Below, one piece after another: positions 1-64,000 of a stretch of 64,000 nucleotides of DNA (position 1 is its first letter; the number at the start of each line of letters is the position of its first letter). The stretch is from positions 1-64,000 of the forward strand of contig NZ_LFQR01000045.1 of the NCBI RefSeq assembly GCF_001182895.1, in the 5' to 3' direction. The notes under the pieces are model-generated. The model was given only the letters and a program-made list of their open reading frames with translations, did not search any database and was not told the origin of the DNA. The position numbers were made by a program, and so were the translations under genes. The stretch is from Frateuria defendens. Its GTDB lineage: Bacteria > Pseudomonadota > Gammaproteobacteria > Xanthomonadales > Rhodanobacteraceae.

Positions 1-1004
1 TCGACGTGATGCTGCCCGGCATGGACGGCTGGACGGTGATCGAGCGGCTGAAGGCCGACGTCGCCACTCGCGACATCCCCGTGCACGTGCTCTCCGCCTT
101 CGACGAGGCCGGGCGCAGCCGCGAACTCGGCGCCATCGGCTTCCTCGCCAAGCCGGTGAGCCGCGAGGCGCTGGAGGACGCCTTCGAGCACCTGCTGCAC
201 GTCGCCGAAGGCCGCCCCCGCCGCGTGCTGGCGGTGGACGACGACGCGGCCGCGCGCAGCGCGGTGCGCACCCTGCTGCAACGCGACGGCGTGGCGATCG
301 ACGAGGCCGGCTCCGCCGAGGAAGCGCTCGCCCGGCTCGGCGACAAGGCCTACGACTGCATGGTGCTCGACCTCGGCCTGCCTGGCATGTCCGGCATGGA
401 CCTGCTCGACCGCCTCGCCGGCGAAGGCGCCAGCATTCCGCCGGTGGTGGTGTACTCCGGCCGCGAGCTGAGCCGCGAGGAGAACCTGCGCCTGCGCCAG
501 TACACCGACAGCATCGTGCTCAAGGGCGCGCGCTCGCCCGACCGCCTGCTCGACGAGGTGAGCCTGTTCCTGCACAGCGTGCGCCAGAGCGGCGGCGAGG
601 CCCCCGCCCGCCCCGCCGCGGACGGCGAGCTGCACGGCCGCCGCCTGCTGCTGGTGGACGACGACATGCGCAACCTGTTCGCGCTCTCCAGGGTGCTGCG
701 CGGCTGGGGCGTGCAGGTGGAGATGGCGCAGGACGGCCCCAAGGCGCTGCAGCGGCTGGCCGAGGACGATGGCTTCGAGCTGGTGCTGATGGACATCATG
801 ATGCCGGGCATGGACGGCTACGAGGCGATCCGCGCCATCCGCGCGCAGCCGCGCCTCGAACGGCTGCCGGTGATCGCGCTCACCGCCAAGGCGATGCGCG
901 GCGACCGCGAGAAATGCCTGGAGGCCGGCGCCAGCGATTACCTGTCCAAGCCGGTGGACACGGACAAGCTCGCCTCCATGATCCGCGTGTGGCTGCGCCG
1001 CTGA
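1..1004 (+). CDS. Multi-receiver signalling protein, 3' part (hybrid sensor kinase or response regulator)
   Basis: The 5' end lies outside the window; the frame is open from base 3. Three receiver domains are visible. The first is cut off before its N-terminus but keeps LPGMDG and the FLAKP lysine motif near residue 48. The second (about 74-190) has VDDD and VLDLGLPG, but LKGARSP stands where the lysine-proline motif is expected, so it may be degenerate. The third (about 212-332) is canonical, with LLVDDD, LMDIMMPGMDG, LTAKAM and YLSKPVD. The stop is one base before cheR, so this is the head of a signalling operon. By analogy with similar operons the missing part is probably a histidine kinase, but that cannot be seen here. 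Confidence 0.85.
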   Translation, partial: DVMLPGMDGWTVIERLKADVATRDIPVHVLSAFDEAGRSRELGAIGFLAKPVSREALEDAFEHLLHVAEGRPRRVLAVDDDAAARSAVRTLLQRDGVAIDEAGSAEEALARLGDKAYDCMVLDLGLPGMSGMDLLDRLAGEGASIPPVVVYSGRELSREENLRLRQYTDSIVLKGARSPDRLLDEVSLFLHSVRQSGGEAPARPAADGELHGRRLLLVDDDMRNLFALSRVLRGWGVQVEMAQDGPKALQRLAEDDGFELVLMDIMMPGMDGYEAIRAIRAQPRLERLPVIALTAKAMRGDREKCLEAGASDYLSKPVDTDKLASMIRVWLRR

Positions 1005-1005
1005 G

Positions 1006-1869
1006 ATGAGCAGCGTGCGGCCCGCCGAGGACGCGGCGCTCGACGACATCGAGCTGGAGCTGTTCGTGCGCGCCATGCAGCGCCGCCACGGCTACGACTT
1101 CGGCCAGTACGCGCGCGCCTCGCTGAAGCGGCGCGTGAAGCGCCTCGCCGCGCAACTCGACTGCGCCACCGTCACCGCGCTCACCGACCGCGCGCTGCAC
1201 GAGGCGGCGCTGCTGCCGCGGCTGCTGGAAGGCCTGTCGGTGCCGGTGTCCGACCTGTTCCGCGACCCGCCGGTGTTCCGCGCGCTGCGCGAGCAGGTGC
1301 TGCCCACGCTCGCCTCGCACCCGCGCATCAACATCTGGCAGGCCGGCTGCGCACACGGCGAGGAGGCGTACTCGCTCGCCATCCTGCTGGAGGAGGCGGG
1401 GCTGTACGAGCGCAGCCAGATCTACGCCACCGACATCAGCGTGAACGCGCTGGAGAAGGCGCGCGAGGGCATCTACCCGGCGCGCGAGGCGCAGCAGTGG
1501 TCGCGCAACTACCTCGCCGCGGGCGGGCGCCGTTCGCTGGCGGACTACTACAGCGCCCGCTACGGCCTGATCAAGCTGGACCGGCGGCTGCGCCGGCACA
1601 TCACCTTCGCCCAGCACAACCTGGCCTCCGACACGGTGTTCTGCGAGGCGCACCTGGTGCTGTGCCGGAACGTGTTGATCTATTTCTCCAACCCCTTGCA
1701 GGATCGCTGCCTGGCGCTGTTTCGCGACTCGCTGGTGCGCGGCGGCTTCCTCTGCCTGGGGCTGCGCGAGCGGCTGGACTTCGCCCCGGTCGCCGGCGAC
1801 TTCGCCGCGCTGGACCCGGCGCTGCGCCTCTACCGCCTGGCCGGCCCGGCGGCGGGCGCGCCGGCATGA
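1006..1869 (+). CDS. cheR: CheR-type protein-glutamate O-methyltransferase
   Basis: SAM-dependent methyltransferase that in this family methylates glutamates on chemoreceptors or related sensors. The 287-residue protein has an N-terminal helical region (about 1-85) and a Rossmann domain with the SAM-binding segment QAGCAHGEEAYSLA (about 112-125) and LCRNVLIYF near 220. Length is normal for stand-alone CheR. It starts one base after the multi-receiver stop and overlaps cheB by four bases (ATGA), implying translational coupling. With a CheB domain and a GGDEF response regulator alongside, and no flagellar genes nearby, it more likely serves an alternative sensory system than core chemotaxis; that is inference. 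Confidence 0.93.
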   Translation: MSSVRPAEDAALDDIELELFVRAMQRRHGYDFGQYARASLKRRVKRLAAQLDCATVTALTDRALHEAALLPRLLEGLSVPVSDLFRDPPVFRALREQVLPTLASHPRINIWQAGCAHGEEAYSLAILLEEAGLYERSQIYATDISVNALEKAREGIYPAREAQQWSRNYLAAGGRRSLADYYSARYGLIKLDRRLRRHITFAQHNLASDTVFCEAHLVLCRNVLIYFSNPLQDRCLALFRDSLVRGGFLCLGLRERLDFAPVAGDFAALDPALRLYRLAGPAAGAPA

Positions 1870-2465
1870 ACGCGCCCGCCGCCACCGTGCCGGCTGCGAT
1901 CGTGCCGGCGGCCATCGTCGTGGGCTGCTCCACCGGCGGGCTGGACGCGCTGCGCACCCTGCTCGGCGGCCTCGACCCGCGCCTGCCGCAGGCGGTGGTG
2001 GTGTGCAGCCATACCGCCGCGGAAACCGCCGAGCTGCTATGCGGGCTGCTGACCCACGTCGCGCCCCTGCCGGTGGCGGAGGCCGCCGAGCGCCAGAGCG
2101 TGCGCGGCGGCGTGATCCACGTGGCGCCGAGCGGCTACCATCTGCTGGTGGAACGCGACGGACGCTTTGCCCTTTCGGTCGACCCGCGCGTGCAGCACGC
2201 GCGGCCCTCCATCGACGTGCTGTTCGAATCGGCCGCCGAGACCTGGGGCGCGGCGCTGGTCGGCGTGATCCTCACCGGCGCCAACGCCGACGGCGCCGAG
2301 GGCCTGCGCGCCGTCCGCCGCGCCGGCGGCGTCGCCGTCGTGCAGGCGCCCGAAGACGCCCAGGCCGCCGCCATGCCGCTGGCCGCGCTCGACCTCGCCG
2401 GCGCCGACCACTGCCTGCCGCTGCCGGCCATCGCGCCGCTGCTCAACCGACTGTGCCTGCCATGA
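1866..2465 (+). CDS. CheB-type methylesterase domain protein lacking a receiver
   Basis: Only the CheB catalytic domain is present (199 residues). The nucleophile motif GCSTGG lies at about 20-24, a histidine follows in VCSHT, and LTGANADGAEG near the C-terminus matches the acidic catalytic region. The usual N-terminal receiver is absent; receivers are supplied by the upstream three-receiver protein and the downstream REC-GGDEF protein. The start at 1866 is chosen because ATG overlaps the cheR stop (ATGA); the frame is open further upstream, but that extension lies inside cheR. Its stop overlaps the next start in the same way. Expected activity is demethylation or deamidation of sensor glutamates. 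Confidence 0.9.
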   Translation: MNAPAATVPAAIVPAAIVVGCSTGGLDALRTLLGGLDPRLPQAVVVCSHTAAETAELLCGLLTHVAPLPVAEAAERQSVRGGVIHVAPSGYHLLVERDGRFALSVDPRVQHARPSIDVLFESAAETWGAALVGVILTGANADGAEGLRAVRRAGGVAVVQAPEDAQAAAMPLAALDLAGADHCLPLPAIAPLLNRLCLP

Positions 2466-3454
2466 CCGCCCAGCCCAAGATCCTCGTCGTCGACGACACC
2501 CGCGCCAACCTCGTCGCCATGCGGCGCCTGCTCGCCGACTGCGGCGCCGAACTGGTCGAGGCCGGCAGCGGCAACGAAGCGCTGTCGCTGTGTCTGGACC
2601 ACCGCTTCGCGCTGATCCTGCTCGACGTGAACATGCCCGGCATGGACGGCTTCGAGGTCGCCAGCCTGCTCGGCGAGACCGAGCAGCTCAAGGACACCCC
2701 GGTCATCTTCGTCACCGCCGCCTACGGCGACGACCTCAACCGCCTCAAGGGCTACCGCTCCGGCGCGGTGGACTACATCGCCAAGCCGATCAACGACACC
2801 ATCCTCACCGCCAAGGTGCGCGTGTTCCTCGACCTCTACAACGCCCGCATGCAGCTGCAGCAGGCGCTGGACGAGCTGGCCGAGCGCAACCGCCAGCTGC
2901 AGGCCGAGGTGGCCGAACGCCTGCGCGCGGAAGAGCAGGTGCGCCACCAGGCCACCCACGACATGCTCACCGGCCTGCCCAACCGCATGCTGTTCCACGA
3001 GCGCCTGCAGGCGGCCCTGCTGCGCGGCGCCCGCCACGCGCACGGCTTCGCGCTGGCGCTGCTGGACATCGACGGCTTCAAGGCGGTGAACGACACCCAC
3101 GGCCACCCCACCGGCGACGCGCTGCTGCAGGCCATCGCCGCGCGCCTGCGCCAGCAGGTGCGCGGCAACGATACCGTGGCGCGGCTGGGCGGCGACGAAT
3201 TCGCGCTGATCCTGGAGGACATCGACGAGCTGCCGCCGCTGCTCGAACGCTGCCGCAAGCTTTGCGCCGTACTGGGCGAACCCTATGCGCTGCGCGGGCC
3301 GCAGGGCGACGTGCTGGTGCATGTCGGCGCCAGCCTCGGCCTCGCCCCCTGCCGCGACGGCGCAACGGGCGACGAGGCCCTGATCCGCGCCGCCGACCGC
3401 GCGCTCTACCAGGCCAAGGCCGAGGGCAAGGGCCGCTGCGTGCTGGCCGCCTAG
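2462..3454 (+). CDS. Response regulator with GGDEF domain (diguanylate cyclase)
   Basis: A 330-residue protein. A receiver domain (1-125) has VVDD at 9-12, the phosphoacceptor Asp55 in LLDVNMPGMDG and lysine in YIAKP. A short coiled linker (about 125-160) leads to a GGDEF domain with an intact GGDEF at 243-247 and an RxxD inhibitory site (RGND, 234-237) five residues before it, so an active, product-inhibited cyclic-di-GMP synthase is expected. Its ATG overlaps the cheB stop, making it the fourth coupled gene. Phosphorylation by the operon's kinase would control c-di-GMP output. Identification is secure; the signal is unknown. Confidence 0.95.
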   Translation: MTAQPKILVVDDTRANLVAMRRLLADCGAELVEAGSGNEALSLCLDHRFALILLDVNMPGMDGFEVASLLGETEQLKDTPVIFVTAAYGDDLNRLKGYRSGAVDYIAKPINDTILTAKVRVFLDLYNARMQLQQALDELAERNRQLQAEVAERLRAEEQVRHQATHDMLTGLPNRMLFHERLQAALLRGARHAHGFALALLDIDGFKAVNDTHGHPTGDALLQAIAARLRQQVRGNDTVARLGGDEFALILEDIDELPPLLERCRKLCAVLGEPYALRGPQGDVLVHVGASLGLAPCRDGATGDEALIRAADRALYQAKAEGKGRCVLAA

Positions 3455-3468
3455 GCGGCTCGCCCCCC

Positions 3469-3568
3469 GTGTGGAGCGCGCCTCGCGTGCGACGCCGCGG
3501 CGCAGACGCTCCGCGAAGCCCTTGCCGCCCGCCGCAAGAGCGGTCGCGCGCAAAGGCGCGCTCCTAAC
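3469..3568. repeat. REP-like inverted doublet
   Basis: Two imperfect copies of a GGAGCGCGC / GCGCGC-GACC palindrome lie in opposite orientation (left near 3470-3492, right 3542-3568) between the convergent GGDEF gene and the small membrane protein gene. The same unit recurs perfectly at 33161-33241 and singly at 19816-19843. This matches bacterial REP doublets; no transposase gene is seen here. Confidence 0.65.
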
Positions 3569-3570
3569 AT

Positions 3571-3954
3571 TCAGACGGCAACGAACAAGGGCAGCACGAA
3601 CAACATCGCGCCGAGCACGAACAGCGCGGTCAGCGCGTGCACCAGCAGGGTGTTGTAGCGCAGGAAGACGCACTGCTCGACCGTGCGCCCGGCCCAGAAC
3701 ACCGCCATGCCGCCGAGCAGCGCATGGCCGAGCCGCGTATGCAGCAGCTCGCCCGGCAGCAGGAAGCACAGCGCGGCCACGCCGAGGAACACGTAGATCA
3801 GGCGCAGGTTGAGGATCTGCGTCACCGCGCGCGTGGCGCGGCCGGTGCGTTCGAGCGCGGCGGGCCAGTCGAACAGCTTCCAGAACGCCAGATGGAAGAT
3901 GGCGAAACCCAGGCTGTGCAGGCCGCACAGGAAAACCAGGGTTTCGCCGTCCAT
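3571..3954 (-). CDS. Small integral membrane protein, unknown function
   Basis: A 127-residue protein with four predicted membrane segments (about 5-25, 45-65, 75-93 and 105-126) and few charged residues. No recognised family motif. The start at 3954 (MDGETLVFL) is chosen because it lies 17 bases after the fadE stop, making it the last gene of a hydrolase-fadE-membrane protein operon read leftward. Context suggests a role around fatty-acid or lipid metabolism, but the sequence itself gives no function. Confidence 0.75.
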   Translation of the reverse strand: MDGETLVFLCGLHSLGFAIFHLAFWKLFDWPAALERTGRATRAVTQILNLRLIYVFLGVAALCFLLPGELLHTRLGHALLGGMAVFWAGRTVEQCVFLRYNTLLVHALTALFVLGAMLFVLPLFVAV

Positions 3955-3971
3955 CGGAGGCGCGCGGGCGC

Positions 3972-6440
3972 TCAGGCCGCGTCGGCGAACTTCGCTTTCT
4001 CGCCGCGCACGTGCGCCGCGCGCAGCTCGGCCGGGTCGAAGTCGTCCACCGAGATGAACTCGAACACGCCCTCGCGCACGCGCTTGAGCAGCGCGCCCTC
4101 GGCGGCGTCGAGCACGCCGGCCTGCACCGCCTCGTCCACCTGGCCGTTGTAGTCGTGCGCCTTGAGCTGGCCGCTCTTCTGCGCCTTGAGGAACTTGCGC
4201 TCCACCGGCTCGGCGGCGATCACCTCGGGCAGCAGCGCGTTCATGCGGCCGATGGTGTTGTTGGCCGTGGGGCTCAGGTACACCCACTCGGTGAGGCGCT
4301 CGCGTGCCTCGTTGGGCGCGGTGAGCAGCGCGGCCACGCGGCGGCCCAGGCGGTCGGACGGCGGCACCTCGCGGCGGCCGAACGGGAACACCAGCGCACG
4401 CAGCAGCCAGGCCACCGGCCGCACCGGGAAGTTGCGGATGGCGCCGTCCAGCGCGTTCTGCGTGAGCCACATGCACTGGTGGAAGCCCCAGGCCAGGAAC
4501 GGGCGGTCCGCCTCCGGCCGGTCGGTGTCCTCGTAGCGCTTGAGCATGCTGCTTGCAATGTAGAGGTAGCTCAGCACGTCGCCCAGGCGCGCGGAGAGCT
4601 TTTCCTTGAACTTCAGCTTGCCGCCCAGCACGCCCATGAACACGTCCGCGCACAGCGCCAGCGCGGCCGAGTAGCGGTCGAGCTTGCGGTAGTAGCGGCG
4701 CGTGTAGTCGTCGCCGGCGGTGGCGCCGAGGCGGGAACCGGTGAGGCCCAGCGTGAACGAACGCACCGCGTTGGAAAGGCCGAAGCCGACATGCCCGAAC
4801 AGCGCGCGGTCGAAGGCGGTGAGGCGCTCGCCGTAGTCGGCGATGGACAGCGCCTGCATCTCCTTGAGCACGAACGGATGGCAGCGGATCGCGCCCTGGC
4901 CGAAGATCATCAGGCTGCGCGTCATGATGTTCGCGCCTTCCACGGTGATCGCGATCGGCACGCTGGCCCAGCCGCGGCCGGCGTAGTTCTTCGGGCCGAG
5001 CTGCACCGCCTTGCCGCCGTGCACGTCCATGGTGTCGCCCGCCACCTGCCGCGCCCACTCGGTGGCGTGGTACTTGGCGATGGCCGATGGCACGGCCGGC
5101 TTCTCGCCGCGGTCCACCGCCGCCGCGGTGGCGCGCGACAGCGCCGCGCTCGCGTAGGTGAGCCCGCCGATGCGCGCCAGCGCCTCCTCCACGCCCTCGA
5201 AGCGGGCGATGGCGAGGCCGAACTGCTTGCGCATGCGCGCGTACACGCCGGTGGCCGCGGCCGAGGCGCGCATCGCGCCGGTGGCGTTGGAAGGCAACGA
5301 GATGGCGCGGCCCACCGAGAGGCACTCCACCAGCATGCGCCAGCCGTGGCCGGCCATGTGCGGGCCGCCGATCAGGGTGCTGAGCGGCGCGAACACGTCC
5401 TTGCCGCGGATGGGGCCGTTCTGGAACGGGATGTTGAGCGGGAAGTGGCGGCGGCCGATCTCCAGCCCCGGGGTCGAGCGCGGCAGCAGCGCCAGGGTGA
5501 TGCCGAGGTCTTCCTTGTCGCCAAGCAGGTGCTCGGGGTCGTACAGGCGGAAGGCCAGGCCCACCACCGTGGCGATCGGCGCCAGCGTGATGTAGCGCTT
5601 GTCGAAGCTGAGCTTCATGCCCAGCGTCTCCACGCCGTCCACCACCTGCCTGCACACGATGCCGAAGTCGGTGATCGAGGTGGCGTCCGAGCCCGCGTAG
5701 GGGCCGGTGAGCGCGAAGCAGGGAATCTCCTCGCCCACCGCCAGGCGCGGCAGGTAGTAGTTCTTCTGCTCGTCGCTGCCGTAGTGCAGCAGCAGCTCGG
5801 CCGGGCCCAGCGAGTTGGGCACCGCCACGGTGGAGGCCACGGTGGCGGACATCGAGGCGAGCTTCTGCAGCACCGCCGAATGCGCCAGCGCGGAGAAGCC
5901 CAGGCCGCCGTACTGCCTGGGGATGATCATGCCGAAGAACTTGTGCTTCTTGACGAACTCCCACACCTCCGGCGGCAGGTCGGCCAGCTCGTGGGTGATC
6001 TGCCAGTCGTCGATCATGGCGCACAGCTGCTCCACCGGGCCGTCCATGAAGGCCTGCTCCTCCACGCTCAGCACCGGCCTGGGCTGCGCGAGCAACTCGC
6101 TCCAGTCCGGCTTGCCGGAGAACAGCTGGCCCTCGAAGCCCACCGTGCCGGCCTCGAGCGCGGTCTGCTCGGTCTCCGACAGCTTGGGCGTGACCTTGGC
6201 GAAGAGCTTGAGCAGCGGCGCACTGATCTTCCTGCGCCGGAAACCCGTCATCAGCAGCGGCACCGCGATCGCCAGTTCCACGATCAGCACGATCACCGTG
6301 GTCGCCGGCGCCCGCGCGAGCAGGCCCACGACCAGGGTGGCCACGGGGGCGACGATGGCCCAGGTGCGCAGGCCCGTACGGTGGTACGCGCAGGCACCGG
6401 AGGCGATGAGCGCCGCCAGCAGGGTCAGTAGTACGGACAT
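3972..6440 (-). CDS. fadE: Acyl-CoA dehydrogenase, FadE type
   Basis: An 822-residue protein close in length to Escherichia coli FadE (about 814). Two hydrophobic segments in the first 60 residues are followed by a long acyl-CoA dehydrogenase core (FALTGPYAGSDATS substrate/FAD region, DVHGGKAVQLGPKNY) and the extra C-terminal helical domain typical of FadE. It catalyses the first, FAD-linked step of beta-oxidation, passing electrons to ETF; etfBA and ETF-ubiquinone oxidoreductase are elsewhere in the window. Start at 6440 (MSVLLTLLAAL) lies one base after the hydrolase stop, so the genes are coupled. The divergent TetR gene is the likely regulator. Confidence 0.93.
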   Translation of the reverse strand: MSVLLTLLAALIASGACAYHRTGLRTWAIVAPVATLVVGLLARAPATTVIVLIVELAIAVPLLMTGFRRRKISAPLLKLFAKVTPKLSETEQTALEAGTVGFEGQLFSGKPDWSELLAQPRPVLSVEEQAFMDGPVEQLCAMIDDWQITHELADLPPEVWEFVKKHKFFGMIIPRQYGGLGFSALAHSAVLQKLASMSATVASTVAVPNSLGPAELLLHYGSDEQKNYYLPRLAVGEEIPCFALTGPYAGSDATSITDFGIVCRQVVDGVETLGMKLSFDKRYITLAPIATVVGLAFRLYDPEHLLGDKEDLGITLALLPRSTPGLEIGRRHFPLNIPFQNGPIRGKDVFAPLSTLIGGPHMAGHGWRMLVECLSVGRAISLPSNATGAMRASAAATGVYARMRKQFGLAIARFEGVEEALARIGGLTYASAALSRATAAAVDRGEKPAVPSAIAKYHATEWARQVAGDTMDVHGGKAVQLGPKNYAGRGWASVPIAITVEGANIMTRSLMIFGQGAIRCHPFVLKEMQALSIADYGERLTAFDRALFGHVGFGLSNAVRSFTLGLTGSRLGATAGDDYTRRYYRKLDRYSAALALCADVFMGVLGGKLKFKEKLSARLGDVLSYLYIASSMLKRYEDTDRPEADRPFLAWGFHQCMWLTQNALDGAIRNFPVRPVAWLLRALVFPFGRREVPPSDRLGRRVAALLTAPNEARERLTEWVYLSPTANNTIGRMNALLPEVIAAEPVERKFLKAQKSGQLKAHDYNGQVDEAVQAGVLDAAEGALLKRVREGVFEFISVDDFDPAELRAAHVRGEKAKFADAA

Positions 6441-6441
6441 C

Positions 6442-7350
6442 TCAGCACCTCGTTGCGGTTTGCATGGCCGCGGCGTCGGCCTCGACGCCGCCGGACTCGA
6501 GACTGGCGAGGAACCTTGCGATCTCGCGCGTGAATGCGTCGTTCGCATCCCCCGCCAGCATGTGGGTGGCGCCGGGGACCTCCACGTGCCGCGCATGCGG
6601 CACCAGCGCCAGGAATTCGTTCACGGTGGCGTGGGACACCACGTCGCTGCGCTCGCCGGAAAGCAGCAGCACCGGCTCCTCGACCTGCGCGGCGGCGGCG
6701 AGCAGGCGCGGCTGGTGGCGCTCGCTCTCGTGCGCCACGCCGGCCAGCATGGCCGGGTCCCAGTGCCAGCGCAGGCGGCCATCCGCGCCTTCGCGCAGCA
6801 GTGGGCGCAACTGGTCCTCGCGCTTGCGCTCGCGCCGCTGCGGCAGGTAGGCGGCGATCTGCCCGGCGGCCTCGGCGTAGTCGGCGAAGCCGTCCGGGTG
6901 CGCCTGCATGAAGGCGAGGATGCGCTCCACCCCGGCGCTCTCCCAGCGCGGCGTGATGTCCACCAGCACCAGCGCGCGGAACGGCGAGGGCCGCACCTCG
7001 CCCGCCACCACCAGGCCGAGCAGGCCGCCCATCGAGGCGCCGACCAGGATCGGCGGCTCCGGCTGCGCGCGGGCCAGCCGCAGGAGATCGTCGGCGAACT
7101 GCTCCAGGTGGTAGTCGCCGCCGGGCACCCGGCCGCTTTCGCCGTGGCCGCGGCTGTCGAAGCTCACGCAGCGGTAGCCCTGCGCCGCCAGCGTGGCGGC
7201 GGCGCCGTTCCACGCCCCGCGCGTCTGGCCGAAGCCGTGCGCGAACAGCAGCGTCGGCCGGCCCTGCGGCCGGCGCGTCTCCACCGCCAGGCGCAGGCCG
7301 TCGGCGGCCTCGAAGGCATGCAGCGCGGGAAGGGTATCGACATAAACCAT
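6442..7350 (-). CDS. Alpha/beta-fold hydrolase
   Basis: A 302-residue alpha/beta hydrolase. Visible landmarks are the oxyanion segment FAHGFGQTRGAW, the nucleophile elbow VGASMGGL and the late histidine in GATHML. The substrate is not predictable; an esterase, lipase or thioesterase role feeding fatty acids to the adjacent FadE is plausible. The start at 7350 (MVYVDTLP) is chosen because a TTGACG-17-CATACT promoter places the transcript start at 7350-7351, giving a nearly leaderless mRNA. ATG codons at 7356 and 7368 are in frame, but they fall within or just after the -10 box, and the GGAGG before them lies in the promoter spacer. Confidence 0.88.
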   Translation of the reverse strand: MVYVDTLPALHAFEAADGLRLAVETRRPQGRPTLLFAHGFGQTRGAWNGAAATLAAQGYRCVSFDSRGHGESGRVPGGDYHLEQFADDLLRLARAQPEPPILVGASMGGLLGLVVAGEVRPSPFRALVLVDITPRWESAGVERILAFMQAHPDGFADYAEAAGQIAAYLPQRRERKREDQLRPLLREGADGRLRWHWDPAMLAGVAHESERHQPRLLAAAAQVEEPVLLLSGERSDVVSHATVNEFLALVPHARHVEVPGATHMLAGDANDAFTREIARFLASLESGGVEADAAAMQTATRC

Positions 7351-7357
7351 ACGCATG

Positions 7358-7386
7358 AGTATGGGCATCGCCTCCGGTGGCGTCAA
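7358..7386 (-). promoter_or_regulatory. Promoter of hydrolase-fadE operon (predicted leaderless)
   Basis: On the minus strand TTGACG (7386-7381), a 17-base spacer and CATACT (7363-7358) form a good sigma-70 promoter. The -10 box ends seven bases before the ATG at 7350, leaving essentially no 5' leader. Confidence 0.65.
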
Positions 7387-7387
7387 C

Positions 7388-7398
7388 TTGCACTGCAA
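7388..7398. promoter_or_regulatory. Candidate TetR operator
   Basis: TTGCACTGCAA is a perfect palindrome with one central base, just upstream of the hydrolase -35 box and between the divergent promoters. A related TTGCAA palindrome forms the -35 box of the tetR promoter. The placement suits autoregulation plus control of the hydrolase-fadE operon; binding is inferred. Confidence 0.4.
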
Positions 7399-7455
7399 CG
7401 TGGCCGGATGGCCTAGGCCGGATGCGGTGGATTCGCGCAGACGACGGCCCTCGCA

Positions 7456-7483
7456 TTGCAAGTGGGCCGACTGGGGCTACCAT
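7456..7483 (+). promoter_or_regulatory. Promoter of tetR-family gene (predicted leaderless)
   Basis: TTGCAA (7456-7461), a 16-base spacer and TACCAT (7478-7483). The expected transcript start is the A of the ATG at 7490, so the mRNA would be leaderless. No Shine-Dalgarno sequence is visible before the start. Confidence 0.6.
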
Positions 7484-7489
7484 GCGCGC

Positions 7490-8068
7490 ATGAATGCCGC
7501 CAGCAAACCCGAACGCACCCGCCTCACCGCCGAGGACTGGGAAAACGCCGCCCTTACCCTGATCGCCGAGCAAGGCGTCGGCGCCCTCGCCGTCGAAGCG
7601 CTCGCGCGCCGGCTCGGCGTCACCAAGGGCAGCTTCTACTGGCACTTCCGCACCCGCGAGGCGCTGCTGCAGGCGGCGCTTGAGCGCTGGGAGCAGTACG
7701 GCGAGCGCGAGGTGATCGCCCGCATCGGCGCCATCGAGGACCCGCGCGTGCGCCTGCCCGAGCTGTTCCGCCGCGCCGCGCACGAGGTGCAGCCGCACCG
7801 CGTCTACGCCGCCCTATTGCAGGCGCTGGACAATCCGCTGGTGGTGCCGGTGATGGCGCGCGTGTCGCAGCGGCGCACCGAGTTCCTCAGCAACGCCTAT
7901 CGCGAGGCCGGCCTGCCCGCCTCCGACGCACTGAACCGCGCCCGCCTCACCTACGCCGCCTACGTCGGCTTCCTCCAGCTCAACTTCAGCCTCGGCCTGC
8001 CGCGCATGAGCCACGAGGAGTTCGATGCCTACGTGGAGCACATGATCGCCACGCTGGTGCCCGCCTGA
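7490..8068 (+). CDS. TetR/AcrR-family transcriptional regulator
   Basis: A 192-residue regulator. The N-terminal helix-turn-helix (about 12-60) includes LAVEALARRLGVTKGSFYWHF, a strong TetR signature; the rest is a helical ligand domain with no recognisable specificity motif. The start at 7490 (MNAASKPERT) agrees with a promoter whose predicted +1 is that same base. It is divergent from the hydrolase-fadE operon with a palindromic site between, so it most likely represses that operon in response to a fatty acid, acyl-CoA or related ligand. The ligand is inference. A clear terminator follows. Confidence 0.92.
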   Translation: MNAASKPERTRLTAEDWENAALTLIAEQGVGALAVEALARRLGVTKGSFYWHFRTREALLQAALERWEQYGEREVIARIGAIEDPRVRLPELFRRAAHEVQPHRVYAALLQALDNPLVVPVMARVSQRRTEFLSNAYREAGLPASDALNRARLTYAAYVGFLQLNFSLGLPRMSHEEFDAYVEHMIATLVPA

Positions 8069-8099
8069 AGCGGCACCCCGCGTCGAGACGGCTTTCCCC

Positions 8100-8120
8100 A
8101 CGGCGCTTCGGCGCCGTTTT
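8100..8120 (+). terminator. Rho-independent terminator of tetR-family gene
   Basis: A perfect seven-base-pair stem ACGGCGC/GCGCCGT with a TTCG loop, followed by TTTT, 32 bases after the regulator's stop codon and before the pckG promoter. Confidence 0.8.
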
Positions 8121-8133
8121 GCTGCACCCTTCC

Positions 8134-8163
8134 TTGCGCATACCAGTTTTCGCAAGCTAGCGT
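8134..8163 (+). promoter_or_regulatory. Promoter of pckG
   Basis: TTGCGC (8134-8139), an 18-base spacer and TAGCGT (8158-8163), giving a leader of about 33 bases. A GAGGGA ribosome-binding site lies four bases before the ATG at 8203. Confidence 0.6.
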
Positions 8164-8202
8164 CCCATCGAACTTTTCCATCAAGACCTCACGAGGGATG
8201 CG

Positions 8203-9972
8203 ATGACCGGGAAGCTGGCGGCGCTCGAGCGTTGGGTGAACGAGGCGGCGGCCCTGGCGCGGCCGGCGCGGGTCCACTGGTGCGATGGCTCGGACGCGGA
8301 ATACCGCGAGCTGGTGCGGCAGATGCTCGCCAGCGGCGAGTTGCTCGGACTCAATCCCGACACCCATCCCGGCTGCTACCTGCACCGCTCGCATCCTTCC
8401 GACGTGGCGCGCGTGGAGCACCTCACCTACGTGTGCACCCGCGAGCGCGACGACGCCGGCCCCAACAACCACTGGCTGCCCCCGGCCGAGGCGCACGCCA
8501 AGATGGACGCGCTGTTCGACGGCTGCATGGCCGGCCGCACGATGTACGTGGTGCCCTACTGCATGGGGCCGATCGACTCGCCGCTCGCGCGCTGCGGCGT
8601 GGAGCTCACCGACAGCCCCTACGTGGTCGCCAACATGCGGATCATGACCCGCATGGGCGAAGCCGCGCTGGCACGCATCGGCCGCGAGGGCCGCTTCGTC
8701 AAGGGCCTGCACTCGATCGGCGAGCTCGACCCGGAGCGGCGCTTCATCATGCACTTCCCCGAGGAGCTTTCGATCAAGTCCTACGGCTCCGGCTACGGCG
8801 GCAACGCCCTGCTCGGCAAGAAGTGCCACGCGCTGCGCATCGCCAGCTGGCAGGCCCGGGCCGAGGGCTGGCTGGCCGAGCACATGCTGATCGTGGGCAT
8901 CGAGACGCCGCGCGGCGACACGCACTACATCGCCGCCGCCTTCCCTTCCGCCTGCGGCAAGACCAACCTCGCCATGCTGATCCCGCCGGAGGGCTACCGC
9001 CGCGACGGCTGGAAGGTGTGGACGGTGGGCGACGACATCTGCTGGATGCGCCCCGGCGCGGACGGGCGGCTGTACGCGATCAACCCCGAGGCCGGCTTCT
9101 TCGGCGTGGCACCGGGCACCAGCGCGGCCAGCAACCCGAACGCGCTGGCCACCGTCGCGCACGACGCGATCTTTACCAACGTGGCGCTCACCGCCGACGG
9201 CCGGCCGTGGTGGGACGGCCTGCCCGGCGCGCCCGCGTTCGACTGGCAGGGCCGGCCCTACGATCCGGCCAACGGCCCGGCGGCGCACCCCAACTCGCGC
9301 TTCACAGTGAGCGCGCGGCAATGCCCGACCTGGTCGCCACACGCGGAGGACGCGCTCGGCGTGCCGCTCAGCGCGATCGTCTTCGGCGGCCGCCGGCCCG
9401 CGCTGCTGCCGCTGGTGATGGAGGCGCGCGACTGGACCCACGGCGTGCTGATGGGCGCGGCGATGGGCTCGGAGACCACCGCCGCCGCCACCGGCGCGGT
9501 CGGCGTGCTGCGCCGCGACCCGATGGCGATGAAGCCTTTCTGCGGCTACCACTACGGCGACTACTTCGCGCACTGGCTGTCCTTCGACCAGCCCGGCGCG
9601 AAGCTGCCCAAGGTGTTCCACGTCAACTGGTTCCGCAAGGACGCCGAGGGCAAGTACCTGTGGCCCGGCTTCGGCGACAACCTGCGCGTGCTGGAGTGGA
9701 TGATCGCCCGCGTCGAGGGCCGCCTGCGCGGCCGCGAGACACCCGTGGGCATCCTGCCCGCCGCGGACGAGCTCAAGCTCGACGGCCTCGATCTCCCGCC
9801 CGCCGCGCGCCACGAACTGCTCGCGCTGGACATCCCCGGCTGGCGCGCCGAGCTCGCCGCCATCGGCCAGGACCTCGAAGCCTACGCGCCGCGCCTGCCC
9901 GACCGGCTGCGCCGCGAGCAGCAGCGCATCGCCGCCGCGCTGGCGGCGGCCGCGGCGGCACAGGCGGCCTGA
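8203..9972 (+). CDS. pckG: Phosphoenolpyruvate carboxykinase (GTP)
   Basis: A 589-residue enzyme converting oxaloacetate and GTP to phosphoenolpyruvate, GDP and CO2, the gluconeogenic entry step in the cytoplasm. It belongs to the GTP class: FPSACGKTNLAML contains the nucleotide loop with the reactive cysteine, and VGDDICWM and NWFRKDAEGKYLWPGFGDN match metal and guanine-nucleotide regions. Length is typical for the GTP type. It is monocistronic with its own promoter, between a tetR terminator and a sigma-factor gene. Its position next to a beta-oxidation operon fits growth on fatty acids, though no shared regulation is visible. Confidence 0.97.
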   Translation: MTGKLAALERWVNEAAALARPARVHWCDGSDAEYRELVRQMLASGELLGLNPDTHPGCYLHRSHPSDVARVEHLTYVCTRERDDAGPNNHWLPPAEAHAKMDALFDGCMAGRTMYVVPYCMGPIDSPLARCGVELTDSPYVVANMRIMTRMGEAALARIGREGRFVKGLHSIGELDPERRFIMHFPEELSIKSYGSGYGGNALLGKKCHALRIASWQARAEGWLAEHMLIVGIETPRGDTHYIAAAFPSACGKTNLAMLIPPEGYRRDGWKVWTVGDDICWMRPGADGRLYAINPEAGFFGVAPGTSAASNPNALATVAHDAIFTNVALTADGRPWWDGLPGAPAFDWQGRPYDPANGPAAHPNSRFTVSARQCPTWSPHAEDALGVPLSAIVFGGRRPALLPLVMEARDWTHGVLMGAAMGSETTAAATGAVGVLRRDPMAMKPFCGYHYGDYFAHWLSFDQPGAKLPKVFHVNWFRKDAEGKYLWPGFGDNLRVLEWMIARVEGRLRGRETPVGILPAADELKLDGLDLPPAARHELLALDIPGWRAELAAIGQDLEAYAPRLPDRLRREQQRIAAALAAAAAAQAA

Positions 9973-10087
9973 TCCTTCTTTCCACTGCGCGCGCGACCGG
10001 AGGGGCCGCGCGCGTTCAAACCCTTGCGGCGCCCGGCGCATCGAAGCTGGCAAGATGAGCGCCGCCTGCCTCGCCACCGGAACCACC

Positions 10088-10636
10088 ATGCCGACCGCGC
10101 CCAGCGCGCCGTCCAGCGACACCGACGATGTGCGCGCCGCCGCGGCCGGCGACCGCATCGCGTTCCAGCGGCTGTACCGGCAACATGTGGACCGCATCTA
10201 CGGCGCCGTGCTGCGCCTGGCCGGCTACGACCACGCGCGCGCCGAGGACCTCACCCAGGACGCCTTCGTGCGCGCCTGGCAGAAGCTCGGCGAGTTCCGC
10301 CACGAGAGCGCGTTCGGTACCTGGCTGTACCGGCTGGCGGTGAACGTGGCGCTGATGGACATCCGTTCGCGCGGCGCCGACCCGGTGCGCTTCGTCGACG
10401 AGGAGGCGTTGCCCGAACACGGCGAGACGCCCTTCTGCGCCGCCGAGCGGGAAGAACTCGAGCGCGCGATCGGCCGCCTGCCGCCGCGCGCCCGCGCCGT
10501 GCTCGTGCTGCACGACGTCGAAGGCTGGCGCCACGAGGAGATCGGCGCGGAGCTGGCGATGGCGGTGGGCACGTCCAAGGCGCAGCTGCACCGCGCGCGC
10601 GGCCTGCTGCGCAAGCTTCTGGGAGAACCCTCATGA
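10088..10636 (+). CDS. ECF-subfamily RNA polymerase sigma factor
   Basis: A 182-residue extracytoplasmic-function sigma factor. Region 2 contains QRLYRQHVDRIYGAVLRLAG and AEDLTQDAFVRAWQKL; region 4 contains LPPRARAVLVLHDVEGW, HEEIGAELAM and the recognition helix. The start at 10088 (MPTAPSAPSS) is preferred because an AAGAT-type -10 near 10050 would place an upstream ATG at 10055 before the transcript start; the longer form cannot be excluded. Its stop overlaps the next start (ATGA), coupling it to a membrane protein that is probably its anti-sigma factor. The regulon and signal are unknown. Confidence 0.92.
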   Translation: MPTAPSAPSSDTDDVRAAAAGDRIAFQRLYRQHVDRIYGAVLRLAGYDHARAEDLTQDAFVRAWQKLGEFRHESAFGTWLYRLAVNVALMDIRSRGADPVRFVDEEALPEHGETPFCAAEREELERAIGRLPPRARAVLVLHDVEGWRHEEIGAELAMAVGTSKAQLHRARGLLRKLLGEPS

Positions 10637-11064
10637 ACGAATTCGAATGGCGCCGCCCACTGCAGGACCTGCGCCGGCCGGTCAGCCCGCGCCCCGAGCT
10701 GTGGACGCGGATCGACGCCGCGCTGGATACGCCGCGCGCTGCCGCCGCGCCGGCGCGCGCTTCACGCCGGCAGGCCTGGCTGGCCGCCGCCGGCTTCGCG
10801 GGCCTCAGCCTGCTCGCCGTCGGCCTCGGCCTGCTGCAGCCGCGCCACGGCGCCGAGCTCGCCAGTTCCGCCCCCGGCGCCGGCCATCGGCCCTGGAAGC
10901 CCGACGACCCGCGCCTGGCCGGCGCCGCCGTCGAGCTGGACGCGGCCCGCATGGAACTGCAGCAGGCGCTGCGCCATTCGCCCGACGCGGCCGTGCTGCA
11001 GCGCCTGCTCGAACGCACCGACCGCCAGCAATCGCAACTGCGCCGCCTCGACCAGGCCGGCTGA
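10633..11064 (+). CDS. Single-pass membrane protein, candidate anti-sigma factor
   Basis: A 143-residue protein with a cytoplasmic N-terminus (about 1-48), one membrane segment (about 49-67, AWLAAAGFAGLSLLAVGLGL) and a periplasmic helical C-terminus rich in Gln and Leu. No zinc-binding HxxxCxxC motif is present, so it is not a ZAS-type anti-sigma. The four-base overlap with the ECF sigma gene and the topology make an anti-sigma role the natural guess; homology alone does not prove it. The DUF4097 gene follows 28 bases later. Confidence 0.75.
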   Translation: MNEFEWRRPLQDLRRPVSPRPELWTRIDAALDTPRAAAAPARASRRQAWLAAAGFAGLSLLAVGLGLLQPRHGAELASSAPGAGHRPWKPDDPRLAGAAVELDAARMELQQALRHSPDAAVLQRLLERTDRQQSQLRRLDQAG

Positions 11065-11092
11065 ACCCAAGCGCTGAACCCAGGCCACGACC

Positions 11093-12004
11093 ATGAAAAC
11101 CTCCCGCTGTCTCCCGCTCCTGCTCAGCCTGTGCATCGGCCAGGCCCTGGCCGATACGCCGATCAACCTGCGCCACGACGCCGCGCCCGACGTGCGCATC
11201 GCCGTCGGCAACATCAAGGGCGCGGTGTCCATCACCGCCTGGGACCGCCGCGAGGTGCAGGTGACCGGCCGCCTCGGCGACGGCGCCAAGCCGCTGGCGA
11301 TCACCGGCAGCAACGACGAGCTCACCGTGAAGGTGGAGCCGCAGGGCCGTTCCGGCTGGCTGGGCTGGGGCAGCGACAATGCGATGGGGCCGTCGGTGCT
11401 CGAGTTGCACGTACCCAAGGGCGCCTCGCTCGACGTCAACGTGGTCAGCGCCCAGCTCGGCATCGACGGCCTGGACGGCGGCGACATCGACGTCAACGCG
11501 GTCAGCGGCAAGGTGCGCATCAACGCGCGCACGCCCTCGCTGTCGGCGCAGAGCGTGAGCGGCAGCATCGAGCTGGCCGGCCATGCGCGCCGCGCCGAGC
11601 TGGAGACGGTCAGCGGCGACATCCTCGCACCCACCCTGGGCGACGAGGCGTCGCTGCAGACGGTATCCGGCCGCGTCCAGGCCACCGGCGGGCCGTGGCG
11701 CAAGCTCGATCTCAGCACGGTGTCCGGCGACGTGCAGATCAACGGCGGCACCGCCGCCAACGGCAGCCTCAGCGTCGACAGCATGAGCGGCGACGTGCAG
11801 CTGCAGCTGCCGGCCAATGTCTCGGCGGCGATCGAGGCGAGCAGCTTCAGCGGCGACCTGCGCAGCGACTTCGGCGAAGTCAGCCGCCACGAGCATGGCC
11901 CAGGCAGCGAACTGAAAGCCAACGTGGGCGGCGGCAGCGGCCGCATCCACATCGAGACGTTCAGCGGCGATCTGCGGATTCGCAAGAAAGGGAATGGGGA
12001 ATAG
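11093..12004 (+). CDS. DUF4097-family exported beta-repeat protein
   Basis: A 303-residue protein with a signal peptide (MKTSRCLPLLLSLCIGQALA). The mature part is a repetitive beta-structure with recurring 'VSG.I/V' units (VSGKVRI, VSGSIEL, VSGDILAP, VSGRVQ, VSGDVQI, FSGDLRI), characteristic of DUF4097 'putative adhesin' proteins with a right-handed beta-helix fold. It is the third gene after the sigma factor and its membrane partner, so it may be part of their envelope-stress output. The stop codon falls inside an inverted repeat shared with the convergent gene. Molecular function is unknown. Confidence 0.85.
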   Translation: MKTSRCLPLLLSLCIGQALADTPINLRHDAAPDVRIAVGNIKGAVSITAWDRREVQVTGRLGDGAKPLAITGSNDELTVKVEPQGRSGWLGWGSDNAMGPSVLELHVPKGASLDVNVVSAQLGIDGLDGGDIDVNAVSGKVRINARTPSLSAQSVSGSIELAGHARRAELETVSGDILAPTLGDEASLQTVSGRVQATGGPWRKLDLSTVSGDVQINGGTAANGSLSVDSMSGDVQLQLPANVSAAIEASSFSGDLRSDFGEVSRHEHGPGSELKANVGGGSGRIHIETFSGDLRIRKKGNGE

Positions 12005-12075
12005 CGAATCGGGAATGGTAGCGCGCCACCAGCGCGCTGCTTTGCCTGTTCGCTATTCCCGATTCACCATTCCCG
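11990..12075. repeat. GGGAAT/ATTCCC inverted repeat between convergent genes
   Basis: Repeated GGGAAT units (near 11990-12018) face their complement (12051-12075). The best stem is GAATCGGGAAT (12006-12016) against ATTCCCGATTC (12055-12065). It covers the last codons and stop of the DUF4097 gene and ends just before the stop of the leftward gene at 12081, so it could act as a bidirectional transcription barrier. Confidence 0.6.
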
Positions 12076-12080
12076 GGACC

Positions 12081-12986
12081 TCAAAGGTCCTGGTGATACT
12101 GCACGTACGGCGTGCGCGACTGGTCCGGCTCCGGGCCCGACGGCGTGTTGACCGAGCCGCCCGAGGACCACAGGTTCTGCGCGCCGATGCTGAGCGAGCC
12201 CTGCCATGGCAGGCGCCAGGTCACGCCCAGGTCGATGCTGTTCCAGCGCCGGTCCGCGTTGAGCCCGCCCGGCAGCGTGGGCTGCATGGTGCGGCCCACG
12301 ATGGCGCCGCTCAGCGGGCCGTGGTCGATGCCGAAGCTCAGGGCCTTCTGGTCCAGCGAGGTCAGGCCGAGCGCGTTGCCCGGCAGCAGACGGATGCGGC
12401 CCACGCTGGCACCGAGGTCGATGCCGCTGCGCCCGTCCAGGGCCAGCCGGCCGCGCGCGTTGAGCTGCGTGCTGCTGTCGAAATCGGCCAGGCCGTTGGG
12501 ACCCGGCGCCGCACCCGGCAATACGCGCGGCAGCGTCGGCGAACGCGGCGTGCTGTTGGCGCCGACGCTGAGGCCCAGGCTGTAGCGGCCCGTATCGTAG
12601 GTGGCGCCGACTTCGCTGCCGAAGACGCGCGTCCCGTGACCGTCGACCCAGGAGTGCTGATTGACCTGCGCATGCATCTGCAGGCGCGGATCGGAACCGT
12701 CGTACTGCACGCCGGAGGAGAACACTTCCGGCCCGTTGACCACCGGGAAAGCCAGCGGCGTGCCCGTCTGCGGGAGGCCGTCCGCGGGCTGGCGCGTGGC
12801 GGTCAGGTCGAGGCGGCTGCCGTCGGCCCCGCGCCACAGCGGCGTCGCGGTGCCGGAGCCGGCCGGCTGCCCGGCCGCCTGCGCGCGCAGGCGCTCGGCC
12901 TGCGTCTGCGCGTCGCCGCCGCCCAACGCCTGCCCTGCCGCGGCGAGCGGCATGAGCAAAGTCAGCAATGGCAACAAACGACGCAT
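12081..12986 (-). CDS. Secreted protein of unknown function, likely outer-membrane beta-strand rich
   Basis: A 301-residue protein with a clear signal peptide (MRRLLPLLTLLMPLAAAGQALG). The rest alternates short amphipathic strands and Gly/Asn/Ser turns (for example SLGLSVGANSTPRSP, GIDLGASVGRIRLLPG, WNSIDLGVTWRLPWQGS), which suggests an outer-membrane or periplasmic beta protein. It does not end in the aromatic residue typical of beta-barrels (last residues YHQDL). I do not recognise the family. It is monocistronic with a strong promoter upstream. Confidence 0.75.
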   Translation of the reverse strand: MRRLLPLLTLLMPLAAAGQALGGGDAQTQAERLRAQAAGQPAGSGTATPLWRGADGSRLDLTATRQPADGLPQTGTPLAFPVVNGPEVFSSGVQYDGSDPRLQMHAQVNQHSWVDGHGTRVFGSEVGATYDTGRYSLGLSVGANSTPRSPTLPRVLPGAAPGPNGLADFDSSTQLNARGRLALDGRSGIDLGASVGRIRLLPGNALGLTSLDQKALSFGIDHGPLSGAIVGRTMQPTLPGGLNADRRWNSIDLGVTWRLPWQGSLSIGAQNLWSSGGSVNTPSGPEPDQSRTPYVQYHQDL

Positions 12987-13046
12987 GAGTTGGAATGGCC
13001 TCCCCGGCCCGCTGGAGCCGGCCGCTGTGCGCGGCCAGGCAAACGG

Positions 13047-13076
13047 ATTATAAGCCGTTTCACTTTAATCTAACAA
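13047..13076 (-). promoter_or_regulatory. Promoter of the 12081-12986 gene
   Basis: On the minus strand TTGTTA (13076-13071), an 18-base spacer and a consensus TATAAT (13052-13047), giving a leader of roughly 55 bases. Confidence 0.65.
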
Positions 13077-13228
13077 CCGGCCATCCCCTCGGCCGAAGGT
13101 GACGCCATCCGCAGTATCCGCTGCCGATACGACCGCTTTGATGACAAAGGGTTCCCGTCGCGACCCTCCACCGCCCGGCCGCGCAAGCTATATTCACCCG
13201 CATAGTGCATGGAATCCTGGTCGAACCG

Positions 13229-16123
13229 ATGAGTTCCGCCCCACCTGCCCAGCCGTTCGCGCCCCCACGGGCGGAACGGGAGCGCGTGCCGCCATACCGG
13301 GCGGTGGAGCAGTTGCAGGCGGCGCCGGACGCCGCCAGCGTGATGGAAGTGTGCGAGTCGGTGGTGGCCGACTGCGGCATCGCCGGCCGCCTGTTCTGGC
13401 GCCTGTCCGAGGACGGCGCGAGCGCGACGGCGCACGAACTGGACCTGGCGGAAGACCCGCAGGGCCTGCGTACGCTGACCCTGGCCGTCGCCGGCGGGCC
13501 GCTCACCGACGCCCAGCACGAGCAGCTCGGCTGGTTCGGGCGCCTGGCCGCCGGCCGGCTGCGCCAGCTGGCCGAGACCACCCGCCTGTACGAGGCGATC
13601 TCCCGCCTGGCCCTCGCCGAGCGCCTGCAGCGCGCGCTCTACGCCATTGCCGAGCAGGCCGGCACCGAGCGCAACCTGGTCGACATGATGCGTTCGCTGC
13701 ACGGCATCGTCGGCAGCCTGATGTATGCGGAGAACTTCTACATCGCGCTGTACGACGAGGCCGCCGACGCGGTGCGCTTTCCCTACTACATCGACACCGC
13801 CGACAAGGACCCGCCCCGGCCCGACCAGAGCACCCCGCTGCGCGAGCTGTGGCAAAGCCTGACCTGGCACCTGTTCAAGGGCGGCAAGCCGCTGATGGGC
13901 TCGATCGACGAACTGGCCCGCCAGCTGCAGGGACGCCTCGCCCCGGTCGGCCCCGCCTGCGAGCACTGGCTGGGCGTGCCGCTGGTGCGCAACGGGCGCG
14001 TGATGGGCGGCATCGTGGTGCAGAGCTATCGCGCCGACACGCACTACACGCAACAGGACAGCGAGCTGCTCGCCTACGTGGCCCAGCACGTGCAGACCGC
14101 CTTCGAGCGGCGCGAGGCACACGTGGAACTGGAGCGGCGCGTGGCCGACCGCACCACCGCCCTGCGCGAGGCCAACCGCGTGCTGCGCCAGCAGGTGCTG
14201 CAGCGCCAGCGCGGCGAGCGGCTGCAGGCGGCCCTGTTCCGCATCGCCGAACTGGCCAGCACCTCGGAGAGCCTGGACAACTTCTACGCCGCCGTGCACC
14301 GGATCATCGGCGGCCTGCTGTACGCGCGCAATCTCTACATCGCGCTGCTGGACGAGGACACCCAGCAGCTCAGCTTCCCCTACTCCATCGACGAGGTCGA
14401 CAGCGTGCGGCCCGCGCGCAAGCACGGCCGCGGCGCCACCGAGTACGTGCTGCGCCATGGCAAGCCGCTGCTGGCCGACCCGCAGGAGATCGACCGCCTG
14501 GTCGCGCTCGGCGAGATCAGCCGCTTCGGCCCGCGCTCGGTGTGCTGGCTGGGCGTGCCGCTGGTGCTGGGCGAACGCGTGATGGGCGTGCTGGCGGTGC
14601 AGAGCTACACGCCCGAGCATACCTACACCGAGCGCGACCAGGAGCTGCTCACCTTCGTCGGCTACCACGTCGCCAACGCCCTGCAGCGCCGGCACAACGC
14701 CGAGGCGCTGAAGCTGGCCTATTCCAGCCTGGAGCGTCGCGTGGCCGAGCGCACCCGCGCGCTGGCGCTGGCCAACCGCGACCTGCGCGAACAGATCGCC
14801 GAGCGCGAGCGCGTGGAGCGCCGGCTCAAGTACGAGACCCTGCACGACTCGCTCACCGGCCTGCCCAACCGCACCTTGCTGCTGCAGCGGCTCGAGCAGG
14901 CGCTGCAGCGCTACCTCGCCAATCCGCAGGAGCTGTTCGCGGTGCTGTTCATCGACCTCGACCGCTTCAAGGTGATCAACGACTCGGTCGGCCACCTGGT
15001 CGGCGACGACCTGCTGTTCCAGGTCGGCGGTCGCATCCGCGCCTGCCTGAAGACCCGCGACGTGGTGGCGCGCCTGGGTGGCGACGAGTTCGCCGTGCTG
15101 CTGGAAAGCATCCGCGACACCGGCAAGGCGATGCAGATCGCCGAGCGCATCATCGACGAGCTGCAGGCGCCGTTCCGCCTCGGCGCGAAGGAGGTGTTCA
15201 CCTCCGCCTCGATCGGCATCACCCTCGCCAGCCCGCACTACCAGAAGCCCGACGAGCTGCTGCGCGACGCCGACGCGGCGATGTACAACGCCAAGTACGA
15301 AGGCCGCCACCGCGCCGCGCTGTTCGACGACCGCCTGCGCCGCGAGGCGCTGTCGCTGCTGGAGATGGAGGGCGACCTGCGCCGCGGCCTCGCCCGCGCC
15401 GAGTTCGAGCCGTTCTACCAGCCGATCGTCACCCTCGCCGACGGCCGCACCGTGGGCTACGAGGCACTGCTGCGCTGGCACCATCCCGAGCGCGGCCTGC
15501 TCAAGCCCAACGACTTCCTGCTGGTGGCGGAAGAGAACGGTTGCGCGGAGGCGATCGACTGGCAGATCTTCGAGCAGGTCTGCGCGCAGGCCGCACTGCT
15601 GGCGGGCATCCACGGCTTCGTGAGCATCAACGTCTCCGGCCGCCACTTCCGCTCGGCGGACACCGACGAGCGCCTGCTGGACCTGATGCGCCGCCACGGC
15701 GTGCCGGCCCGCAGCATCCGCATCGAAGTCACCGAGCACACGCTGCTGGACAACCCCGCGCAGGTGAAGCGGATGCTGGAGAACCTGCGCCGCCACGGCG
15801 TGTACATCGCGCTGGACGACTTCGGCACCGGCTACTCCTCGCTGAGCTACCTGCACCAGTACCCGCTGGAGACGCTGAAGATCGACCGCTCCTTCGTCAC
15901 CGGCCTGCCGCGCGAGGGCGACAGCCACGGCACGGCGGTGGTGCGCGCGATCCAGGTGCTGGCCGACTCGCTGCAGATGAAGGTGATCGCCGAGGGCATC
16001 GAGGACGAGGCGCAACGCCAGACGTTGCTCGGCCTGGGGTGCCGCTACGGGCAGGGGTTCCTGTTCGCCGAGCCGCGGCCGGCCAGTGCGTGGTTGCCGG
16101 ACGTGACGGCGCAGCCGGTGTAA
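13229..16123 (+). CDS. GAF-GAF-GGDEF-EAL cyclic-di-GMP signalling protein
   Basis: A 964-residue cytoplasmic protein. Two similar GAF-type sensor modules (about 135-310 and 325-490; each with a YIALYDE/YIALLDE-like core and a WLGVPLV segment) are separated by a coiled linker and followed by GGDEF (about 540-690) and EAL (about 715-960). GGDEF is intact (RLGGDEFAVLL), but the RxxD inhibitory site is KTRD. The EAL domain keeps GYEALLRW, DDFGTGYSSLSYL, KIDRSFV and AEGIEDE, so phosphodiesterase activity is likely. The start at 13229 (MSSAPPAQ) follows a TATATT -10 at 13189-13194; an upstream in-frame GTG at 13205 is the alternative. Confidence 0.94.
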   Translation: MSSAPPAQPFAPPRAERERVPPYRAVEQLQAAPDAASVMEVCESVVADCGIAGRLFWRLSEDGASATAHELDLAEDPQGLRTLTLAVAGGPLTDAQHEQLGWFGRLAAGRLRQLAETTRLYEAISRLALAERLQRALYAIAEQAGTERNLVDMMRSLHGIVGSLMYAENFYIALYDEAADAVRFPYYIDTADKDPPRPDQSTPLRELWQSLTWHLFKGGKPLMGSIDELARQLQGRLAPVGPACEHWLGVPLVRNGRVMGGIVVQSYRADTHYTQQDSELLAYVAQHVQTAFERREAHVELERRVADRTTALREANRVLRQQVLQRQRGERLQAALFRIAELASTSESLDNFYAAVHRIIGGLLYARNLYIALLDEDTQQLSFPYSIDEVDSVRPARKHGRGATEYVLRHGKPLLADPQEIDRLVALGEISRFGPRSVCWLGVPLVLGERVMGVLAVQSYTPEHTYTERDQELLTFVGYHVANALQRRHNAEALKLAYSSLERRVAERTRALALANRDLREQIAERERVERRLKYETLHDSLTGLPNRTLLLQRLEQALQRYLANPQELFAVLFIDLDRFKVINDSVGHLVGDDLLFQVGGRIRACLKTRDVVARLGGDEFAVLLESIRDTGKAMQIAERIIDELQAPFRLGAKEVFTSASIGITLASPHYQKPDELLRDADAAMYNAKYEGRHRAALFDDRLRREALSLLEMEGDLRRGLARAEFEPFYQPIVTLADGRTVGYEALLRWHHPERGLLKPNDFLLVAEENGCAEAIDWQIFEQVCAQAALLAGIHGFVSINVSGRHFRSADTDERLLDLMRRHGVPARSIRIEVTEHTLLDNPAQVKRMLENLRRHGVYIALDDFGTGYSSLSYLHQYPLETLKIDRSFVTGLPREGDSHGTAVVRAIQVLADSLQMKVIAEGIEDEAQRQTLLGLGCRYGQGFLFAEPRPASAWLPDVTAQPV

Positions 16124-16169
16124 AGCCACTCGGCGGCCGAGGGGTGGAGCCCCTCGCGCCGCCGCCGCG

Positions 16170-17069
16170 TCACTGCGCCGTCGTCGACGTCTCCGCGCCC
16201 GCCGTGGCGCTCAGCAGGTGCTCCGCATCGATGCGATCGAAGGTATAGCGCTGCGCGCAGAACTCGCAGATCACCTCGATCTCGTCGTCGCGCGCCGCCA
16301 GCGCCGCCTCCACTTCTTCGCGGCCCAGCGCGCGCAGCATCGCCTCCACGCGCCCGCGCGTGCAGCTGCAGCCGAAGGCCAACGGGCGCGGTTCGAACAG
16401 GCGCACCGATTCCTCGTGGTAGAGCCGGTACAGCAGTTGCTCCGGCGCGGTGGCGAGCAGTTCCTCCGCGCCCAGCGTGGCGGTGAGGTGCAGCACGCGC
16501 GACCAGGCGTCCTCGTCCTGCACCGCCTCGTGGCCGCCCTCGCCGGGCAGGCGCTGCAACATCAGGCCGACTGCCTGCTCGCCGTCGGCGGCGAGCAGGA
16601 TGCGCGCGGGCAGCTGCTCGGACTGGCTGAAGTAGTTCTCCAGCGCGCCCGACAGCTCCGGATAGCCGAGATCGACGAGGCCCTGGTAGCGCTGGCCGCG
16701 CTCGGCGCTGCCGATGGTGATCGCCATGACCGCGCCGGGCTGCGCGTTCAGCGCGAGGCCATCCTCCAAACCGCCCTCCCAGCGCGCCAGGCCGCGCAGG
16801 CGGCCCTGGTCGGTGCATTCGGCGAACAGCAGGCGCAGCGCGCCGGCGCTCTTCAATTCGATCGACAGCGCGCCTTCGAGCTTGATGTGGCCGGTGAGCA
16901 GCGCGCTCGCCGCCAGCGACTGGCCGAGCAGCGCGCGCAGCGGCGCCGGGTAGTCGGCGCGGCCGGCGACTTCGCGCCAGGCCGGCCCAAGGCGCACCAG
17001 CACGCCGCGCACGCCGGCCCGCTCGAGCAGGAAACGGTGCAGCACATCGTTGGGAGGAAGCTTGTCCAC
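16170..17069 (-). CDS. hslO: Hsp33 family redox-regulated chaperone
   Basis: A 299-residue cytoplasmic holdase chaperone activated by oxidative unfolding. The C-terminal zinc-binding switch is visible as GCSCTRGR and CEFCAQRY, the CxC...CxxC arrangement of Hsp33. The N-terminal domain includes LGQSLAASALLTGHIKLEGALSIE, typical of the family. Start MDKLPPNDVLHRFLL at 17069 agrees with normal length. The gene is divergent from mtgA with about 180 bases between the starts. Confidence 0.96.
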   Translation of the reverse strand: MDKLPPNDVLHRFLLERAGVRGVLVRLGPAWREVAGRADYPAPLRALLGQSLAASALLTGHIKLEGALSIELKSAGALRLLFAECTDQGRLRGLARWEGGLEDGLALNAQPGAVMAITIGSAERGQRYQGLVDLGYPELSGALENYFSQSEQLPARILLAADGEQAVGLMLQRLPGEGGHEAVQDEDAWSRVLHLTATLGAEELLATAPEQLLYRLYHEESVRLFEPRPLAFGCSCTRGRVEAMLRALGREEVEAALAARDDEIEVICEFCAQRYTFDRIDAEHLLSATAGAETSTTAQ

Positions 17070-17252
17070 GGCAAGAGTCTCTCAGGAAGCAAAGGACGGA
17101 TATGGGGGCGAGGCGGGAGCGGACAATGGCGCGCAGCGCCACGCCGGAGCCGGCGGCCATAGGGTCCCACGGCTCGCATGGGCGGTGCGACGGGGCGTGG
17201 CGCGAGCCATGGTTGCCTATACTGCTGCGCATCGTCGAAAGCCGCACCGCCC

Positions 17253-17996
17253 ATGCCCGCGACCTCCCGCGTTCCCCTCCGCCGCCTGCTGCGCCCGCTC
17301 GCCATCCTCGTGCTGTCGTGGCTGGCGCTGTCGTGGCTGGCGGTGCTGCTGCTGCGCTTCGTGCCGCCGTGGACCTCGGCGGTGATGATGGAGCGCCGGC
17401 TCGGCGCGCTGCTGCACGGCGAACACGATTTCCGGCTGCGCCAGCACTGGGTGCCGTGGTCGCAGGTGTCGCCCTACGTGCCGCTGGCGATGGTGGCCGG
17501 CGAGGACCAGAAATTCCCGTTCCACCACGGCTTCGACTTCGGCTCCATCCAGGACGCGATGGACGACGCCGAGGACGGCCACCGCCTGCGTGGTGCCAGC
17601 ACGATCAGCCAGCAGACCGCCAAGAACCTGTTCCTGTGGAACGGCCGCAGCTTCGTGCGCAAGGGGCTGGAGGCGTACTTCACGGTGCTGATCGAGCTGA
17701 CCTGGCCGAAGCGGCGCATCCTCGAGGTGTACATGAACATCGCCGAGCTGGGCGACGGCCTCTACGGCGTGGGCGCGGCCAGCGAGGCGTATTTCCGCAC
17801 CGTGCCGGCACGGCTCGGCCCCGCCGAGGCGGCGCGCCTGGCCGCGGTGCTGCCGAGTCCGCGGCGCCTGCACGCCGACCGCCCCAGCGCCTACGTGCAG
17901 CGTCGCGCGGCCTGGATCCAGCAGCAGATGGGCCAGCTCGGCGGCCCCGGCTACCTCGACGGCGGCCAGCCGCCGCGCATGCGGCGCGCGCGCTGA
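17253..17996 (+). CDS. mtgA: Monofunctional biosynthetic peptidoglycan transglycosylase
   Basis: A 247-residue GT51 enzyme polymerising lipid II into glycan strands on the outer face of the inner membrane. One N-terminal membrane anchor (about 14-35) precedes the catalytic domain with GEDQKFPFHHGFDF (catalytic glutamate), RGASTISQQTAKNLFLW and the second-glutamate region ELTWPKRRILEVYMNIAELGDGLYGVGAAS. The start at 17253 (MPATSRVPLRR) gives normal length and follows a TATACT -10 element at 17218-17223; frames extending upstream cross this promoter and are not used. Confidence 0.96.
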   Translation: MPATSRVPLRRLLRPLAILVLSWLALSWLAVLLLRFVPPWTSAVMMERRLGALLHGEHDFRLRQHWVPWSQVSPYVPLAMVAGEDQKFPFHHGFDFGSIQDAMDDAEDGHRLRGASTISQQTAKNLFLWNGRSFVRKGLEAYFTVLIELTWPKRRILEVYMNIAELGDGLYGVGAASEAYFRTVPARLGPAEAARLAAVLPSPRRLHADRPSAYVQRRAAWIQQQMGQLGGPGYLDGGQPPRMRRAR

Positions 17997-17999
17997 GAA

Positions 18000-18167
18000 C
18001 CTGTTCAAAGTCTCTCCCACCTGCACCCTCCCCTGCGTGCAGGAGAGGGTGCAGGGAGGGGTAAACCCTTGCCTCGAGGCCAGACTTCACCCTCTCCCAG
18101 CCCCCCCGCAAGCATCCGCAAGCAGGGGAAGGAGCCAAGCCGCGTCAACGGCAAGACTTTGAACAGG
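18000..18167. repeat. Small element with 14-bp terminal inverted repeats
   Basis: CCTGTTCAAAGTCT (18000-18013) is exactly complementary to 18154-18167. Inside, an 11-bp stem CCTGCACCCTC/GAGGGTGCAGG and a poly-C run are visible; there is no open frame of note. The size and perfect ends resemble a non-autonomous (MITE-like) element inserted between mtgA and the next gene. Confidence 0.55.
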
Positions 18168-18234
18168 CTCTGCCACCTCGCCGCCGCGGCGAGGCTCGGC
18201 TAGCATGCCCCGATCGTTTGCACCCGGCGGAGCC

Positions 18235-19164
18235 ATGCCCGAACTCACCGTCGTCGTCCCGGCCTACAACGAAGCGGACGTGCTGGAGACATTCCATCAC
18301 CGCCTGGCCGCCGTGCTCGACACCCTGCCCCTGCGCTGCGCCGTGCTGTACGTGGACGACGGCAGCCGCGACGCCAGCTGGCCGGTGATCGAAACCCTGC
18401 TCGCGCGCGACCCGCGCGCCGGCGCGCTGCGGCTCTCGCGCAACTTCGGCAAGGAGGCGGCGCTCACCGCCGGCCTCGACGCGGTGGAAGAAGGCGCCGC
18501 GGTGGTGATCGACGCCGACCTGCAGGACCCGCCGGAGCTGATCCCGGAACTCGTCGCGCAATGGCGCGCCGGCCACGACGTGGTCTACGCCACCCGCCGC
18601 GTGCGCGAGGGCGAGAGCCGCTTCAAGCGCTTCACCGCCGCCGCGTTCTACCGCACGATGGAGCGGCTCTCCGACACCGCCGTGCCGCGCGACACCGGCG
18701 ACTTCCGCCTGCTCTCGCGCCGTGCGCTCGACGCGCTCGGCCAGTTGCGCGAGCGCCAGCGCTTCATGAAGGGCCTGTTCGCCTGGATCGGCTACCGCCA
18801 GGTCGCCGTGCACTACCAGCGCGAGCCGCGCCAGGCCGGGCGCACCAAGTGGAACTACTGGCGGCTGACCCAGCTCGCCATCGAGGGCATCACCTCCTTC
18901 TCCAACGCGCCGCTCAGGCTGGCGACCTGGGTGGGGCTGGGCGCGGCGTTGCTGGCCTTCGCCTATGGCCTGTGGGTGCTGGGCAAGGCGCTGCTCTACG
19001 GCGACCCGGTGCGCGGCTACCCGACGCTGATGGTGGTGATCCTGTTCCTGGGCGGCATGCAGCTGCTGGCGCTGGGCGTGATCGGCGAATACCTAGGCCG
19101 CAACTACGCCGAGAGCAAGCAACGGCCGCTGTATTTCGTGGAGGAGCGGCGCCCGCCGCGCTGA
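18235..19164 (+). CDS. Family 2 glycosyltransferase, polyprenyl-phosphate type (GtrB/DPM-like)
   Basis: A 309-residue protein. The GT-A catalytic domain (about 1-220) has VVVPAYNEAD, YVDDGSRD, RNFGKEAALTAGLD and DADLQDPPELIPE, the last being typical of enzymes that load a sugar onto polyprenyl phosphate. Two C-terminal membrane segments follow (about 235-258 and 268-292). The family makes polyprenyl-phosphate hexoses for later transfer by GT-C enzymes. The start at 18235 (MPELTVVV) has GGCGGAG before it; an ATG at 18205 overlaps the TAGCAT -10 element (18201-18206). It is isolated from the O-antigen locus and its sugar is not predictable. Confidence 0.9.
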   Translation: MPELTVVVPAYNEADVLETFHHRLAAVLDTLPLRCAVLYVDDGSRDASWPVIETLLARDPRAGALRLSRNFGKEAALTAGLDAVEEGAAVVIDADLQDPPELIPELVAQWRAGHDVVYATRRVREGESRFKRFTAAAFYRTMERLSDTAVPRDTGDFRLLSRRALDALGQLRERQRFMKGLFAWIGYRQVAVHYQREPRQAGRTKWNYWRLTQLAIEGITSFSNAPLRLATWVGLGAALLAFAYGLWVLGKALLYGDPVRGYPTLMVVILFLGGMQLLALGVIGEYLGRNYAESKQRPLYFVEERRPPR

Positions 19165-19259
19165 GCCGTCCATATTGCGGTGCCGCTACCCGCCCTCCGC
19201 ACGGCGGCGCTAGACTGCGGCCAGGCGACCCGCCCACGCAGACCGTCCCGGAGGCCGAT

Positions 19260-19688
19260 ATGCATCAGGTGAGGCATCTGCTGGAAATCAAAGGCAGCGA
19301 CTTCTACGCCATCGCGCCGGAAGTGCCGGTGCTGGAGGCGATCAAGCACATGGCCGAACGGCGCGTCGGCGCCCTGCTGGTGATGCGCGGCGAGCAGCTG
19401 GTGGGCATGGTTTCCGAGCGCGACTACGCGCGCAAGGTGATCCTGCAGGGCCGCTCCTCGGCGCAGACGCCGGTGGCGGACATCATGAGCAGCCCGGTGC
19501 TCACCGTCACCCCCGACACCGACGTGTTCGACTGCATGCGCCTGTGCACCGACAGCCGCATCCGCCACCTGCCGGTGGTGGAGAACCAGCGCGTGGTGGG
19601 CATCGTCTCGATCGGCGACCTGGTGAAGGCGGTGATCGACGCGCAGGCCGAGCAGATCGAGCTGCTGCAGCGCTATATCGCCAGCTGA
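19260..19688 (+). CDS. CBS-domain pair protein
   Basis: A 142-residue protein made almost entirely of two CBS motifs: residues 10-65 (APEVPVLEAIKHMAERRVGALLVM, VGMVSERDYARKVIL) and 72-130 (VADIMSSPVLTVTPDTDVFDCMRLC, RHLPVVENQRVVGIVSIGDLVKAVI). Such stand-alone pairs bind adenine nucleotides and act as energy sensors, but the partner is unknown. The start at 19260 has GGAGG seven bases upstream; frames continuing upstream run into the glycosyltransferase gene. A TAGACT -10-like box lies at 19211-19216. Confidence 0.92.
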   Translation: MHQVRHLLEIKGSDFYAIAPEVPVLEAIKHMAERRVGALLVMRGEQLVGMVSERDYARKVILQGRSSAQTPVADIMSSPVLTVTPDTDVFDCMRLCTDSRIRHLPVVENQRVVGIVSIGDLVKAVIDAQAEQIELLQRYIAS

Positions 19689-19697
19689 CACCACGCG

Positions 19698-19721
19698 CCT
19701 GCATGCGCTTGGGCATGCAGG
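19698..19721 (+). terminator. Hairpin after CBS gene
   Basis: A perfect nine-bp stem CCTGCATGC/GCATGCAGG with a six-base loop, ten bases after the CBS stop. There is no T-run, so it is either a weak terminator or an mRNA 3' stabiliser. Confidence 0.45.
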
Positions 19722-19815
19722 TGCGCGCCGGCGATGCGCGCACGCGGCGCACGGCCTCTGTCGGCATGCGAGCCACGGACCATGCGCAGGACGTGGCGCG
19801 CCGCTTGCGCCGGCG

Positions 19816-19843
19816 AAGGTCGCGCGTAGGCGCGCTTCTACAC
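19816..19843. repeat. Single REP-like unit
   Basis: One diverged copy of the GGTCGCGCG...GCGCGCT-CTAC unit found as doublets at 3469-3568 and 33161-33241. It overlaps the expected end of the transporter gene. Confidence 0.5.
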
Positions 19844-21171
19844 CGCCTCGCCGCGGCGGGGGAGTTCCCGGTCGGGCTGCAGGTCGGGAGCCTGGCCGGC
19901 GCGGCGCGCGATCCAGGCCGCCAGCACCGACACACGGCCACGCCGATCGCCGCCATGCCCGAGCCGGCAACGCCCAGCTTGCCGAGCAGGTTCACGCCAC
20001 TGGTCACCACCACGTCGCCGAAGCGCCACACCGCGGTCTCGATGAAGTTCTTGCCCTTGTAGCGCGTCTCGCGCGGCACGCGGGTGTAGAGCGCGTCCTG
20101 CGCCGGCTTGGTCATGCCGTAGGCGAAGCCGCGCGAGCCGACCAGCGTGACCGCCAGCATCGGCACGGTGAAGCCGAGCAGCGACACGTCGACGAAGCCC
20201 AGCCAGGCCGCCACCGCGAGCAGCAGCAGGTTCACCAGTGCCGGCACCACCAGGCCCCAGCCGGCGCCGTGGCGCACCAGCAGCCAGCGCGTCGCGGTGA
20301 GCTGCAGCAGTACGCCGAGCAGGTTGGCGGCGAGGTCCAGGTCGTTGTAGAAGGCCGTGCGCGCCACGCGGTCGGGCAGGTGCGCCTTGGTGTAGTCGGC
20401 CATCAGCGCGTAGGCCAGGGTGCCGATGCCGTCGCCGAGCAGCATCAGGATCGCCATGTAGCGCAGGAACGGCCGCGACCACAGCTCCCTGAGCCCCGCC
20501 CACAGCGAGCCGCCGATGGCCGCCGCGGCCTGCCCGCTGCGCCGCTCCTGCCGCCCCGACAGCCGCAGCAGCAGCGCCAGCGCGAAACCCAGCGCCAGCG
20601 CCGACACCGCCAGCAACGGCGCCACCCCGATCTGGTGCACCAGCACCAGCGTCACCGTGGGCCCGAAGATCGCCCCCGCCATGCCGCCCAGCGCGATCAG
20701 CGGGAACGCCCGCCGCGCCTGCGTGCTGTCGAAGATGTCGGCCATGAAGCTCCAGAACAGCGACACCACGAACAGGTTGAACACGCTCACCCACATGTAG
20801 AACACCACGCCCAGCGCACGTGCGCCCAAGCGGTCCTGCGCCACGAAGGCCGGCACGAACAGCAACAGGCAGCCGATGAAGAAGCTGTAGCTCCAGCCGA
20901 GCAGGCGCTTGCGCGAGAAGCGCGCCACCAGCGCGCCGAACACCGGCGTCAGCAGCAGCATCACCACGAACACCGCGCCGTAGAACAGCGGCAGCGACTG
21001 CGACCCCACCGCCCCGCTCAGCTGGTCGCGCACCGGCCGGATGATGTAGTAGGCCGCCATGATGAAGAAGAAGGCGAGCGCGGACAGGGTCAACGCGAAG
21101 CCATCGTTCGCTGGGGCGATTCGTGAAGCGCGCACCGGACTGTCCGACGGGGAGTGCGAAGAGACTACCAT
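19838..21171 (-). CDS. MFS-fold transporter (AAA/nucleotide-transporter-like) with apparent C-terminal frameshift
   Basis: An inner-membrane protein with about 12 hydrophobic segments, starting FALTLSALAFFFIMAAYYIIRP and including VFYMWVSVFNLFVVSLFWSF and YKGKNFIETAVWRFGD, which resembles the MFS-type family related to ATP:ADP antiporters. Reading is continuous from 21171 (MVVSSHSP; 21186 is an alternative start) to about 19935, where hydrophobic coding jumps frame: the zero frame becomes arginine-rich and runs on to 19507, antisense to the CBS gene, while the neighbouring frame gives VLAAWIARRAGQAPDLQ and stops at 19838. A one-base deletion near 19930-19936 explains this. The coordinates given are those of the repaired gene. 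Substrate unknown. Confidence 0.7.
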
Positions 21172-21209
21172 GCGCCCCGGACGCATCTGCCAGCACCCGC
21201 GAGGGCCGC

Positions 21210-22817
21210 ATGGATTTCGACTACGTGATCGTCGGTGCCGGCTCCGCCGGCTGCGTGCTCGCCAACCGGCTCAGCGCGCGGCCGGGCCGGCGCGTGCTGC
21301 TGCTCGAGGCCGGCCCGGCCGACCGCAACCCGCTCATCCACATGCCGGCCGGGCTCGCCAAGCTGGTCGGCGATCCACGCGGCTGGGCAAAGCTCTACGG
21401 CAGCCGCCGCATCAACTGGGGCTACCGCACCGAGCCGGAGCCCGCCCTGCTCGGCCGCCGCCTGTGGTGGCCGCGCGGCAAGGTGCTGGGCGGCTCCAGC
21501 GCGATCAACGCGATGTGCTACGTGCGCGGCGCCCCCGCCGACTACGACGGCTGGGCCGCCGCCACCGGCGACGCACGCTGGAGCTGGGCGCAGGTGCTGC
21601 CGTGGTTCCTGCGCGCGGAGGACAACACCCGCGGCGCCAGCGCCTGGCACGGCGCGGGCGGGCCGCTCGGCGTGGCGGACCTGCGCTGGCACAGCCCGCT
21701 CTCCGACGCCTTCGTGCAGGCCGGCACCGAGGCCGGCTACGCGCGCAACGACGACTTCAACGGCCCACGCCAGGACGGCTTCGGCCTCTACCAGGTGACC
21801 CAGCGCCACGGCGCGCGCTGCTCCACCGCCGTCGCCTACCTGCGCCCCGCGCTCGGCCGGCCCAACCTCCTCGTGCGCACGCACGCGGCGGTCGAGCGCG
21901 TGCTGATCGAGCATGGGCGCGCGGTCGGCGTGCAGCTGCGCGGGGGCGAGCGCATCGAGGCGGGCGAGGTGATCCTCGCCGGCGGCGTGATCAACTCGCC
22001 GCAGCTGCTGATGCTTTCGGGCATCGGCCCCGCCGATCACCTGCGCTGGCACGGCATCGCCGTGGTCGCCGACCGGCCCGACGTGGGCGGGCAGTTGCAG
22101 GATCATCTCGACCTCTGCACCGTGATCGGCACCGCCTCCGGCACGCACACCTACGACCGCCTCAACGAGGCGGCGGTGGCCTGGCGCTTCCTGCGCCACC
22201 GCGACGGCGTGGGCAGCTCCAACGTCGCCGAGGGCGGCGGCTTCGTGCGCAGCCGCTACGCCGCCGACGAGCGCTGCGACGTGCAGTTCCATTTCATCCC
22301 GGCGCAGCTGGACGACCACGGCAGCGTCAAGCCGCCCGGATACGGCTACACCGTGCATGCCTGCTACCTGCACCCGCGCAGCCGCGGCCGGCTGCGCCTG
22401 AAGTCCGCCGACCCGGCGCAGCCGATCGGCATCGAGGCCAACTACCTCGGCGATCCGGACGGCCACGATCTGAAACTGATGATCGAGGCGGCGCGCCTCT
22501 CCGCCGGGATCCTGGCGCAACCGGCCTTCGCGCCCTACCGCGGCCAGCCGCGCTTCCCCGACCACGCGCTGCGCACCGACGCCGAGTACGAGGCCTTCAT
22601 CCGCCAGCGCGCCGAAACCATCTACCACCCGGTCGGCACCTGCCGCATGGGCACGGACGCGCAATCGGTGGTGGACGGCGAACTGCGCGTGCGCGGCGTG
22701 ACGGCGCTGCGCGTGGTGGACGCCTCGGTGATGCCCTCGCTGCCCACGGGCAACACCAACGCGCCGACCATCATGATCGCCGAACGCGCCAGCGCCCTCC
22801 TGCTCGGCGAAGACTGA
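21210..22817 (+). CDS. GMC-family FAD oxidoreductase (choline dehydrogenase-like)
   Basis: A 535-residue flavoprotein. The N-terminal dinucleotide fold is VIVGAGSAGCVLANRLS; GMC signatures are WWPRGKVLGGSSAINAM (about 90-106) and GEVILAGGVINSPQLLMLSGIGP. The catalytic histidine region is IYHPVGTCRMG and the C-terminal substrate region is PSLPTGNTNAPTIMIAERA. Members oxidise alcohols; choline is one option, but no betaine genes are nearby, so the substrate is open. The start at 21210 (MDFDYVIVG) is preceded by GAGGG. A TACCAT -10-like element lies at 21166-21171. It is divergent from the transporter. Confidence 0.93.
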   Translation: MDFDYVIVGAGSAGCVLANRLSARPGRRVLLLEAGPADRNPLIHMPAGLAKLVGDPRGWAKLYGSRRINWGYRTEPEPALLGRRLWWPRGKVLGGSSAINAMCYVRGAPADYDGWAAATGDARWSWAQVLPWFLRAEDNTRGASAWHGAGGPLGVADLRWHSPLSDAFVQAGTEAGYARNDDFNGPRQDGFGLYQVTQRHGARCSTAVAYLRPALGRPNLLVRTHAAVERVLIEHGRAVGVQLRGGERIEAGEVILAGGVINSPQLLMLSGIGPADHLRWHGIAVVADRPDVGGQLQDHLDLCTVIGTASGTHTYDRLNEAAVAWRFLRHRDGVGSSNVAEGGGFVRSRYAADERCDVQFHFIPAQLDDHGSVKPPGYGYTVHACYLHPRSRGRLRLKSADPAQPIGIEANYLGDPDGHDLKLMIEAARLSAGILAQPAFAPYRGQPRFPDHALRTDAEYEAFIRQRAETIYHPVGTCRMGTDAQSVVDGELRVRGVTALRVVDASVMPSLPTGNTNAPTIMIAERASALLLGED

Positions 22818-22986
22818 ACGAGGCCGAACGATCGACGGCGCGGCGGGTCTATGCACGGTTGCGCCCGTCACGTTGTGGCCCCGGTTCAACTGGACGACAA
22901 TCCTCCACTTCATGAGCACGACCTGCCCCGCACGCCGGCCCTCATCTTTCCTTGGCGCGTTCCGCGCCGGAACCCTCTCCAGTCGC

Positions 22987-24297
22987 ATGCAGCTCCGTAC
23001 GCTTTCCCTGCTGACCGCCGGCCTGCTCGGCCTGGCCGGCCCCGTCCCCTCCGCCAGCGCGAACGGCGCCGCCGCGGCGGCGCCCGCCGTCCACGCCGCC
23101 AGCCGCGCTTCGCTGCCGGCCGAGCGGGTCGAGCAGACGCTTTCCAACTACCGGCAATGGCTGGAGCAGCTCGACCAGAAGCACGCCGTGGCGGGCCTGG
23201 CCACCGCCGTGGTGGTCAACGACAAGGTGGTGTTCGAGCGCACGCTCGGCTACGCCGACACCGGCAAGAACGAGCCGGTGACGGCGGACACCGTGTTCCG
23301 CCTCGCCTCGCTGTCCAAGGCCTTCGCCACCGCGCTCGCCGCGGTCCTGGTCAGCGACGGCAAGCTGGACTGGAACACGCGCCTGGTCAACGTGCTGCCG
23401 TTCTTCAAGCTCAAGAGCGTGCCCGACACCGAGCAGGCCACCGTGCACGACATCCTCGGCCAGCGCCTGGGCCTGCCGCGCAACACCTACGACAGCATGC
23501 TCGAGGGCGACGTGCCCTACGAGGAACTGGTGCGCAAGCTCGACGAGGTCGACATGGCCTGTGGCGTGGGCCAGTGCTACGGCTACCAGAACGTCGCCTT
23601 CAGCCTGATCGGCGACGTGGTCTACGCCATGACCGGCAACTTCTTCTACCGCCAGGTGGACGAGCGCATCTTCTACCCGCTCGGCATGAAGACCGCCAGC
23701 TACGGCCGCGACGCGCTCGAATCCAGCAAGAGCTGGGCGCGCCCGCACCGCCCCGGCCGCGGCGGCTGGGTGCCGTTCGAGCCCAAGGAGAACTACTACC
23801 GCGTGGCGCCGGCGGCCGGCGTCAACGCCAGCCTGCACGACATGGAGCAGTGGCTGATCGCGCAGATGGGCGGCCGGCCCGACGTACTCTCGCCCGCCAT
23901 GCTCGAGGAACTGCACGAGCCCGGCGTGACGACGCCGGTGGAACTGCACTCCAGCCCCTGGCACCGCAGCCGCGTCACCGCGGCGCACTACGCGCTCGGC
24001 TGGCGCGTGTTCCAGTACGGCGGCGAGACCTTGATCTACCACGCCGGCGCAGTGGAGGGTTACCGCACCATGATCGGCTTCTTCCCCAAGTACCACGCCG
24101 GCGTGGTGACGCTGTGGAACTCCGCCAACCCCACGCCCTCGGGCCTGATGCCGATGGTGTTCGACGGCCTGCTCGGCCTGCCCCGCGTGGACTGGGCCGA
24201 TCTCGGCGGGTTGCCCGCCACGGCCGGCAAGGCCGCCCCCGCGAACAGGCGAGCGCTGCCCAAGTCGAAGGCGCGCCGCGCACGCAGCCGCTCCTGA
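22987..24297 (+). CDS. Serine hydrolase, class C beta-lactamase fold, exported
   Basis: A 436-residue protein. The start at 22987 gives a proper signal peptide (MQLRTLSLLTAGLLGLAG, cleavage after ASA or ANG); longer in-frame versions upstream would bury it. The fold is that of AmpC and penicillin-binding esterases: SxxK as SLSK, YxN as YQN near residue 200, and HAGAVEG near 350 in place of the KTG motif. The C-terminus ends in a basic tail (KSKARRARSRS). It may be a peptidase, esterase or beta-lactamase; the missing KTG argues against a classical beta-lactamase. Repeat DNA follows. Confidence 0.9.
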   Translation: MQLRTLSLLTAGLLGLAGPVPSASANGAAAAAPAVHAASRASLPAERVEQTLSNYRQWLEQLDQKHAVAGLATAVVVNDKVVFERTLGYADTGKNEPVTADTVFRLASLSKAFATALAAVLVSDGKLDWNTRLVNVLPFFKLKSVPDTEQATVHDILGQRLGLPRNTYDSMLEGDVPYEELVRKLDEVDMACGVGQCYGYQNVAFSLIGDVVYAMTGNFFYRQVDERIFYPLGMKTASYGRDALESSKSWARPHRPGRGGWVPFEPKENYYRVAPAAGVNASLHDMEQWLIAQMGGRPDVLSPAMLEELHEPGVTTPVELHSSPWHRSRVTAAHYALGWRVFQYGGETLIYHAGAVEGYRTMIGFFPKYHAGVVTLWNSANPTPSGLMPMVFDGLLGLPRVDWADLGGLPATAGKAAPANRRALPKSKARRARSRS

Positions 24298-24637
24298 AAG
24301 CCTGTTCACGATCTTGCCGTCGATGCGCCAGAGCCTGGAGGTCGATGCGCCAGAGCCTGGAGCGAGCCTTGCGGTAGCCATGTGCGCGTGCCCCGCTCTT
24401 GCTCGTCGCTCCGGCGCAGCCCGGACAAGCGCGCAGAGCGCAGAACGTCCGAAGGACGGCCCCGCAGGGGCGAGTGGAGCGAGTCATCCAGCGCCGCGCG
24501 TCCCGAGTGAGCCGAGGCTTATCGTGATCTGGCCGGCCTTTGGCCAGCCAGACCGCAACAAACCTCCAACAGCACGGCACGCCTTCCCGCACGCTCCCCC
24601 TCTCCCGACCATAGGGAGAGGGATGCGGGTTGCACGT
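24298..24637. other. Non-coding repeat-rich interval
   Basis: No gene is seen. It opens with GCCTGTTCACGATC, related to GCTTGTTCACGAT at 33130 and to the 18000 element end. A 22-bp unit (24319-24340, containing GATGCGCCAGAGCCTGG) is repeated in tandem at 24341-24362. Further on are small palindromes such as GTCC-GAA-GGAC and GCCCC-GCA-GGGGC. Confidence 0.6.
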
Positions 24638-24665
24638 AAAAAAGCGGCGCAACGCGCCGCTTTTT
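24638..24665 (-). terminator. Bidirectional rho-independent terminator
   Basis: AAAAAA, stem GCGGCGC/GCGCCGC with an AAC loop, then TTTTT. It ends the leftward TonB-like gene (stop at 24685) and is symmetrical enough to stop rightward transcription too. Confidence 0.88.
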
Positions 24666-24684
24666 CATCGCATGCCCATTCCAC

Positions 24685-25743
24685 CTACTGCGCGTTGAGC
24701 TGGAACTGGATGCGCTGCTGCCGGGTGCTCGCCACCGGCGTGCCGTCGCGGGTCGCCGGCTTGAACTTCCAGCGCTCCACCGCGTCGGTCGCCTCGCGCT
24801 CGAAGATGTGGCGCGGCTGCGAGGCCACCACGTGCGCGTTGGAGACATTGCCTTCGGCGTCGACGGTGTACTGCACGTCCACCCAGCCCTCCTGGTTGGC
24901 CCGGCGGGCCTGGGTCGGATAACGCGGCTGCACCATGCGGATCAGGATCGCGTCGGTGTTGCTCGATGCGCCCTGCGTATTGGACGCGACCACGGCGGCC
25001 GCGGCCTGCTGCGCCTGTTGTTGCTGGCGCTGCTGGGCCAACCGCGCCTGCTCGGTGCGCTGCGCCTCCGCCTGCTGCGCGGCGGCCGCGCTGCTGCGCT
25101 GCTGCTCGGCCAGCCGCTCGGCCGCGGCCTTCTCCTCCGCCGAGCGCTGCGCGGCGAGCTGCTGCTGGTGCTGCTGGTCGAGCGCCTGCTGCTGTTCCTT
25201 GTCGAGCAGCTTGCGCTGCGCGTCCAGCTTGGAGCGCAGGATGGTCAGGGTGTAGTTGGCCGGGTCGGCCTTGGCGAGCAGGTCGATCTGCCGCTGCGCC
25301 TCGTTGAAGTCGCGCGCGTTGATCGCCGACTCCGCGCTGTTGGCGGCGAACGGAAAGGTCTCGCGCAGCGCGTCCACCGCCACCGAATTGCCCGGCTGCT
25401 TCTGCAAGGCGCCAAGGTAGAACTCGAAGGCGTTGTTGCTGGCCGGCGCCAGGTAGCGCTGCTCGTTCATCGCGCGGCGCGCCTCGGACAGCAGCTGGTT
25501 GACGTCCATCGCCGCCACGTTCGCCGGCGGCGCGGCCACGGCGGCCTTGGCGGCAGTGCTGGACGAAGCCGCCGGCGCGCTGGGACGACCGCTGGCGTCC
25601 TGCGCGACCATGTCCCGGTGCGGCTTGATGATCAGCAACCACGCCCCCGCGGCAAGCAGCGCGAGCACCACGACGACGGCCAACGTAACAGGCCTGGCGG
25701 CCCCCTGCGCGAACGAGCGCGCATGCAGATTTCGGGTATCCAT
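24685..25743 (-). CDS. TonB-like energy transducer with Gln/Ala-rich coiled-coil linker
   Basis: A 352-residue protein with a short cytoplasmic N-terminus, one membrane anchor (about 20-40, TLAVVVVLALLAAGAWLLI), a periplasmic helical region, a long Gln/Ala/Glu-rich coiled coil (about 165-250) and a C-terminal TonB domain (about 265-350) with VQPRYPTQARRANQEGWVDV, AVERWKFKPA and IQFQL. Classical TonB has a Pro-Lys linker; here it is replaced by coiled coil as in TolA, so it could contact outer-membrane partners differently. No exbB/exbD is adjacent. The start at 25743 is supported by promoter and GGTGAG. Confidence 0.88.
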   Translation of the reverse strand: MDTRNLHARSFAQGAARPVTLAVVVVLALLAAGAWLLIIKPHRDMVAQDASGRPSAPAASSSTAAKAAVAAPPANVAAMDVNQLLSEARRAMNEQRYLAPASNNAFEFYLGALQKQPGNSVAVDALRETFPFAANSAESAINARDFNEAQRQIDLLAKADPANYTLTILRSKLDAQRKLLDKEQQQALDQQHQQQLAAQRSAEEKAAAERLAEQQRSSAAAAQQAEAQRTEQARLAQQRQQQQAQQAAAAVVASNTQGASSNTDAILIRMVQPRYPTQARRANQEGWVDVQYTVDAEGNVSNAHVVASQPRHIFEREATDAVERWKFKPATRDGTPVASTRQQRIQFQLNAQ

Positions 25744-25762
25744 AGTTCTCACCGAGTGACGA

Positions 25763-25791
25763 CAGATACCCGCGCTTTTTCCCCCTGTGAA
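25763..25791 (-). promoter_or_regulatory. Promoter of TonB-like gene
   Basis: Minus strand TTCACA (25791-25786), a 17-base spacer and TATCTG (25768-25763), leaving a short leader with GGTGAG before the ATG. Confidence 0.55.
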
Positions 25792-25986
25792 CCCAGGAGC
25801 GGCGCGCCCCCTCCGGCCCGCCGCGGCGCGGATTTGCGAAAGGTAACTGCAATGCAGCACGACAGCAAATCGCCGGGCGCTCCGCGGCATGGTGCGCCGG
25901 GGCCGGCAAGCGCCGTCCGCGCTTTTCCATGCCCCGGAAACGAAGCGTCCCGGCACGGGCCGGGACGAATCGCTTTCAAATACCTT

Positions 25987-26008
25987 CCCCGCGCTGGGCA
26001 CCGCGGGG
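25987..26008 (-). terminator. Candidate terminator hairpin after MetJ-histone gene
   Basis: A seven-bp stem CCCCGCG/CGCGGGG with an eight-base loop, about 30 bases beyond the stop of the leftward gene. There is no strong T-run. The rest of 25744-26037 contains only another GTCCCGGC/GCCGGGAC hairpin near 25950 and the TonB-like promoter. Confidence 0.4.
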
Positions 26009-26037
26009 AGGAAACCGGGTACGGCTTTTTGTTGTGC

Positions 26038-26592
26038 TTACTTCTTGGTCTTGGTCTTGGTCTTGGCGACCTTGGAGGCCTTCACCACCTTGGCGGGTGC
26101 GGCCTTCTTCACGGCGACCTTCTTCGGGGCGGCCTTCTTCACCGCGACCTTCTTGACGGCAACCTTCTTCACCGCGGCCTTCTTGGCGGCCGCCGGCTTC
26201 TTCGCAGCCGCCTTCTTGGCGACCTTCTTCACGGCGGCCTTCTTGACGGCCGGCTTCTTGGCGACCGGCTTCTTGACGGCGGCCTTCTTTACAGCGGTCT
26301 TCTTGACGGCCTTCTTGGCCGCCGGTTTCTTGGCAGTGGTTTTCTTGGCAGTGGCCATGGTTCGTCTCAGCTCCTCATCAGTTGGCAGTGGTTGCCCAGT
26401 AAAAGCATGCAGGAACGCCTCCACCAGCAAATCGCTGTTGGTGGCGTGCCGAAGATTGTTCACCTGGCGATGGGTGCGCAGATCCGACAGCAACCTCAAA
26501 ACATGAAGCGGGATGGATACCGTGATCTTGCGTACCGCGCCGGCCTTTTCACCATGCTCGACATAAGGCTCTACGAAGTTGTTTATCGCCAT
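26038..26592 (-). CDS. metJ: MetJ-type methionine repressor fused to histone-H1-like Lys/Ala tail
   Basis: A 184-residue protein of two parts. Residues 1-78 match MetJ very closely: KITVSIPL (the DNA-contacting beta-strand), [12 protein letters not shown] and [16 protein letters not shown] (the helices that bind S-adenosylmethionine and dimerise). Residues 79-184 are a Lys/Ala/Val/Pro repeat ([19 protein letters not shown] and so on) like bacterial H1 homologues. The tail replaces the C-terminal helix of E. coli MetJ (about 104 residues). The single frame has no interruption and a GGAAG site before the ATG. Expected role: SAM-dependent repression of methionine genes, with added non-specific DNA binding. 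metB lies elsewhere in the window. Met79 begins MATAKKTT, an H1-like start, and could be an internal initiation site. Confidence 0.9.
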
Positions 26593-26621
26593 GTCTTCCG
26601 TTCCCCGTGATTCCGAAGCGA

Positions 26622-26650
26622 AAGCTATTCCTGAAGGTTTCAGCTGTCAA
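26622..26650 (-). promoter_or_regulatory. Proximal promoter of MetJ-histone gene
   Basis: Minus strand consensus TTGACA (26650-26645), a 17-base spacer and TAGCTT (26627-26622), giving a leader of roughly 22 bases before the ATG at 26592. Confidence 0.65.
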
Positions 26651-26750
26651 TTGATTTTAGCCTCGCAATCAGGCCTTTTCATCCGCCCCAGGAAGAGCCG
26701 AAAAGCCCGGCGCGACAAGGCCTTCCGGGCATTCGTGTTTGATTTGTTTT

Positions 26751-26774
26751 GGACGTCTATACATCCATACGATA
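26751..26774. promoter_or_regulatory. Candidate tandem met boxes (MetJ operator)
   Basis: On the minus strand three adjacent octamers read TATCGTAT, GGATGTAT, AGACGTCC. Against the MetJ consensus AGACGTCT they match 4, 5 and 7 of 8 bases. MetJ binds arrays of two or more such octamers cooperatively. A TTAGGC-16-TATAGA distal promoter overlaps the last box, so it could mediate autoregulation. It is about 160 bases upstream of the start codon. The interval 26593-27060 holds no gene. Confidence 0.45.
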
Positions 26775-27060
26775 ATCGCCTAAAAATAACCGTATCGCCG
26801 AAACCCGCATGGCACAAGGCTTTGCGGACTTATCGCCGACGCGAAGCGTCGAGCGACCAACGCGACGGCGACCCGCGTCGCGCATCGCGGGAGCCCCGCC
26901 CGAACCCGCCCTGCGCATGAACGGTTCTCGACCGGAGGCGCCCTCGGCGGCGTCGGTCGACGGGGCGACCAGGCCGGCTCCGCGATGCGAACCACGTCCC
27001 GATCGCCGCCTCGCCCGCCCCGCAACTTTCTCCGCGGCGGCGCGGCTTCCCCGACACAGA

Positions 27061-27094
27061 AACGCCGACGGCCGTCTAGGCGGCCGTCGGCGTT
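27061..27094 (-). terminator. Strong hairpin after gcvH
   Basis: A perfect 14-bp stem (AACGCCGACGGCCG with its complement) and a six-base loop, 20 bases past the gcvH stop. It lacks a long T-run. Confidence 0.65.
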
Positions 27095-27113
27095 CGCAAA
27101 CCGGCGGCGCCGG

Positions 27114-27509
27114 TCAGTGCTCTTCGTTCTCGACCAGCTCGGCGTAGGCGTCGGCGTCGAGCAGCTCGTTCAACTCCTCGCGGTTGCTGGCGCGCACGGC
27201 GAAGATCCAACCCTCGCCGAAGGCGTCCTCGTTGATGGTCTCGGGCTTGTCGCCGAGCAGCTCGTTGACCTCGACCACTTCGCCGGACACCGGCGAGTAG
27301 ATGTCGGAGGCGGCCTTCACCGATTCCACCACGGCCACGCCGCTGCCGGCCTTCACGCTGGCGCCCACCTCGGGCAGCTCGACGTAGACCAGGTCGCCGA
27401 GCTGGCTCTGCGCGTGGTCGGAGATGCCCACGCGCACCAGGCCATCGTCTTCGACGCGGGCCCACTCGTGGGACTTGAGGAATTTCAGATCGCCGGGAAT
27501 CTCGCTCAT
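27114..27509 (-). CDS. gcvH: Glycine cleavage system H protein
   Basis: A 131-residue lipoyl carrier that shuttles the aminomethyl group between the P and T proteins of glycine cleavage. The lipoylation site lies in [18 protein letters not shown] (the lysine near residue 65), within the hallmark beta-hairpin; YVELPEVG and the C-terminal GEGWIFAV also fit. The start at 27509 ([16 protein letters not shown]) gives standard length; upstream in-frame codons would add an arbitrary extension. It follows gcvT by about 96 bases in the same direction, so a gcvTH operon is likely. gcvP is not in the window. Confidence 0.97.
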
Positions 27510-27605
27510 GGTCGGTCCAGTCGTCGCAGAGTTTGTGTTGGAGAAGGGCGTGATTCTAACCGCATCGGATGACAGGCCACGCATCGGGCGGCATGCCGAT
27601 GTGGC

Positions 27606-28706
<1,101 letters not shown>

Positions 28707-28733
28707 TACGGTATGTGTCCCGGCGAAAAACAC

Positions 28734-28763
28734 ATTATCGTTGGCTCGCCGGGGGCAATCCAA
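28734..28763 (-). promoter_or_regulatory. Promoter of gcvTH
   Basis: Minus strand TTGGAT (28763-28758), an 18-base spacer and GATAAT (28739-28734). The transcript start would lie near 28727, about 20 bases from the gcvT ATG. Confidence 0.6.
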
Positions 28764-28850
28764 GCTGCACCGCTCCATCGGCGGCGGAAACAGGCACGCT
28801 GGCGCACCGCCTCGCCTCCGTCTCGCGTCCCCTCAAGGAAGGCTGTACGC

Positions 28851-29993
28851 ATGTCCCCGAACGCCGGATCGGCCACGCTCGATACCGTCAGCACGCCGCC
28901 GCGCCTGCGCGTCACCGGCGACTGGACGCTGGCGCACCTGGCCGAGCTGTACCGCACGCTGTCGCCGATGTTCGGCAAGCTGGACGCGCGCACCGCGGTG
29001 GATTTCGGCGGGCTCGGCGAGCTGGACACCGCCGGCGCGGGCCTCCTGTCCGAGCTGGTCGGCACGCAGCGCCTGCGCGAGCTCGCGCGCGAGGCCGCCG
29101 ACCTCTCCGCGGCGCGGCGCGCCCTGATCGAGACCGTGTGCGAGGCGGTCACGGTATGGCGCCAGCCGATGCCCCGCCCGTCGCGCCAGCCGGCGGTGCT
29201 GGAGGTGCTCTCGCGCATCGGCGGCGCGGTGGAGAACGTGTGGGGCCAGCAGCGCTACCTGCTTGGCTTCATCGGCCTGACCCTGGAGACGCTGGCGCGC
29301 AACCTGTTCCACCCGCGCCGCTGGCGCCTCACGCCGCTCACCGCGCACATCGAGCAGACCGGCATGGACGCCATCCCCATCGTGGCCCTGCTCACCTTCA
29401 TGGTGGGCGCGGTGGTGGCCTTCCTGGGCGCCACCGTGCTGCGCGACTTCGGCGCCACCGTGTACACGGTGAACCTGGTGGGCTTCTCCTTCCTGCGCGA
29501 GTTCGGCGTGCTGCTCACCGCCATCCTGATGGCCGGCCGCACCGCCAGCGCCTTCACCGCGCAGATCGGCGCGATGAAGGCCAACGAGGAGATCGACGCC
29601 ATCCGCGCACTGGGCCTGGACCCGATGGAGCTGCTGGTGCTGCCGCGCGTGCTGGCGCTCCTGGTGTCGCTGCCGATGCTCACCTTCATCGCGATGATCG
29701 CCGGCATCGTGGGCGGCGGCCTGGTCTGCGCGGCGATCCTGGACATCCCGCCGGTGATGTTCCTCGGCATCCTGAAGAGCGACGTCGGCGTGCAGCACTT
29801 CCTGCTGGGCCTGGCGAAGGCGCCGGTGTTCGCCTTCCTGATCGCGGTGATCGGCTGCATCGAGGGCCTCAAGGTCTCCGGCAGCGCGCAGTCGGTGGGC
29901 GAGCACACCACCTCCAGCGTGGTGCAGTCGATCTTCATGGTGATCCTGGTCGATGCGGTGGCGGCACTCTTTTATATGGAGATGGGCTGGTGA
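28851..29993 (+). CDS. mlaE: MlaE-family lipid ABC transporter permease with N-terminal STAS domain
   Basis: A 380-residue protein. Residues about 18-100 form a STAS domain (GLGELDTAGAGLLSELVG), equivalent to MlaB, fused to an MlaE permease with about five membrane segments. The permease includes the conserved EFGVLLTAILMAGRTASAFTAQIGAMKANEEIDAI segment. It is the inner-membrane component that moves phospholipids between membranes. GGAAGG precedes the ATG at 28851. The stop overlaps the GTG start of the ATPase gene (GTGA). The fusion makes a separate mlaB unnecessary; none is seen. Confidence 0.94.
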   Translation: MSPNAGSATLDTVSTPPRLRVTGDWTLAHLAELYRTLSPMFGKLDARTAVDFGGLGELDTAGAGLLSELVGTQRLRELAREAADLSAARRALIETVCEAVTVWRQPMPRPSRQPAVLEVLSRIGGAVENVWGQQRYLLGFIGLTLETLARNLFHPRRWRLTPLTAHIEQTGMDAIPIVALLTFMVGAVVAFLGATVLRDFGATVYTVNLVGFSFLREFGVLLTAILMAGRTASAFTAQIGAMKANEEIDAIRALGLDPMELLVLPRVLALLVSLPMLTFIAMIAGIVGGGLVCAAILDIPPVMFLGILKSDVGVQHFLLGLAKAPVFAFLIAVIGCIEGLKVSGSAQSVGEHTTSSVVQSIFMVILVDAVAALFYMEMGW

Positions 29994-30796
29994 GCGCGAA
30001 ACCGGAAACCGCAGCGGCCGAGCCGGTGATCCAGGTACGCGGCCTGGTCAACCGCTTCGGCGCGCAGACGGTGCACGAGCACCTCGACCTGGACGTCTAC
30101 CGCGGCGAGATCCTCGGCGTGGTGGGCGGCTCGGGCACCGGCAAGTCGGTGCTGCTGCGGACCATCGTGGGCCTGCGCCGCCCCAGCGCCGGCCAGGTGC
30201 GCGTGTTCGGCGAGGACCTGCTCGACCTGCCGCCGGAGCGCCGCTCGCGCATCGAGCGCCGCTTCGGCGTGCTGTTCCAGGGCGGCGCGCTGTTCTCCTC
30301 GCAGACGGTGGCCGAGAACGCCGCCACCCCGCTGATCGAGCACGCCGGCCTCGACCGCGCCCTGGCCGAGAAGCTGGCGCGGCTCAAGCTCGCGCTGGCC
30401 GGGCTGCCCAACGACAGCGCCGCCAAGCTGCCTGCCGAACTCTCCGGAGGCATGGTCAAGCGCGCGGCGCTGGCGCGCGCGCTGGCGCTCGACCCGGACA
30501 TCCTGTTCCTGGACGAACCCACCGCCGGCCTCGACCCGATCGGCGCGGCCGCCTTCGACCAGCTGATCCTCACCCTGCGCGACGCGCTCGGCCTCACCGT
30601 GTTCCTGGTCACCCACGACCTGGACACGCTCTACACCATCTGCGACCGCGTCGCCGTGCTGTCGCAGAAGAAGGTGCTGGTGACCGACACGCTCGACGTG
30701 GTGGCGGCCACCGACGACGCCTGGGTGCAGGAATACTTCCACGGTCCGCGCGGTCGCGCGGCACAGTCGGCCGCCGACGCGCGGCCCAGGAGCTGA
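29990..30796 (+). CDS. mlaF: MlaF-family ABC transporter ATPase
   Basis: A 268-residue nucleotide-binding subunit. Walker A is GGSGTGKSVLL, the signature is ELSGGMVKRAALARAL, Walker B is DILFLDEPTAGLDP and the switch histidine is VTHDLD. The start is GTG at 29990, overlapping the permease stop; no ATG gives a full N-terminus. It powers lipid transport with the STAS-MlaE permease and the MlaD-like protein that starts four bases downstream. Cytoplasmic. Confidence 0.95.
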   Translation: MSAKPETAAAEPVIQVRGLVNRFGAQTVHEHLDLDVYRGEILGVVGGSGTGKSVLLRTIVGLRRPSAGQVRVFGEDLLDLPPERRSRIERRFGVLFQGGALFSSQTVAENAATPLIEHAGLDRALAEKLARLKLALAGLPNDSAAKLPAELSGGMVKRAALARALALDPDILFLDEPTAGLDPIGAAAFDQLILTLRDALGLTVFLVTHDLDTLYTICDRVAVLSQKKVLVTDTLDVVAATDDAWVQEYFHGPRGRAAQSAADARPRS

Positions 30797-30800
30797 AGCT

Positions 30801-31739
30801 ATGGAGACCCGCGCCCATCACGTGGTGATCGGCCTGCTCACGGTGATCGTGGTGGCGGCCGCGCTGCTGTTCGGCCTGTGGCTGGCCAAGTCCAGCAACG
30901 ACCGCGCCTTCCGCGACTACCAGGTGGTGTTCAACGAGGCGGTCACCGGCCTCTCGCAGGGCGCCGCCGTGCAGTACAGCGGCATCAAGGTGGGCGCGGT
31001 GACCCAGCTCAAGCTCGACCCGGCCGACCCGCGCCGCGTGCTCGCCACCATCCGCCTGAGCGCGGACACGCCGGTGCGCCAGGACACCCACGCCCGCCTC
31101 GCGCTGACCGGCGTCACCGGCTTGGCGATCATCCAGCTGAGCGGCGGCTCGCCCCGCTCCCCGCCGCTGCACAGCCGCAGCGGCGCGCCGCCGGTGATCG
31201 TGGCCGACCCTTCGCCGCTCACCAAGCTGCTGGCCAACGGCGAGGACATCCTCACCAACATCAACGAGGTGGTGTCGCGCGCCACGCTGCTGCTGTCCGA
31301 CGACAACGTGGCCAAGATCGGCCGCACGCTCGACCACCTCGACCAGGCCACCGGCGCCATCGCCGAGCAGCGCGAGGACATCCGCGCCCTGCTGCGCCAG
31401 CTGGCCGAGGCCAGCCGCACCGCCAACGCCACCCTGGCGCAGGCCGAGGAACTGGCGAAACAGGGCAACGCCCTGATCGGCCAGCAGGGCCGCGCCACCC
31501 TGGACAGCGCGCAGGCGGCGATGGCCTCGGTGCAGCGCGCCACCGACAGCCTCGACCAGCTGCTGCGCAACAACCGCGAGGCGCTGGACGGCGGCATGCG
31601 CGGCTTGAGCGACCTCGGCCCCGCCGTGCGCGACCTGCGCCAGACGCTGGGCACCCTGCGCGGCATCACCCGCCGCCTCGACGACAACCCCGCCGGCTAC
31701 CTGCTCGGCCGCGACAAGACCAAGGAGTTCCAGCCATGA
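30801..31739 (+). CDS. mlaD: MlaD-like MCE-domain substrate-binding protein
   Basis: A 312-residue protein with an N-terminal membrane anchor (about 8-28, VVIGLLTVIVVAAALLFGLWLA) and one MCE domain (about 38-115; YQVVFNEAVTGLSQGAAVQYSGIKVGAV), followed by a long helical region (about 140-300) that would form a periplasmic tube or needle in a hexamer. It is longer than E. coli MlaD (about 183) and closer to the longer single-MCE proteins in this respect. It is the third gene of the transporter operon and its stop overlaps the lipoprotein start. Confidence 0.93.
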   Translation: METRAHHVVIGLLTVIVVAAALLFGLWLAKSSNDRAFRDYQVVFNEAVTGLSQGAAVQYSGIKVGAVTQLKLDPADPRRVLATIRLSADTPVRQDTHARLALTGVTGLAIIQLSGGSPRSPPLHSRSGAPPVIVADPSPLTKLLANGEDILTNINEVVSRATLLLSDDNVAKIGRTLDHLDQATGAIAEQREDIRALLRQLAEASRTANATLAQAEELAKQGNALIGQQGRATLDSAQAAMASVQRATDSLDQLLRNNREALDGGMRGLSDLGPAVRDLRQTLGTLRGITRRLDDNPAGYLLGRDKTKEFQP

Positions 31740-32371
31740 GAGCGCGCCTCGCCAGCCTTGCCGCCTGCTGCCTGCTGCTCGGCGCCTGCTCCGTGCTGCC
31801 CAAGGCCGAGGCGCCCACCGTGTACCGGCTGCCGGCCGCGCCCGCGAACGACCCGGACACGACGGCGGCCGCGCTGCCCTGGGCGCTGCGCATCGACACC
31901 CCGCTGGCCGGCGGCGGCCTGGACAGCGCGCGCATCGCGGTGCTGCCCGGCCCCGACGAGATCACCAGCTACAAGGGCGCGCGCTGGAGCGACCGCGCCC
32001 CGGTGCTGCTGCGCGACCGCCTGTTCGACGCCTTCCTCGCCAGCGGCCGCGTGCCCCGGCTCAGCGTGGACGACGGCAACCTGCAGGCCGACCTGGAACT
32101 GGGCGGCAGCCTGCGCGCCTTCCAGTCCGAGTACCAGGACGGCCGCCCGGTGGTGGTGATCCGCTACGACGCGCAGCTGATCCGCAGCGGCGCCCAGCGC
32201 ATCCTCGCCGCGCGCCGCTTCGACGTGCGCGTGCCGGCCGCCGGCAAGGAGGTGCCGCAGGTGGTGGCCGCCTTCGGCGCCGCCAGCGACCAGCTCGCCG
32301 CGGCGGTCATCCCCTGGACCTTGCAGGCCGCCGCGCAGGCGCCGGCTCGATCCAGCGAAAGGTCAGATTGA
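31736..32371 (+). CDS. ABC-type transport auxiliary lipoprotein
   Basis: A 211-residue lipoprotein of the PqiC/ABC-auxiliary type. The lipobox is LLLGACS, with the acylated cysteine near residue 19. The mature part has TVYRLPAA, the SARIAVLPGPDEITSYKGARWSDRAPVLLRD segment typical of the family, and a C-terminal amphipathic helix. It would sit in the outer membrane and dock the MCE complex. ATG at 31736 overlaps the mlaD stop (ATGA). The 3' end overlaps the convergent alkB gene by 65 bases, an unusually long tail-to-tail overlap. Confidence 0.92.
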   Translation: MRARLASLAACCLLLGACSVLPKAEAPTVYRLPAAPANDPDTTAAALPWALRIDTPLAGGGLDSARIAVLPGPDEITSYKGARWSDRAPVLLRDRLFDAFLASGRVPRLSVDDGNLQADLELGGSLRAFQSEYQDGRPVVVIRYDAQLIRSGAQRILAARRFDVRVPAAGKEVPQVVAAFGAASDQLAAAVIPWTLQAAAQAPARSSERSD

Positions 32372-32966
32372 TCCGCGGCCCGACGGCCGCGCGCGTCCTC
32401 GGCAGTGCGTGCCGGTAGAGGCGCTGCGTGTCGCCGGCCATGCGCAGCAGGCTGCCGTGCGGCAGCACGAGGTCGAGCCCCTCGCCGGCCGCCGCTTGGC
32501 CGGCGGCGTCCTTGCGCCGCAGGCGGAAACGTCTCACGGCGCCGAGGCTGAGCGAGGCGATCACCGGCTGCGCGCCGAGCTCCGGCTCGTCGTCGCTGTG
32601 CCAGCCCATCGCGTCATGGCCGTCGCGGTAGAGGTTGGCGAGCACGCTGTTGAAGCGCGCATCGCAGGCGTCTTCCAGTCGCCCGCGCAGATCGCGCAGC
32701 GCCGCGGGCCAGGGTCGCGGCACGAAGCGCGCGCCCGAGTAGACGTAGACGGCCTCGGGGTCGCCGATCCAGCAGCTCAGCCGCGGCGAGGCCACCTCGC
32801 GTCCGAACAGGCGGATGCGGTGGACTTCCCACGGCACCGTGTCCAGCAGTTGCGCAAGCAGCGCATCGGCCTCCTCCGGCGCCAACCATTGCGGCAGCCA
32901 TTGCAGGTCGGCGCCGGGCAAGGCGAGCCGTTGCCAGGCGGGCGCGGGCGGGTTACGCAGGCTCAT
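32307..32966 (-). CDS. alkB: Alpha-ketoglutarate-dependent dioxygenase, AlkB family
   Basis: A 219-residue Fe(II)/2-oxoglutarate enzyme that oxidatively removes alkyl lesions from nucleic-acid bases. Iron ligands are HSDDE (HxD) and the histidine in YRHALP; the 2-oxoglutarate arginines are in RINLTFRW. NSVLANLYRDGHDAMGWHSDDE is a strong family signature. It resembles AlkB homologues that stand alone rather than the E. coli ada-alkB operon form. It overlaps the convergent lipoprotein gene at the 3' ends. Confidence 0.94.
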   Translation of the reverse strand: MSLRNPPAPAWQRLALPGADLQWLPQWLAPEEADALLAQLLDTVPWEVHRIRLFGREVASPRLSCWIGDPEAVYVYSGARFVPRPWPAALRDLRGRLEDACDARFNSVLANLYRDGHDAMGWHSDDEPELGAQPVIASLSLGAVRRFRLRRKDAAGQAAAGEGLDLVLPHGSLLRMAGDTQRLYRHALPRTRAAVGPRINLTFRWIEPAPARRPARSRG

Positions 32967-33342
32967 CCGGGTTCCCGAGGATCACCGGAGCGGGTAGAAG
33001 GTCGAGGTGAGCGCGGCCGCGACGGCTCGCTTTCGAAGAGGCAGGCGTGGCCGCGGCTTGGGACAAAGGCCAAGGCCCGACATCGTTTCATATCAAACGC
33101 CTTCATGTATCGGACACCCTCTTGATTAGAGCTTGTTCACGATACCCGCCGCGGCCGCGTGTAGGAGCGCGCCTTGCGCGCGACCGCGGTGCGACAACGT
33201 CTCCGCTGCGCAGGCTTGTCGCGCGCAAGGCGCGCTCCTACAGCATGGCGGCCATGCATCGAGGTGGTTGGCAGGCGCCTGGACGCCCTTCATCCCATCA
33301 GGGCCGTGCAAGCGTCCAGCCCGCGCGACGGCGCTCGCGCAC
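32967..33342. other. Non-coding interval with REP doublet
   Basis: No gene is seen between the alkB start and the amidase stop. The right half carries the GCTTGTTCACGAT motif (33130) and the REP doublet listed separately; the left half shows no structure that I can identify beyond an expected alkB promoter region. Confidence 0.6.
33161..33241. repeat. REP doublet with perfect 24-bp arms
   Basis: A 24-base arm (33161-33184, beginning GTAGGAGCGCGCC) is exactly complementary to 33218-33241, with 33 bases between. Each arm is itself partly palindromic (GCGCGC cores). It is the best-preserved copy of the unit also seen at 3469-3568 and 19816-19843. Confidence 0.8.
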
Positions 33343-34740
33343 CTACACGATCACCGGATACGCCGGCTCCGCATCCAGCGTCGCCGCGCACACTTGCGCC
33401 AGCTCCAGCAATTGCAGGTCCGAGCCGCGCGCGCCCACCAGCTGCAGGCCGATCGGCAGGCCGTCGGGCAAGGTGCCCATCGGGAGGCTCACCGCCGGGC
33501 AGCCGGCGAGGCTGGCGAAGCCGGTGAGGTCGGCCTGGTTGTCCGGCACCGGGCCGCCGAGCGGGAAGGCACCCTGCGGCGTGGTGGGCATCACCAGCAC
33601 GTCTACCTGCGAGAACAGGCGGCGCATCTTGAGCGTGGCGACGTCGAGCACGCGGTCGGCCGCCACGTAGTCGGCCGCGCTCTTGCGCGCGGCGTAGTCG
33701 AGCAGGGTGCGGAAACGCGGCGAGACGGGGCGCTCGGTGTCGGCCAGGTCGGCGGCGAAGGCGCCGAGCATCTCGGCCTCCATCAGCAGCAGGCCGGCGC
33801 GGCGGGTGCGGGCGAAGTCCCAGTCGGAGAAATCCACCGTGCGGCGCTCGCCCAGTTCGCGCGGCAGTTTCGCCAGCGCCGCCTCGAACACCTCGATCAC
33901 CGCCGGGGCCACGCCCACCGCGGCGAGGTCCGGCAGCAGGCCGCAGCGCAGCCGGCCCGGCTCCCAGTCCGGCGGTGCCAGCGCCACGCGGCGGCGGCGC
34001 GAGCGCGGGTCGTCGGCGTCGTAGCCGGCCAGCACCTGCAACAGCACGGTGAGATCGTCCACGCTGCGGGTGAGGATGCCCACGGTGTCCAGCCGCCGCG
34101 CCGCCGGCACCAGGCCGCGCGCGGAGATCTCCCCGTGGGTGGGCTTGAGCGCGTACACGCCGCAGTAGCTGGCGGGAATGCGGATCGAGCCCAGGCTGTC
34201 CGACCCCACCGCCGCCACCGCCAGCCCCGCCGCCACCGCCGCGGCCGCACCGCCGGAGGAACCGCCGGCCGTGTAGCCGTGGCGGTGCGGGTTGTGGGTG
34301 GCACCGAAGTGCGGGTTGTCGGTGGCGGCGCCGAGCGCGCCCTCGTCCATGTTGGTCTTGCCGATCAGCACCGCGCCGGCCGCGCGCAGGCGCGCCACCG
34401 CGTGCGAATCCTCCGCCACCGGCGCCTCGCGCCCGGGCAGGCCGGCGCGGGTGGGCCAGCCGGCCATGTCGAGGTTGTCCTTGAGCGCGATCGGCAGGCC
34501 GTCGAGGCGGCCGATCACGCCGTCGCGGCGGCGATGCTCGGCGGTGCCGGCCTGCTCCTGCAGCATGCCCAGGCGCAGGTCCACGTAGGCATGGAGCTTG
34601 GGGTCGATGCGCTCGATCGCCTGCTGGTAGGCCTCGGCCAGCACGCGCGGCCGCGTACGGCCCGCGGCCAGCCAGTGCAGCAGCTGGCACAGCGTGGCCC
34701 GGCGCAGGTCGAGGTCGGCGATCGGCGGCATGGCACTCAT
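33343..34740 (-). CDS. Amidase-signature-family hydrolase
   Basis: A 465-residue enzyme of the amidase signature family (Ser-cisSer-Lys triad): lysine in PIALKDNLD, cis-serine in GGSSGGAAAAVAAGL and nucleophile in SLGSIRIPAS. The usual GSDTGGSIR is GSDSLGSIR here, a small deviation. The start at 34740 (MSAMPPIADL) has GGGAGA five bases before it. No gatB or gatC is present, so this is not the tRNA amidotransferase subunit. The substrate is unknown. Confidence 0.9.
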   Translation of the reverse strand: MSAMPPIADLDLRRATLCQLLHWLAAGRTRPRVLAEAYQQAIERIDPKLHAYVDLRLGMLQEQAGTAEHRRRDGVIGRLDGLPIALKDNLDMAGWPTRAGLPGREAPVAEDSHAVARLRAAGAVLIGKTNMDEGALGAATDNPHFGATHNPHRHGYTAGGSSGGAAAAVAAGLAVAAVGSDSLGSIRIPASYCGVYALKPTHGEISARGLVPAARRLDTVGILTRSVDDLTVLLQVLAGYDADDPRSRRRRVALAPPDWEPGRLRCGLLPDLAAVGVAPAVIEVFEAALAKLPRELGERRTVDFSDWDFARTRRAGLLLMEAEMLGAFAADLADTERPVSPRFRTLLDYAARKSAADYVAADRVLDVATLKMRRLFSQVDVLVMPTTPQGAFPLGGPVPDNQADLTGFASLAGCPAVSLPMGTLPDGLPIGLQLVGARGSDLQLLELAQVCAATLDAEPAYPVIV

Positions 34741-35058
34741 GGATTCTCCCGCGTGGATGGTAGGGTCGACGGCCCGGCAAGGCGCCGGGCGGACCACGCC
34801 CACCCCGAGGGAGGATGGCGTCGGCAACCCAAGCTTGGGATCGACGTATTGCTTCATCATGGCCTCCCGCTCCCGCATCCACGGCCGCTTCCGCGCCGGG
34901 GAGCCGGCCGCGATGCCACGCCGATCCGGCTGCGATTATCGCCCCAGCCGGCAAAGCGGGCGCAAGCGGCGGCGCCCCATGCCGTTTGCCGCGTGCCCTG
35001 CGATTACGGACAATACTGGATTACCCCAGCCAGCTTGCAGCCGCCGACGGAGCCCGCC
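34741..35058. other. Divergent intergenic region, amidase / ETF-QO
   Basis: This interval of 318 bases carries the start regions of both divergent genes. An AATACT-type -10 near 35013 could serve the rightward gene. The amidase frame stays open upstream, but the extension has no family resemblance. No other feature is recognised. Confidence 0.45.
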
Positions 35059-36660
35059 ATGAGCGAACGCGAAACGATGGAATACGACGTGGTCGTGGTC
35101 GGCGCCGGCCCGGCCGGGCTGTCGTTCGCCATCCGCCTCAAGCAGCTCAAGCCCGAGGTCACCGTCTGCGTGATCGAGAAGGCCTCCACCGTCGGCGCGC
35201 ACATCCTCTCCGGCGCGGTGATCGAGCCGCAGCCGCTGGACGCCCTGCTCCCCGGCTGGCGCGACAACCCGCCGCCGGTGTGCGTGCCGGCGACCGAGGA
35301 CGAGTTCTGGCTGCTCAGCAAGACCGGCGGACGCAAGCTGCCGGTGCCGCCCACGATGAAGAACCACGGCAACTTCATCGTCTCCCTCGGCGCGCTGTGC
35401 GCGTGGCTGGCGCCGCAGGCCGAAGCCCTGGGCGTGGACGTGTTCCCCGGCTTCGCCGCCGCCGACACCCTCTACGACGAGCACGGCGCCGTGGCCGGCG
35501 TGCGCATCGGCGACATGGGCGTGGCGAAGGATGGCGCCCACAAACCCGGCTACACCCAGGGCATCGACATCAAGGCCCGCGTGACCGTGCTCGCCGAGGG
35601 CGCGCGCGGCAGCCTCACCAAGCAGCTGATCCAGCGCTTCGCGCTCGACAAGGACAGCGACCCGCAGGGCTACTCCATCGGCATCAAGGAGCTGTGGCAG
35701 GTGCCGGCCGGGCGCGTGAGCCCCGGCAAGATCGTGCACAGCTTCGGCTGGCCGGCCGACAGCCACACCTACGGCGGCAGCTTCCTCTACCACCTGGACC
35801 AGGACCGCATCGCGCTCGGCTACGTCAGCGGCCTGGACTACAGCGACCCCGACTACCAGCCGTGGGAAGCCTTCCAGCAGTGGAAGAACCACCCGACGGT
35901 GAAGCCGCTGCTCGAAGGCGGCAGCATTCTCTCCGCCGGCGCGCGCGCCATCGTCACCGGCGGCTACCAGTCGCTGCCGAAGGTGGAGATGCCCGGCGCG
36001 CTGCTGATCGGCGACACCGCAGGCCTGCTCAACGTGCCCAAGGTCAAGGGCACGCATCAGGCCATCCGCTCCGGCATGCTGGCCGCCGAACACCTCGCCG
36101 CCACGGGCCTCGACGCCGCCGGCTTCGACGCCAGGCTGCGCGGCTCCGAGGCGATGGCGGAACTGAAGCAGGTGCGCAACATCAAGCCCGCCTTCAAGAA
36201 GGGCCTGTGGTTCGGCATGTTGAACGCCGCCTGGGAAACCGCCGTGGGCGGCGCCTCGCCGTGGACGCTGAAGAACAAGCCCGACTGGTCCGCCCTGCAC
36301 AAGCTCGGCGCACAGGAAGCACCCAGGCGCGACTACGTGCAGCGCGAACTGCCCCCGCGCGACCGCCTCGCCGGCGTCTACTTCGCCGCCACCGAGCACG
36401 ACGAAGACCAGCCCGTGCACCTCAAGGTGGCCGACACCTCGATCTGCGTGACCCGCTGCGCCGAGGAATACGGCAACCCCTGCCAGCGCTTCTGCCCTGC
36501 CAACGTCTACGAGATCGTGGAGGACGAGGCGGGCAAGCGCCTGCAGATCAATGCCGCCAACTGCGTGCACTGCAAGACCTGCGACATCAAGGACCCCTAC
36601 GAGATCATCACCTGGGTGACGCCGGAGGGTGGGTCGGGGCCGAATTACCAGAACCTGTGA
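35059..36660 (+). CDS. etfD: Electron transfer flavoprotein-ubiquinone oxidoreductase
   Basis: A 533-residue membrane-associated flavoprotein that passes electrons from reduced ETF to ubiquinone. The FAD fold is VVVVGAGPAGLSFAIRLKQLKP; the middle contains the quinone-binding region (GYVSGLDYSDPDYQPW); the C-terminal 4Fe-4S cluster is bound by CAEEYGNPCQRFCPANVYE and NCVHCKTCDIKDP. It completes a beta-oxidation electron route with FadE and EtfBA. The start at 35059 (MSERETMEYDVVVVG) gives standard length. etfBA is 5.2 kb downstream, separated by two glycan genes. Confidence 0.96.
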   Translation: MSERETMEYDVVVVGAGPAGLSFAIRLKQLKPEVTVCVIEKASTVGAHILSGAVIEPQPLDALLPGWRDNPPPVCVPATEDEFWLLSKTGGRKLPVPPTMKNHGNFIVSLGALCAWLAPQAEALGVDVFPGFAAADTLYDEHGAVAGVRIGDMGVAKDGAHKPGYTQGIDIKARVTVLAEGARGSLTKQLIQRFALDKDSDPQGYSIGIKELWQVPAGRVSPGKIVHSFGWPADSHTYGGSFLYHLDQDRIALGYVSGLDYSDPDYQPWEAFQQWKNHPTVKPLLEGGSILSAGARAIVTGGYQSLPKVEMPGALLIGDTAGLLNVPKVKGTHQAIRSGMLAAEHLAATGLDAAGFDARLRGSEAMAELKQVRNIKPAFKKGLWFGMLNAAWETAVGGASPWTLKNKPDWSALHKLGAQEAPRRDYVQRELPPRDRLAGVYFAATEHDEDQPVHLKVADTSICVTRCAEEYGNPCQRFCPANVYEIVEDEAGKRLQINAANCVHCKTCDIKDPYEIITWVTPEGGSGPNYQNL

Positions 36661-36682
36661 GCGGGCTTCTCGTCCATTGAGC

Positions 36683-38761
36683 ATGTCCTGGCGGCTGAAG
36701 CGGCTTCGGTACCTGCTGCAGCGCCTGCGCGGCAGCCTCGCGCTGCGCGGCTGGCGCGGCACCCTGGCGCGCGTGCGCCAGGAGTTCGAGCATCGCCCTG
36801 CTACCGACGAATCGCTGGCGCTGGAACCGCTGGACGTTCCATTCGCGCCCTTCGCGCTGCCCACGTCGGAAACTCCGGCGGTCTCGGTGATCGTCCCGGT
36901 CCACGGCAAGCTCGCCTACACCCTGGCCTGCCTGCGCTCGATCGCCCGCCACGGCGCCGCGGCGAGCTTCGAGGTGATCGTGGTGGACGACGCCTCGCCC
37001 GACGCCAGCGCCGCGACCCTGGCCCGCCTCGACGGCCTGCGCCTGCTCTCCAACCAGCGCAACCTCGGCTTCATCGGTAGCTGCAACGCCGGCGCCGAAG
37101 CGGCCCGCGGCGATTACCTCTTGTTCCTCAACAACGACACCCAGGTCGCACCGGGCTGGCTGGATGGCCTGCTGGCCTGCTTCGCCGAGCGCAAGGACTG
37201 CGGCATCGCCGGCAGCCGCCTGGTGTACCCGGACGGCCGCCTGCAGGAGGCCGGCGGGCTGGTGTTCACCGACGGCAGCAGCTGGAACACCGGGCGCTTC
37301 GAAGAGCGCGATACGCCCGCCTACCGCTACCGGCGCGAAACCGACTACGTCAGCGGCGCCGCGCTGATGATCCCGCGCGAGCTGTTCCGCCGCGTGGGCG
37401 GTTTCGACACCCGCTACGCGCCTGCATATTACGAAGACGCCGACCTCGCCTTCGCCGTACGGCAGGCGGGCCTGCGCGTGTACTACGAGCCGTCGAGCAC
37501 GGTGATCCACTGCGAGGGCATCAGCGCCGGCACCGACCTCGACGCCGGCATGAAGCGCTACCAGTCCATCAACCAGTCGAAGTTCGCCGAGAAATGGGCC
37601 GCCGCGCTGCGCGGGCAACCACCCGCCGGCACCCCGCTCGACCGCGCGCTGCGCTGGCGCCGCCGCGGCCGCATCCTCGTCGTGGACGCCATGACCCCGG
37701 ACCCCACGCGCGACTCGGGCTCGCTGCGCCTCTGCGCCATCCTCGGCCTGCTCGATGCGCAGGGCTGGAGCGTGACGTTCGTGCCGGATGATGGCCGGGC
37801 GAGCGAAGCGGAAATCCGCGCCCTCGGTGCCCTGGGCACCGCGGTGCTGGGCCGCCCCTGGCTTGCCGCACTGCCGAAATGGCTCGCCGAACACGGCCCC
37901 GAACTGCACGCCGTGATGCTCTGCCGCCACACCGTGGCCGGCCAATATGCCAGCCTGGTGCGTCGCCACGCCCCCCAGGCCAGGCTCATCTTCGATACGG
38001 TCGACCTGCACTTCCTGCGCGAACAGCGCGCCGCCGAACTCACCGGCAACGCCACCATGGCGCGCCAGGCCCAGGCCGCCCAGCGCAGCGAACTGGCCAT
38101 CGTCGAGCAGTGCGACGTCACGCTGGTGGTGAGCCCGCACGAGCGCGACCTGCTCCGGCAACTCGCGCCGCGTGCCCGCGTCGAGGTGCTCTCCAACATC
38201 CACCCCGTGCACGGCCGCCGCCAGCCCCATGCCGGCCGCCGCGACCTGGTCTTCATCGGCGGCTACGGCCACCCGCCCAATGCCGACGCGATCCGCTGGA
38301 TCGCCGGCGAGATCCTGCCCGCGCTGCGCACGGCCCTTCCCGACATCCGCGTGCATGTTCTCGGCGACCTGCCCGACAGCGCCCGCGCCGAACTGCAAAC
38401 CCCGGGCCTGGAGCTGCACGGCCGCGTGCCCGACCTATCCCCGTGGCTGGATGGCTGCCTGGCCTCGATCGCCCCGCTGCGCTTCGGCGCCGGCGTCAAG
38501 GGCAAGGTCAACATGGCGATGAGCTATGGCTTGCCGGTGATTGCCACGGGCCTCGCGGTCGAGGGCATGTTTCTCGAGGATGGGCGCGATGTGCTGTTGG
38601 CCGATAGTCCGGCAGAATTCGTCAAGGCGACACTCCGACTTCAACAGAGTGCACCGACCTGGCTGACACTGTCGGAGGCCTCCCTCGCCAACGTCGAGCG
38701 GCACTTCTCGCCTACGGCGGCTCAAGAGACGCTGCGCAGCGTGCTGGCCGAAACCGAATGA
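36683..38761 (+). CDS. Bimodular glycosyltransferase (GT2 plus GT4-like)
   Basis: A 692-residue cytoplasmic protein. An N-terminal helical segment precedes a GT2 domain (about 70-310; VSVIVPVHGK, IVVDDASPDAS, LFLNNDTQVAPGWL, YYEDADLAFAVR), followed by a GT4-like domain (about 330-690; VDAMTPDPTRDSGSLR, FIGGYGHPPNADAIRW, FGAGVKGKVNMAMSYGLPVIAT). Such fusions extend surface glycans with two linkages. The start at 36683 (MSWRLKRLRYLL) is used; upstream in-frame sequence overlaps the etfD end. It lies with the RgpF-type gene outside the classical etfA-metB interval, but probably belongs to the same polysaccharide system. Confidence 0.88.
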   Translation: MSWRLKRLRYLLQRLRGSLALRGWRGTLARVRQEFEHRPATDESLALEPLDVPFAPFALPTSETPAVSVIVPVHGKLAYTLACLRSIARHGAAASFEVIVVDDASPDASAATLARLDGLRLLSNQRNLGFIGSCNAGAEAARGDYLLFLNNDTQVAPGWLDGLLACFAERKDCGIAGSRLVYPDGRLQEAGGLVFTDGSSWNTGRFEERDTPAYRYRRETDYVSGAALMIPRELFRRVGGFDTRYAPAYYEDADLAFAVRQAGLRVYYEPSSTVIHCEGISAGTDLDAGMKRYQSINQSKFAEKWAAALRGQPPAGTPLDRALRWRRRGRILVVDAMTPDPTRDSGSLRLCAILGLLDAQGWSVTFVPDDGRASEAEIRALGALGTAVLGRPWLAALPKWLAEHGPELHAVMLCRHTVAGQYASLVRRHAPQARLIFDTVDLHFLREQRAAELTGNATMARQAQAAQRSELAIVEQCDVTLVVSPHERDLLRQLAPRARVEVLSNIHPVHGRRQPHAGRRDLVFIGGYGHPPNADAIRWIAGEILPALRTALPDIRVHVLGDLPDSARAELQTPGLELHGRVPDLSPWLDGCLASIAPLRFGAGVKGKVNMAMSYGLPVIATGLAVEGMFLEDGRDVLLADSPAEFVKATLRLQQSAPTWLTLSEASLANVERHFSPTAAQETLRSVLAETE

Positions 38762-38864
38762 TGAAGCGCATGACGACACGAGCGGCATCGCCTGCTTGCC
38801 CAAGCCGGGATGGCACCGGCCGGCCAACGGCTTACCGGCCACGCGCTTGGAATCCAGGGCGACG

Positions 38865-41714
38865 ATGATGAAACGCCCGTTGTCCAAGGCCTACATCTAT
38901 ATCCGCGATGCCATCCGTCGCCATGGCGGCGGATGGCAAGGCCTTTGCCGGGTCGCGCTGCGCAGCCTGCGCGTGCTGCGTGCGCTGGGTTGGAACGGCT
39001 TCTTGCGACGGCTGCAGGCATCGCGGCAGGCCGCACAGAAGCTCGAAGCCGTCGAGACCCGGGTCTTTCCGCCAGCCGTCCCCATCGAGCAAGTGCAACT
39101 GCGCATCGGCGTGATGGCCCACGTCTACTATCCGGACCTGCTCGAGGAATTTGCCCGCGATTTCGCCCGCCTGCCGCTGCCCTACACCCTGATGGTCTCC
39201 GTCGTGGACGAAGCGGCGCAGTTGGCCGCAACGGAGCGGCTGCGCGACCTGCCCAACCTCGAGGCCTTGCACGTTCGTATCGTCCCCAATCGCGGACGCG
39301 ACATTGCGCCCATGCTGCTGTCCTTCCGCGAGGAAATCCTCGCGCTGGACCTTTTCTGCCATGTGCACACCAAGAAGTCGCTCTACACCGGCCAGGAGCA
39401 GACGCCCTGGCGGCGATATCTCTTGGATGGCCTGCTCGGCTCGCGCGAGCGCATCGGCTGGATTCTCGGCATGTTCGGGGCAGAGCCGAGCCTGGGCATG
39501 GTCTACCCGGAAAGCTATCGCTCAGTGCCCTTGTGGGCGCACACCTGGCTCGGCAATGCCGAGTGGGCTCGCCAGCTGGGCCCGCTGCTCGGCATCGCCG
39601 TCGACACCGGCGCTTACCTCGATTATCCGGCCGGCTCGATGTTCTGGGCCCGCACCGAGGCGCTCAGGCCACTGTTCGAGCTCGACCTCGACTTGCAGGC
39701 ATTCCCGCCCGAGCGGGGACAAGCCGACGGCACCCTGCAGCACGCCCTGGAGCGGCTGCTTGGCCTCGTGGTGAGAAAGCAGGACATGCTGCTGGGCATC
39801 CTTCCTGCCGACGGCCGGCTTGAACTGTCGGTCGAGGGCGAGCGCAACCGCAACACCTATTTCAACATGCCGGTTTCGGCGCGGCTCGACTACGCCGCGA
39901 TCGAGGCGGAGCTGATCTCCTTCGACCTCTTCGATACCTTGCTCCTGCGCCCCTTTCTCGAACCCGCAGGATCCCGGACCTATTTGTCCTATCTGGTCGA
40001 GAAGCGGTTCGGATTGAGCCAATTCGCCGCGCTACGGGCAGACGTCGAGGCGAGCGAGCGCGCCCGCCTGGGGCGCGACGTCAGTTGCGCGGAAATCTAC
40101 CGGGCCATGGGCAGGAAGCCGGGCCTGTCGCCGTCGCTCGCCGAGCAATTGCGCTCGTTCGAACTGTCGTTCGAACGCCAACAGCTGCGGCCCCGCCCTG
40201 CCATGGTGGAGGCCCTGCGTCGACTGATCCAAGCGGGCCATAAACGGATCATCGGCGTATCCGACATGTACATGGACACCGCCGAACTCCGCCAGACCAT
40301 GCCGGATACCGTCAGCGGACTGGTCGAACAGCTCTACATCTCATGCGAAACCGGATGGCGCAAGGATACGGGCGAAGCCTGGCAACGCTTGCCCGAGCTC
40401 GAGCAGGTTGCTCCCCGGCACTGGCTGCATGTCGGCGACAACGAACACGCCGACGTGCAGCTCCCACAAGCATTGGGATTCATCCACCCCGTGCACGTAT
40501 TGCGCCCCAGCGCCCTGTTGTCTGTCGTACCGGCTTTACGGAGCCTGCGCCCCAGGCAGGCACAGCGCGAACGCTGGCAAGATCAGCTATGGCTGGGACT
40601 GATCGCCAACCGTTTCGCCGAACTCGGCGACCGGCACCCCGAGGCGCTCGCTCATTCATTGCAGCTCGATAGCCCGGAAACCTTCGGTTACGTGGTCCTG
40701 GGGCCATTGCTGACGGACTACCTCAGCTGGCTGGCACGCCTTGCCCTGAGCCAAGGCAGCCGGGCTTTGTTGTTCCTTAGCCGGGAAGGCTATGTGCTTC
40801 ATCGCGCCTATGCGATTCTGCAAAGCTTCGTACCTGAGCTAAAGCCGGTCAAAGGCATCTACCTGCTGGCTTCCCGCCGCGGCGTCGGCACTCCCAGCAT
40901 CCGTCGACCGGACGATCTGCTGAAGATTTTCAACAGTCCCTATACGGGGCCTCTCGATGTCCTCCTTGAAGCCAGACTGGGCTCTCGTGCCGCCACCGCG
41001 GCCATGCAGATGCTGGAGCCCGTGGCCGCCAGTGAGGAGGTGTACCTGCCAGAAATGGCACAGCGTCTGGTCGAATGGCTGCATCCTGCCATGCCTGCCA
41101 TTCTGGAAATCGCCGAAGAGGAGCGGTCCGCCTATCTGGCCTACTGGAAAGAACAGCAGATCGATGCCGCCGAGGCGCCCATCGTTGCCGACATCGGTTA
41201 TGCCGGGACAATTCAGGCGCGCTTGACGCAAATCACCGGGCAGAAGCTGGGCGGCGCCTATTTCGCGATCAAGCGGAAGGAAGCACGGGGCGACAGCACC
41301 GGCTGGACCAGCGCCCGCTTTCACGATGCCGACACACAGGCATCGTCGCCCGTGATGGAGCATCACCTGCTTCTGGAATCGATCCTCACCTCGCCAGACG
41401 GCCAGTTTTCGCACTTCGAGCACAGCGAAAGCAAGGGGTTGCAAGCGATATTCCGGGAGGCTGCCGCTAGCCAAACGAACTGGCCGCTACTGGAGCGCAT
41501 CCATGCCGGCGCCGAGCGTTTTGTCCGCGATATCTGCACCGTCGCAGGCGACGATGCGCTCGAACTCGAGCTTGACCCCATACTGGTGCAAGAGCCGCTG
41601 CGCTGCGTAGGCTCCGGCCGCTGGCGATTGGCCACATGGGGCGCGACACTGCAGGTTGAGGATCACTACACCGGCCGTGGTGAAGTCCCAACCCTATCCC
41701 ATCCCGTTCGATGA
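38865..41714 (+). CDS. RgpF-domain and HAD-like fusion protein (rhamnan/O-antigen assembly)
   Basis: A 949-residue protein. Residues about 75-310 match the rhamnan-synthesis RgpF domain (RIGVMAHVYYPDLLEEF, VPNRGRDIAPML, FCHVHTKKS, GMVYPESY). A HAD-like domain follows (about 345-560) with ISFDLFDTLLLRPF, IGVSDMYMD and HVGDNEHADVQ. The C-terminal third (LFLSREGYVLHRAY, VADIGYAGTIQARL) is a region often joined to such HAD domains. A glycosyltransferase or glycan-modifying role is likely; the HAD part may be a phosphatase. The start at 38865 has AGGG five bases upstream. Confidence 0.85.
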   Translation: MMKRPLSKAYIYIRDAIRRHGGGWQGLCRVALRSLRVLRALGWNGFLRRLQASRQAAQKLEAVETRVFPPAVPIEQVQLRIGVMAHVYYPDLLEEFARDFARLPLPYTLMVSVVDEAAQLAATERLRDLPNLEALHVRIVPNRGRDIAPMLLSFREEILALDLFCHVHTKKSLYTGQEQTPWRRYLLDGLLGSRERIGWILGMFGAEPSLGMVYPESYRSVPLWAHTWLGNAEWARQLGPLLGIAVDTGAYLDYPAGSMFWARTEALRPLFELDLDLQAFPPERGQADGTLQHALERLLGLVVRKQDMLLGILPADGRLELSVEGERNRNTYFNMPVSARLDYAAIEAELISFDLFDTLLLRPFLEPAGSRTYLSYLVEKRFGLSQFAALRADVEASERARLGRDVSCAEIYRAMGRKPGLSPSLAEQLRSFELSFERQQLRPRPAMVEALRRLIQAGHKRIIGVSDMYMDTAELRQTMPDTVSGLVEQLYISCETGWRKDTGEAWQRLPELEQVAPRHWLHVGDNEHADVQLPQALGFIHPVHVLRPSALLSVVPALRSLRPRQAQRERWQDQLWLGLIANRFAELGDRHPEALAHSLQLDSPETFGYVVLGPLLTDYLSWLARLALSQGSRALLFLSREGYVLHRAYAILQSFVPELKPVKGIYLLASRRGVGTPSIRRPDDLLKIFNSPYTGPLDVLLEARLGSRAATAAMQMLEPVAASEEVYLPEMAQRLVEWLHPAMPAILEIAEEERSAYLAYWKEQQIDAAEAPIVADIGYAGTIQARLTQITGQKLGGAYFAIKRKEARGDSTGWTSARFHDADTQASSPVMEHHLLLESILTSPDGQFSHFEHSESKGLQAIFREAAASQTNWPLLERIHAGAERFVRDICTVAGDDALELELDPILVQEPLRCVGSGRWRLATWGATLQVEDHYTGRGEVPTLSHPVR

Positions 41715-41781
41715 GCCATTCCCTCGGCGTCCAGGCGGTGTGCGATGGCTCATTGGCCGCGGCGTATACCGCCAGCCGGAA

Positions 41782-41811
41782 TTCAAGCAATCGTTTGAAA
41801 AACGCTACACT
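41782..41811 (+). promoter_or_regulatory. Promoter of etfBA
   Basis: TTCAAG (41782-41787), an 18-base spacer and TACACT (41806-41811). The leader is about 44 bases and ends with AAGGA before the etfB ATG. Confidence 0.55.
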
Positions 41812-41861
41812 AGCGCATTGCATGCCGCCCAAAGGCGGCAATCAACCGTAAGGACCCGCAG

Positions 41862-42623
41862 ATGAAGATTCTTGTCGGCTACAAGCGCGTGGTGGACTAC
41901 AACGTCCGCATCCAGGTCAAGCCCGACGGCACCGGCGTGGTGACCGACGGCGTCAAGCTCTCCGCCAACCCGTTCGACGACATCGCGCTGGAGGAAGCCC
42001 TGCGCCTGCGCGAGAAGGGCGTGGCGACCGAGGTCGTGGTGGTCGCCATCGGCCCGGCCGATCTCACGGCGCACCTGCGCAACGGCCTGGCGATGGGCGC
42101 CAACCGCGCCATCCACGTGGTCACCGATGCCGCCGTGCAGCCGCTCACCGCCGCGCGCGTGTTCCAGAGGCTGGTGGAGAAGGAGCAGCCGGGCCTGGTC
42201 ATCACCGGCAAGCAGGCCATCGACGACGATGCCAACCAGACCGGCCAGATGCTCGCCACGCTATGGGACCGCCCGCAGGCCACCTTCGCCAGCAAGGTCG
42301 ACATTTCGGTTGAGAGCGGCGCCGACGGCAAGGCCACAGTGACCCGCGAGGTGGATGCCGGCCTCGAGGTGATCGAGGTGGAACTGCCCGCCGTGATCAC
42401 CACCGACCTGCGCCTCAACGAGCCGCGCTTCATCAAGCTGCCGGACATCATGAAGGCCAAGGCCAAGCCGATCGACACCATCGAGTTCGCCTCGCTCGGC
42501 ATCGAAGCCAACGACCACCTCAAGACCACGCACTACGCCGCGCCGCCCAAGCGCAGCCGCGGCGTGATGGTGAAGGATGCGACCGAGCTGGTCGCGGCGT
42601 TGAAGCAGAAGGGCCTTTTGTGA
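41862..42623 (+). CDS. etfB: Electron transfer flavoprotein beta subunit
   Basis: A 253-residue subunit that binds AMP structurally and docks acyl-CoA dehydrogenases. The N-terminus MKILVGYKRVVDYNVRI and the signature VKLSANPFDDIALEEALRLRE are typical; the recognition region is ITTDLRLNEPRFIKLPDIMKAK. Own promoter; etfA follows after 84 bases. In Xanthomonas this pair marks one border of the O-antigen region, as it does here. Confidence 0.97.
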   Translation: MKILVGYKRVVDYNVRIQVKPDGTGVVTDGVKLSANPFDDIALEEALRLREKGVATEVVVVAIGPADLTAHLRNGLAMGANRAIHVVTDAAVQPLTAARVFQRLVEKEQPGLVITGKQAIDDDANQTGQMLATLWDRPQATFASKVDISVESGADGKATVTREVDAGLEVIEVELPAVITTDLRLNEPRFIKLPDIMKAKAKPIDTIEFASLGIEANDHLKTTHYAAPPKRSRGVMVKDATELVAALKQKGLL

Positions 42624-42642
42624 TCATCCCTGATCAGGAAAC

Positions 42643-42660
42643 CGGCCATCCATGGCCGGA
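42643..42660 (+). other. Intercistronic hairpin between etfB and etfA
   Basis: A perfect eight-bp stem CCGGCCAT/ATGGCCGG with a two-base loop, 20 bases after etfB and not followed by a T-run. It is a likely mRNA processing or attenuation element rather than a full terminator. Confidence 0.4.
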
Positions 42661-42707
42661 CTCTTCAATAAAAGCCGCTGCATCCCCAGTTTTTTGAGGA
42701 AATCCCC

Positions 42708-43652
42708 ATGAGCAAGATTCTGGTCATCGCCGAACACCTGGGCGGCAAGCTGAACCCCTCCACCGCACGCGCCGTGAGCGCCGCCGCCGCCGTCAAGCCC
42801 GAAGCCATCGACGTGCTGGTGCTGGCCGATGCGGTCGACGCCATCGCCGCCGAGGCCGCCAAGATCGAGGGCGTGAGCCGCGTGCTCACCATCGTCCGCG
42901 CCGAGAACGCGCACCCGCTGGCCGCCGTGCTGGCGCCGCAGATCGCCAAGGCCGCCGCCGGCTACAGCCACGTCTTCGTGCCCTCCACCACCTTCGGCAA
43001 GGACGTCGCCCCGCGCGTGGCCGCCCTGCTCGGCGTGGCCCAGGTCAGCGACGTGATGAGCGTGGAAAGCGCCCACACCTTCAAGCGCCCGATCTACGCC
43101 GGCAATGCCATCGTCACCGTGGAGGCCAACTCGGCCCACACAGTGGTCGCCACTATCCGCACCGCCTCTTGGCCGGCTGCCGCCAGCGGCGCCAACAGTG
43201 CACCGGTCGAGGCACTGAACGTGGATGTCGCCCTGCCCTCGCACACCCGCTTCATTGAGCTGCAGCAAGGCAAGAGCGACCGCCCGGACCTGCAGAGCGC
43301 CAGCAAGGTCGTCTCCGGCGGCCGTGGCGTGGGCTCGAAGGAGAACTTCGAGATCATCTACAAGTTCGCGGACAAGATCGGCGCGGCAGTGGGCGCCTCG
43401 CGCGCGGCGGTGGACGCCGGCTACGTACCGAACGAGTTGCAGGTGGGGCAGACTGGCAAGATCATTGCGCCGGAGTTGTATGTTGCGGTCGGCATTTCGG
43501 GAGCGATCCAGCATCTGACCGGTATCAAGGACGCCGGGACGATCGTGGCGATCAACAAGGACGGCGAAGCGCCGATTTTCGAGATCGCGGATATCGGCTT
43601 GGTCGGTGATTTGTTCAAGATTCTGCCGGAACTGGACTCGGCCATCGGCTGA
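42708..43652 (+). CDS. etfA: Electron transfer flavoprotein alpha subunit
   Basis: A 314-residue FAD-binding subunit. The C-terminal FAD domain is clear: [51 protein letters not shown] and [19 protein letters not shown], ending [21 protein letters not shown]. Paired with etfB; electrons go to the ubiquinone oxidoreductase at 35059-36660. It is the last housekeeping gene before the surface-polysaccharide block. Confidence 0.97.
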
Positions 43653-43715
43653 TGCGCGCGTCTGGGGGCTGTTTCACGGCTCCCAGCTCGGCAGCCGCGA
43701 TTACCGCGCTAAAGC

Positions 43716-43723
43716 GGGGGGGG
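43716..43723 (+). repeat. G8 tract upstream of the UbiA operon
   Basis: Eight consecutive G residues, 19 bases before the ATG at 43743 and just ahead of its AAGGGG ribosome-binding site. Confidence 0.7.
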
Positions 43724-43742
43724 CAAGTTGCAAGGGGTTCTA

Positions 43743-45188
43743 ATGGCGGTAAACGCAATAGACAATGCGGCAAAAGCAGGTGTGCCACTGTGCGTCGATC
43801 TCGATGGCACGCTCATCCGTTCCGACCTGCTCGTCGAGTCGGCGCTGGCCCTGCTTGCCCGGCAACCGCTGACGATCTTTGCGATGTTCGCCTGGTTGCT
43901 GCGCGGCAAGGCGTATCTCAAGAAGCAGATCGCGCTCCGTGTCGAGCTCGATCCGTCCGCCCTGCCCTACAACCACGAACTGGTCGGCTGGCTGCGCAAA
44001 CAACGCGAGCAGCGCCGCGTGGTGCTGTGCACCGCCTCGGACGTGAAGCTCGCGAGGCCAGTCGCGGAACACGCAGGCGTGTTCGACGACGTGGTCGCCA
44101 GCAACGGCGACATCAACCTGTCGGGGTCGAACAAGGCACGGGCGCTCATCGAACGCTTCGGCGAAAAGGCTTTCGATTACATCGGCAACGCCCCGATCGA
44201 CCTTGCCGTCTGGAAACATGCACGCAGTGCGCTGGTCGTCGAGCACGGCACCGCCCTTTCGACCGCCGCGGCAAAAGTCGCACCCGTCGAGAAACGCTTC
44301 GTCGTACGCCGCGGCGGTATCCGCGCATGGGCGAAAGCATTGCGCGTCCACCAGTGGATCAAGAACATCCTCGTTTTCCTGCCCCTGCTTGCATCCCATC
44401 GCGTACTGGAGATCAGCGCCGTAGCGCCCGCACTGCTTGCCTTCCTCTGCTTCGGGCTCTGTGCATCGAGCGTCTACCTCACGAACGATTTGCTCGACCT
44501 CCCGTCGGATCGACAGCACCACCGCAAGCGACACCGTCCATTCGCTGCAGGTACGTTGCCACTCATCGCCGGGCCGATACTTGCCGTCGCTTTACTGATA
44601 GCCGGCTTCGGCTTGGCATGCCTGGTGTCACACCAGTTTGTGATCGTGCTGCTCGGCTATTACCTGCTGACCAGCGCGTACTCCTTCCGCCTGAAACGGA
44701 TCATGATGCTCGACGTGGTCGTGCTCGCCGCGCTCTACACGACGCGTATTCTCGCTGGCACCGCCGCCATCCACACCAAACCGTCGTTCTGGCTGCTCGC
44801 CTTCTCAATGTTCTTCTTCTTGAGCCTCGCGATGGTCAAGCGCTATACCGAACTGCTGACGCTGCAGTCGAGCGGCAAGGTCAAGGCCAGCGGACGCGGC
44901 TACGATGTGGATGACATCCCGCTGATCCAGTCACTGGGAAGTTCGAGCGGCTATCTTGCGGTACTGGTGCTCGCGCTTTACGTCGACAGCACGGCCAGCA
45001 TGTCGCTGTACCGTCATCCGCACTACCTGTGGATGCTCTGTCCGCTGCTGCTGTACTGGATCAGCCGGACCTGGGCCATCGCGCACCGCGGCGTCATGCA
45101 TGACGACCCGGTCGTATTCGCCGTCATGGACCGCACGAGCCGCATCGTGGGCGTCCTCGCAGCCATCATCGTGGCCTTCTCGATCTAA
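43743..45188 (+). CDS. HAD phosphatase-UbiA prenyltransferase fusion (polyprenyl-phosphate phosphoribosyltransferase-like)
   Basis: A 481-residue protein. The N-terminal HAD domain (about 10-190) has CVDLDGTLIRSDLL and IGNAPIDLAVW; the C-terminal UbiA domain (about 200-480) has eight or nine membrane segments, the first aspartate motif NDLLDLPSDRQHHRKRHRP and a second acidic region near SGRGYDVDDIPLIQ. The domain resembles mycobacterial Rv3806c, which transfers phosphoribose to decaprenyl phosphate; the fused phosphatase could then remove the 5'-phosphate. It is followed by DprE1- and DprE2-like genes, giving a full route to polyprenyl-P-D-arabinofuranose. AAGGGG precedes the ATG; the stop overlaps the next start (TAATG). 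Confidence 0.85.
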   Translation: MAVNAIDNAAKAGVPLCVDLDGTLIRSDLLVESALALLARQPLTIFAMFAWLLRGKAYLKKQIALRVELDPSALPYNHELVGWLRKQREQRRVVLCTASDVKLARPVAEHAGVFDDVVASNGDINLSGSNKARALIERFGEKAFDYIGNAPIDLAVWKHARSALVVEHGTALSTAAAKVAPVEKRFVVRRGGIRAWAKALRVHQWIKNILVFLPLLASHRVLEISAVAPALLAFLCFGLCASSVYLTNDLLDLPSDRQHHRKRHRPFAAGTLPLIAGPILAVALLIAGFGLACLVSHQFVIVLLGYYLLTSAYSFRLKRIMMLDVVVLAALYTTRILAGTAAIHTKPSFWLLAFSMFFFLSLAMVKRYTELLTLQSSGKVKASGRGYDVDDIPLIQSLGSSSGYLAVLVLALYVDSTASMSLYRHPHYLWMLCPLLLYWISRTWAIAHRGVMHDDPVVFAVMDRTSRIVGVLAAIIVAFSI

Positions 45189-46492
45189 TGCACGCGACTG
45201 GACGCTCATGGGGCCGCTATCCCGTGACGACCGAAAAGGTCATCACGCTGAGCGATCGCCATGCCCCTCTGCCAACCAGCGATGTACCGATGCTCCCGCT
45301 GGGCAACGCCCGCAGCTATGGCGACAGCTGTCTCAACGACGGCGGCATCCTGCTGGCGACACGCGGCCTCGATCATTACATGGCGTTCGATCCCGCGACG
45401 GGCGTGCTCACCTGCGAGTCGGGGGTTTTGTTCTCGGACATCCTCGACCTGGTCGTGCCGCAGGGCTGGTTCCTGCCGGTGACGCCCGGCACCCGATTCG
45501 TGACGGTGGGCGGCGCGATCGCGAACGACGTACACGGCAAGAACCATCACCGCGCCGGGTCGTTTGGGCACCACGTGCTGGCCTTGGAGCTCTTGCGCAC
45601 CGACGGTACGCGTATGCGTTGCTCGCCGGATGAGAACACCGAGTGGTTCGACGCCACCATCGGCGGCCTCGGCCTCACCGGCGTCATCACATGGGCGACG
45701 ATCCAGTTGCGTCGTGTCGCGGGCCCGTGGATGTCCACCGAGAGCCACCGCTTCACGAACCTGGACGAATTCTTCGCGCTGTCGCGCGAATCCGACCGCG
45801 ATTACGAGTACACGGTGTCGTGGATAGACTGCGCGGCGAAAGGCAATGCTCTCGGCCGCGGCCTGTTCAGCCGTGGCAACCATGCGCCCGCCAGCCCGGA
45901 TCGTCGGCCCGCCGCGCCGGCCCGTCGCCTTGCCATGCCGCTGACCCCGCCCTTCTCCCTAGTGAACCCGCTCAGCCTGCGAGCGTTCAACCAGCTTTAC
46001 TATCATCGCCAACGAAAGCCGGTGGTACATGCCACCACCCACTACGCGCCGTTTTTCTATCCGCTGGATGGCATCACCCAGTGGAACCGCATGTACGGCC
46101 CGCGGGGGTTCCTGCAGTACCAGTGCGTCGTGCCACCGGAGGCCTCGGAGGCCACCATGGCCGAGCTGGTGCGCACTATCGCCGCGGGCGGCGGCGGATC
46201 GTTCCTCGCTGTACTGAAGCAGTTCGGTGACCGACCGTCGCGCGGCTTGCTGTCGTTCCCGCGGCCGGGTGCCACGCTGGCATTGGATTTCCCCAACGGT
46301 GGGGCGCCCACCTTCGCGCTGCTCGATCGCCTCGATGCCATCGTGGACGGTGTCGGCGGGGCGGTCTACCCGGCGAAGGATGCCCGCATGTCGGGCGAAC
46401 GCTTTCGCCGGTACTTCCCACGCTGGGAAGCCTTTACCCGGTTCATCGATCCGGGCATGTCATCGAGTTTCTGGCGCAGGGTCATGGAGTAA
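45188..46492 (+). CDS. DprE1-like FAD-dependent polyprenylphosphoryl-ribose oxidase
   Basis: A 434-residue FAD enzyme of the vanillyl-alcohol-oxidase fold. Matches to mycobacterial DprE1 span the protein: GNARSYGDSCLNDGG, PGTRFVTVGGAIANDVHGKNHH, FFYPLDGITQWNRMYGP, GFLQYQCVVP, SFPRPGATLALDFP and YPAKDARMSGERF. It should oxidise the 2' hydroxyl of polyprenylphosphoryl ribose. The position equivalent to DprE1 Cys387 is alanine here (LALDFP versus ICVDFP). It overlaps the UbiA gene by one base and precedes the DprE2-like gene by two. Confidence 0.88.
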   Translation: MHATGRSWGRYPVTTEKVITLSDRHAPLPTSDVPMLPLGNARSYGDSCLNDGGILLATRGLDHYMAFDPATGVLTCESGVLFSDILDLVVPQGWFLPVTPGTRFVTVGGAIANDVHGKNHHRAGSFGHHVLALELLRTDGTRMRCSPDENTEWFDATIGGLGLTGVITWATIQLRRVAGPWMSTESHRFTNLDEFFALSRESDRDYEYTVSWIDCAAKGNALGRGLFSRGNHAPASPDRRPAAPARRLAMPLTPPFSLVNPLSLRAFNQLYYHRQRKPVVHATTHYAPFFYPLDGITQWNRMYGPRGFLQYQCVVPPEASEATMAELVRTIAAGGGGSFLAVLKQFGDRPSRGLLSFPRPGATLALDFPNGGAPTFALLDRLDAIVDGVGGAVYPAKDARMSGERFRRYFPRWEAFTRFIDPGMSSSFWRRVME

Positions 46493-46494
46493 AC

Positions 46495-47232
46495 ATGCAA
46501 CGAGTTCTGATCATTGGTGCCACGTCGGCCATAGCGGAAGCGACCGCCCGCATCTACGCGGAGCGTGGCTCGCGCCTGCACTTGGTAGCGCGCACCCCGG
46601 CCCGCCTCGATACCATCGTGGAAGACCTGCGCATCCGTGGCGCCGCGGACGTCGGCCGCGATGCGCTCGACATCAATGACCTGACCCGCCACGAGGCAGT
46701 GCTCGACGCGGCATGGACCGCGCTGGGCAACGTGGATGTGGTGCTTGTCGCCCACGGCACCCTTCCGGACCAGAAGGCCTGCGAGGCTTCCGTCGAAACG
46801 GCCATGGCGGAATTCGCCACCAACGCCACATCCACCATCGCCCTGCTCACCCTACTTGCCAACCGCATGGAGCGCGCTGGCCGTGGCACCATCGCGGTGA
46901 TCTCCTCGGTGGCAGGTGACCGCGGCCGCGCCAGCAACTATCTCTACGGGTCGGCCAAGGCCGCCGTCAGCACCTTCCTAGGCGGCCTGCGCCAGCGGCT
47001 GTCGAAGCGCGGCGTCGACATCGTGACGATCAAGCCGGGCTTCGTGGATACGCCGATGACGCGCGACTTCAAGAAGGGCGCGCTGTGGGCAAAGCCCGAC
47101 GCGGTCGCCGCCGGCATCGTGAAGGCTGTGGACAAGGGCACGCCCGTGGTCTACCTGCCGTGGTTCTGGTTCGCCATCATGACGGTCATCCGCGCCATCC
47201 CCGAATTCATCTTCAAGCGAGTCAGCCTCTAA
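46495..47232 (+). CDS. DprE2-like short-chain dehydrogenase
   Basis: A 245-residue SDR. The NAD(P) loop is IIGATSAIAEATAR; the active site is SSVAG with YGSAK (Tyr-xxx-Lys); the C-terminus PWFWFAIMTVIRAIPEFIFKR parallels the membrane-associating end of DprE2. It would reduce the 2'-keto intermediate to give polyprenylphosphoryl arabinose. Two-base spacing from the DprE1-like gene supports one complex and one operon. Confidence 0.88.
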   Translation: MQRVLIIGATSAIAEATARIYAERGSRLHLVARTPARLDTIVEDLRIRGAADVGRDALDINDLTRHEAVLDAAWTALGNVDVVLVAHGTLPDQKACEASVETAMAEFATNATSTIALLTLLANRMERAGRGTIAVISSVAGDRGRASNYLYGSAKAAVSTFLGGLRQRLSKRGVDIVTIKPGFVDTPMTRDFKKGALWAKPDAVAAGIVKAVDKGTPVVYLPWFWFAIMTVIRAIPEFIFKRVSL

Positions 47233-47235
47233 GCC

Positions 47236-48180
47236 ATGCCCGCCAAGCACGAAAAAATTGTCCTTACCGGCGCCGCCGGACTCGTCGGCCAAAATCTCAT
47301 CGTCGAGCTGAAGTCGCAGGGCTTCACCAACCTGGTGGCTATCGACAAGCACGCCTACAACATGGGCATCTTGCGCCAACTGCATCCCGATGTGGCGGCC
47401 ATCGAGGCCGATGTCGCGGTGCCGGGCGATTGGGAAAACGCCTTCGAAGGCGCCGCGTGCGTGGTGCAGCTGCACGCGCAGATCACCAGCAAGTACCCGG
47501 AAGAGTTCGTCCGCAACAACATCGGCGCCACGAAGATCGTGCTAGACGCCAGCAAGCGGCACGCGGTGCCCTATCTGGTGCACATCAGCTCGTCGGTGGT
47601 GGTGTCGGTGGCGAACGACGACTACACGAACACCAAAAAGGCGCAGGAGAGGCTCGTCGTCGAATCCGGCATCCGCCATACGGTGCTGCGCCCGACGCTG
47701 ATGTTCGGCTGGTTCGATCCCAAGCACTTCGGCTGGCTGTCGCGCTTCATGGCGAAGACCCCAGTGTTCCCGATCCCGGGCGACGGCCGCTACATGCGCC
47801 AGCCGCTGTACGAGCGCGATTTTTGCCGCTGCATCGCCGATTGCATCGTCCGCGAGCGCAACGGCGAGGTGTACGACGTGGTGGGCGATACCCGCATCGA
47901 CTATGTCGACATCATCCACACGATCAAGAAGGCCAAGGGCCTGCGCACGTGGATCCTGCACATCCCCTATGGGTTCTTCGGGTTTCTGCTCCGCCTGTTC
48001 GCGCTCTTCAGCGGCAAGCCGCCTTTCACCGCCGACCAGCTCAAGGCACTCAGCGCGGGCGACGACTTCAAGGGCGTGGATACCGAGGCGGTGTTCGGCG
48101 TGAAGCAGACCCCGTTCGCTGACGCGGTGCGTGAGAGCTACTGCGACCCGCGTTACTCCGACATCGTGCTGAAGCGTTGA
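47236..48180 (+). CDS. NAD-dependent epimerase/dehydratase family protein
   Basis: A 314-residue extended SDR. The N-terminal loop is [13 protein letters not shown]; a serine run ISSSVVVSV sits where the catalytic serine is expected; the usual YxxxK is replaced by YTNTKKAQE, still with tyrosine and lysine. A hydrophobic segment ([19 protein letters not shown], about 238-256) is unusual and suggests membrane association or a lipid-linked substrate. It starts three bases after the DprE2-like stop. The reaction cannot be named. Confidence 0.75.
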
Positions 48181-48202
48181 CGCGCCCCTACGGATCCCCG
48201 CC

Positions 48203-49501
48203 ATGACCCAGCCACAACGCATCGCAGTGCTCGGCGCCGGCCCCATGGGCCTCGCCGTCGCCTACCAGCTGGCCCGCGACGGCCACCAGCCCGTGGTGTT
48301 CGAAGCCGACGACCGCGTGGGTGGCATGACCGCCTGCTTCGACTTCAACGGCCTCAGCATCGAACGCTACTACCACTTCCACTGCATCTCCGATGCAGGC
48401 TTCCTCACCATGCTGGATGAGCTCGGCCTTGCCGATCGCATGCGCTGGACGGAAACGAAGATGGGCTACTGGTACAACAAGCGCCTGCAACCGTGGGGTA
48501 ACCCCGTCGCCCTGCTGAAGTTCAAGGGCCTGGGCCTCGTGGCCAAGGTGCGCTATGGCCTGCACGCGTTCCTATCCACCAAACGCAAGCGCGAGGACTG
48601 GCGCCCACTCGACCACGTGGAAGCCACGAGTTGGATCCGCCGATGGGTGGGTGAGGAGGCGTGGCGCGTGCTGTGGCAGCGCCTGTTCGACTACAAGTTC
48701 TACGACTACAGCGACAACCTCTCGGCCGCCTGGATCTGGAGCCGCATCCGCCGCATCGGCACGTCGCGCTACAGCATGTTCCGCGAGAAGCTGGGCTACC
48801 TCGAGGGTGGCTCCGATACGCTGCTGAACGGCATGAAGGAGTGGATCGAAACCCATGGCGGCGAGATCCGCCTGTCGACGCCGGTGCGCAAGGTGGTGAT
48901 CGAGGGCGGTGCCGTAAAGGGCGTCGAAACGGCCAACGGCATCGAAACCTTCGACAAGGTCATCAGCACTATTCCCCTCCCCTTCGTACCGCGCCTCATG
49001 CCCGATCTGCCGACCGATATCACGGCGAAGTTCTCGGCGTTGAAGAACGTGGCCGTGGTGTGCGTCATCGCCAAGCTGAAGAAACCCGTCACCGAAAACT
49101 TCTGGCTGAATACGAACGACGACGACATGGATATACCGGGCCTCGTGGAATACACGAACCTTCGTCCGCTGGGCCATCACGTGGTGTACGTGCCGTTCTA
49201 CATGCCAGGCGAGCACCCGAAGTACGCTGATGCCGATGACGTGTTCACCGGCAAGGTGCGCCGCTACCTGAAGATGATCAACCCGTCGCTCACCGACGAC
49301 GACTTCATCGACATCCGCGCCAACCGCTACCGCTATGCGCAGCCGATCTGCCCGCCGGGTTACCTGGAAAGCATCCCGCCGTGCAAGCTGCCGGTCGATG
49401 GTCTATGGGTGGCGGACACCTCGCACTACTACCCTGAAGACCGCGGCATTTCGGAGAGCATCGACTTTGGCCGGATGATGGCGCGTGAGGCACAGACGTG
49501 A
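48203..49501 (+). CDS. FAD-dependent NAD(P)-binding oxidoreductase (amine-oxidase/UGM-like fold)
   Basis: A 432-residue flavoprotein with [20 protein letters not shown] and the FAD-binding follow-up [15 protein letters not shown]. The C-terminal [30 protein letters not shown] closes the FAD site as in protoporphyrinogen-oxidase-like and UDP-galactopyranose-mutase-like enzymes. Such genes are common in O-antigen clusters near GtrA proteins, where their reactions are mostly unknown. Its stop overlaps the GTG start of the GtrA gene (GTGA). Confidence 0.8.
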
Positions 49502-49926
49502 CGGCGGATACTGCGCCGCGCAGCGGCACCGGCAGCCTGCTCCGTTCGCAGTTCGCCCTGTTCATCCTTGTGGGCGGCACCGCCGCCGCGGTCAACTTCG
49601 GCTCGCGCATCATCTTCAGCCTGTGGATGGGCTACGCCACCGCCATCGTCCTTGCCTACCTGCTAGGCATGACGACGGCGTTCCTGCTGAACCGCCTGTT
49701 CGTGTTCCGGGAGACGACCACCGCCCTGCACCACCAGGCTACCTGGTTCGTTATCGTGAACCTGCTGGCCGTGGCACAGACACTCCTGATCAGCCTTTTC
49801 CTCGCCCGCTGGGCGTTCCCGGCCATCAGCTGGACGTGGCGGCCCGAGCTGTGCGCCCATGCCGTGGGCGTAGCCGTGCCCGTCCTCACCAGTTACATCG
49901 GCCACAAGCATCTTTCTTTTCGCTAA
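49498..49926 (+). CDS. GtrA-family membrane protein
   Basis: A 142-residue protein with four membrane segments (about 18-38, 42-62, 80-100, 112-132) and the GtrA features [28 protein letters not shown] and [10 protein letters not shown]. GtrA proteins are proposed to flip polyprenyl-phosphate sugars; the mycobacterial counterpart Rv3789 lies beside dprE1/dprE2. The GTG start at 49498 overlaps the previous stop. It is the last gene of the rightward block, so it likely acts on the product of the UbiA-DprE pathway. Confidence 0.9.
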
Positions 49927-49999
49927 TGACGTCGTCCCGGAATATCGTAGTCGTTTAAAAGTAGAGGCAGGGGCGCTTTGAGGCATTCCGGAAGGGAAA

Positions 50000-51673
50000 C
50001 TAATGGGCTAACTCACAAAATCTTTGGCCTAGAAAAGCATAGACCCTAATACCATCGCCCGATCGACTGAATGCCGTCCAGCCAGACTCTCGGCCAGCAG
50101 AAGGGATGATTTTATATACGTCGACTCGCTCTCGCCCCGTTACGCCATATCCGACCGTTTTCCCGTCCACGCCGGCAACCACAATAAGAACATTCTTGTC
50201 ACTGTATTTCCGTGGTGCCACCCACCCCGAAACGACGTAGCCGCTCGCATCCTTAGTGACGGTATCCACGCGCCCTTCGCAAATGCCAGGATCCAATTTA
50301 GTCGGATCAAACTGCACCATGCCAGCATCGTGCAACCACCCCTTGCCGTACATCCCGATCTGATATCGGTCAGCGATATCACTGAGCTGGACAAGCGTAT
50401 CGTGTCTGTCTTCGGGAAAAATCTTTGCATCGTATTCGGGGTGATCAATGCCAATTTTCAGGCCCAATACCGCCAGCTCACGTTCGTACAAATCCGGATT
50501 CGTTGCCCATGAGCCAGTTTGGGTCGTTGTCAGTGCCGCGAGAACAAACGTCGCGATCGCCACTATCCACCCACGGCTTCGATCCGACCGAAAAACATCC
50601 AATGCCAACATAAAAAGCAATGCATACCCAAGAAGAGGCGTCGTCTCATAACGATAAGAAGCAGCACCGACAAATCCCAGCATCCATCGCCCATGGGCTG
50701 CCGCCAAGGCGGACGCAACGACTATACCAATCCCCCCAATCAGGAACGACCTGAACGGATTGACTTGGCGCTTCAGGTACAGCCAGGCCACAAGAGCACC
50801 GGCAACAAGTAAATAAATAATTCCTGCAGTAGCAGCAAGGAAAAGGCTTCCGTGCCCAACATGAAAGATCGGACCACCAAGAAATATTGCCAGGTATTTC
50901 GCTTGCGCGAAATGAACAGCAGCCATGTCAGGAGCCACAGGTAACTCCGGAGCATGAAAGTGAATCAGATAAAGCGCGAGCGCCAGGCCCCCCGCGACGC
51001 CCATGATTACAGACTCCCGCAGCGGGCGCCGCTGTACCATGCCCTGTATCGCAGCAACAAAGAATGAAGCGATACCGTTCCCCATTGCAAGCGTGGCAGC
51101 CGTGCAAAAAAGCAGTGCCAAAGAAATATTACGAGCCCGGTCTTCAGATTTTGAGAAATACAGAAAAGCTAGCAACGAAAAGACATAAATTGCGATGCAC
51201 TGACTTTCGAACCCCCACACAATATTTTGATATTGAATCCAAGAGAAAACAAAACCAAAGACGATCGCGCCAATCCATAATTTCATGTCACCTTTATAGG
51301 CATAAATCAGAATGCACCCAATTGAACCGAGCAAAATAAGATTGCATACAATCAAAAAGACATTGACCCCTCCAAAAAATCCAATATCAAAAAGAAATAA
51401 GATTCTTGAAAAGACGATACGATGTTCGTTATGCGGCTCCCAAAAAACAGCCCAATCACCCTCGCGAATCCTCTGGTAAAATCCGACACCGCCAACCCAT
51501 TGGTCCCACCACTGAACCGGTGAATAGTTGTGGTATGCCCCATAGATCGTCGTTACCAATATAAAAATACTGGCAACAAACGAGATGACAGTCGCAATCC
51601 AAAAGAAAAGCTTTATGGGCCGCCCCCCCGAAATCGCTTCGATGCTGAAATATCCTTTTCGCGTATATGCCAT
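50000..51673 (-). CDS. Polytopic membrane protein, candidate GT-C glycosyltransferase
   Basis: A 557-residue protein with about ten membrane segments up to residue 390 and a soluble C-terminal domain (about 400-557) of beta-rich character. The first extracytoplasmic loop has acidic and aromatic residues (PVQWWDQW) and the motif WEPHNEHRIVFSR, a pattern I associate with GT-C-like O-antigen enzymes. It could transfer a sugar from polyprenyl phosphate in the periplasm, for example the pentofuranose made by the neighbouring cassette. The DNA is clearly AT-richer than its surroundings, with A-runs and rare-codon use, indicating recent transfer. AGAGGT precedes the ATG at 51673. No confirmed family. 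Confidence 0.7.
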   Translation of the reverse strand: MAYTRKGYFSIEAISGGRPIKLFFWIATVISFVASIFILVTTIYGAYHNYSPVQWWDQWVGGVGFYQRIREGDWAVFWEPHNEHRIVFSRILFLFDIGFFGGVNVFLIVCNLILLGSIGCILIYAYKGDMKLWIGAIVFGFVFSWIQYQNIVWGFESQCIAIYVFSLLAFLYFSKSEDRARNISLALLFCTAATLAMGNGIASFFVAAIQGMVQRRPLRESVIMGVAGGLALALYLIHFHAPELPVAPDMAAVHFAQAKYLAIFLGGPIFHVGHGSLFLAATAGIIYLLVAGALVAWLYLKRQVNPFRSFLIGGIGIVVASALAAAHGRWMLGFVGAASYRYETTPLLGYALLFMLALDVFRSDRSRGWIVAIATFVLAALTTTQTGSWATNPDLYERELAVLGLKIGIDHPEYDAKIFPEDRHDTLVQLSDIADRYQIGMYGKGWLHDAGMVQFDPTKLDPGICEGRVDTVTKDASGYVVSGWVAPRKYSDKNVLIVVAGVDGKTVGYGVTGRERVDVYKIIPSAGRESGWTAFSRSGDGIRVYAFLGQRFCELAH

Positions 51674-52189
51674 ATTTCGACCTCTTCAAGCAATGCCGGT
51701 TAACTTTTCAGCTTATTGCAGTCACTTGCCGAAAACAAGTCGGCACCATTCCTGTTACCAAAAAGCACCAGTGAGGCCCTCACAACGAACCATGCAGGGG
51801 TCACCTTGGTCAAACTGCACGTGGAAACGGCGTAGAGCCCAACTAAGTGGTTTCAGCTTGAAGGCATGCCTATGCGCTGACCAAGCCATGGGCTTGATGG
51901 ATCATGTGCTGACTACGGTCGCCAACGTAGCAGACGAAACGCAGACAGCCCGTTACCGGGAATTGACCAAGAACAGTGCGCAGATGCTGACGCCATTTGC
52001 GCTGAGTTACGTGTAGACTGCGTGCAGGTATTTTCTATGAGTGCGTCTGCCGCATGCCACACCGTGTGGCATGCAGCAATGGCAAGAACGGGAATGCGCG
52101 ATAGTGCCGAACCCGAGCAAGAGTGATTGCCGGCCGCTGTCGTCAAAAGCAAGGGATAATCACAGACTATCCCCCAACATCGGGCAGGA
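51674..52189. other. Interval with transposase remnant, no intact gene
   Basis: 516 bases between gmd and the AT-rich membrane protein gene. The middle contains a truncated transposase (listed separately). The right part has a palindrome-like CACACCGTGTGGCATG stretch near 52058. The left part should carry the promoter of the leftward membrane protein gene, but no clear boxes are seen. Confidence 0.55.
51858..52016 (+). pseudogene. IS5-type transposase remnant
   Basis: A frame reads GLMDHVLTTVANVADETQ and then RYRELTKNSAQMLTPFALSYV before a stop. In IS5-family transposases the first piece lies in the catalytic domain and the second in the C-terminus (KNxAQxxTLFALxN), normally some 100 residues apart, so an internal deletion has joined them. 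The 5' part is missing. No terminal repeats could be assigned. Confidence 0.6.
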
Positions 52190-53275
<1,086 letters not shown>

Positions 53276-53311
53276 TACGTCCTAAACCTCAGTCGATTGG
53301 GTTGAAAACTG

Positions 53312-54484
53312 TTAAAGGGCGAAAATTTCGCGCAGGGCTGGAAGCCTGCTCTCCCAGGAATATTCCCGTAAACAGACTTGCCGCGCCACAAGCCCCACTT
53401 TCCGGTTGTACTCGATCGAAGCGAGGAGGTCTATGCAAGCACGCGAGAACTCCGTTGCGTTTTCCGCCAACCGGATGCTGTGCCCATCCTTATACGCGAA
53501 GCCTTTGCCTGCCAGTGTCGAGGCAACACAAGGCACACCCACGATCGCATACTGATTGATCTTACCACGCATTCCAGCCCCGCTCAGCGCAGGCGCGATT
53601 CCTACCCATGCATGGCAGAGCTCACCCACCAGGGAGTCGACCTCTCCCACCAAGTCGACGCTAGCATCGGCGCTAGCGGGTAGATGCGACAGCCCCCTGC
53701 CCACCACCCTGAATCTATACCCGGGCACCGCGACCTTGATCGCCGGGTGAACATACTCGAGATACCAGTTCAGTGCTTCGATGTTGGTCTGTGAACCGAA
53801 ATAGGCCAGGAAGGTAACTGTGGGGGCCTCTTTCAAAAGGCGTACCGGCAGCGACCGCAACGCCTCGCCGAACTCGACCGCCGAAACGCCCGTTTCGATA
53901 GGGATCACCCCACCCCAGAAGCGCAGCTTGCGCAGCGACCTCGCGTCGCTCTCGGAGACGCACATGACACGATCCGCGCTCCAGACTGCGCGGAGTTCGC
54001 GTACCGCCACACGCAGTTCGCCCAGAAGCCATCGCTTCGTTGGCACAAAAGGCACTTGCTGTCGCGCCAAAGCGAGGGCTGCGCCTCTCACATGCGACTC
54101 CATCGGCGAAACCACCACACGAGGGAAGCCGCACCGCTTGAACAAGCGCACCAAGTCCCCAGCCTGAAGGAATTGTAAGTCGACGGCGTCAAACCGCTCC
54201 TCCAGCAGGCCGGTGGCATGAAGACCGCCCTCGTTGAACTGCTCCGGTGGCAATGTCATCACTCGCTCGAAGATCGAGGAAAGATCCGACTCGAGCCCGG
54301 CTCCGTGGTCGCAAGCCAGCAACGTCAGCGATAGGCCAGGCACCTCTTGCGACAGCAATCGGTACATATCCAGCAGCCGCAGCCCACCGCCTGTACCTCG
54401 CTCAGGTGGATAGTAGGTAACCAACAGCAGTCGCTTCCTAAGAAGCGATGGCTCGGCCGCCATGGGCGATCCGGCGCCCTTCAT
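53312..54484 (-). CDS. GT4-like glycosyltransferase
   Basis: A 390-residue GT-B protein. The N-terminal domain starts LLLVTYYPPERGTGGGLRLLDMY; the C-terminal domain has VTFLAYFGSQTNIEALNWYLEYVHPAI, VVGRGL and APALSGAGMRGKINQYAIVGVPCVAS, a typical nucleotide-sugar binding arrangement, here with a shortened acidic motif. Start ATG 54484 overlaps the stop of the 68-residue gene (ATGA) with GGAAAG upstream; ATG 54463 is an alternative. It probably adds one sugar of the O-antigen repeat. Confidence 0.85.
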   Translation of the reverse strand: MKGAGSPMAAEPSLLRKRLLLVTYYPPERGTGGGLRLLDMYRLLSQEVPGLSLTLLACDHGAGLESDLSSIFERVMTLPPEQFNEGGLHATGLLEERFDAVDLQFLQAGDLVRLFKRCGFPRVVVSPMESHVRGAALALARQQVPFVPTKRWLLGELRVAVRELRAVWSADRVMCVSESDARSLRKLRFWGGVIPIETGVSAVEFGEALRSLPVRLLKEAPTVTFLAYFGSQTNIEALNWYLEYVHPAIKVAVPGYRFRVVGRGLSHLPASADASVDLVGEVDSLVGELCHAWVGIAPALSGAGMRGKINQYAIVGVPCVASTLAGKGFAYKDGHSIRLAENATEFSRACIDLLASIEYNRKVGLVARQVCLREYSWESRLPALREIFAL

Positions 54485-54687
54485 TGCACTACTTTCCGAT
54501 TGTCCGGGCCGAATAAGCGCTCGATGATGCTCCAAGTCGCGCCATGGGGGCCATCATCCATGAAGTTGATAGTGCTCTGCACCGGCATAACACCGCACGC
54601 CTGCAAATCCTCCATGATCTCTGTCATGCACTGGGCCGTCACATTGAGCACGGCCACTCCTGACTCCGCCTCTAGTGACACGATCAC
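54481..54687 (-). CDS. Small conserved-context protein of unknown function (68 residues)
   Basis: GTG start at 54687 with GGAGG seven bases upstream (inside the end of the previous gene) and a stop overlapping the next ATG (ATGA). The protein (MIVSLEAESGVAVLNVTAQ ... GATWSIIERLFGPDNRKVVQ) is soluble and acidic, and no known motif is seen. Precise coupling on both sides argues that it is translated. It could be a small accessory to the flanking glycosyltransferases. Confidence 0.65.
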   Translation of the reverse strand: MIVSLEAESGVAVLNVTAQCMTEIMEDLQACGVMPVQSTINFMDDGPHGATWSIIERLFGPDNRKVVQ

Positions 54688-54688
54688 C

Positions 54689-56734
54689 TCAACGCCTCCA
54701 CAGCATGGCGTTTAGTCGCGATAGCCCGCTCTTGTGCCACACCTTGCGTGCGAACACATAATATGGGCGCACGCGCTCGGCAAAATGATTGAACCGATCC
54801 AGACCCGGCAAAGTAGGCACTGGCGGCATGCCATGGCCACTGAGCCGGTCCGCCACTTCGATCGCCGCCAGCGATTCGTGAAAGGCATCGTAGAGCGCGT
54901 TGATCTCGTGAGTGAAGTTGGTGGGCATGTCGTACTGCAGTGCCCAGAACCCCTTCGCTTGTACCTGCGCATGCATAGCGTGATAGCGATGGAAGTAGCC
55001 TTCCGGCACACGCAGCGTGAGATGGCGCGAACGATGCGTCTCGACGGCACTGTCCCTAGCCCGCAATACGACGGCCAGCGCCAACAGGACATCGAAACGC
55101 ACCAGCGACGGTAGGTCCAGGGCCGCCAGGGCTGCGTGACTGAAGAACAGCGTGCCCACCTGATGCTCAGCGATGCTGTCCTGTGTCCAACGGTACAGGC
55201 CTTTCGAACTGCTGTTACGCAAGATGCCGGCCGCGCTGGCCGGCGCCGGCGCGGTGAATGCGTTGACGAAAAATCCGGCAACGAACAAGGTTGGCTCGCC
55301 CCTGCGCACCGGGTCGCAGGACCACTTGAGCGCCTTCTCGAAGAAGTCATACTGCGGATAGTCGAGCTGGTTGAAGAAAACGGCGAAATCGCCTTCCGCC
55401 CGCTCAGCGGCCGCAGCGAGCTTGATACCGAAACGCAACTTGCTCCACTCGGCGACCTCCTGGCGTGGCGGCAGGAAGCGGAATTCGACATTGGCCGGCA
55501 GGTCACTGGGAGCCCCCTGTGTCCAGCGCGGGCTCTGCACGCAGATGCGTACGTGGTGACGCGATTGGTTTTGCAATTCGCTGGCAGCGCGCAGCACGTA
55601 CGCCAGATTGGGGAATACTTTGCTTCCCTCCTGGCCATGCGCAGGCCCGAACGGATCGTGGTCGATCAGAAACACGTCAATCGTCGAACTGGTGTCAGCC
55701 GCCTCGAGCGCCGCGCGATGTTGCTCGTGGATCGTCGCCAACGCTGCGTCGAGCTTGACCTCAAAAGAATACTTTTCGGCGATCAACTTCTGCGCCTCAC
55801 GGACTCGCCGAGCAGCCTCCCCAGGATCGGAGAGGATTTTGCGGAGAGCCGCCTGAATCGAGTCGGCCCGCTCTCCCTCTGTGCCCCCGGAGAAGTAATA
55901 GACCAAGTCACCGAACTGCTCGATAACGTGGGGGTTGCAGTCAGAGATCACAGGCGTGCCGGAGGCCAGACCCTCGAACACGCGGCCGGAAGCGGTCCGG
56001 GATTTCAGGTGCGCCGGCGACGAGACCGCTAGCACGGCCCCATACTGCCGCATGGTTTCGAACATGCTGACACCATCGAATGGGATCTCGCCGCGGTAGG
56101 AGGTGAAGCCCGCCCATGGATCGATGCCTTCTAGTTTTCGCGGCCCGTAAAAATCGGCGATGCCACGCTCTTGCAGTACGTCAAGGAGCCCTTGTGCACG
56201 GCCAGACTTGCCTACGCCACGCTCCCAGTTGACACCGCAATAGAACACTTTCGAAGCTTCCGGAGCGGCTGCCGCTGCACCGATCGGATGCGGGGGAACC
56301 AGCGCGGTGCGCGAGCTGGAGCCGATCATAGATAGCCCGCTATCCTGCCATTCGCTGCCCAGCACCTGACGGATGTGACTCTTCAGTAGCGAAGAACCAT
56401 TAAACAGATAATCATCGTAAGCGCGCAGATGCTGGATCAGGTTCACCCGATAGTTCGACTGGAAATGCATGAATTCCAGTGGATTGGCGACCCACAGGAA
56501 CGTACGCACGTTCAGGAATTTCGGCGTGTCGTAGTGAAAAGAGATCGCGAAGTCGTACTTATCCGGCATCTGTACGTCGTTGATGCAGGCACCGGTTGCG
56601 ACGTCAAAACCAAGGAAATCGACCACTGTGACGGGATAGCCGGTCTTGCGCATCTTCTCGATGAGTTCGTATTCGGCATTCTTGATTTTTGGCCACTGCG
56701 AGATGACCAGAATTCGAGGAGCATTGCCCGTCAT
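54689..56734 (-). CDS. Large two-part glycosyltransferase
   Basis: A 681-residue protein. The first part (about 1-345) is a GT-B/GT4-like enzyme (ILVISQWPKIKNAEYELIEKM, FYCGVNWERGVGKSGRAQGLLDVL, RTASGRVFEGLASGTPVISDCNP). The second part (about 355-681) is less clear (VFLIDHDPFGPAHGQEGSKVFPNLAYVLRAA, FFNQLDYPQYDF, EGYFHRYHAMHAQVQAKGFW) and may be a second sugar-binding or transferase domain. The start at 56734 (MTGNAPRIL) overlaps the stop of the epimerase gene (TGATG). Specificity unknown. Confidence 0.8.
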   Translation of the reverse strand: MTGNAPRILVISQWPKIKNAEYELIEKMRKTGYPVTVVDFLGFDVATGACINDVQMPDKYDFAISFHYDTPKFLNVRTFLWVANPLEFMHFQSNYRVNLIQHLRAYDDYLFNGSSLLKSHIRQVLGSEWQDSGLSMIGSSSRTALVPPHPIGAAAAAPEASKVFYCGVNWERGVGKSGRAQGLLDVLQERGIADFYGPRKLEGIDPWAGFTSYRGEIPFDGVSMFETMRQYGAVLAVSSPAHLKSRTASGRVFEGLASGTPVISDCNPHVIEQFGDLVYYFSGGTEGERADSIQAALRKILSDPGEAARRVREAQKLIAEKYSFEVKLDAALATIHEQHRAALEAADTSSTIDVFLIDHDPFGPAHGQEGSKVFPNLAYVLRAASELQNQSRHHVRICVQSPRWTQGAPSDLPANVEFRFLPPRQEVAEWSKLRFGIKLAAAAERAEGDFAVFFNQLDYPQYDFFEKALKWSCDPVRRGEPTLFVAGFFVNAFTAPAPASAAGILRNSSSKGLYRWTQDSIAEHQVGTLFFSHAALAALDLPSLVRFDVLLALAVVLRARDSAVETHRSRHLTLRVPEGYFHRYHAMHAQVQAKGFWALQYDMPTNFTHEINALYDAFHESLAAIEVADRLSGHGMPPVPTLPGLDRFNHFAERVRPYYVFARKVWHKSGLSRLNAMLWRR

Positions 56735-57663
56735 CAGACTGCGCCTTCCTGCGTGACATACCAGTTCCAAGTCTTTTCCAGACCTTCCTTGAGTGTGTTC
56801 TCGCTCTTGAACCCAGCAGCTGTAATCTTGCTCAAATCATAGCCCAGGTACTCGCGGCCATTTGGTTTGGTCGAATCCCAATCGACCCGCCCCTGCATTT
56901 CGGACACATCGGTCAACGCCTCGACCATTTCACGAATGGTATAGACGTTGCCGCTACCAATATTCACCGGACCCTGGACGTTCTCCATCGCGAGCAATGC
57001 CGCCTTGGCCGCGTCCTCCACATAGAGGAAATCGCGCTGAGCAGTGCCATCGCCCCAAACCGCCACCCTGGCGCCATTGCGCTTGGCGTCGTGGAAGCGT
57101 TTGATCAGCGAAGGGATGACGTGGCCCTGTTCGGCATCGAAGCGGTCGCGCGGTCCGAACAGGTTGCACGAAACGATGTAAGTCCAGTCCATGCCGTAAC
57201 TTTCACCGTACGCACGCAGCATCCCGAGCATCGCGCGCTTCGCGTGCGAATACGAATCCTCTGACTTATGCGGCTCGCCAAGGAAGATCATCTCTTCAGT
57301 GAAGGGAAGCGCCGGCGGCGGATATGGATAGACGGCACCTGTGCCCATCACAGCAATCTTGCGAACACCGGCTTTGTGTGAGGCGTCCACGACGCTGGTG
57401 TTGATCAGCACGTTGTCGTAGAACGACAGCGCCTTGTTGTTCATGTTACCCATGATGCCGTAGACACGCCCGGCCGCATGGAACACATACTGCGGAGCGA
57501 TCTTGGCGAAGTAGCGACGGGTCGCCGGCAGGTCCGTGAGGTCACACTCTTCACGCCCCACGCCAATGACGTTCTGGTAACCAAGCCCCCGCAGGTACTC
57601 CACCATCGCGGAACCGAACAGGCCACGCGCCCCGGTGACTACGATCCTGTCTTCCTTCTTCAT
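56734..57663 (-). CDS. GDP-L-fucose-synthase-like NAD-dependent epimerase
   Basis: A 309-residue extended SDR with VTGARGLFGSAMVEYLRGLGY, VFHAAGRVYGIMGNM, the catalytic YSHAKRAML (Tyr-xxx-Lys) and SCNLFGPRDRFD. These fit the Fcl/WcaG family that converts the Gmd product to GDP-L-fucose by epimerisation and reduction; a GDP-rhamnose or perosamine branch cannot be excluded. GAGAG precedes the ATG at 57663. It overlaps the downstream glycosyltransferase gene by one base. Confidence 0.85.
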   Translation of the reverse strand: MKKEDRIVVTGARGLFGSAMVEYLRGLGYQNVIGVGREECDLTDLPATRRYFAKIAPQYVFHAAGRVYGIMGNMNNKALSFYDNVLINTSVVDASHKAGVRKIAVMGTGAVYPYPPPALPFTEEMIFLGEPHKSEDSYSHAKRAMLGMLRAYGESYGMDWTYIVSCNLFGPRDRFDAEQGHVIPSLIKRFHDAKRNGARVAVWGDGTAQRDFLYVEDAAKAALLAMENVQGPVNIGSGNVYTIREMVEALTDVSEMQGRVDWDSTKPNGREYLGYDLSKITAAGFKSENTLKEGLEKTWNWYVTQEGAV

Positions 57664-57788
57664 GCCTTCTCTCTAACTCGCAAGTAAAAAGAACTGCCCT
57701 CATCTCTAGGAGGAGCACGCAACAATGTCAGCAAGCTTGGGAGAAGGCCGGCTCGCATCTTCGAGGAACCAGGTACATATCGAGCCCG

Positions 57789-60470
57789 CTATGAGGCCCG
57801 CCCGGTCAGTTCGGTCAGCGCCTCAAGCCGGCGCGTCCGATCCTCCAACTCGGCCGCGACTTGATCGAGCACCTGAGTGCGCTCGACCAGGGTCAGCTGG
57901 CTCACCTCAAGCATATGCCTCGCCTCAGCCAGTTCGGCCTGCGCCGACTCCAGCCGCCTGGTGCGATCAACCAGTTGATCCCCTGCAAGCTGAAGAGCAG
58001 AGGTGCGCTCTACGAGCAAGGCGCACACCTCCCCTAGCCGCTCCCGAAGCCCAGCCTGCTGATCACACGCGCCCCCCTGGCGCGAGAGCCTATCCTGCAG
58101 ATCCGACGGCGCTTCGTCCAGACCTGCTGTCCTCTCACTGAGCAAAGCCTGCAGATCACCGACTTCCTTCTGAGTCTGCACGAGCAGCGTATTGGAAGCT
58201 TCGAGTAGCCTAGTCCGTTCCTCAAGCTGCACACTGATGTTTTCCAGAGCGCGAGTGCGCTCAATCAGAGTCTCGCGGACCTCGACCAGTTCGTTAGTCC
58301 TGTCAAGTAGGTCGCGGGTAGCCGCCTCGAGCCGCTGGGTACGGCCATGGAACTCGGCACGTAGCTCGACCAGGTCGTCGATGCGGTCCTTGAGTTGTTC
58401 ACGCGCACGATTGAGATCACGCGTGACCACCTCGTACTCGCCCGTAAAGTTGGTCTCCAGCGCCTGGACGTCGACATCCAGGCCGTCTGCCAGCAGGTGC
58501 AGCCCGTTAGCGCAGCGGGCGATATTATCCCAAGCCAACGTGTATTCACGCACGCCATCACCGTGGTTGAAGAGATTCGGGTGTTCCGGACGGAGCACGA
58601 TGTCCTCGACCCGAGCTGACAGCAGCGTCCGCCCCACACCAAGGCCAGTGCTCCAGTGCTCACGAGCTTGCTCGGGCCGGCCAAGCGCCAACGCCAGCCG
58701 ACCAGCCTCGTACCAGGACGCCGTGGTCTTGGTCAACAGATGAACGCCGAAGCGGCGAGCGTCGATACCAGCACAGGCGACAAAGGCCTCGAGCGCTTCC
58801 TGCAGTCGCCCTCGTGCACGCAACAGGAGCGCCTTCACGTACGCGAGCGAGACGCGCCAACGCAACACCATCCGATTCTCGCCGCCCACCATCGGGTAAC
58901 AGTCCAGCTCATCCAGCAATGCATCGATGGCACTCGCATCCGGCAACGACGACTCCAGCAGAGCGTACGCCCTCACGCACAGTGCGGCTCCATAGTCGGC
59001 GGCGTCGCGCGGGGATTCTTGCAGTACGCGGGACACATACTTGTTACGCAGTGAAGGTAACGACGCCCGCTGCCCGATGGTTATCATCGCAAGCCCAAGC
59101 CAGGGATTGGCGTACTCGTCGGCATACCGCACCGACGGGTGGCCGGATGGCGCAACGTTCCCGAACACTCGCTCGCTGTATTCCGCCTGCACGAAGGGCG
59201 ACTTCATACCCACCATCAGCCACCACTCAGCGCTGTGCGCACGCTGCGTAGCCGGATCGACGGGATAGAGCTCGCGCTGCTTGCGCTCCCAGACGAAGCG
59301 CTGGCCGATGACCTTGGCCTGGCTGGCCGATTGCACGTACGCCGCCTCGACATCGAAGTCCGATGCGATCTCGGCTCTCAGTCGATCCAGATCGTACACC
59401 TGCAGGTGATAGGGATTCGGATCTTCGCCGCTCTCGTCGCTCCAGTCATTCGGCACGCTGACGATGACCCTTCCGCCGGGTGTCAGCACGCGATGGAACT
59501 CCTTCAGCAGGCCACGCGGGTCTTCGACATGCTCAAGCGTTTCGAACGAGATGATGGTATCGAAGCTGGCATCGGGATAATTCCGAAGTGCCTCCGGCAG
59601 GAAGCCGCAAACATATTCTCCACGCTGGCTTCCCTCGGCGTAGCAACGATTGGCGTAGTCCACCGCGTAAGGGCTACCGTCAATACCGATCACGCAGGAT
59701 GCACGCGTCAGCGAGCGCACTACATGTGCACCGTAACCCAGACCGCATGCCGCATCCAGCACGCGGTCATGCGGCCGGACGAACTCGCAGGCCCACTGGT
59801 AGCGGATCACATGTGCATCGGAACGCTCGCCCGTATCCCGCAACATATCCATGTGCAGGCCTCGCTCTTCCTCGAGCGCGGACAACGGATATTCTTCCAG
59901 AGCAGCATCCGGGATGCGCTCGAGGGCGATTAGTACGCGTTCGCCGTCGTGATTGAGCGACTCATATGGATTGAGACGATAGTAACGCGGATGCTTGCGG
60001 AAGCCGGCAGCAAAGCACAACCGCTCCCACCAGGCGCGCGACTTCCCCCAGGAGCCGGCCGTGGCCGCGTCCTTCAGCGGAGCAGCCACGTCAACCTCCA
60101 GCACGACATGGCGTTTTGTGACACGTCGCATTTCGGCTAGTGCGCTTACGATCTGGGCCTGATCCAACCACTCCAGACAACCATTGGAAACCACCACATC
60201 GAAAGAGCTGTCCGCGAATGGCATGGCCATCGCGTCACCTTCCCGGAAACGACCAGGCATGCGCACATTGGCGCGTTCAACTAGAGCGTGGTCCGAGTCC
60301 AGCCCGAAGGCATCGATATCCCGCCGCAGCAAGGCGGCGACGAGACAACCCTCGCCTGATCCCACATCCAGGACATTACCCAGACCACAAGCCAAGACGA
60401 TGGCATCGGCCATCGCAACCACGTCGCTCTCTTTAAGCGCCTGGCCAGGATAGCGCTCACGTGTTTTCAT
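57789..60470 (-). CDS. Two-domain methyltransferase with long C-terminal coiled coil (WbdD-like chain terminator candidate)
   Basis: An 893-residue protein. Methyltransferase domain 1 has VLDVGSGEG at 33-41, domain 2 has VLDAACGLGYG at 237-247 with SFETLEHVEDPRGLLKEFHRVLTPGG. A helical TPR-like middle follows (about 450-640). Residues 679-888 are fifteen back-to-back 14-residue repeats built on L-x-x-R-T-x-x-L. No kinase domain like that of E. coli WbdD is seen. By analogy it would methylate the non-reducing end of the O-polysaccharide to stop growth, with the coiled coil setting chain length. It sits directly downstream of wzt. Start MKTRERYPGQ at 60470 has GGAGAG five bases before; ATG 60485 is an alternative. 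Confidence 0.85.
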   Translation of the reverse strand: MKTRERYPGQALKESDVVAMADAIVLACGLGNVLDVGSGEGCLVAALLRRDIDAFGLDSDHALVERANVRMPGRFREGDAMAMPFADSSFDVVVSNGCLEWLDQAQIVSALAEMRRVTKRHVVLEVDVAAPLKDAATAGSWGKSRAWWERLCFAAGFRKHPRYYRLNPYESLNHDGERVLIALERIPDAALEEYPLSALEEERGLHMDMLRDTGERSDAHVIRYQWACEFVRPHDRVLDAACGLGYGAHVVRSLTRASCVIGIDGSPYAVDYANRCYAEGSQRGEYVCGFLPEALRNYPDASFDTIISFETLEHVEDPRGLLKEFHRVLTPGGRVIVSVPNDWSDESGEDPNPYHLQVYDLDRLRAEIASDFDVEAAYVQSASQAKVIGQRFVWERKQRELYPVDPATQRAHSAEWWLMVGMKSPFVQAEYSERVFGNVAPSGHPSVRYADEYANPWLGLAMITIGQRASLPSLRNKYVSRVLQESPRDAADYGAALCVRAYALLESSLPDASAIDALLDELDCYPMVGGENRMVLRWRVSLAYVKALLLRARGRLQEALEAFVACAGIDARRFGVHLLTKTTASWYEAGRLALALGRPEQAREHWSTGLGVGRTLLSARVEDIVLRPEHPNLFNHGDGVREYTLAWDNIARCANGLHLLADGLDVDVQALETNFTGEYEVVTRDLNRAREQLKDRIDDLVELRAEFHGRTQRLEAATRDLLDRTNELVEVRETLIERTRALENISVQLEERTRLLEASNTLLVQTQKEVGDLQALLSERTAGLDEAPSDLQDRLSRQGGACDQQAGLRERLGEVCALLVERTSALQLAGDQLVDRTRRLESAQAELAEARHMLEVSQLTLVERTQVLDQVAAELEDRTRRLEALTELTGRAS
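57807..58436 (-). repeat. Fifteen tandem 42-bp (14-residue) coiled-coil repeats
   Basis: Coding repeats in unbroken register at the 3' end of the methyltransferase gene. The best units are LVERTSALQLAGDQ, LVDRTRRLESAQAE, LVERTQVLDQVAAE and LEDRTRRLEALTEL; three central units (starting LVQTQ, LQDRL and QAGLR) have lost the RT motif but keep the length. DNA identity between units is only moderate, so the array is old. Confidence 0.85.
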
Positions 60471-60514
60471 CGTGCTCTCCACCATACTAACTGCTCGTCA
60501 TCTATCCAAACGCG

Positions 60515-61888
60515 TTACCAGTGCGCCTTCATCCTCAGATCGAGCGCACCACCGAAGAAATATTCATCATTCTTCATGAGCACCTGAAAGAACGCAGCCT
60601 CGTCGACCCAATGAAGCATGCGCTGGGCGAGATAATCAGGCGTATCCTCATAGGAAACCGATGCCTGGACCTCATAGAGATTGACTCCTAGATTGCAGTC
60701 GCACTCCAGCACTACCTCGAAGCGCTCGCCCTTGCTGATCGTGCGGTCCCAGAATTTTTCCGCCGAACTGGATTCGGCCATCCGCTGCATGTCCTGATTG
60801 AGCGTGCCCCAGGAATAGAGCTTTACGCCCTCCTTGTTGCGGATCCGCACCCCCACCGAAAGCTTGCGCGTGGAGATCTGCGATTCGCAGACGACTTTGA
60901 TGCGCAGGCGATCACCCGGATAGAAGACGCTAGTCGTTTCGTCATCCGCATTGCGGATGGTAACGCTGACGATGTGCACACCACCGTCACCGAAGGCAAG
61001 ACGGTCCGAGCCCGACATCGCGGTCGCGGCAGCCAGCGGCGTCTCGACCACCGGCTCCTCGCCGGCGTCTGCCGCTGCCTCGCTCTTCAACATCTCGGTG
61101 AGACTGCTGAAGTATGCCGCCTCCTCGTCGTGGAGCAACCTGCGGTAGTGAAGCACGACATTCGAGGAGGGGCCCCAGTCACGCTGGCTGCCATTGCTCA
61201 AGAGCAGGCAACGGTTCGTCAAGGTGCGGATGCTTTCCTGATCATGCGAGACGAACAACAGGGACATTCCGTCAGACACAAGCTTTTCGATGCGCTGGAA
61301 GCAACGCTTCTGGAACAGCGCATCGCCCACCGCAAGGGCTTCGTCGACGATGAGTATGTCCGGCTCCACCTGAACCTGGACGGCGAACGCCAGCCGGACC
61401 AACATGCCGCTGGAATATGTCTTCACTGGTTGATCGAGGTGATTGCCGATGTCGGCGAAAGCGGCAATGGTATCGAACTTGCGATCGATCTCCTCGCGCG
61501 AGAAACCCAGCAGCGCGGCATTGAGATAAACGTTCTCGCGCCCAGTGAACTCCGGATTGAATCCGGAGCCCAGCTCCAGCAGTGCAGCAACCCGTCCTTT
61601 GACCACCGCCCTGCCCAGCGTCGGTGCCAGCGTCCCAGTCACGATCTGCAGTAAGGTACTCTTGCCGCTGCCATTGCGACCAAGGATACCGACCGATTCG
61701 CCGCGCTTGACGTCGAACGAGACATCGCGCAACGCCCAGAATTCCTTGAAATACTCACGCTCGAACATGCCCAGGGCGCGCCGCAGGCGCGGCAGCACGA
61801 ACTGTTTCATGCGATCGCGGGGAGTCTCATACATCTCGTAACGCTTCGAGACCGACTCGACGTGGACGGCCACTTCCTCAGAGGACAT
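60515..61888 (-). CDS. wzt: O-antigen ABC transporter ATPase with C-terminal carbohydrate-binding domain (Wzt)
   Basis: A 457-residue protein. The ATPase (about 1-250) has Walker A GRNGSGKST, signature YSSGMLVRLAFAV, Walker B DILIVDEALAVGD and switch SHDQES. Residues about 300-457 form an extra beta-sandwich domain (VHIVSVTIRNADDETTSVFYPGDRLRIKV, KLYSWGTLNQD), the type that binds the capped end of O-polysaccharide in Wzt. The start at 61888 (MSSEEVAVHVESVSKRY) overlaps the wzm end by 11 bases. The adjacent methyltransferase is the likely source of the cap that it recognises. Confidence 0.95.
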   Translation of the reverse strand: MSSEEVAVHVESVSKRYEMYETPRDRMKQFVLPRLRRALGMFEREYFKEFWALRDVSFDVKRGESVGILGRNGSGKSTLLQIVTGTLAPTLGRAVVKGRVAALLELGSGFNPEFTGRENVYLNAALLGFSREEIDRKFDTIAAFADIGNHLDQPVKTYSSGMLVRLAFAVQVQVEPDILIVDEALAVGDALFQKRCFQRIEKLVSDGMSLLFVSHDQESIRTLTNRCLLLSNGSQRDWGPSSNVVLHYRRLLHDEEAAYFSSLTEMLKSEAAADAGEEPVVETPLAAATAMSGSDRLAFGDGGVHIVSVTIRNADDETTSVFYPGDRLRIKVVCESQISTRKLSVGVRIRNKEGVKLYSWGTLNQDMQRMAESSSAEKFWDRTISKGERFEVVLECDCNLGVNLYEVQASVSYEDTPDYLAQRMLHWVDEAAFFQVLMKNDEYFFGGALDLRMKAHW

Positions 61889-62723
61889 CGGCAAAACCCT
61901 TGCGCGTCTTCTGGAACCAGGCATAGCCCAGCATAATCACCACGATGCCGATGACCATGGAAGTGCACCACGGCAGCAGCCTGGGCAATTCCCCGAAAAC
62001 AAGCACGTTGCGACTTTCCTCAATGATGTAGGTAAGTGGATTGAGATTCATCCAGGGTCGAACCCAAACCGGCAGCGAAGATGCTGGATAGAAGACCGGC
62101 GACAGGAACAACATGATGCTGGAGAGCACTCCGGTCACCTGAGAGATATCGCGCAGGTAGACGCCGGACGATGAAAGCAACCAGGCCACTCCCGCCATCT
62201 GCAGCACCAGCGGCAACAACACCAGCGGGAAGAAAACCGCCGTCCAGGGAACGCCAACCGCAAGAACTACCTGCGCGACAAGCAGCACGGCCACGCTAAT
62301 CGTCAGGTGGAACAGCGCCGAGCCAAGCAGCACCCAAACGAGCGAATCGAGCGGAAAGACAACCTTCTTGACGAAATTGACGTTGGAGATGATCAGAGAA
62401 GGCGCCTTGTTCAGGCACTCGGCGAAGAATCCGTGCACCGCTAGTCCGACGAACGCCAAGACTGCAAAATTGACCTTGTCCACGGCACCCTCGCCCACCC
62501 AGCGCACCTTCATGATGCTGGTGAACACAAACGTGTAGACCGACAGCATGAGTAACGGATTGAAAAAGGACCAGGCTGTGCCCAGGAAGGAGCCGCGATA
62601 ACGACCGATGACCTCACGCTTGACTAACTGCTGCAGTAATTGGCGATTGACCAAGAGCGAACGGACCATGCCTAGCGGGCTGGCGGACGCCCTGGAATAG
62701 GCATCAATGCGTTGAACTGACAT
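61878..62723 (-). CDS. wzm: O-antigen ABC transporter permease (Wzm)
   Basis: A 281-residue ABC-2 type permease with six membrane segments and the conserved N-terminal LVKREVIGRYRGSFLGTAWSFFNPLLMLSVYTFVF and late LFLSPVFYPASSLP and NLNPLTYIIEESRNVL. It exports undecaprenyl-linked O-polysaccharide across the inner membrane together with Wzt. ATG 62723 (MSVQRIDAY) is used; ATG 62735 (MKPNMSV) is equally possible because neither has a strong ribosome-binding site. The start is 43 bases after the metB stop. Confidence 0.95.
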   Translation of the reverse strand: MSVQRIDAYSRASASPLGMVRSLLVNRQLLQQLVKREVIGRYRGSFLGTAWSFFNPLLMLSVYTFVFTSIMKVRWVGEGAVDKVNFAVLAFVGLAVHGFFAECLNKAPSLIISNVNFVKKVVFPLDSLVWVLLGSALFHLTISVAVLLVAQVVLAVGVPWTAVFFPLVLLPLVLQMAGVAWLLSSSGVYLRDISQVTGVLSSIMLFLSPVFYPASSLPVWVRPWMNLNPLTYIIEESRNVLVFGELPRLLPWCTSMVIGIVVIMLGYAWFQKTRKGFADVL

Positions 62724-62766
62724 GTTCGGCTTCATGAGCGGGCGAAGAGAAATGCGCACGCGCAGG

Positions 62767-63951
62767 TCATGACTGCACCAGCGCGCAGGCCAAATCCTCC
62801 CGGAGATCCCCATACTCCTCTACGCCCACGCTCAACCGCACCAGCGAGTCGCTAATGCCGAGCCGCTCACGGCGCTCGACCGGCACCGAGGCGTGGGTCA
62901 TGACCGCGGGGACATTGATCAGGCTTTCCACACCACCGAGGGATTCGGCCAGGGCGAACAGGCGGGTGCGCTCGCAGAGTGCCTTGGCTGCGCCGGCTCC
63001 ACCCTTGAGTTCAAGCGAGACGATGCCTCCGAAGCCGGGCATCTGGCGCGCGGCCAGCGCGTGCTGCGGGTGCGAGGCTAGACCCGGGTAGATTACCTTC
63101 TTGATCGCCGGGTGCTCCTGCAGCCATTGTGCTAGCGCCAAGGCGTTGTCGCAGTGCGCCCTCATACGCAGATGCAGGGTCTTGAGGCCGCGCAAGGCCA
63201 GAAAACTATCGAACGGCCCCTGCACGGCGCCAACGGAGTTCTGCAGGAATGCCAGTCGCTCGCCCATCTCGGCATCGTCACCGACCACGGCGACGCCACC
63301 AACTATGTCCGAGTGGCCATTGAGGTACTTGGTGGCCGAATGCACCACGATGTCCGCACCCAGCTCCAGCGGACGCTGCAGCATCGGCGACGCGAAAGTA
63401 TTGTCCACGACCAGGATCAACCCATGCTTCTTCGCGAAAGCGGCGACCTGGGCTAGGTCAACCAGCTTCAACATGGGATTGGTCGGCGTTTCGACCCAGA
63501 TCATGCGGGTCCGCGGCGTCAACGCCGCCTTCAGCACAGCCGCGTCGTTGAGATCAACAAAAGAAAAATCAAGACCGGCCGAGCGCCTGCGCACGCGCTC
63601 GAATAGGCGGTATGTGCCGCCGTAAAGATCATCCATCGCAATGATGTGGCTACCGGTGTCGAGCAGATCCAAGACCGTGCTGATCGCGGCCATCCCCGAG
63701 GCAAACGCGAAGCCTGCCCCCCCCCCCTCGAGGTCTGCAACGCAGCGCTCATAGGCCATGCGCGTCGGATTCTGCGTACGTGAGTACTCATAACCCTTGT
63801 GCTCGCCAGGACTCTGCTGCACATAGGTCGAAGTGGCATAGATCGGCGTCATGACGGCGCCGGTACTCGGATCGGGATGCTGGCCCGCATGGATAGCGCG
63901 CGTACCAAGCCCCAGAGCGGCTAACGGTGTCTTGGAAGGTGTTTTGATCAT
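62767..63951 (-). CDS. metB: Cystathionine gamma-synthase/lyase family PLP enzyme (MetB)
   Basis: A 394-residue trans-sulfuration enzyme. The PLP lysine lies in HSATKYLNGHSD; YSRTQNPTR, FASGMAAIS, VETPTNPML, VVDNTFASP and ESLGGVESLINVPAVMTH are family signatures. It catalyses cystathionine formation or cleavage in methionine metabolism. In Xanthomonas this gene borders the O-antigen locus opposite etfA. An 11-G run in the coding strand (63717-63727) encodes Gly-Gly-Gly in DLEGGGAGFAF. The ATG at 63951 gives normal length. Upstream sequence is only 49 bases and shows no met box. Confidence 0.95.
   Translation of the reverse strand: MIKTPSKTPLAALGLGTRAIHAGQHPDPSTGAVMTPIYATSTYVQQSPGEHKGYEYSRTQNPTRMAYERCVADLEGGGAGFAFASGMAAISTVLDLLDTGSHIIAMDDLYGGTYRLFERVRRRSAGLDFSFVDLNDAAVLKAALTPRTRMIWVETPTNPMLKLVDLAQVAAFAKKHGLILVVDNTFASPMLQRPLELGADIVVHSATKYLNGHSDIVGGVAVVGDDAEMGERLAFLQNSVGAVQGPFDSFLALRGLKTLHLRMRAHCDNALALAQWLQEHPAIKKVIYPGLASHPQHALAARQMPGFGGIVSLELKGGAGAAKALCERTRLFALAESLGGVESLINVPAVMTHASVPVERRERLGISDSLVRLSVGVEEYGDLREDLACALVQS
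63717..63727 (-). repeat. Homopolymer of 11 G (coding strand) inside metB
   Basis: Eleven C on the plus strand, at codons for Glu-Gly-Gly-Gly-Ala near residue 77. It is the longest homopolymer I noticed in the window. Confidence 0.9.
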
Positions 63952-64000
63952 GACGACCTAGGGGGAAAGAGGACCGACCCGGCGACATGCATGGGTCACA

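What the first reader, a model, noticed from the sequence alone, without database searches (positions are those of the whole stretch)
57807..58436. Fifteen in-register 14-residue repeats as a candidate molecular ruler
The C-terminal 210 residues of the methyltransferase are unbroken double-heptad units. Units that have lost the consensus still keep exactly 14 residues, which suggests selection on length and register. In E. coli O9a the coiled coil of WbdD sets O-antigen length; a continuous coil of 210 residues would be about 31 nm. Repeat number could therefore tune polysaccharide length between strains.
Basis: partly seen in the sequence, partly recalled or inferred. Interest (0 to 1): 0.72.

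Follow-up and report, generated by a model that had tools for sequence, protein, structure and literature searches.

The report
Repeat-built spacer in sugar-chain capping enzyme
A bacterial enzyme that probably caps growing surface sugar chains carries a long rod made of fifteen 14-residue repeats, and because its relatives gain or lose whole repeats while keeping the helix in register, the rod may act as a ruler whose length evolves by adding or removing repeat units.

Summary
An 898-aa protein (57789-60485, minus strand) ends in exactly 15 x 14 residues at the stated coordinates; the periodicity is 6.5 SD above shuffles. The gene follows wzm-wzt and encodes two SAM-methyltransferase domains, a TPR-like bundle and the repeat rod. 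Best reading: the chain-capping enzyme of an ABC-transporter-exported O-polysaccharide, with a coiled-coil ruler working like WbdD but lacking its kinase and C-terminal amphipathic helix. Two coil-less homologues lie in flagellar loci of genomes lacking Wzt_C. Two close orthologues carry 13 and about 9.6 units; one lacks exactly 42 residues (3 units). In related genomes the first gene after wzt carries a coil in 94 of 122 cases (10 of 221 for the next genes); DNA tandem arrays concentrate there, periods are mostly multiples of 7 residues, and orthologues often differ by whole units (14 to 196 residues). So register is kept; length is not. AlphaFold predicts a 178-residue unbroken helix in an orthologue but a break at residues 804-812 here, so a continuous 31-nm coil is doubtful. 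Chain-length control is inferred, not shown. The mechanism class is known; I found no report of natural repeat-number variation as its length-setting device.

The parts
57789..60485 (-). CDS, 898 aa: MT1 - MT2 - TPR-like bundle - 14-aa-repeat coil
59916..60431 (-). MT1, aa 19-190: SAM-methyltransferase fold with intact VLDVGSGEG motif; the motif is degenerate in the G047 and G063 homologues
   Evidence: Pfam Methyltransf_25 etc.; VIA-align Z 19.6 to CgnL 7pd7; alignment
59196..59885 (-). MT2, aa 201-430: SAM methyltransferase, VLDAACGLGYG and SFETLEHV; most conserved part
   Evidence: Pfam Methyltransf_11; near-invariant columns in 11 homologues; fold matches Z 17-19
58449..59126 (-). TPR-like helical bundle, aa 454-679
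   Evidence: AlphaFold helices; weak TPR_2 matches in 5 of 6 homologues
57807..58436 (-). Repeat region: fifteen 14-residue units, aa 684-893
58050..58076 (-). Predicted helix break, aa 804-812, in degenerate units 9-10 (LQDRLSRQGGACDQ QAGLRERLGEVCAL)
   Evidence: AlphaFold break; absent in orthologue model; lowest coil score
57792..57806 (-). C-terminal tail TGRAS; no amphipathic helix
60515..61924 (-). wzt: ABC transporter ATPase with Wzt_C (terminus-binding) domain
   Evidence: Pfam ABC_tran and Wzt_C
61878..62813 (-). wzm: ABC-2 type transporter permease
   Evidence: Pfam ABC2_membrane
56734..57663 (-). NAD-dependent epimerase/reductase, GDP-fucose-synthase-like
54689..56770 (-). Glycosyltransferase, candidate polymerase component
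   Evidence: Pfam Glyco_trans_1_2
53312..54535 (-). Glycosyltransferase group 1
   Evidence: Pfam Glyco_trans_1_4
52190..53275 (-). gmd, GDP-mannose 4,6-dehydratase
   Evidence: TIGR01472 above cutoff

Best explanation
The protein is the chain terminator of an ABC-transporter-dependent O-polysaccharide. The N-terminal methyltransferase part (MT2, perhaps with MT1) caps the non-reducing end of the growing chain; the Wzt C-terminal domain then recognises the cap for export. The C-terminal repeat rod is an oligomeric coiled coil that holds the capping site away from the polymerising glycosyltransferases at the membrane, so that only chains long enough to reach it are capped. Rod length evolves by gain and loss of whole in-register repeats. 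Shown here: repeats, domains, gene context, coil absent in two flagellar-locus homologues, register-preserving length changes between orthologues. Inferred: capping activity, oligomerisation, how the distal end is held at the membrane, control of chain length.
For: Gene order metB-wzm-wzt-this gene, with 30 bp between wzt and the gene. Same position after wzt in L005, L006, L007, G047, G063, G473, G500 and G426. Coil-less homologues G844 and G1147 come from genomes without Wzt_C and lie beside flagellin, maf, fleQ, fliD, flgK and flgI genes. First ORF after wzt has >=28 coil residues in 61/79 loci against 2/144 for the next two ORFs, Fisher 1e-35; enlarged set 94/122 against 10/221. Coil turnover: L006 lacks exactly 42 aa relative to L005; the window has 28 aa more than L005. 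G047 has a 28-aa array, L007 a 28-aa array and G063 a 14-aa periodicity in the same place with unrelated sequences. Position-specific conservation in the coil: Arg4 100%, Leu1 and Leu8 83%, positions 2, 6, 10 and 13 only 17-33%. An orthologue is modelled as one 178-residue helix. Literature: terminators carry a coiled-coil ruler (PMC11231755); truncations and insertions in the WbdD coil change modal chain length (PMC5082667).
Against: No activity, oligomeric state or LPS ladder is known. AlphaFold confidence in the coil is modest (pLDDT about 50-76) and the helix breaks at 804-812. The coil score passes 0.5 for only 76 of 210 residues (shuffle mean 28, maximum 102) and for no residue in the L007, G047 and G063 homologues. 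No C-terminal amphipathic helix to hold the distal end at the membrane. The length variation is also compatible with neutral drift of a spacer.
Confidence: 0.7

Rival explanations
1. The rod is a passive oligomerisation and scaffold element: it holds the terminator in a complex with glycosyltransferases, and its length is neutral as long as register is kept.
For: Length differs widely between close orthologues (42 aa in L005/L006; 196 aa in L063/L083), while register is kept; the window protein seems to tolerate a break in the middle.
Against: In WbdD coil length is reported to set modal chain length (PMC5082667), and the coil is tied to the wzt pathway, not to the enzyme core.
Confidence: 0.2
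2. The protein makes internal O-methyl groups along the polymer rather than a terminal cap; a different gene terminates the chain.
For: Two methyltransferase domains; the coil-less homologues sit in flagellar loci, where such enzymes could decorate glycans.
Against: Position right after a wzt with Wzt_C, and a coil, which is the marker of terminators in characterised systems (PMC11231755).
Confidence: 0.12
3. It is a GT137-type glycosyltransferase terminator (as in K. pneumoniae O4): the methyltransferase-like domains form a sugar-transfer module and the cap is Kdo or another sugar.
For: The reported ORF7-O4 architecture is nearly the same: two methyltransferase-like Rossmann domains, a TPR-like bundle, then a coil.
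Against: Both domains keep SAM motifs here and match methyltransferase families strongly; the O4 protein had no functional predictions in the Conserved Domain Database. The O4 sequence could not be compared.
Confidence: 0.08

Closest known systems
WbdD of E. coli O9a
   Same: N-terminal methyltransferase, long C-terminal coil, gene in a wzm-wzt cluster, presumed cap-and-export role
   Different: No kinase domain; a second methyltransferase domain and a TPR-like bundle instead; no C-terminal amphipathic helix; coil made of 14-residue repeats
ORF7-O4 (GT137) of Klebsiella pneumoniae O4
   Same: Architecture: two methyltransferase-like Rossmann domains, TPR-like bundle, C-terminal coil; chain terminator used with a CBM-bearing Wzt
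   Different: Here SAM motifs are intact and methyltransferase families match strongly; O4 transfers Kdo; sequence relationship not tested
ORF6-O7 of Klebsiella pneumoniae O7 and its orthologues
   Same: N-terminal methyltransferase whose nearest solved structure is CgnL 7pd7, which is also among the best matches of MT1 here; a coil after the catalytic part; some orthologues end after the coil
   Different: O7 has an atypical kinase, a CBM and C-terminal glycosyltransferase modules
E. coli O101/O162 rfb methyltransferase
   Same: N-terminal methyltransferase and C-terminal coil, proposed molecular ruler (PMC13168486)
   Different: One methyltransferase domain; no TPR-like bundle or in-register repeats described in the passages read

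Membership tests
Coiled-coil chain terminators of ABC-transporter-dependent O-polysaccharides | N-terminal terminating catalytic domain | tested here: met
   Two methyltransferase domains by Pfam and fold comparison; terminating activity itself not tested
Coiled-coil chain terminators of ABC-transporter-dependent O-polysaccharides | Extended coiled coil between the catalytic part and the membrane or polymerase end | tested here: met
   15 x 14 aa with heptad-type core conservation and long predicted helices; confidence modest
Coiled-coil chain terminators of ABC-transporter-dependent O-polysaccharides | Gene in a wzm-wzt cluster with a terminus-binding domain on Wzt | tested here: met
   Wzt_C E 3e-19, adjacent gene
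Coiled-coil chain terminators of ABC-transporter-dependent O-polysaccharides | Coil length sets O-polysaccharide modal length | not testable with these tools
   Needs LPS gels or mass spectrometry
WbdD (E. coli O9a type) | Kinase domain after the methyltransferase | tested here: not met
   No kinase family in the Pfam scan; a second methyltransferase and a helical bundle occupy that position
WbdD (E. coli O9a type) | C-terminal membrane-associated amphipathic helix | tested here: not met
   Best-scoring 18-mer near the C-terminus has moment 0.07 and charge -2; the ORF ends right after the repeats. Sequence test only
WbdD (E. coli O9a type) | Trimer | not testable with these tools
   R-T-x-x-L-E in many units resembles the R-h-x-x-h-E trimer motif with Thr at h (own knowledge; a lead only)
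GT137 (ORF7-O4) | Two methyltransferase-like Rossmann domains, TPR-like bundle, coil | tested here: met
   AlphaFold domain order against the published description
GT137 (ORF7-O4) | CMP-Kdo transfer by a non-methyltransferase module; sequence homology | tested here: inconclusive

The most novel reading that the evidence does not exclude
In Xanthomonadales the chain terminator next to wzt carries a fast-evolving, register-preserving tandem-repeat rod, and repeat copy number is the heritable dial that sets O-antigen length between lineages: a repeat-coded molecular ruler. The window protein is an old, sequence-diverged example of the same process.
Probability: 0.35. Interest if true: 0.75.

Novelty: new variant of a known kind. 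Interest (0 to 1): 0.6.

Why it matters
How bacteria set and change the length of their surface sugar chains is known in detail for a few model strains. If rod length in natural terminators changes by whole repeats, genome sequence alone would predict relative O-antigen lengths, and the ruler model could be tested on natural strains that differ by 1 to 7 repeat units, without engineering. The coil-less relatives in flagellar loci also suggest how a ruler was joined to an existing enzyme.

Tried and rejected
A pair of compensating frameshifts as the cause of degenerate units 9-10: read in three frames, not supported. A recent DNA tandem array in the window: none there. A longer coil cut off by a late stop in the window, L005 or L006: no conserved coil after the stops. 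Sequence match of the coil to solved structures: only chance-level coiled coils. Only 3 of 233 family genomes carry this enzyme type, so the survey was widened to whatever gene follows wzt. The L049 repeat (YRPNIAS) was excluded because it borders masked bases. Searches of open papers for natural repeat variation in such rulers found none, but the key 2015 WbdD ruler paper is not in the library and the 2020 review was not read. WbdD itself is not among the listed fold matches; that excludes nothing.

Full report
Observation. The stated interval 57807-58436 (minus strand) is residues 684-893 of an 898-residue ORF (57789-60485) and divides into exactly fifteen 14-residue units with a 5-residue tail. 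Lag-14 self-identity is 46/196 against 19.5 +/- 4.1 in 20,000 shuffles, none of which reached it; identity is raised only at multiples of 7. The consensus is L-x-[ED]-R-T-x-x-L-E-x-[AVL]-x-x-x. The units are old at DNA level (mean identity 0.42; no TRF array).

Anatomy. Pfam and fold comparison give two SAM-methyltransferase domains, followed by a helical bundle with weak TPR matches, then the repeat rod. MT2 is the near-invariant part across 11 homologues; the MT1 SAM motif is degenerate in the G047 and G063 homologues. AlphaFold (mean pLDDT 74) makes residues 683-790 one helix, breaks at 804-812 inside the most degenerate units 9-10 and resumes at 813-855. In the orthologue L005 the same region is a single helix of 178 residues. 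So a continuous rod is the likely ancestral state, and the window protein may have a hinge. Position-wise conservation among orthologous units is highest at Arg4, Leu1, Leu8 and Thr5 and lowest at positions 2, 6, 10 and 13.

Context. The order is metB - wzm - wzt (with Wzt_C) - this gene - GDP-sugar reductase - two glycosyltransferases - gmd. In eight homologous loci (L005, L006, L007, G047, G063, G473, G500, G426) the gene lies directly after wzm-wzt. In two of these, G500 and G426 (L031, L032), an MT protein with a short coil is followed by a second protein with a degenerate MT region, the bundle, a coil and an amphipathic tail. L035 is only a methyltransferase-level match. Two distant homologues without any coil (G844, G1147) come from genomes with no Wzt_C match and lie beside flagellar genes. 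The coil therefore goes with the ABC-transporter pathway and not with the enzyme core; this rests on two coil-less cases.

Length evolution in this family. From the same anchor the window has 215 residues, L005 187 and L006 135. L006 lacks exactly 42 residues (three units) relative to L005, while the window exceeds L005 by exactly 28; L006 also ends about 10 residues early, which is not a heptad multiple. Outside the coil the window-L005 gaps are 2 and 5 residues. More distant homologues carry unrelated repeats in the same place: 28-residue arrays in G047 and L007, and a 14-residue periodicity in G063.

Wider survey. Wzt_C is found in 197 of 230 genomes of the window's family. In 79 of their wzt loci the first same-strand ORF after wzt has at least 28 predicted coil residues in 61, against 2 of 144 for the next two ORFs; with more loci 94 of 122 against 10 of 221. 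DNA tandem arrays occur in 24 of 121 such ORFs and 9 of 1453 other ORFs, several of the 9 being terminators that my filter missed; 17 of 23 periods are multiples of 7 residues. Between independent orthologue pairs of at least 55% identity, 11 of 23 net coil length changes of 7 or more residues are multiples of 7 (expected 3.3; p = 1.3e-4). Examples are 14 (L088/L091), 28 (L063/L074), 42 (L111/L154, L133/L135), and 196 = 7 x 28 (L063/L083). Non-multiples also exist (18, 62, 169, 188, 254). Unit-sized changes are what repeat slippage or recombination produces; that the units themselves are mostly heptad multiples is what points to selection on register. Nothing here shows selection on length. 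Some of these assemblies are drafts, so individual copy numbers need long-read confirmation.

Mechanism. Published systems establish that terminators capping the chain carry a coiled-coil ruler and that coil truncations or insertions shift modal length (PMC5082667; PMC11231755). By anatomy and context this protein most likely works the same way. Capping chemistry, oligomeric state, how the distal end is held (no amphipathic helix) and the effect on chain length are inferred.

Comparison. It works like WbdD but is not a WbdD: kinase and C-terminal amphipathic helix were tested and not met. The closest described architecture is K. pneumoniae O4 ORF7 (GT137); the best structural matches of MT1 include CgnL, which is also the nearest reported for the O7 terminator. 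I file it as a new variant within the coiled-coil terminators, on layout and context.

Noticed in passing
window 26043-26354 (minus strand): Lysine/alanine-rich AAKKxAVKK tail of a histone-H1-like small protein, visible as 15- and 30-bp tandem repeats.
   Followed up: no
window 24319-24362: Exact 22-bp tandem duplication; not a multiple of three.
   Followed up: no
L031 8401-12686 and L032 6444-10720: The terminator appears split into two adjacent genes: an MT protein with a short coil, then a degenerate-MT protein with the helical bundle, a coil and a basic amphipathic C-terminal helix.
   Followed up: partly
wzt-adjacent ORFs of the survey (L037-L176): An SxSWx[hydrophobic][TS] motif in 52 of 121 ORFs, after the coil in those read; looks like a basic amphipathic segment that could be the membrane end. 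Absent in the window protein.
   Followed up: partly
L038 and L048: Non-heptad repeat period of 46 residues (138 bp, 90-91% match), perhaps five heptads plus a hendecad.
   Followed up: no
window 50000-51673 (minus strand): 557-aa predicted membrane protein in the cluster without any Pfam or NCBIfam match.
   Followed up: no
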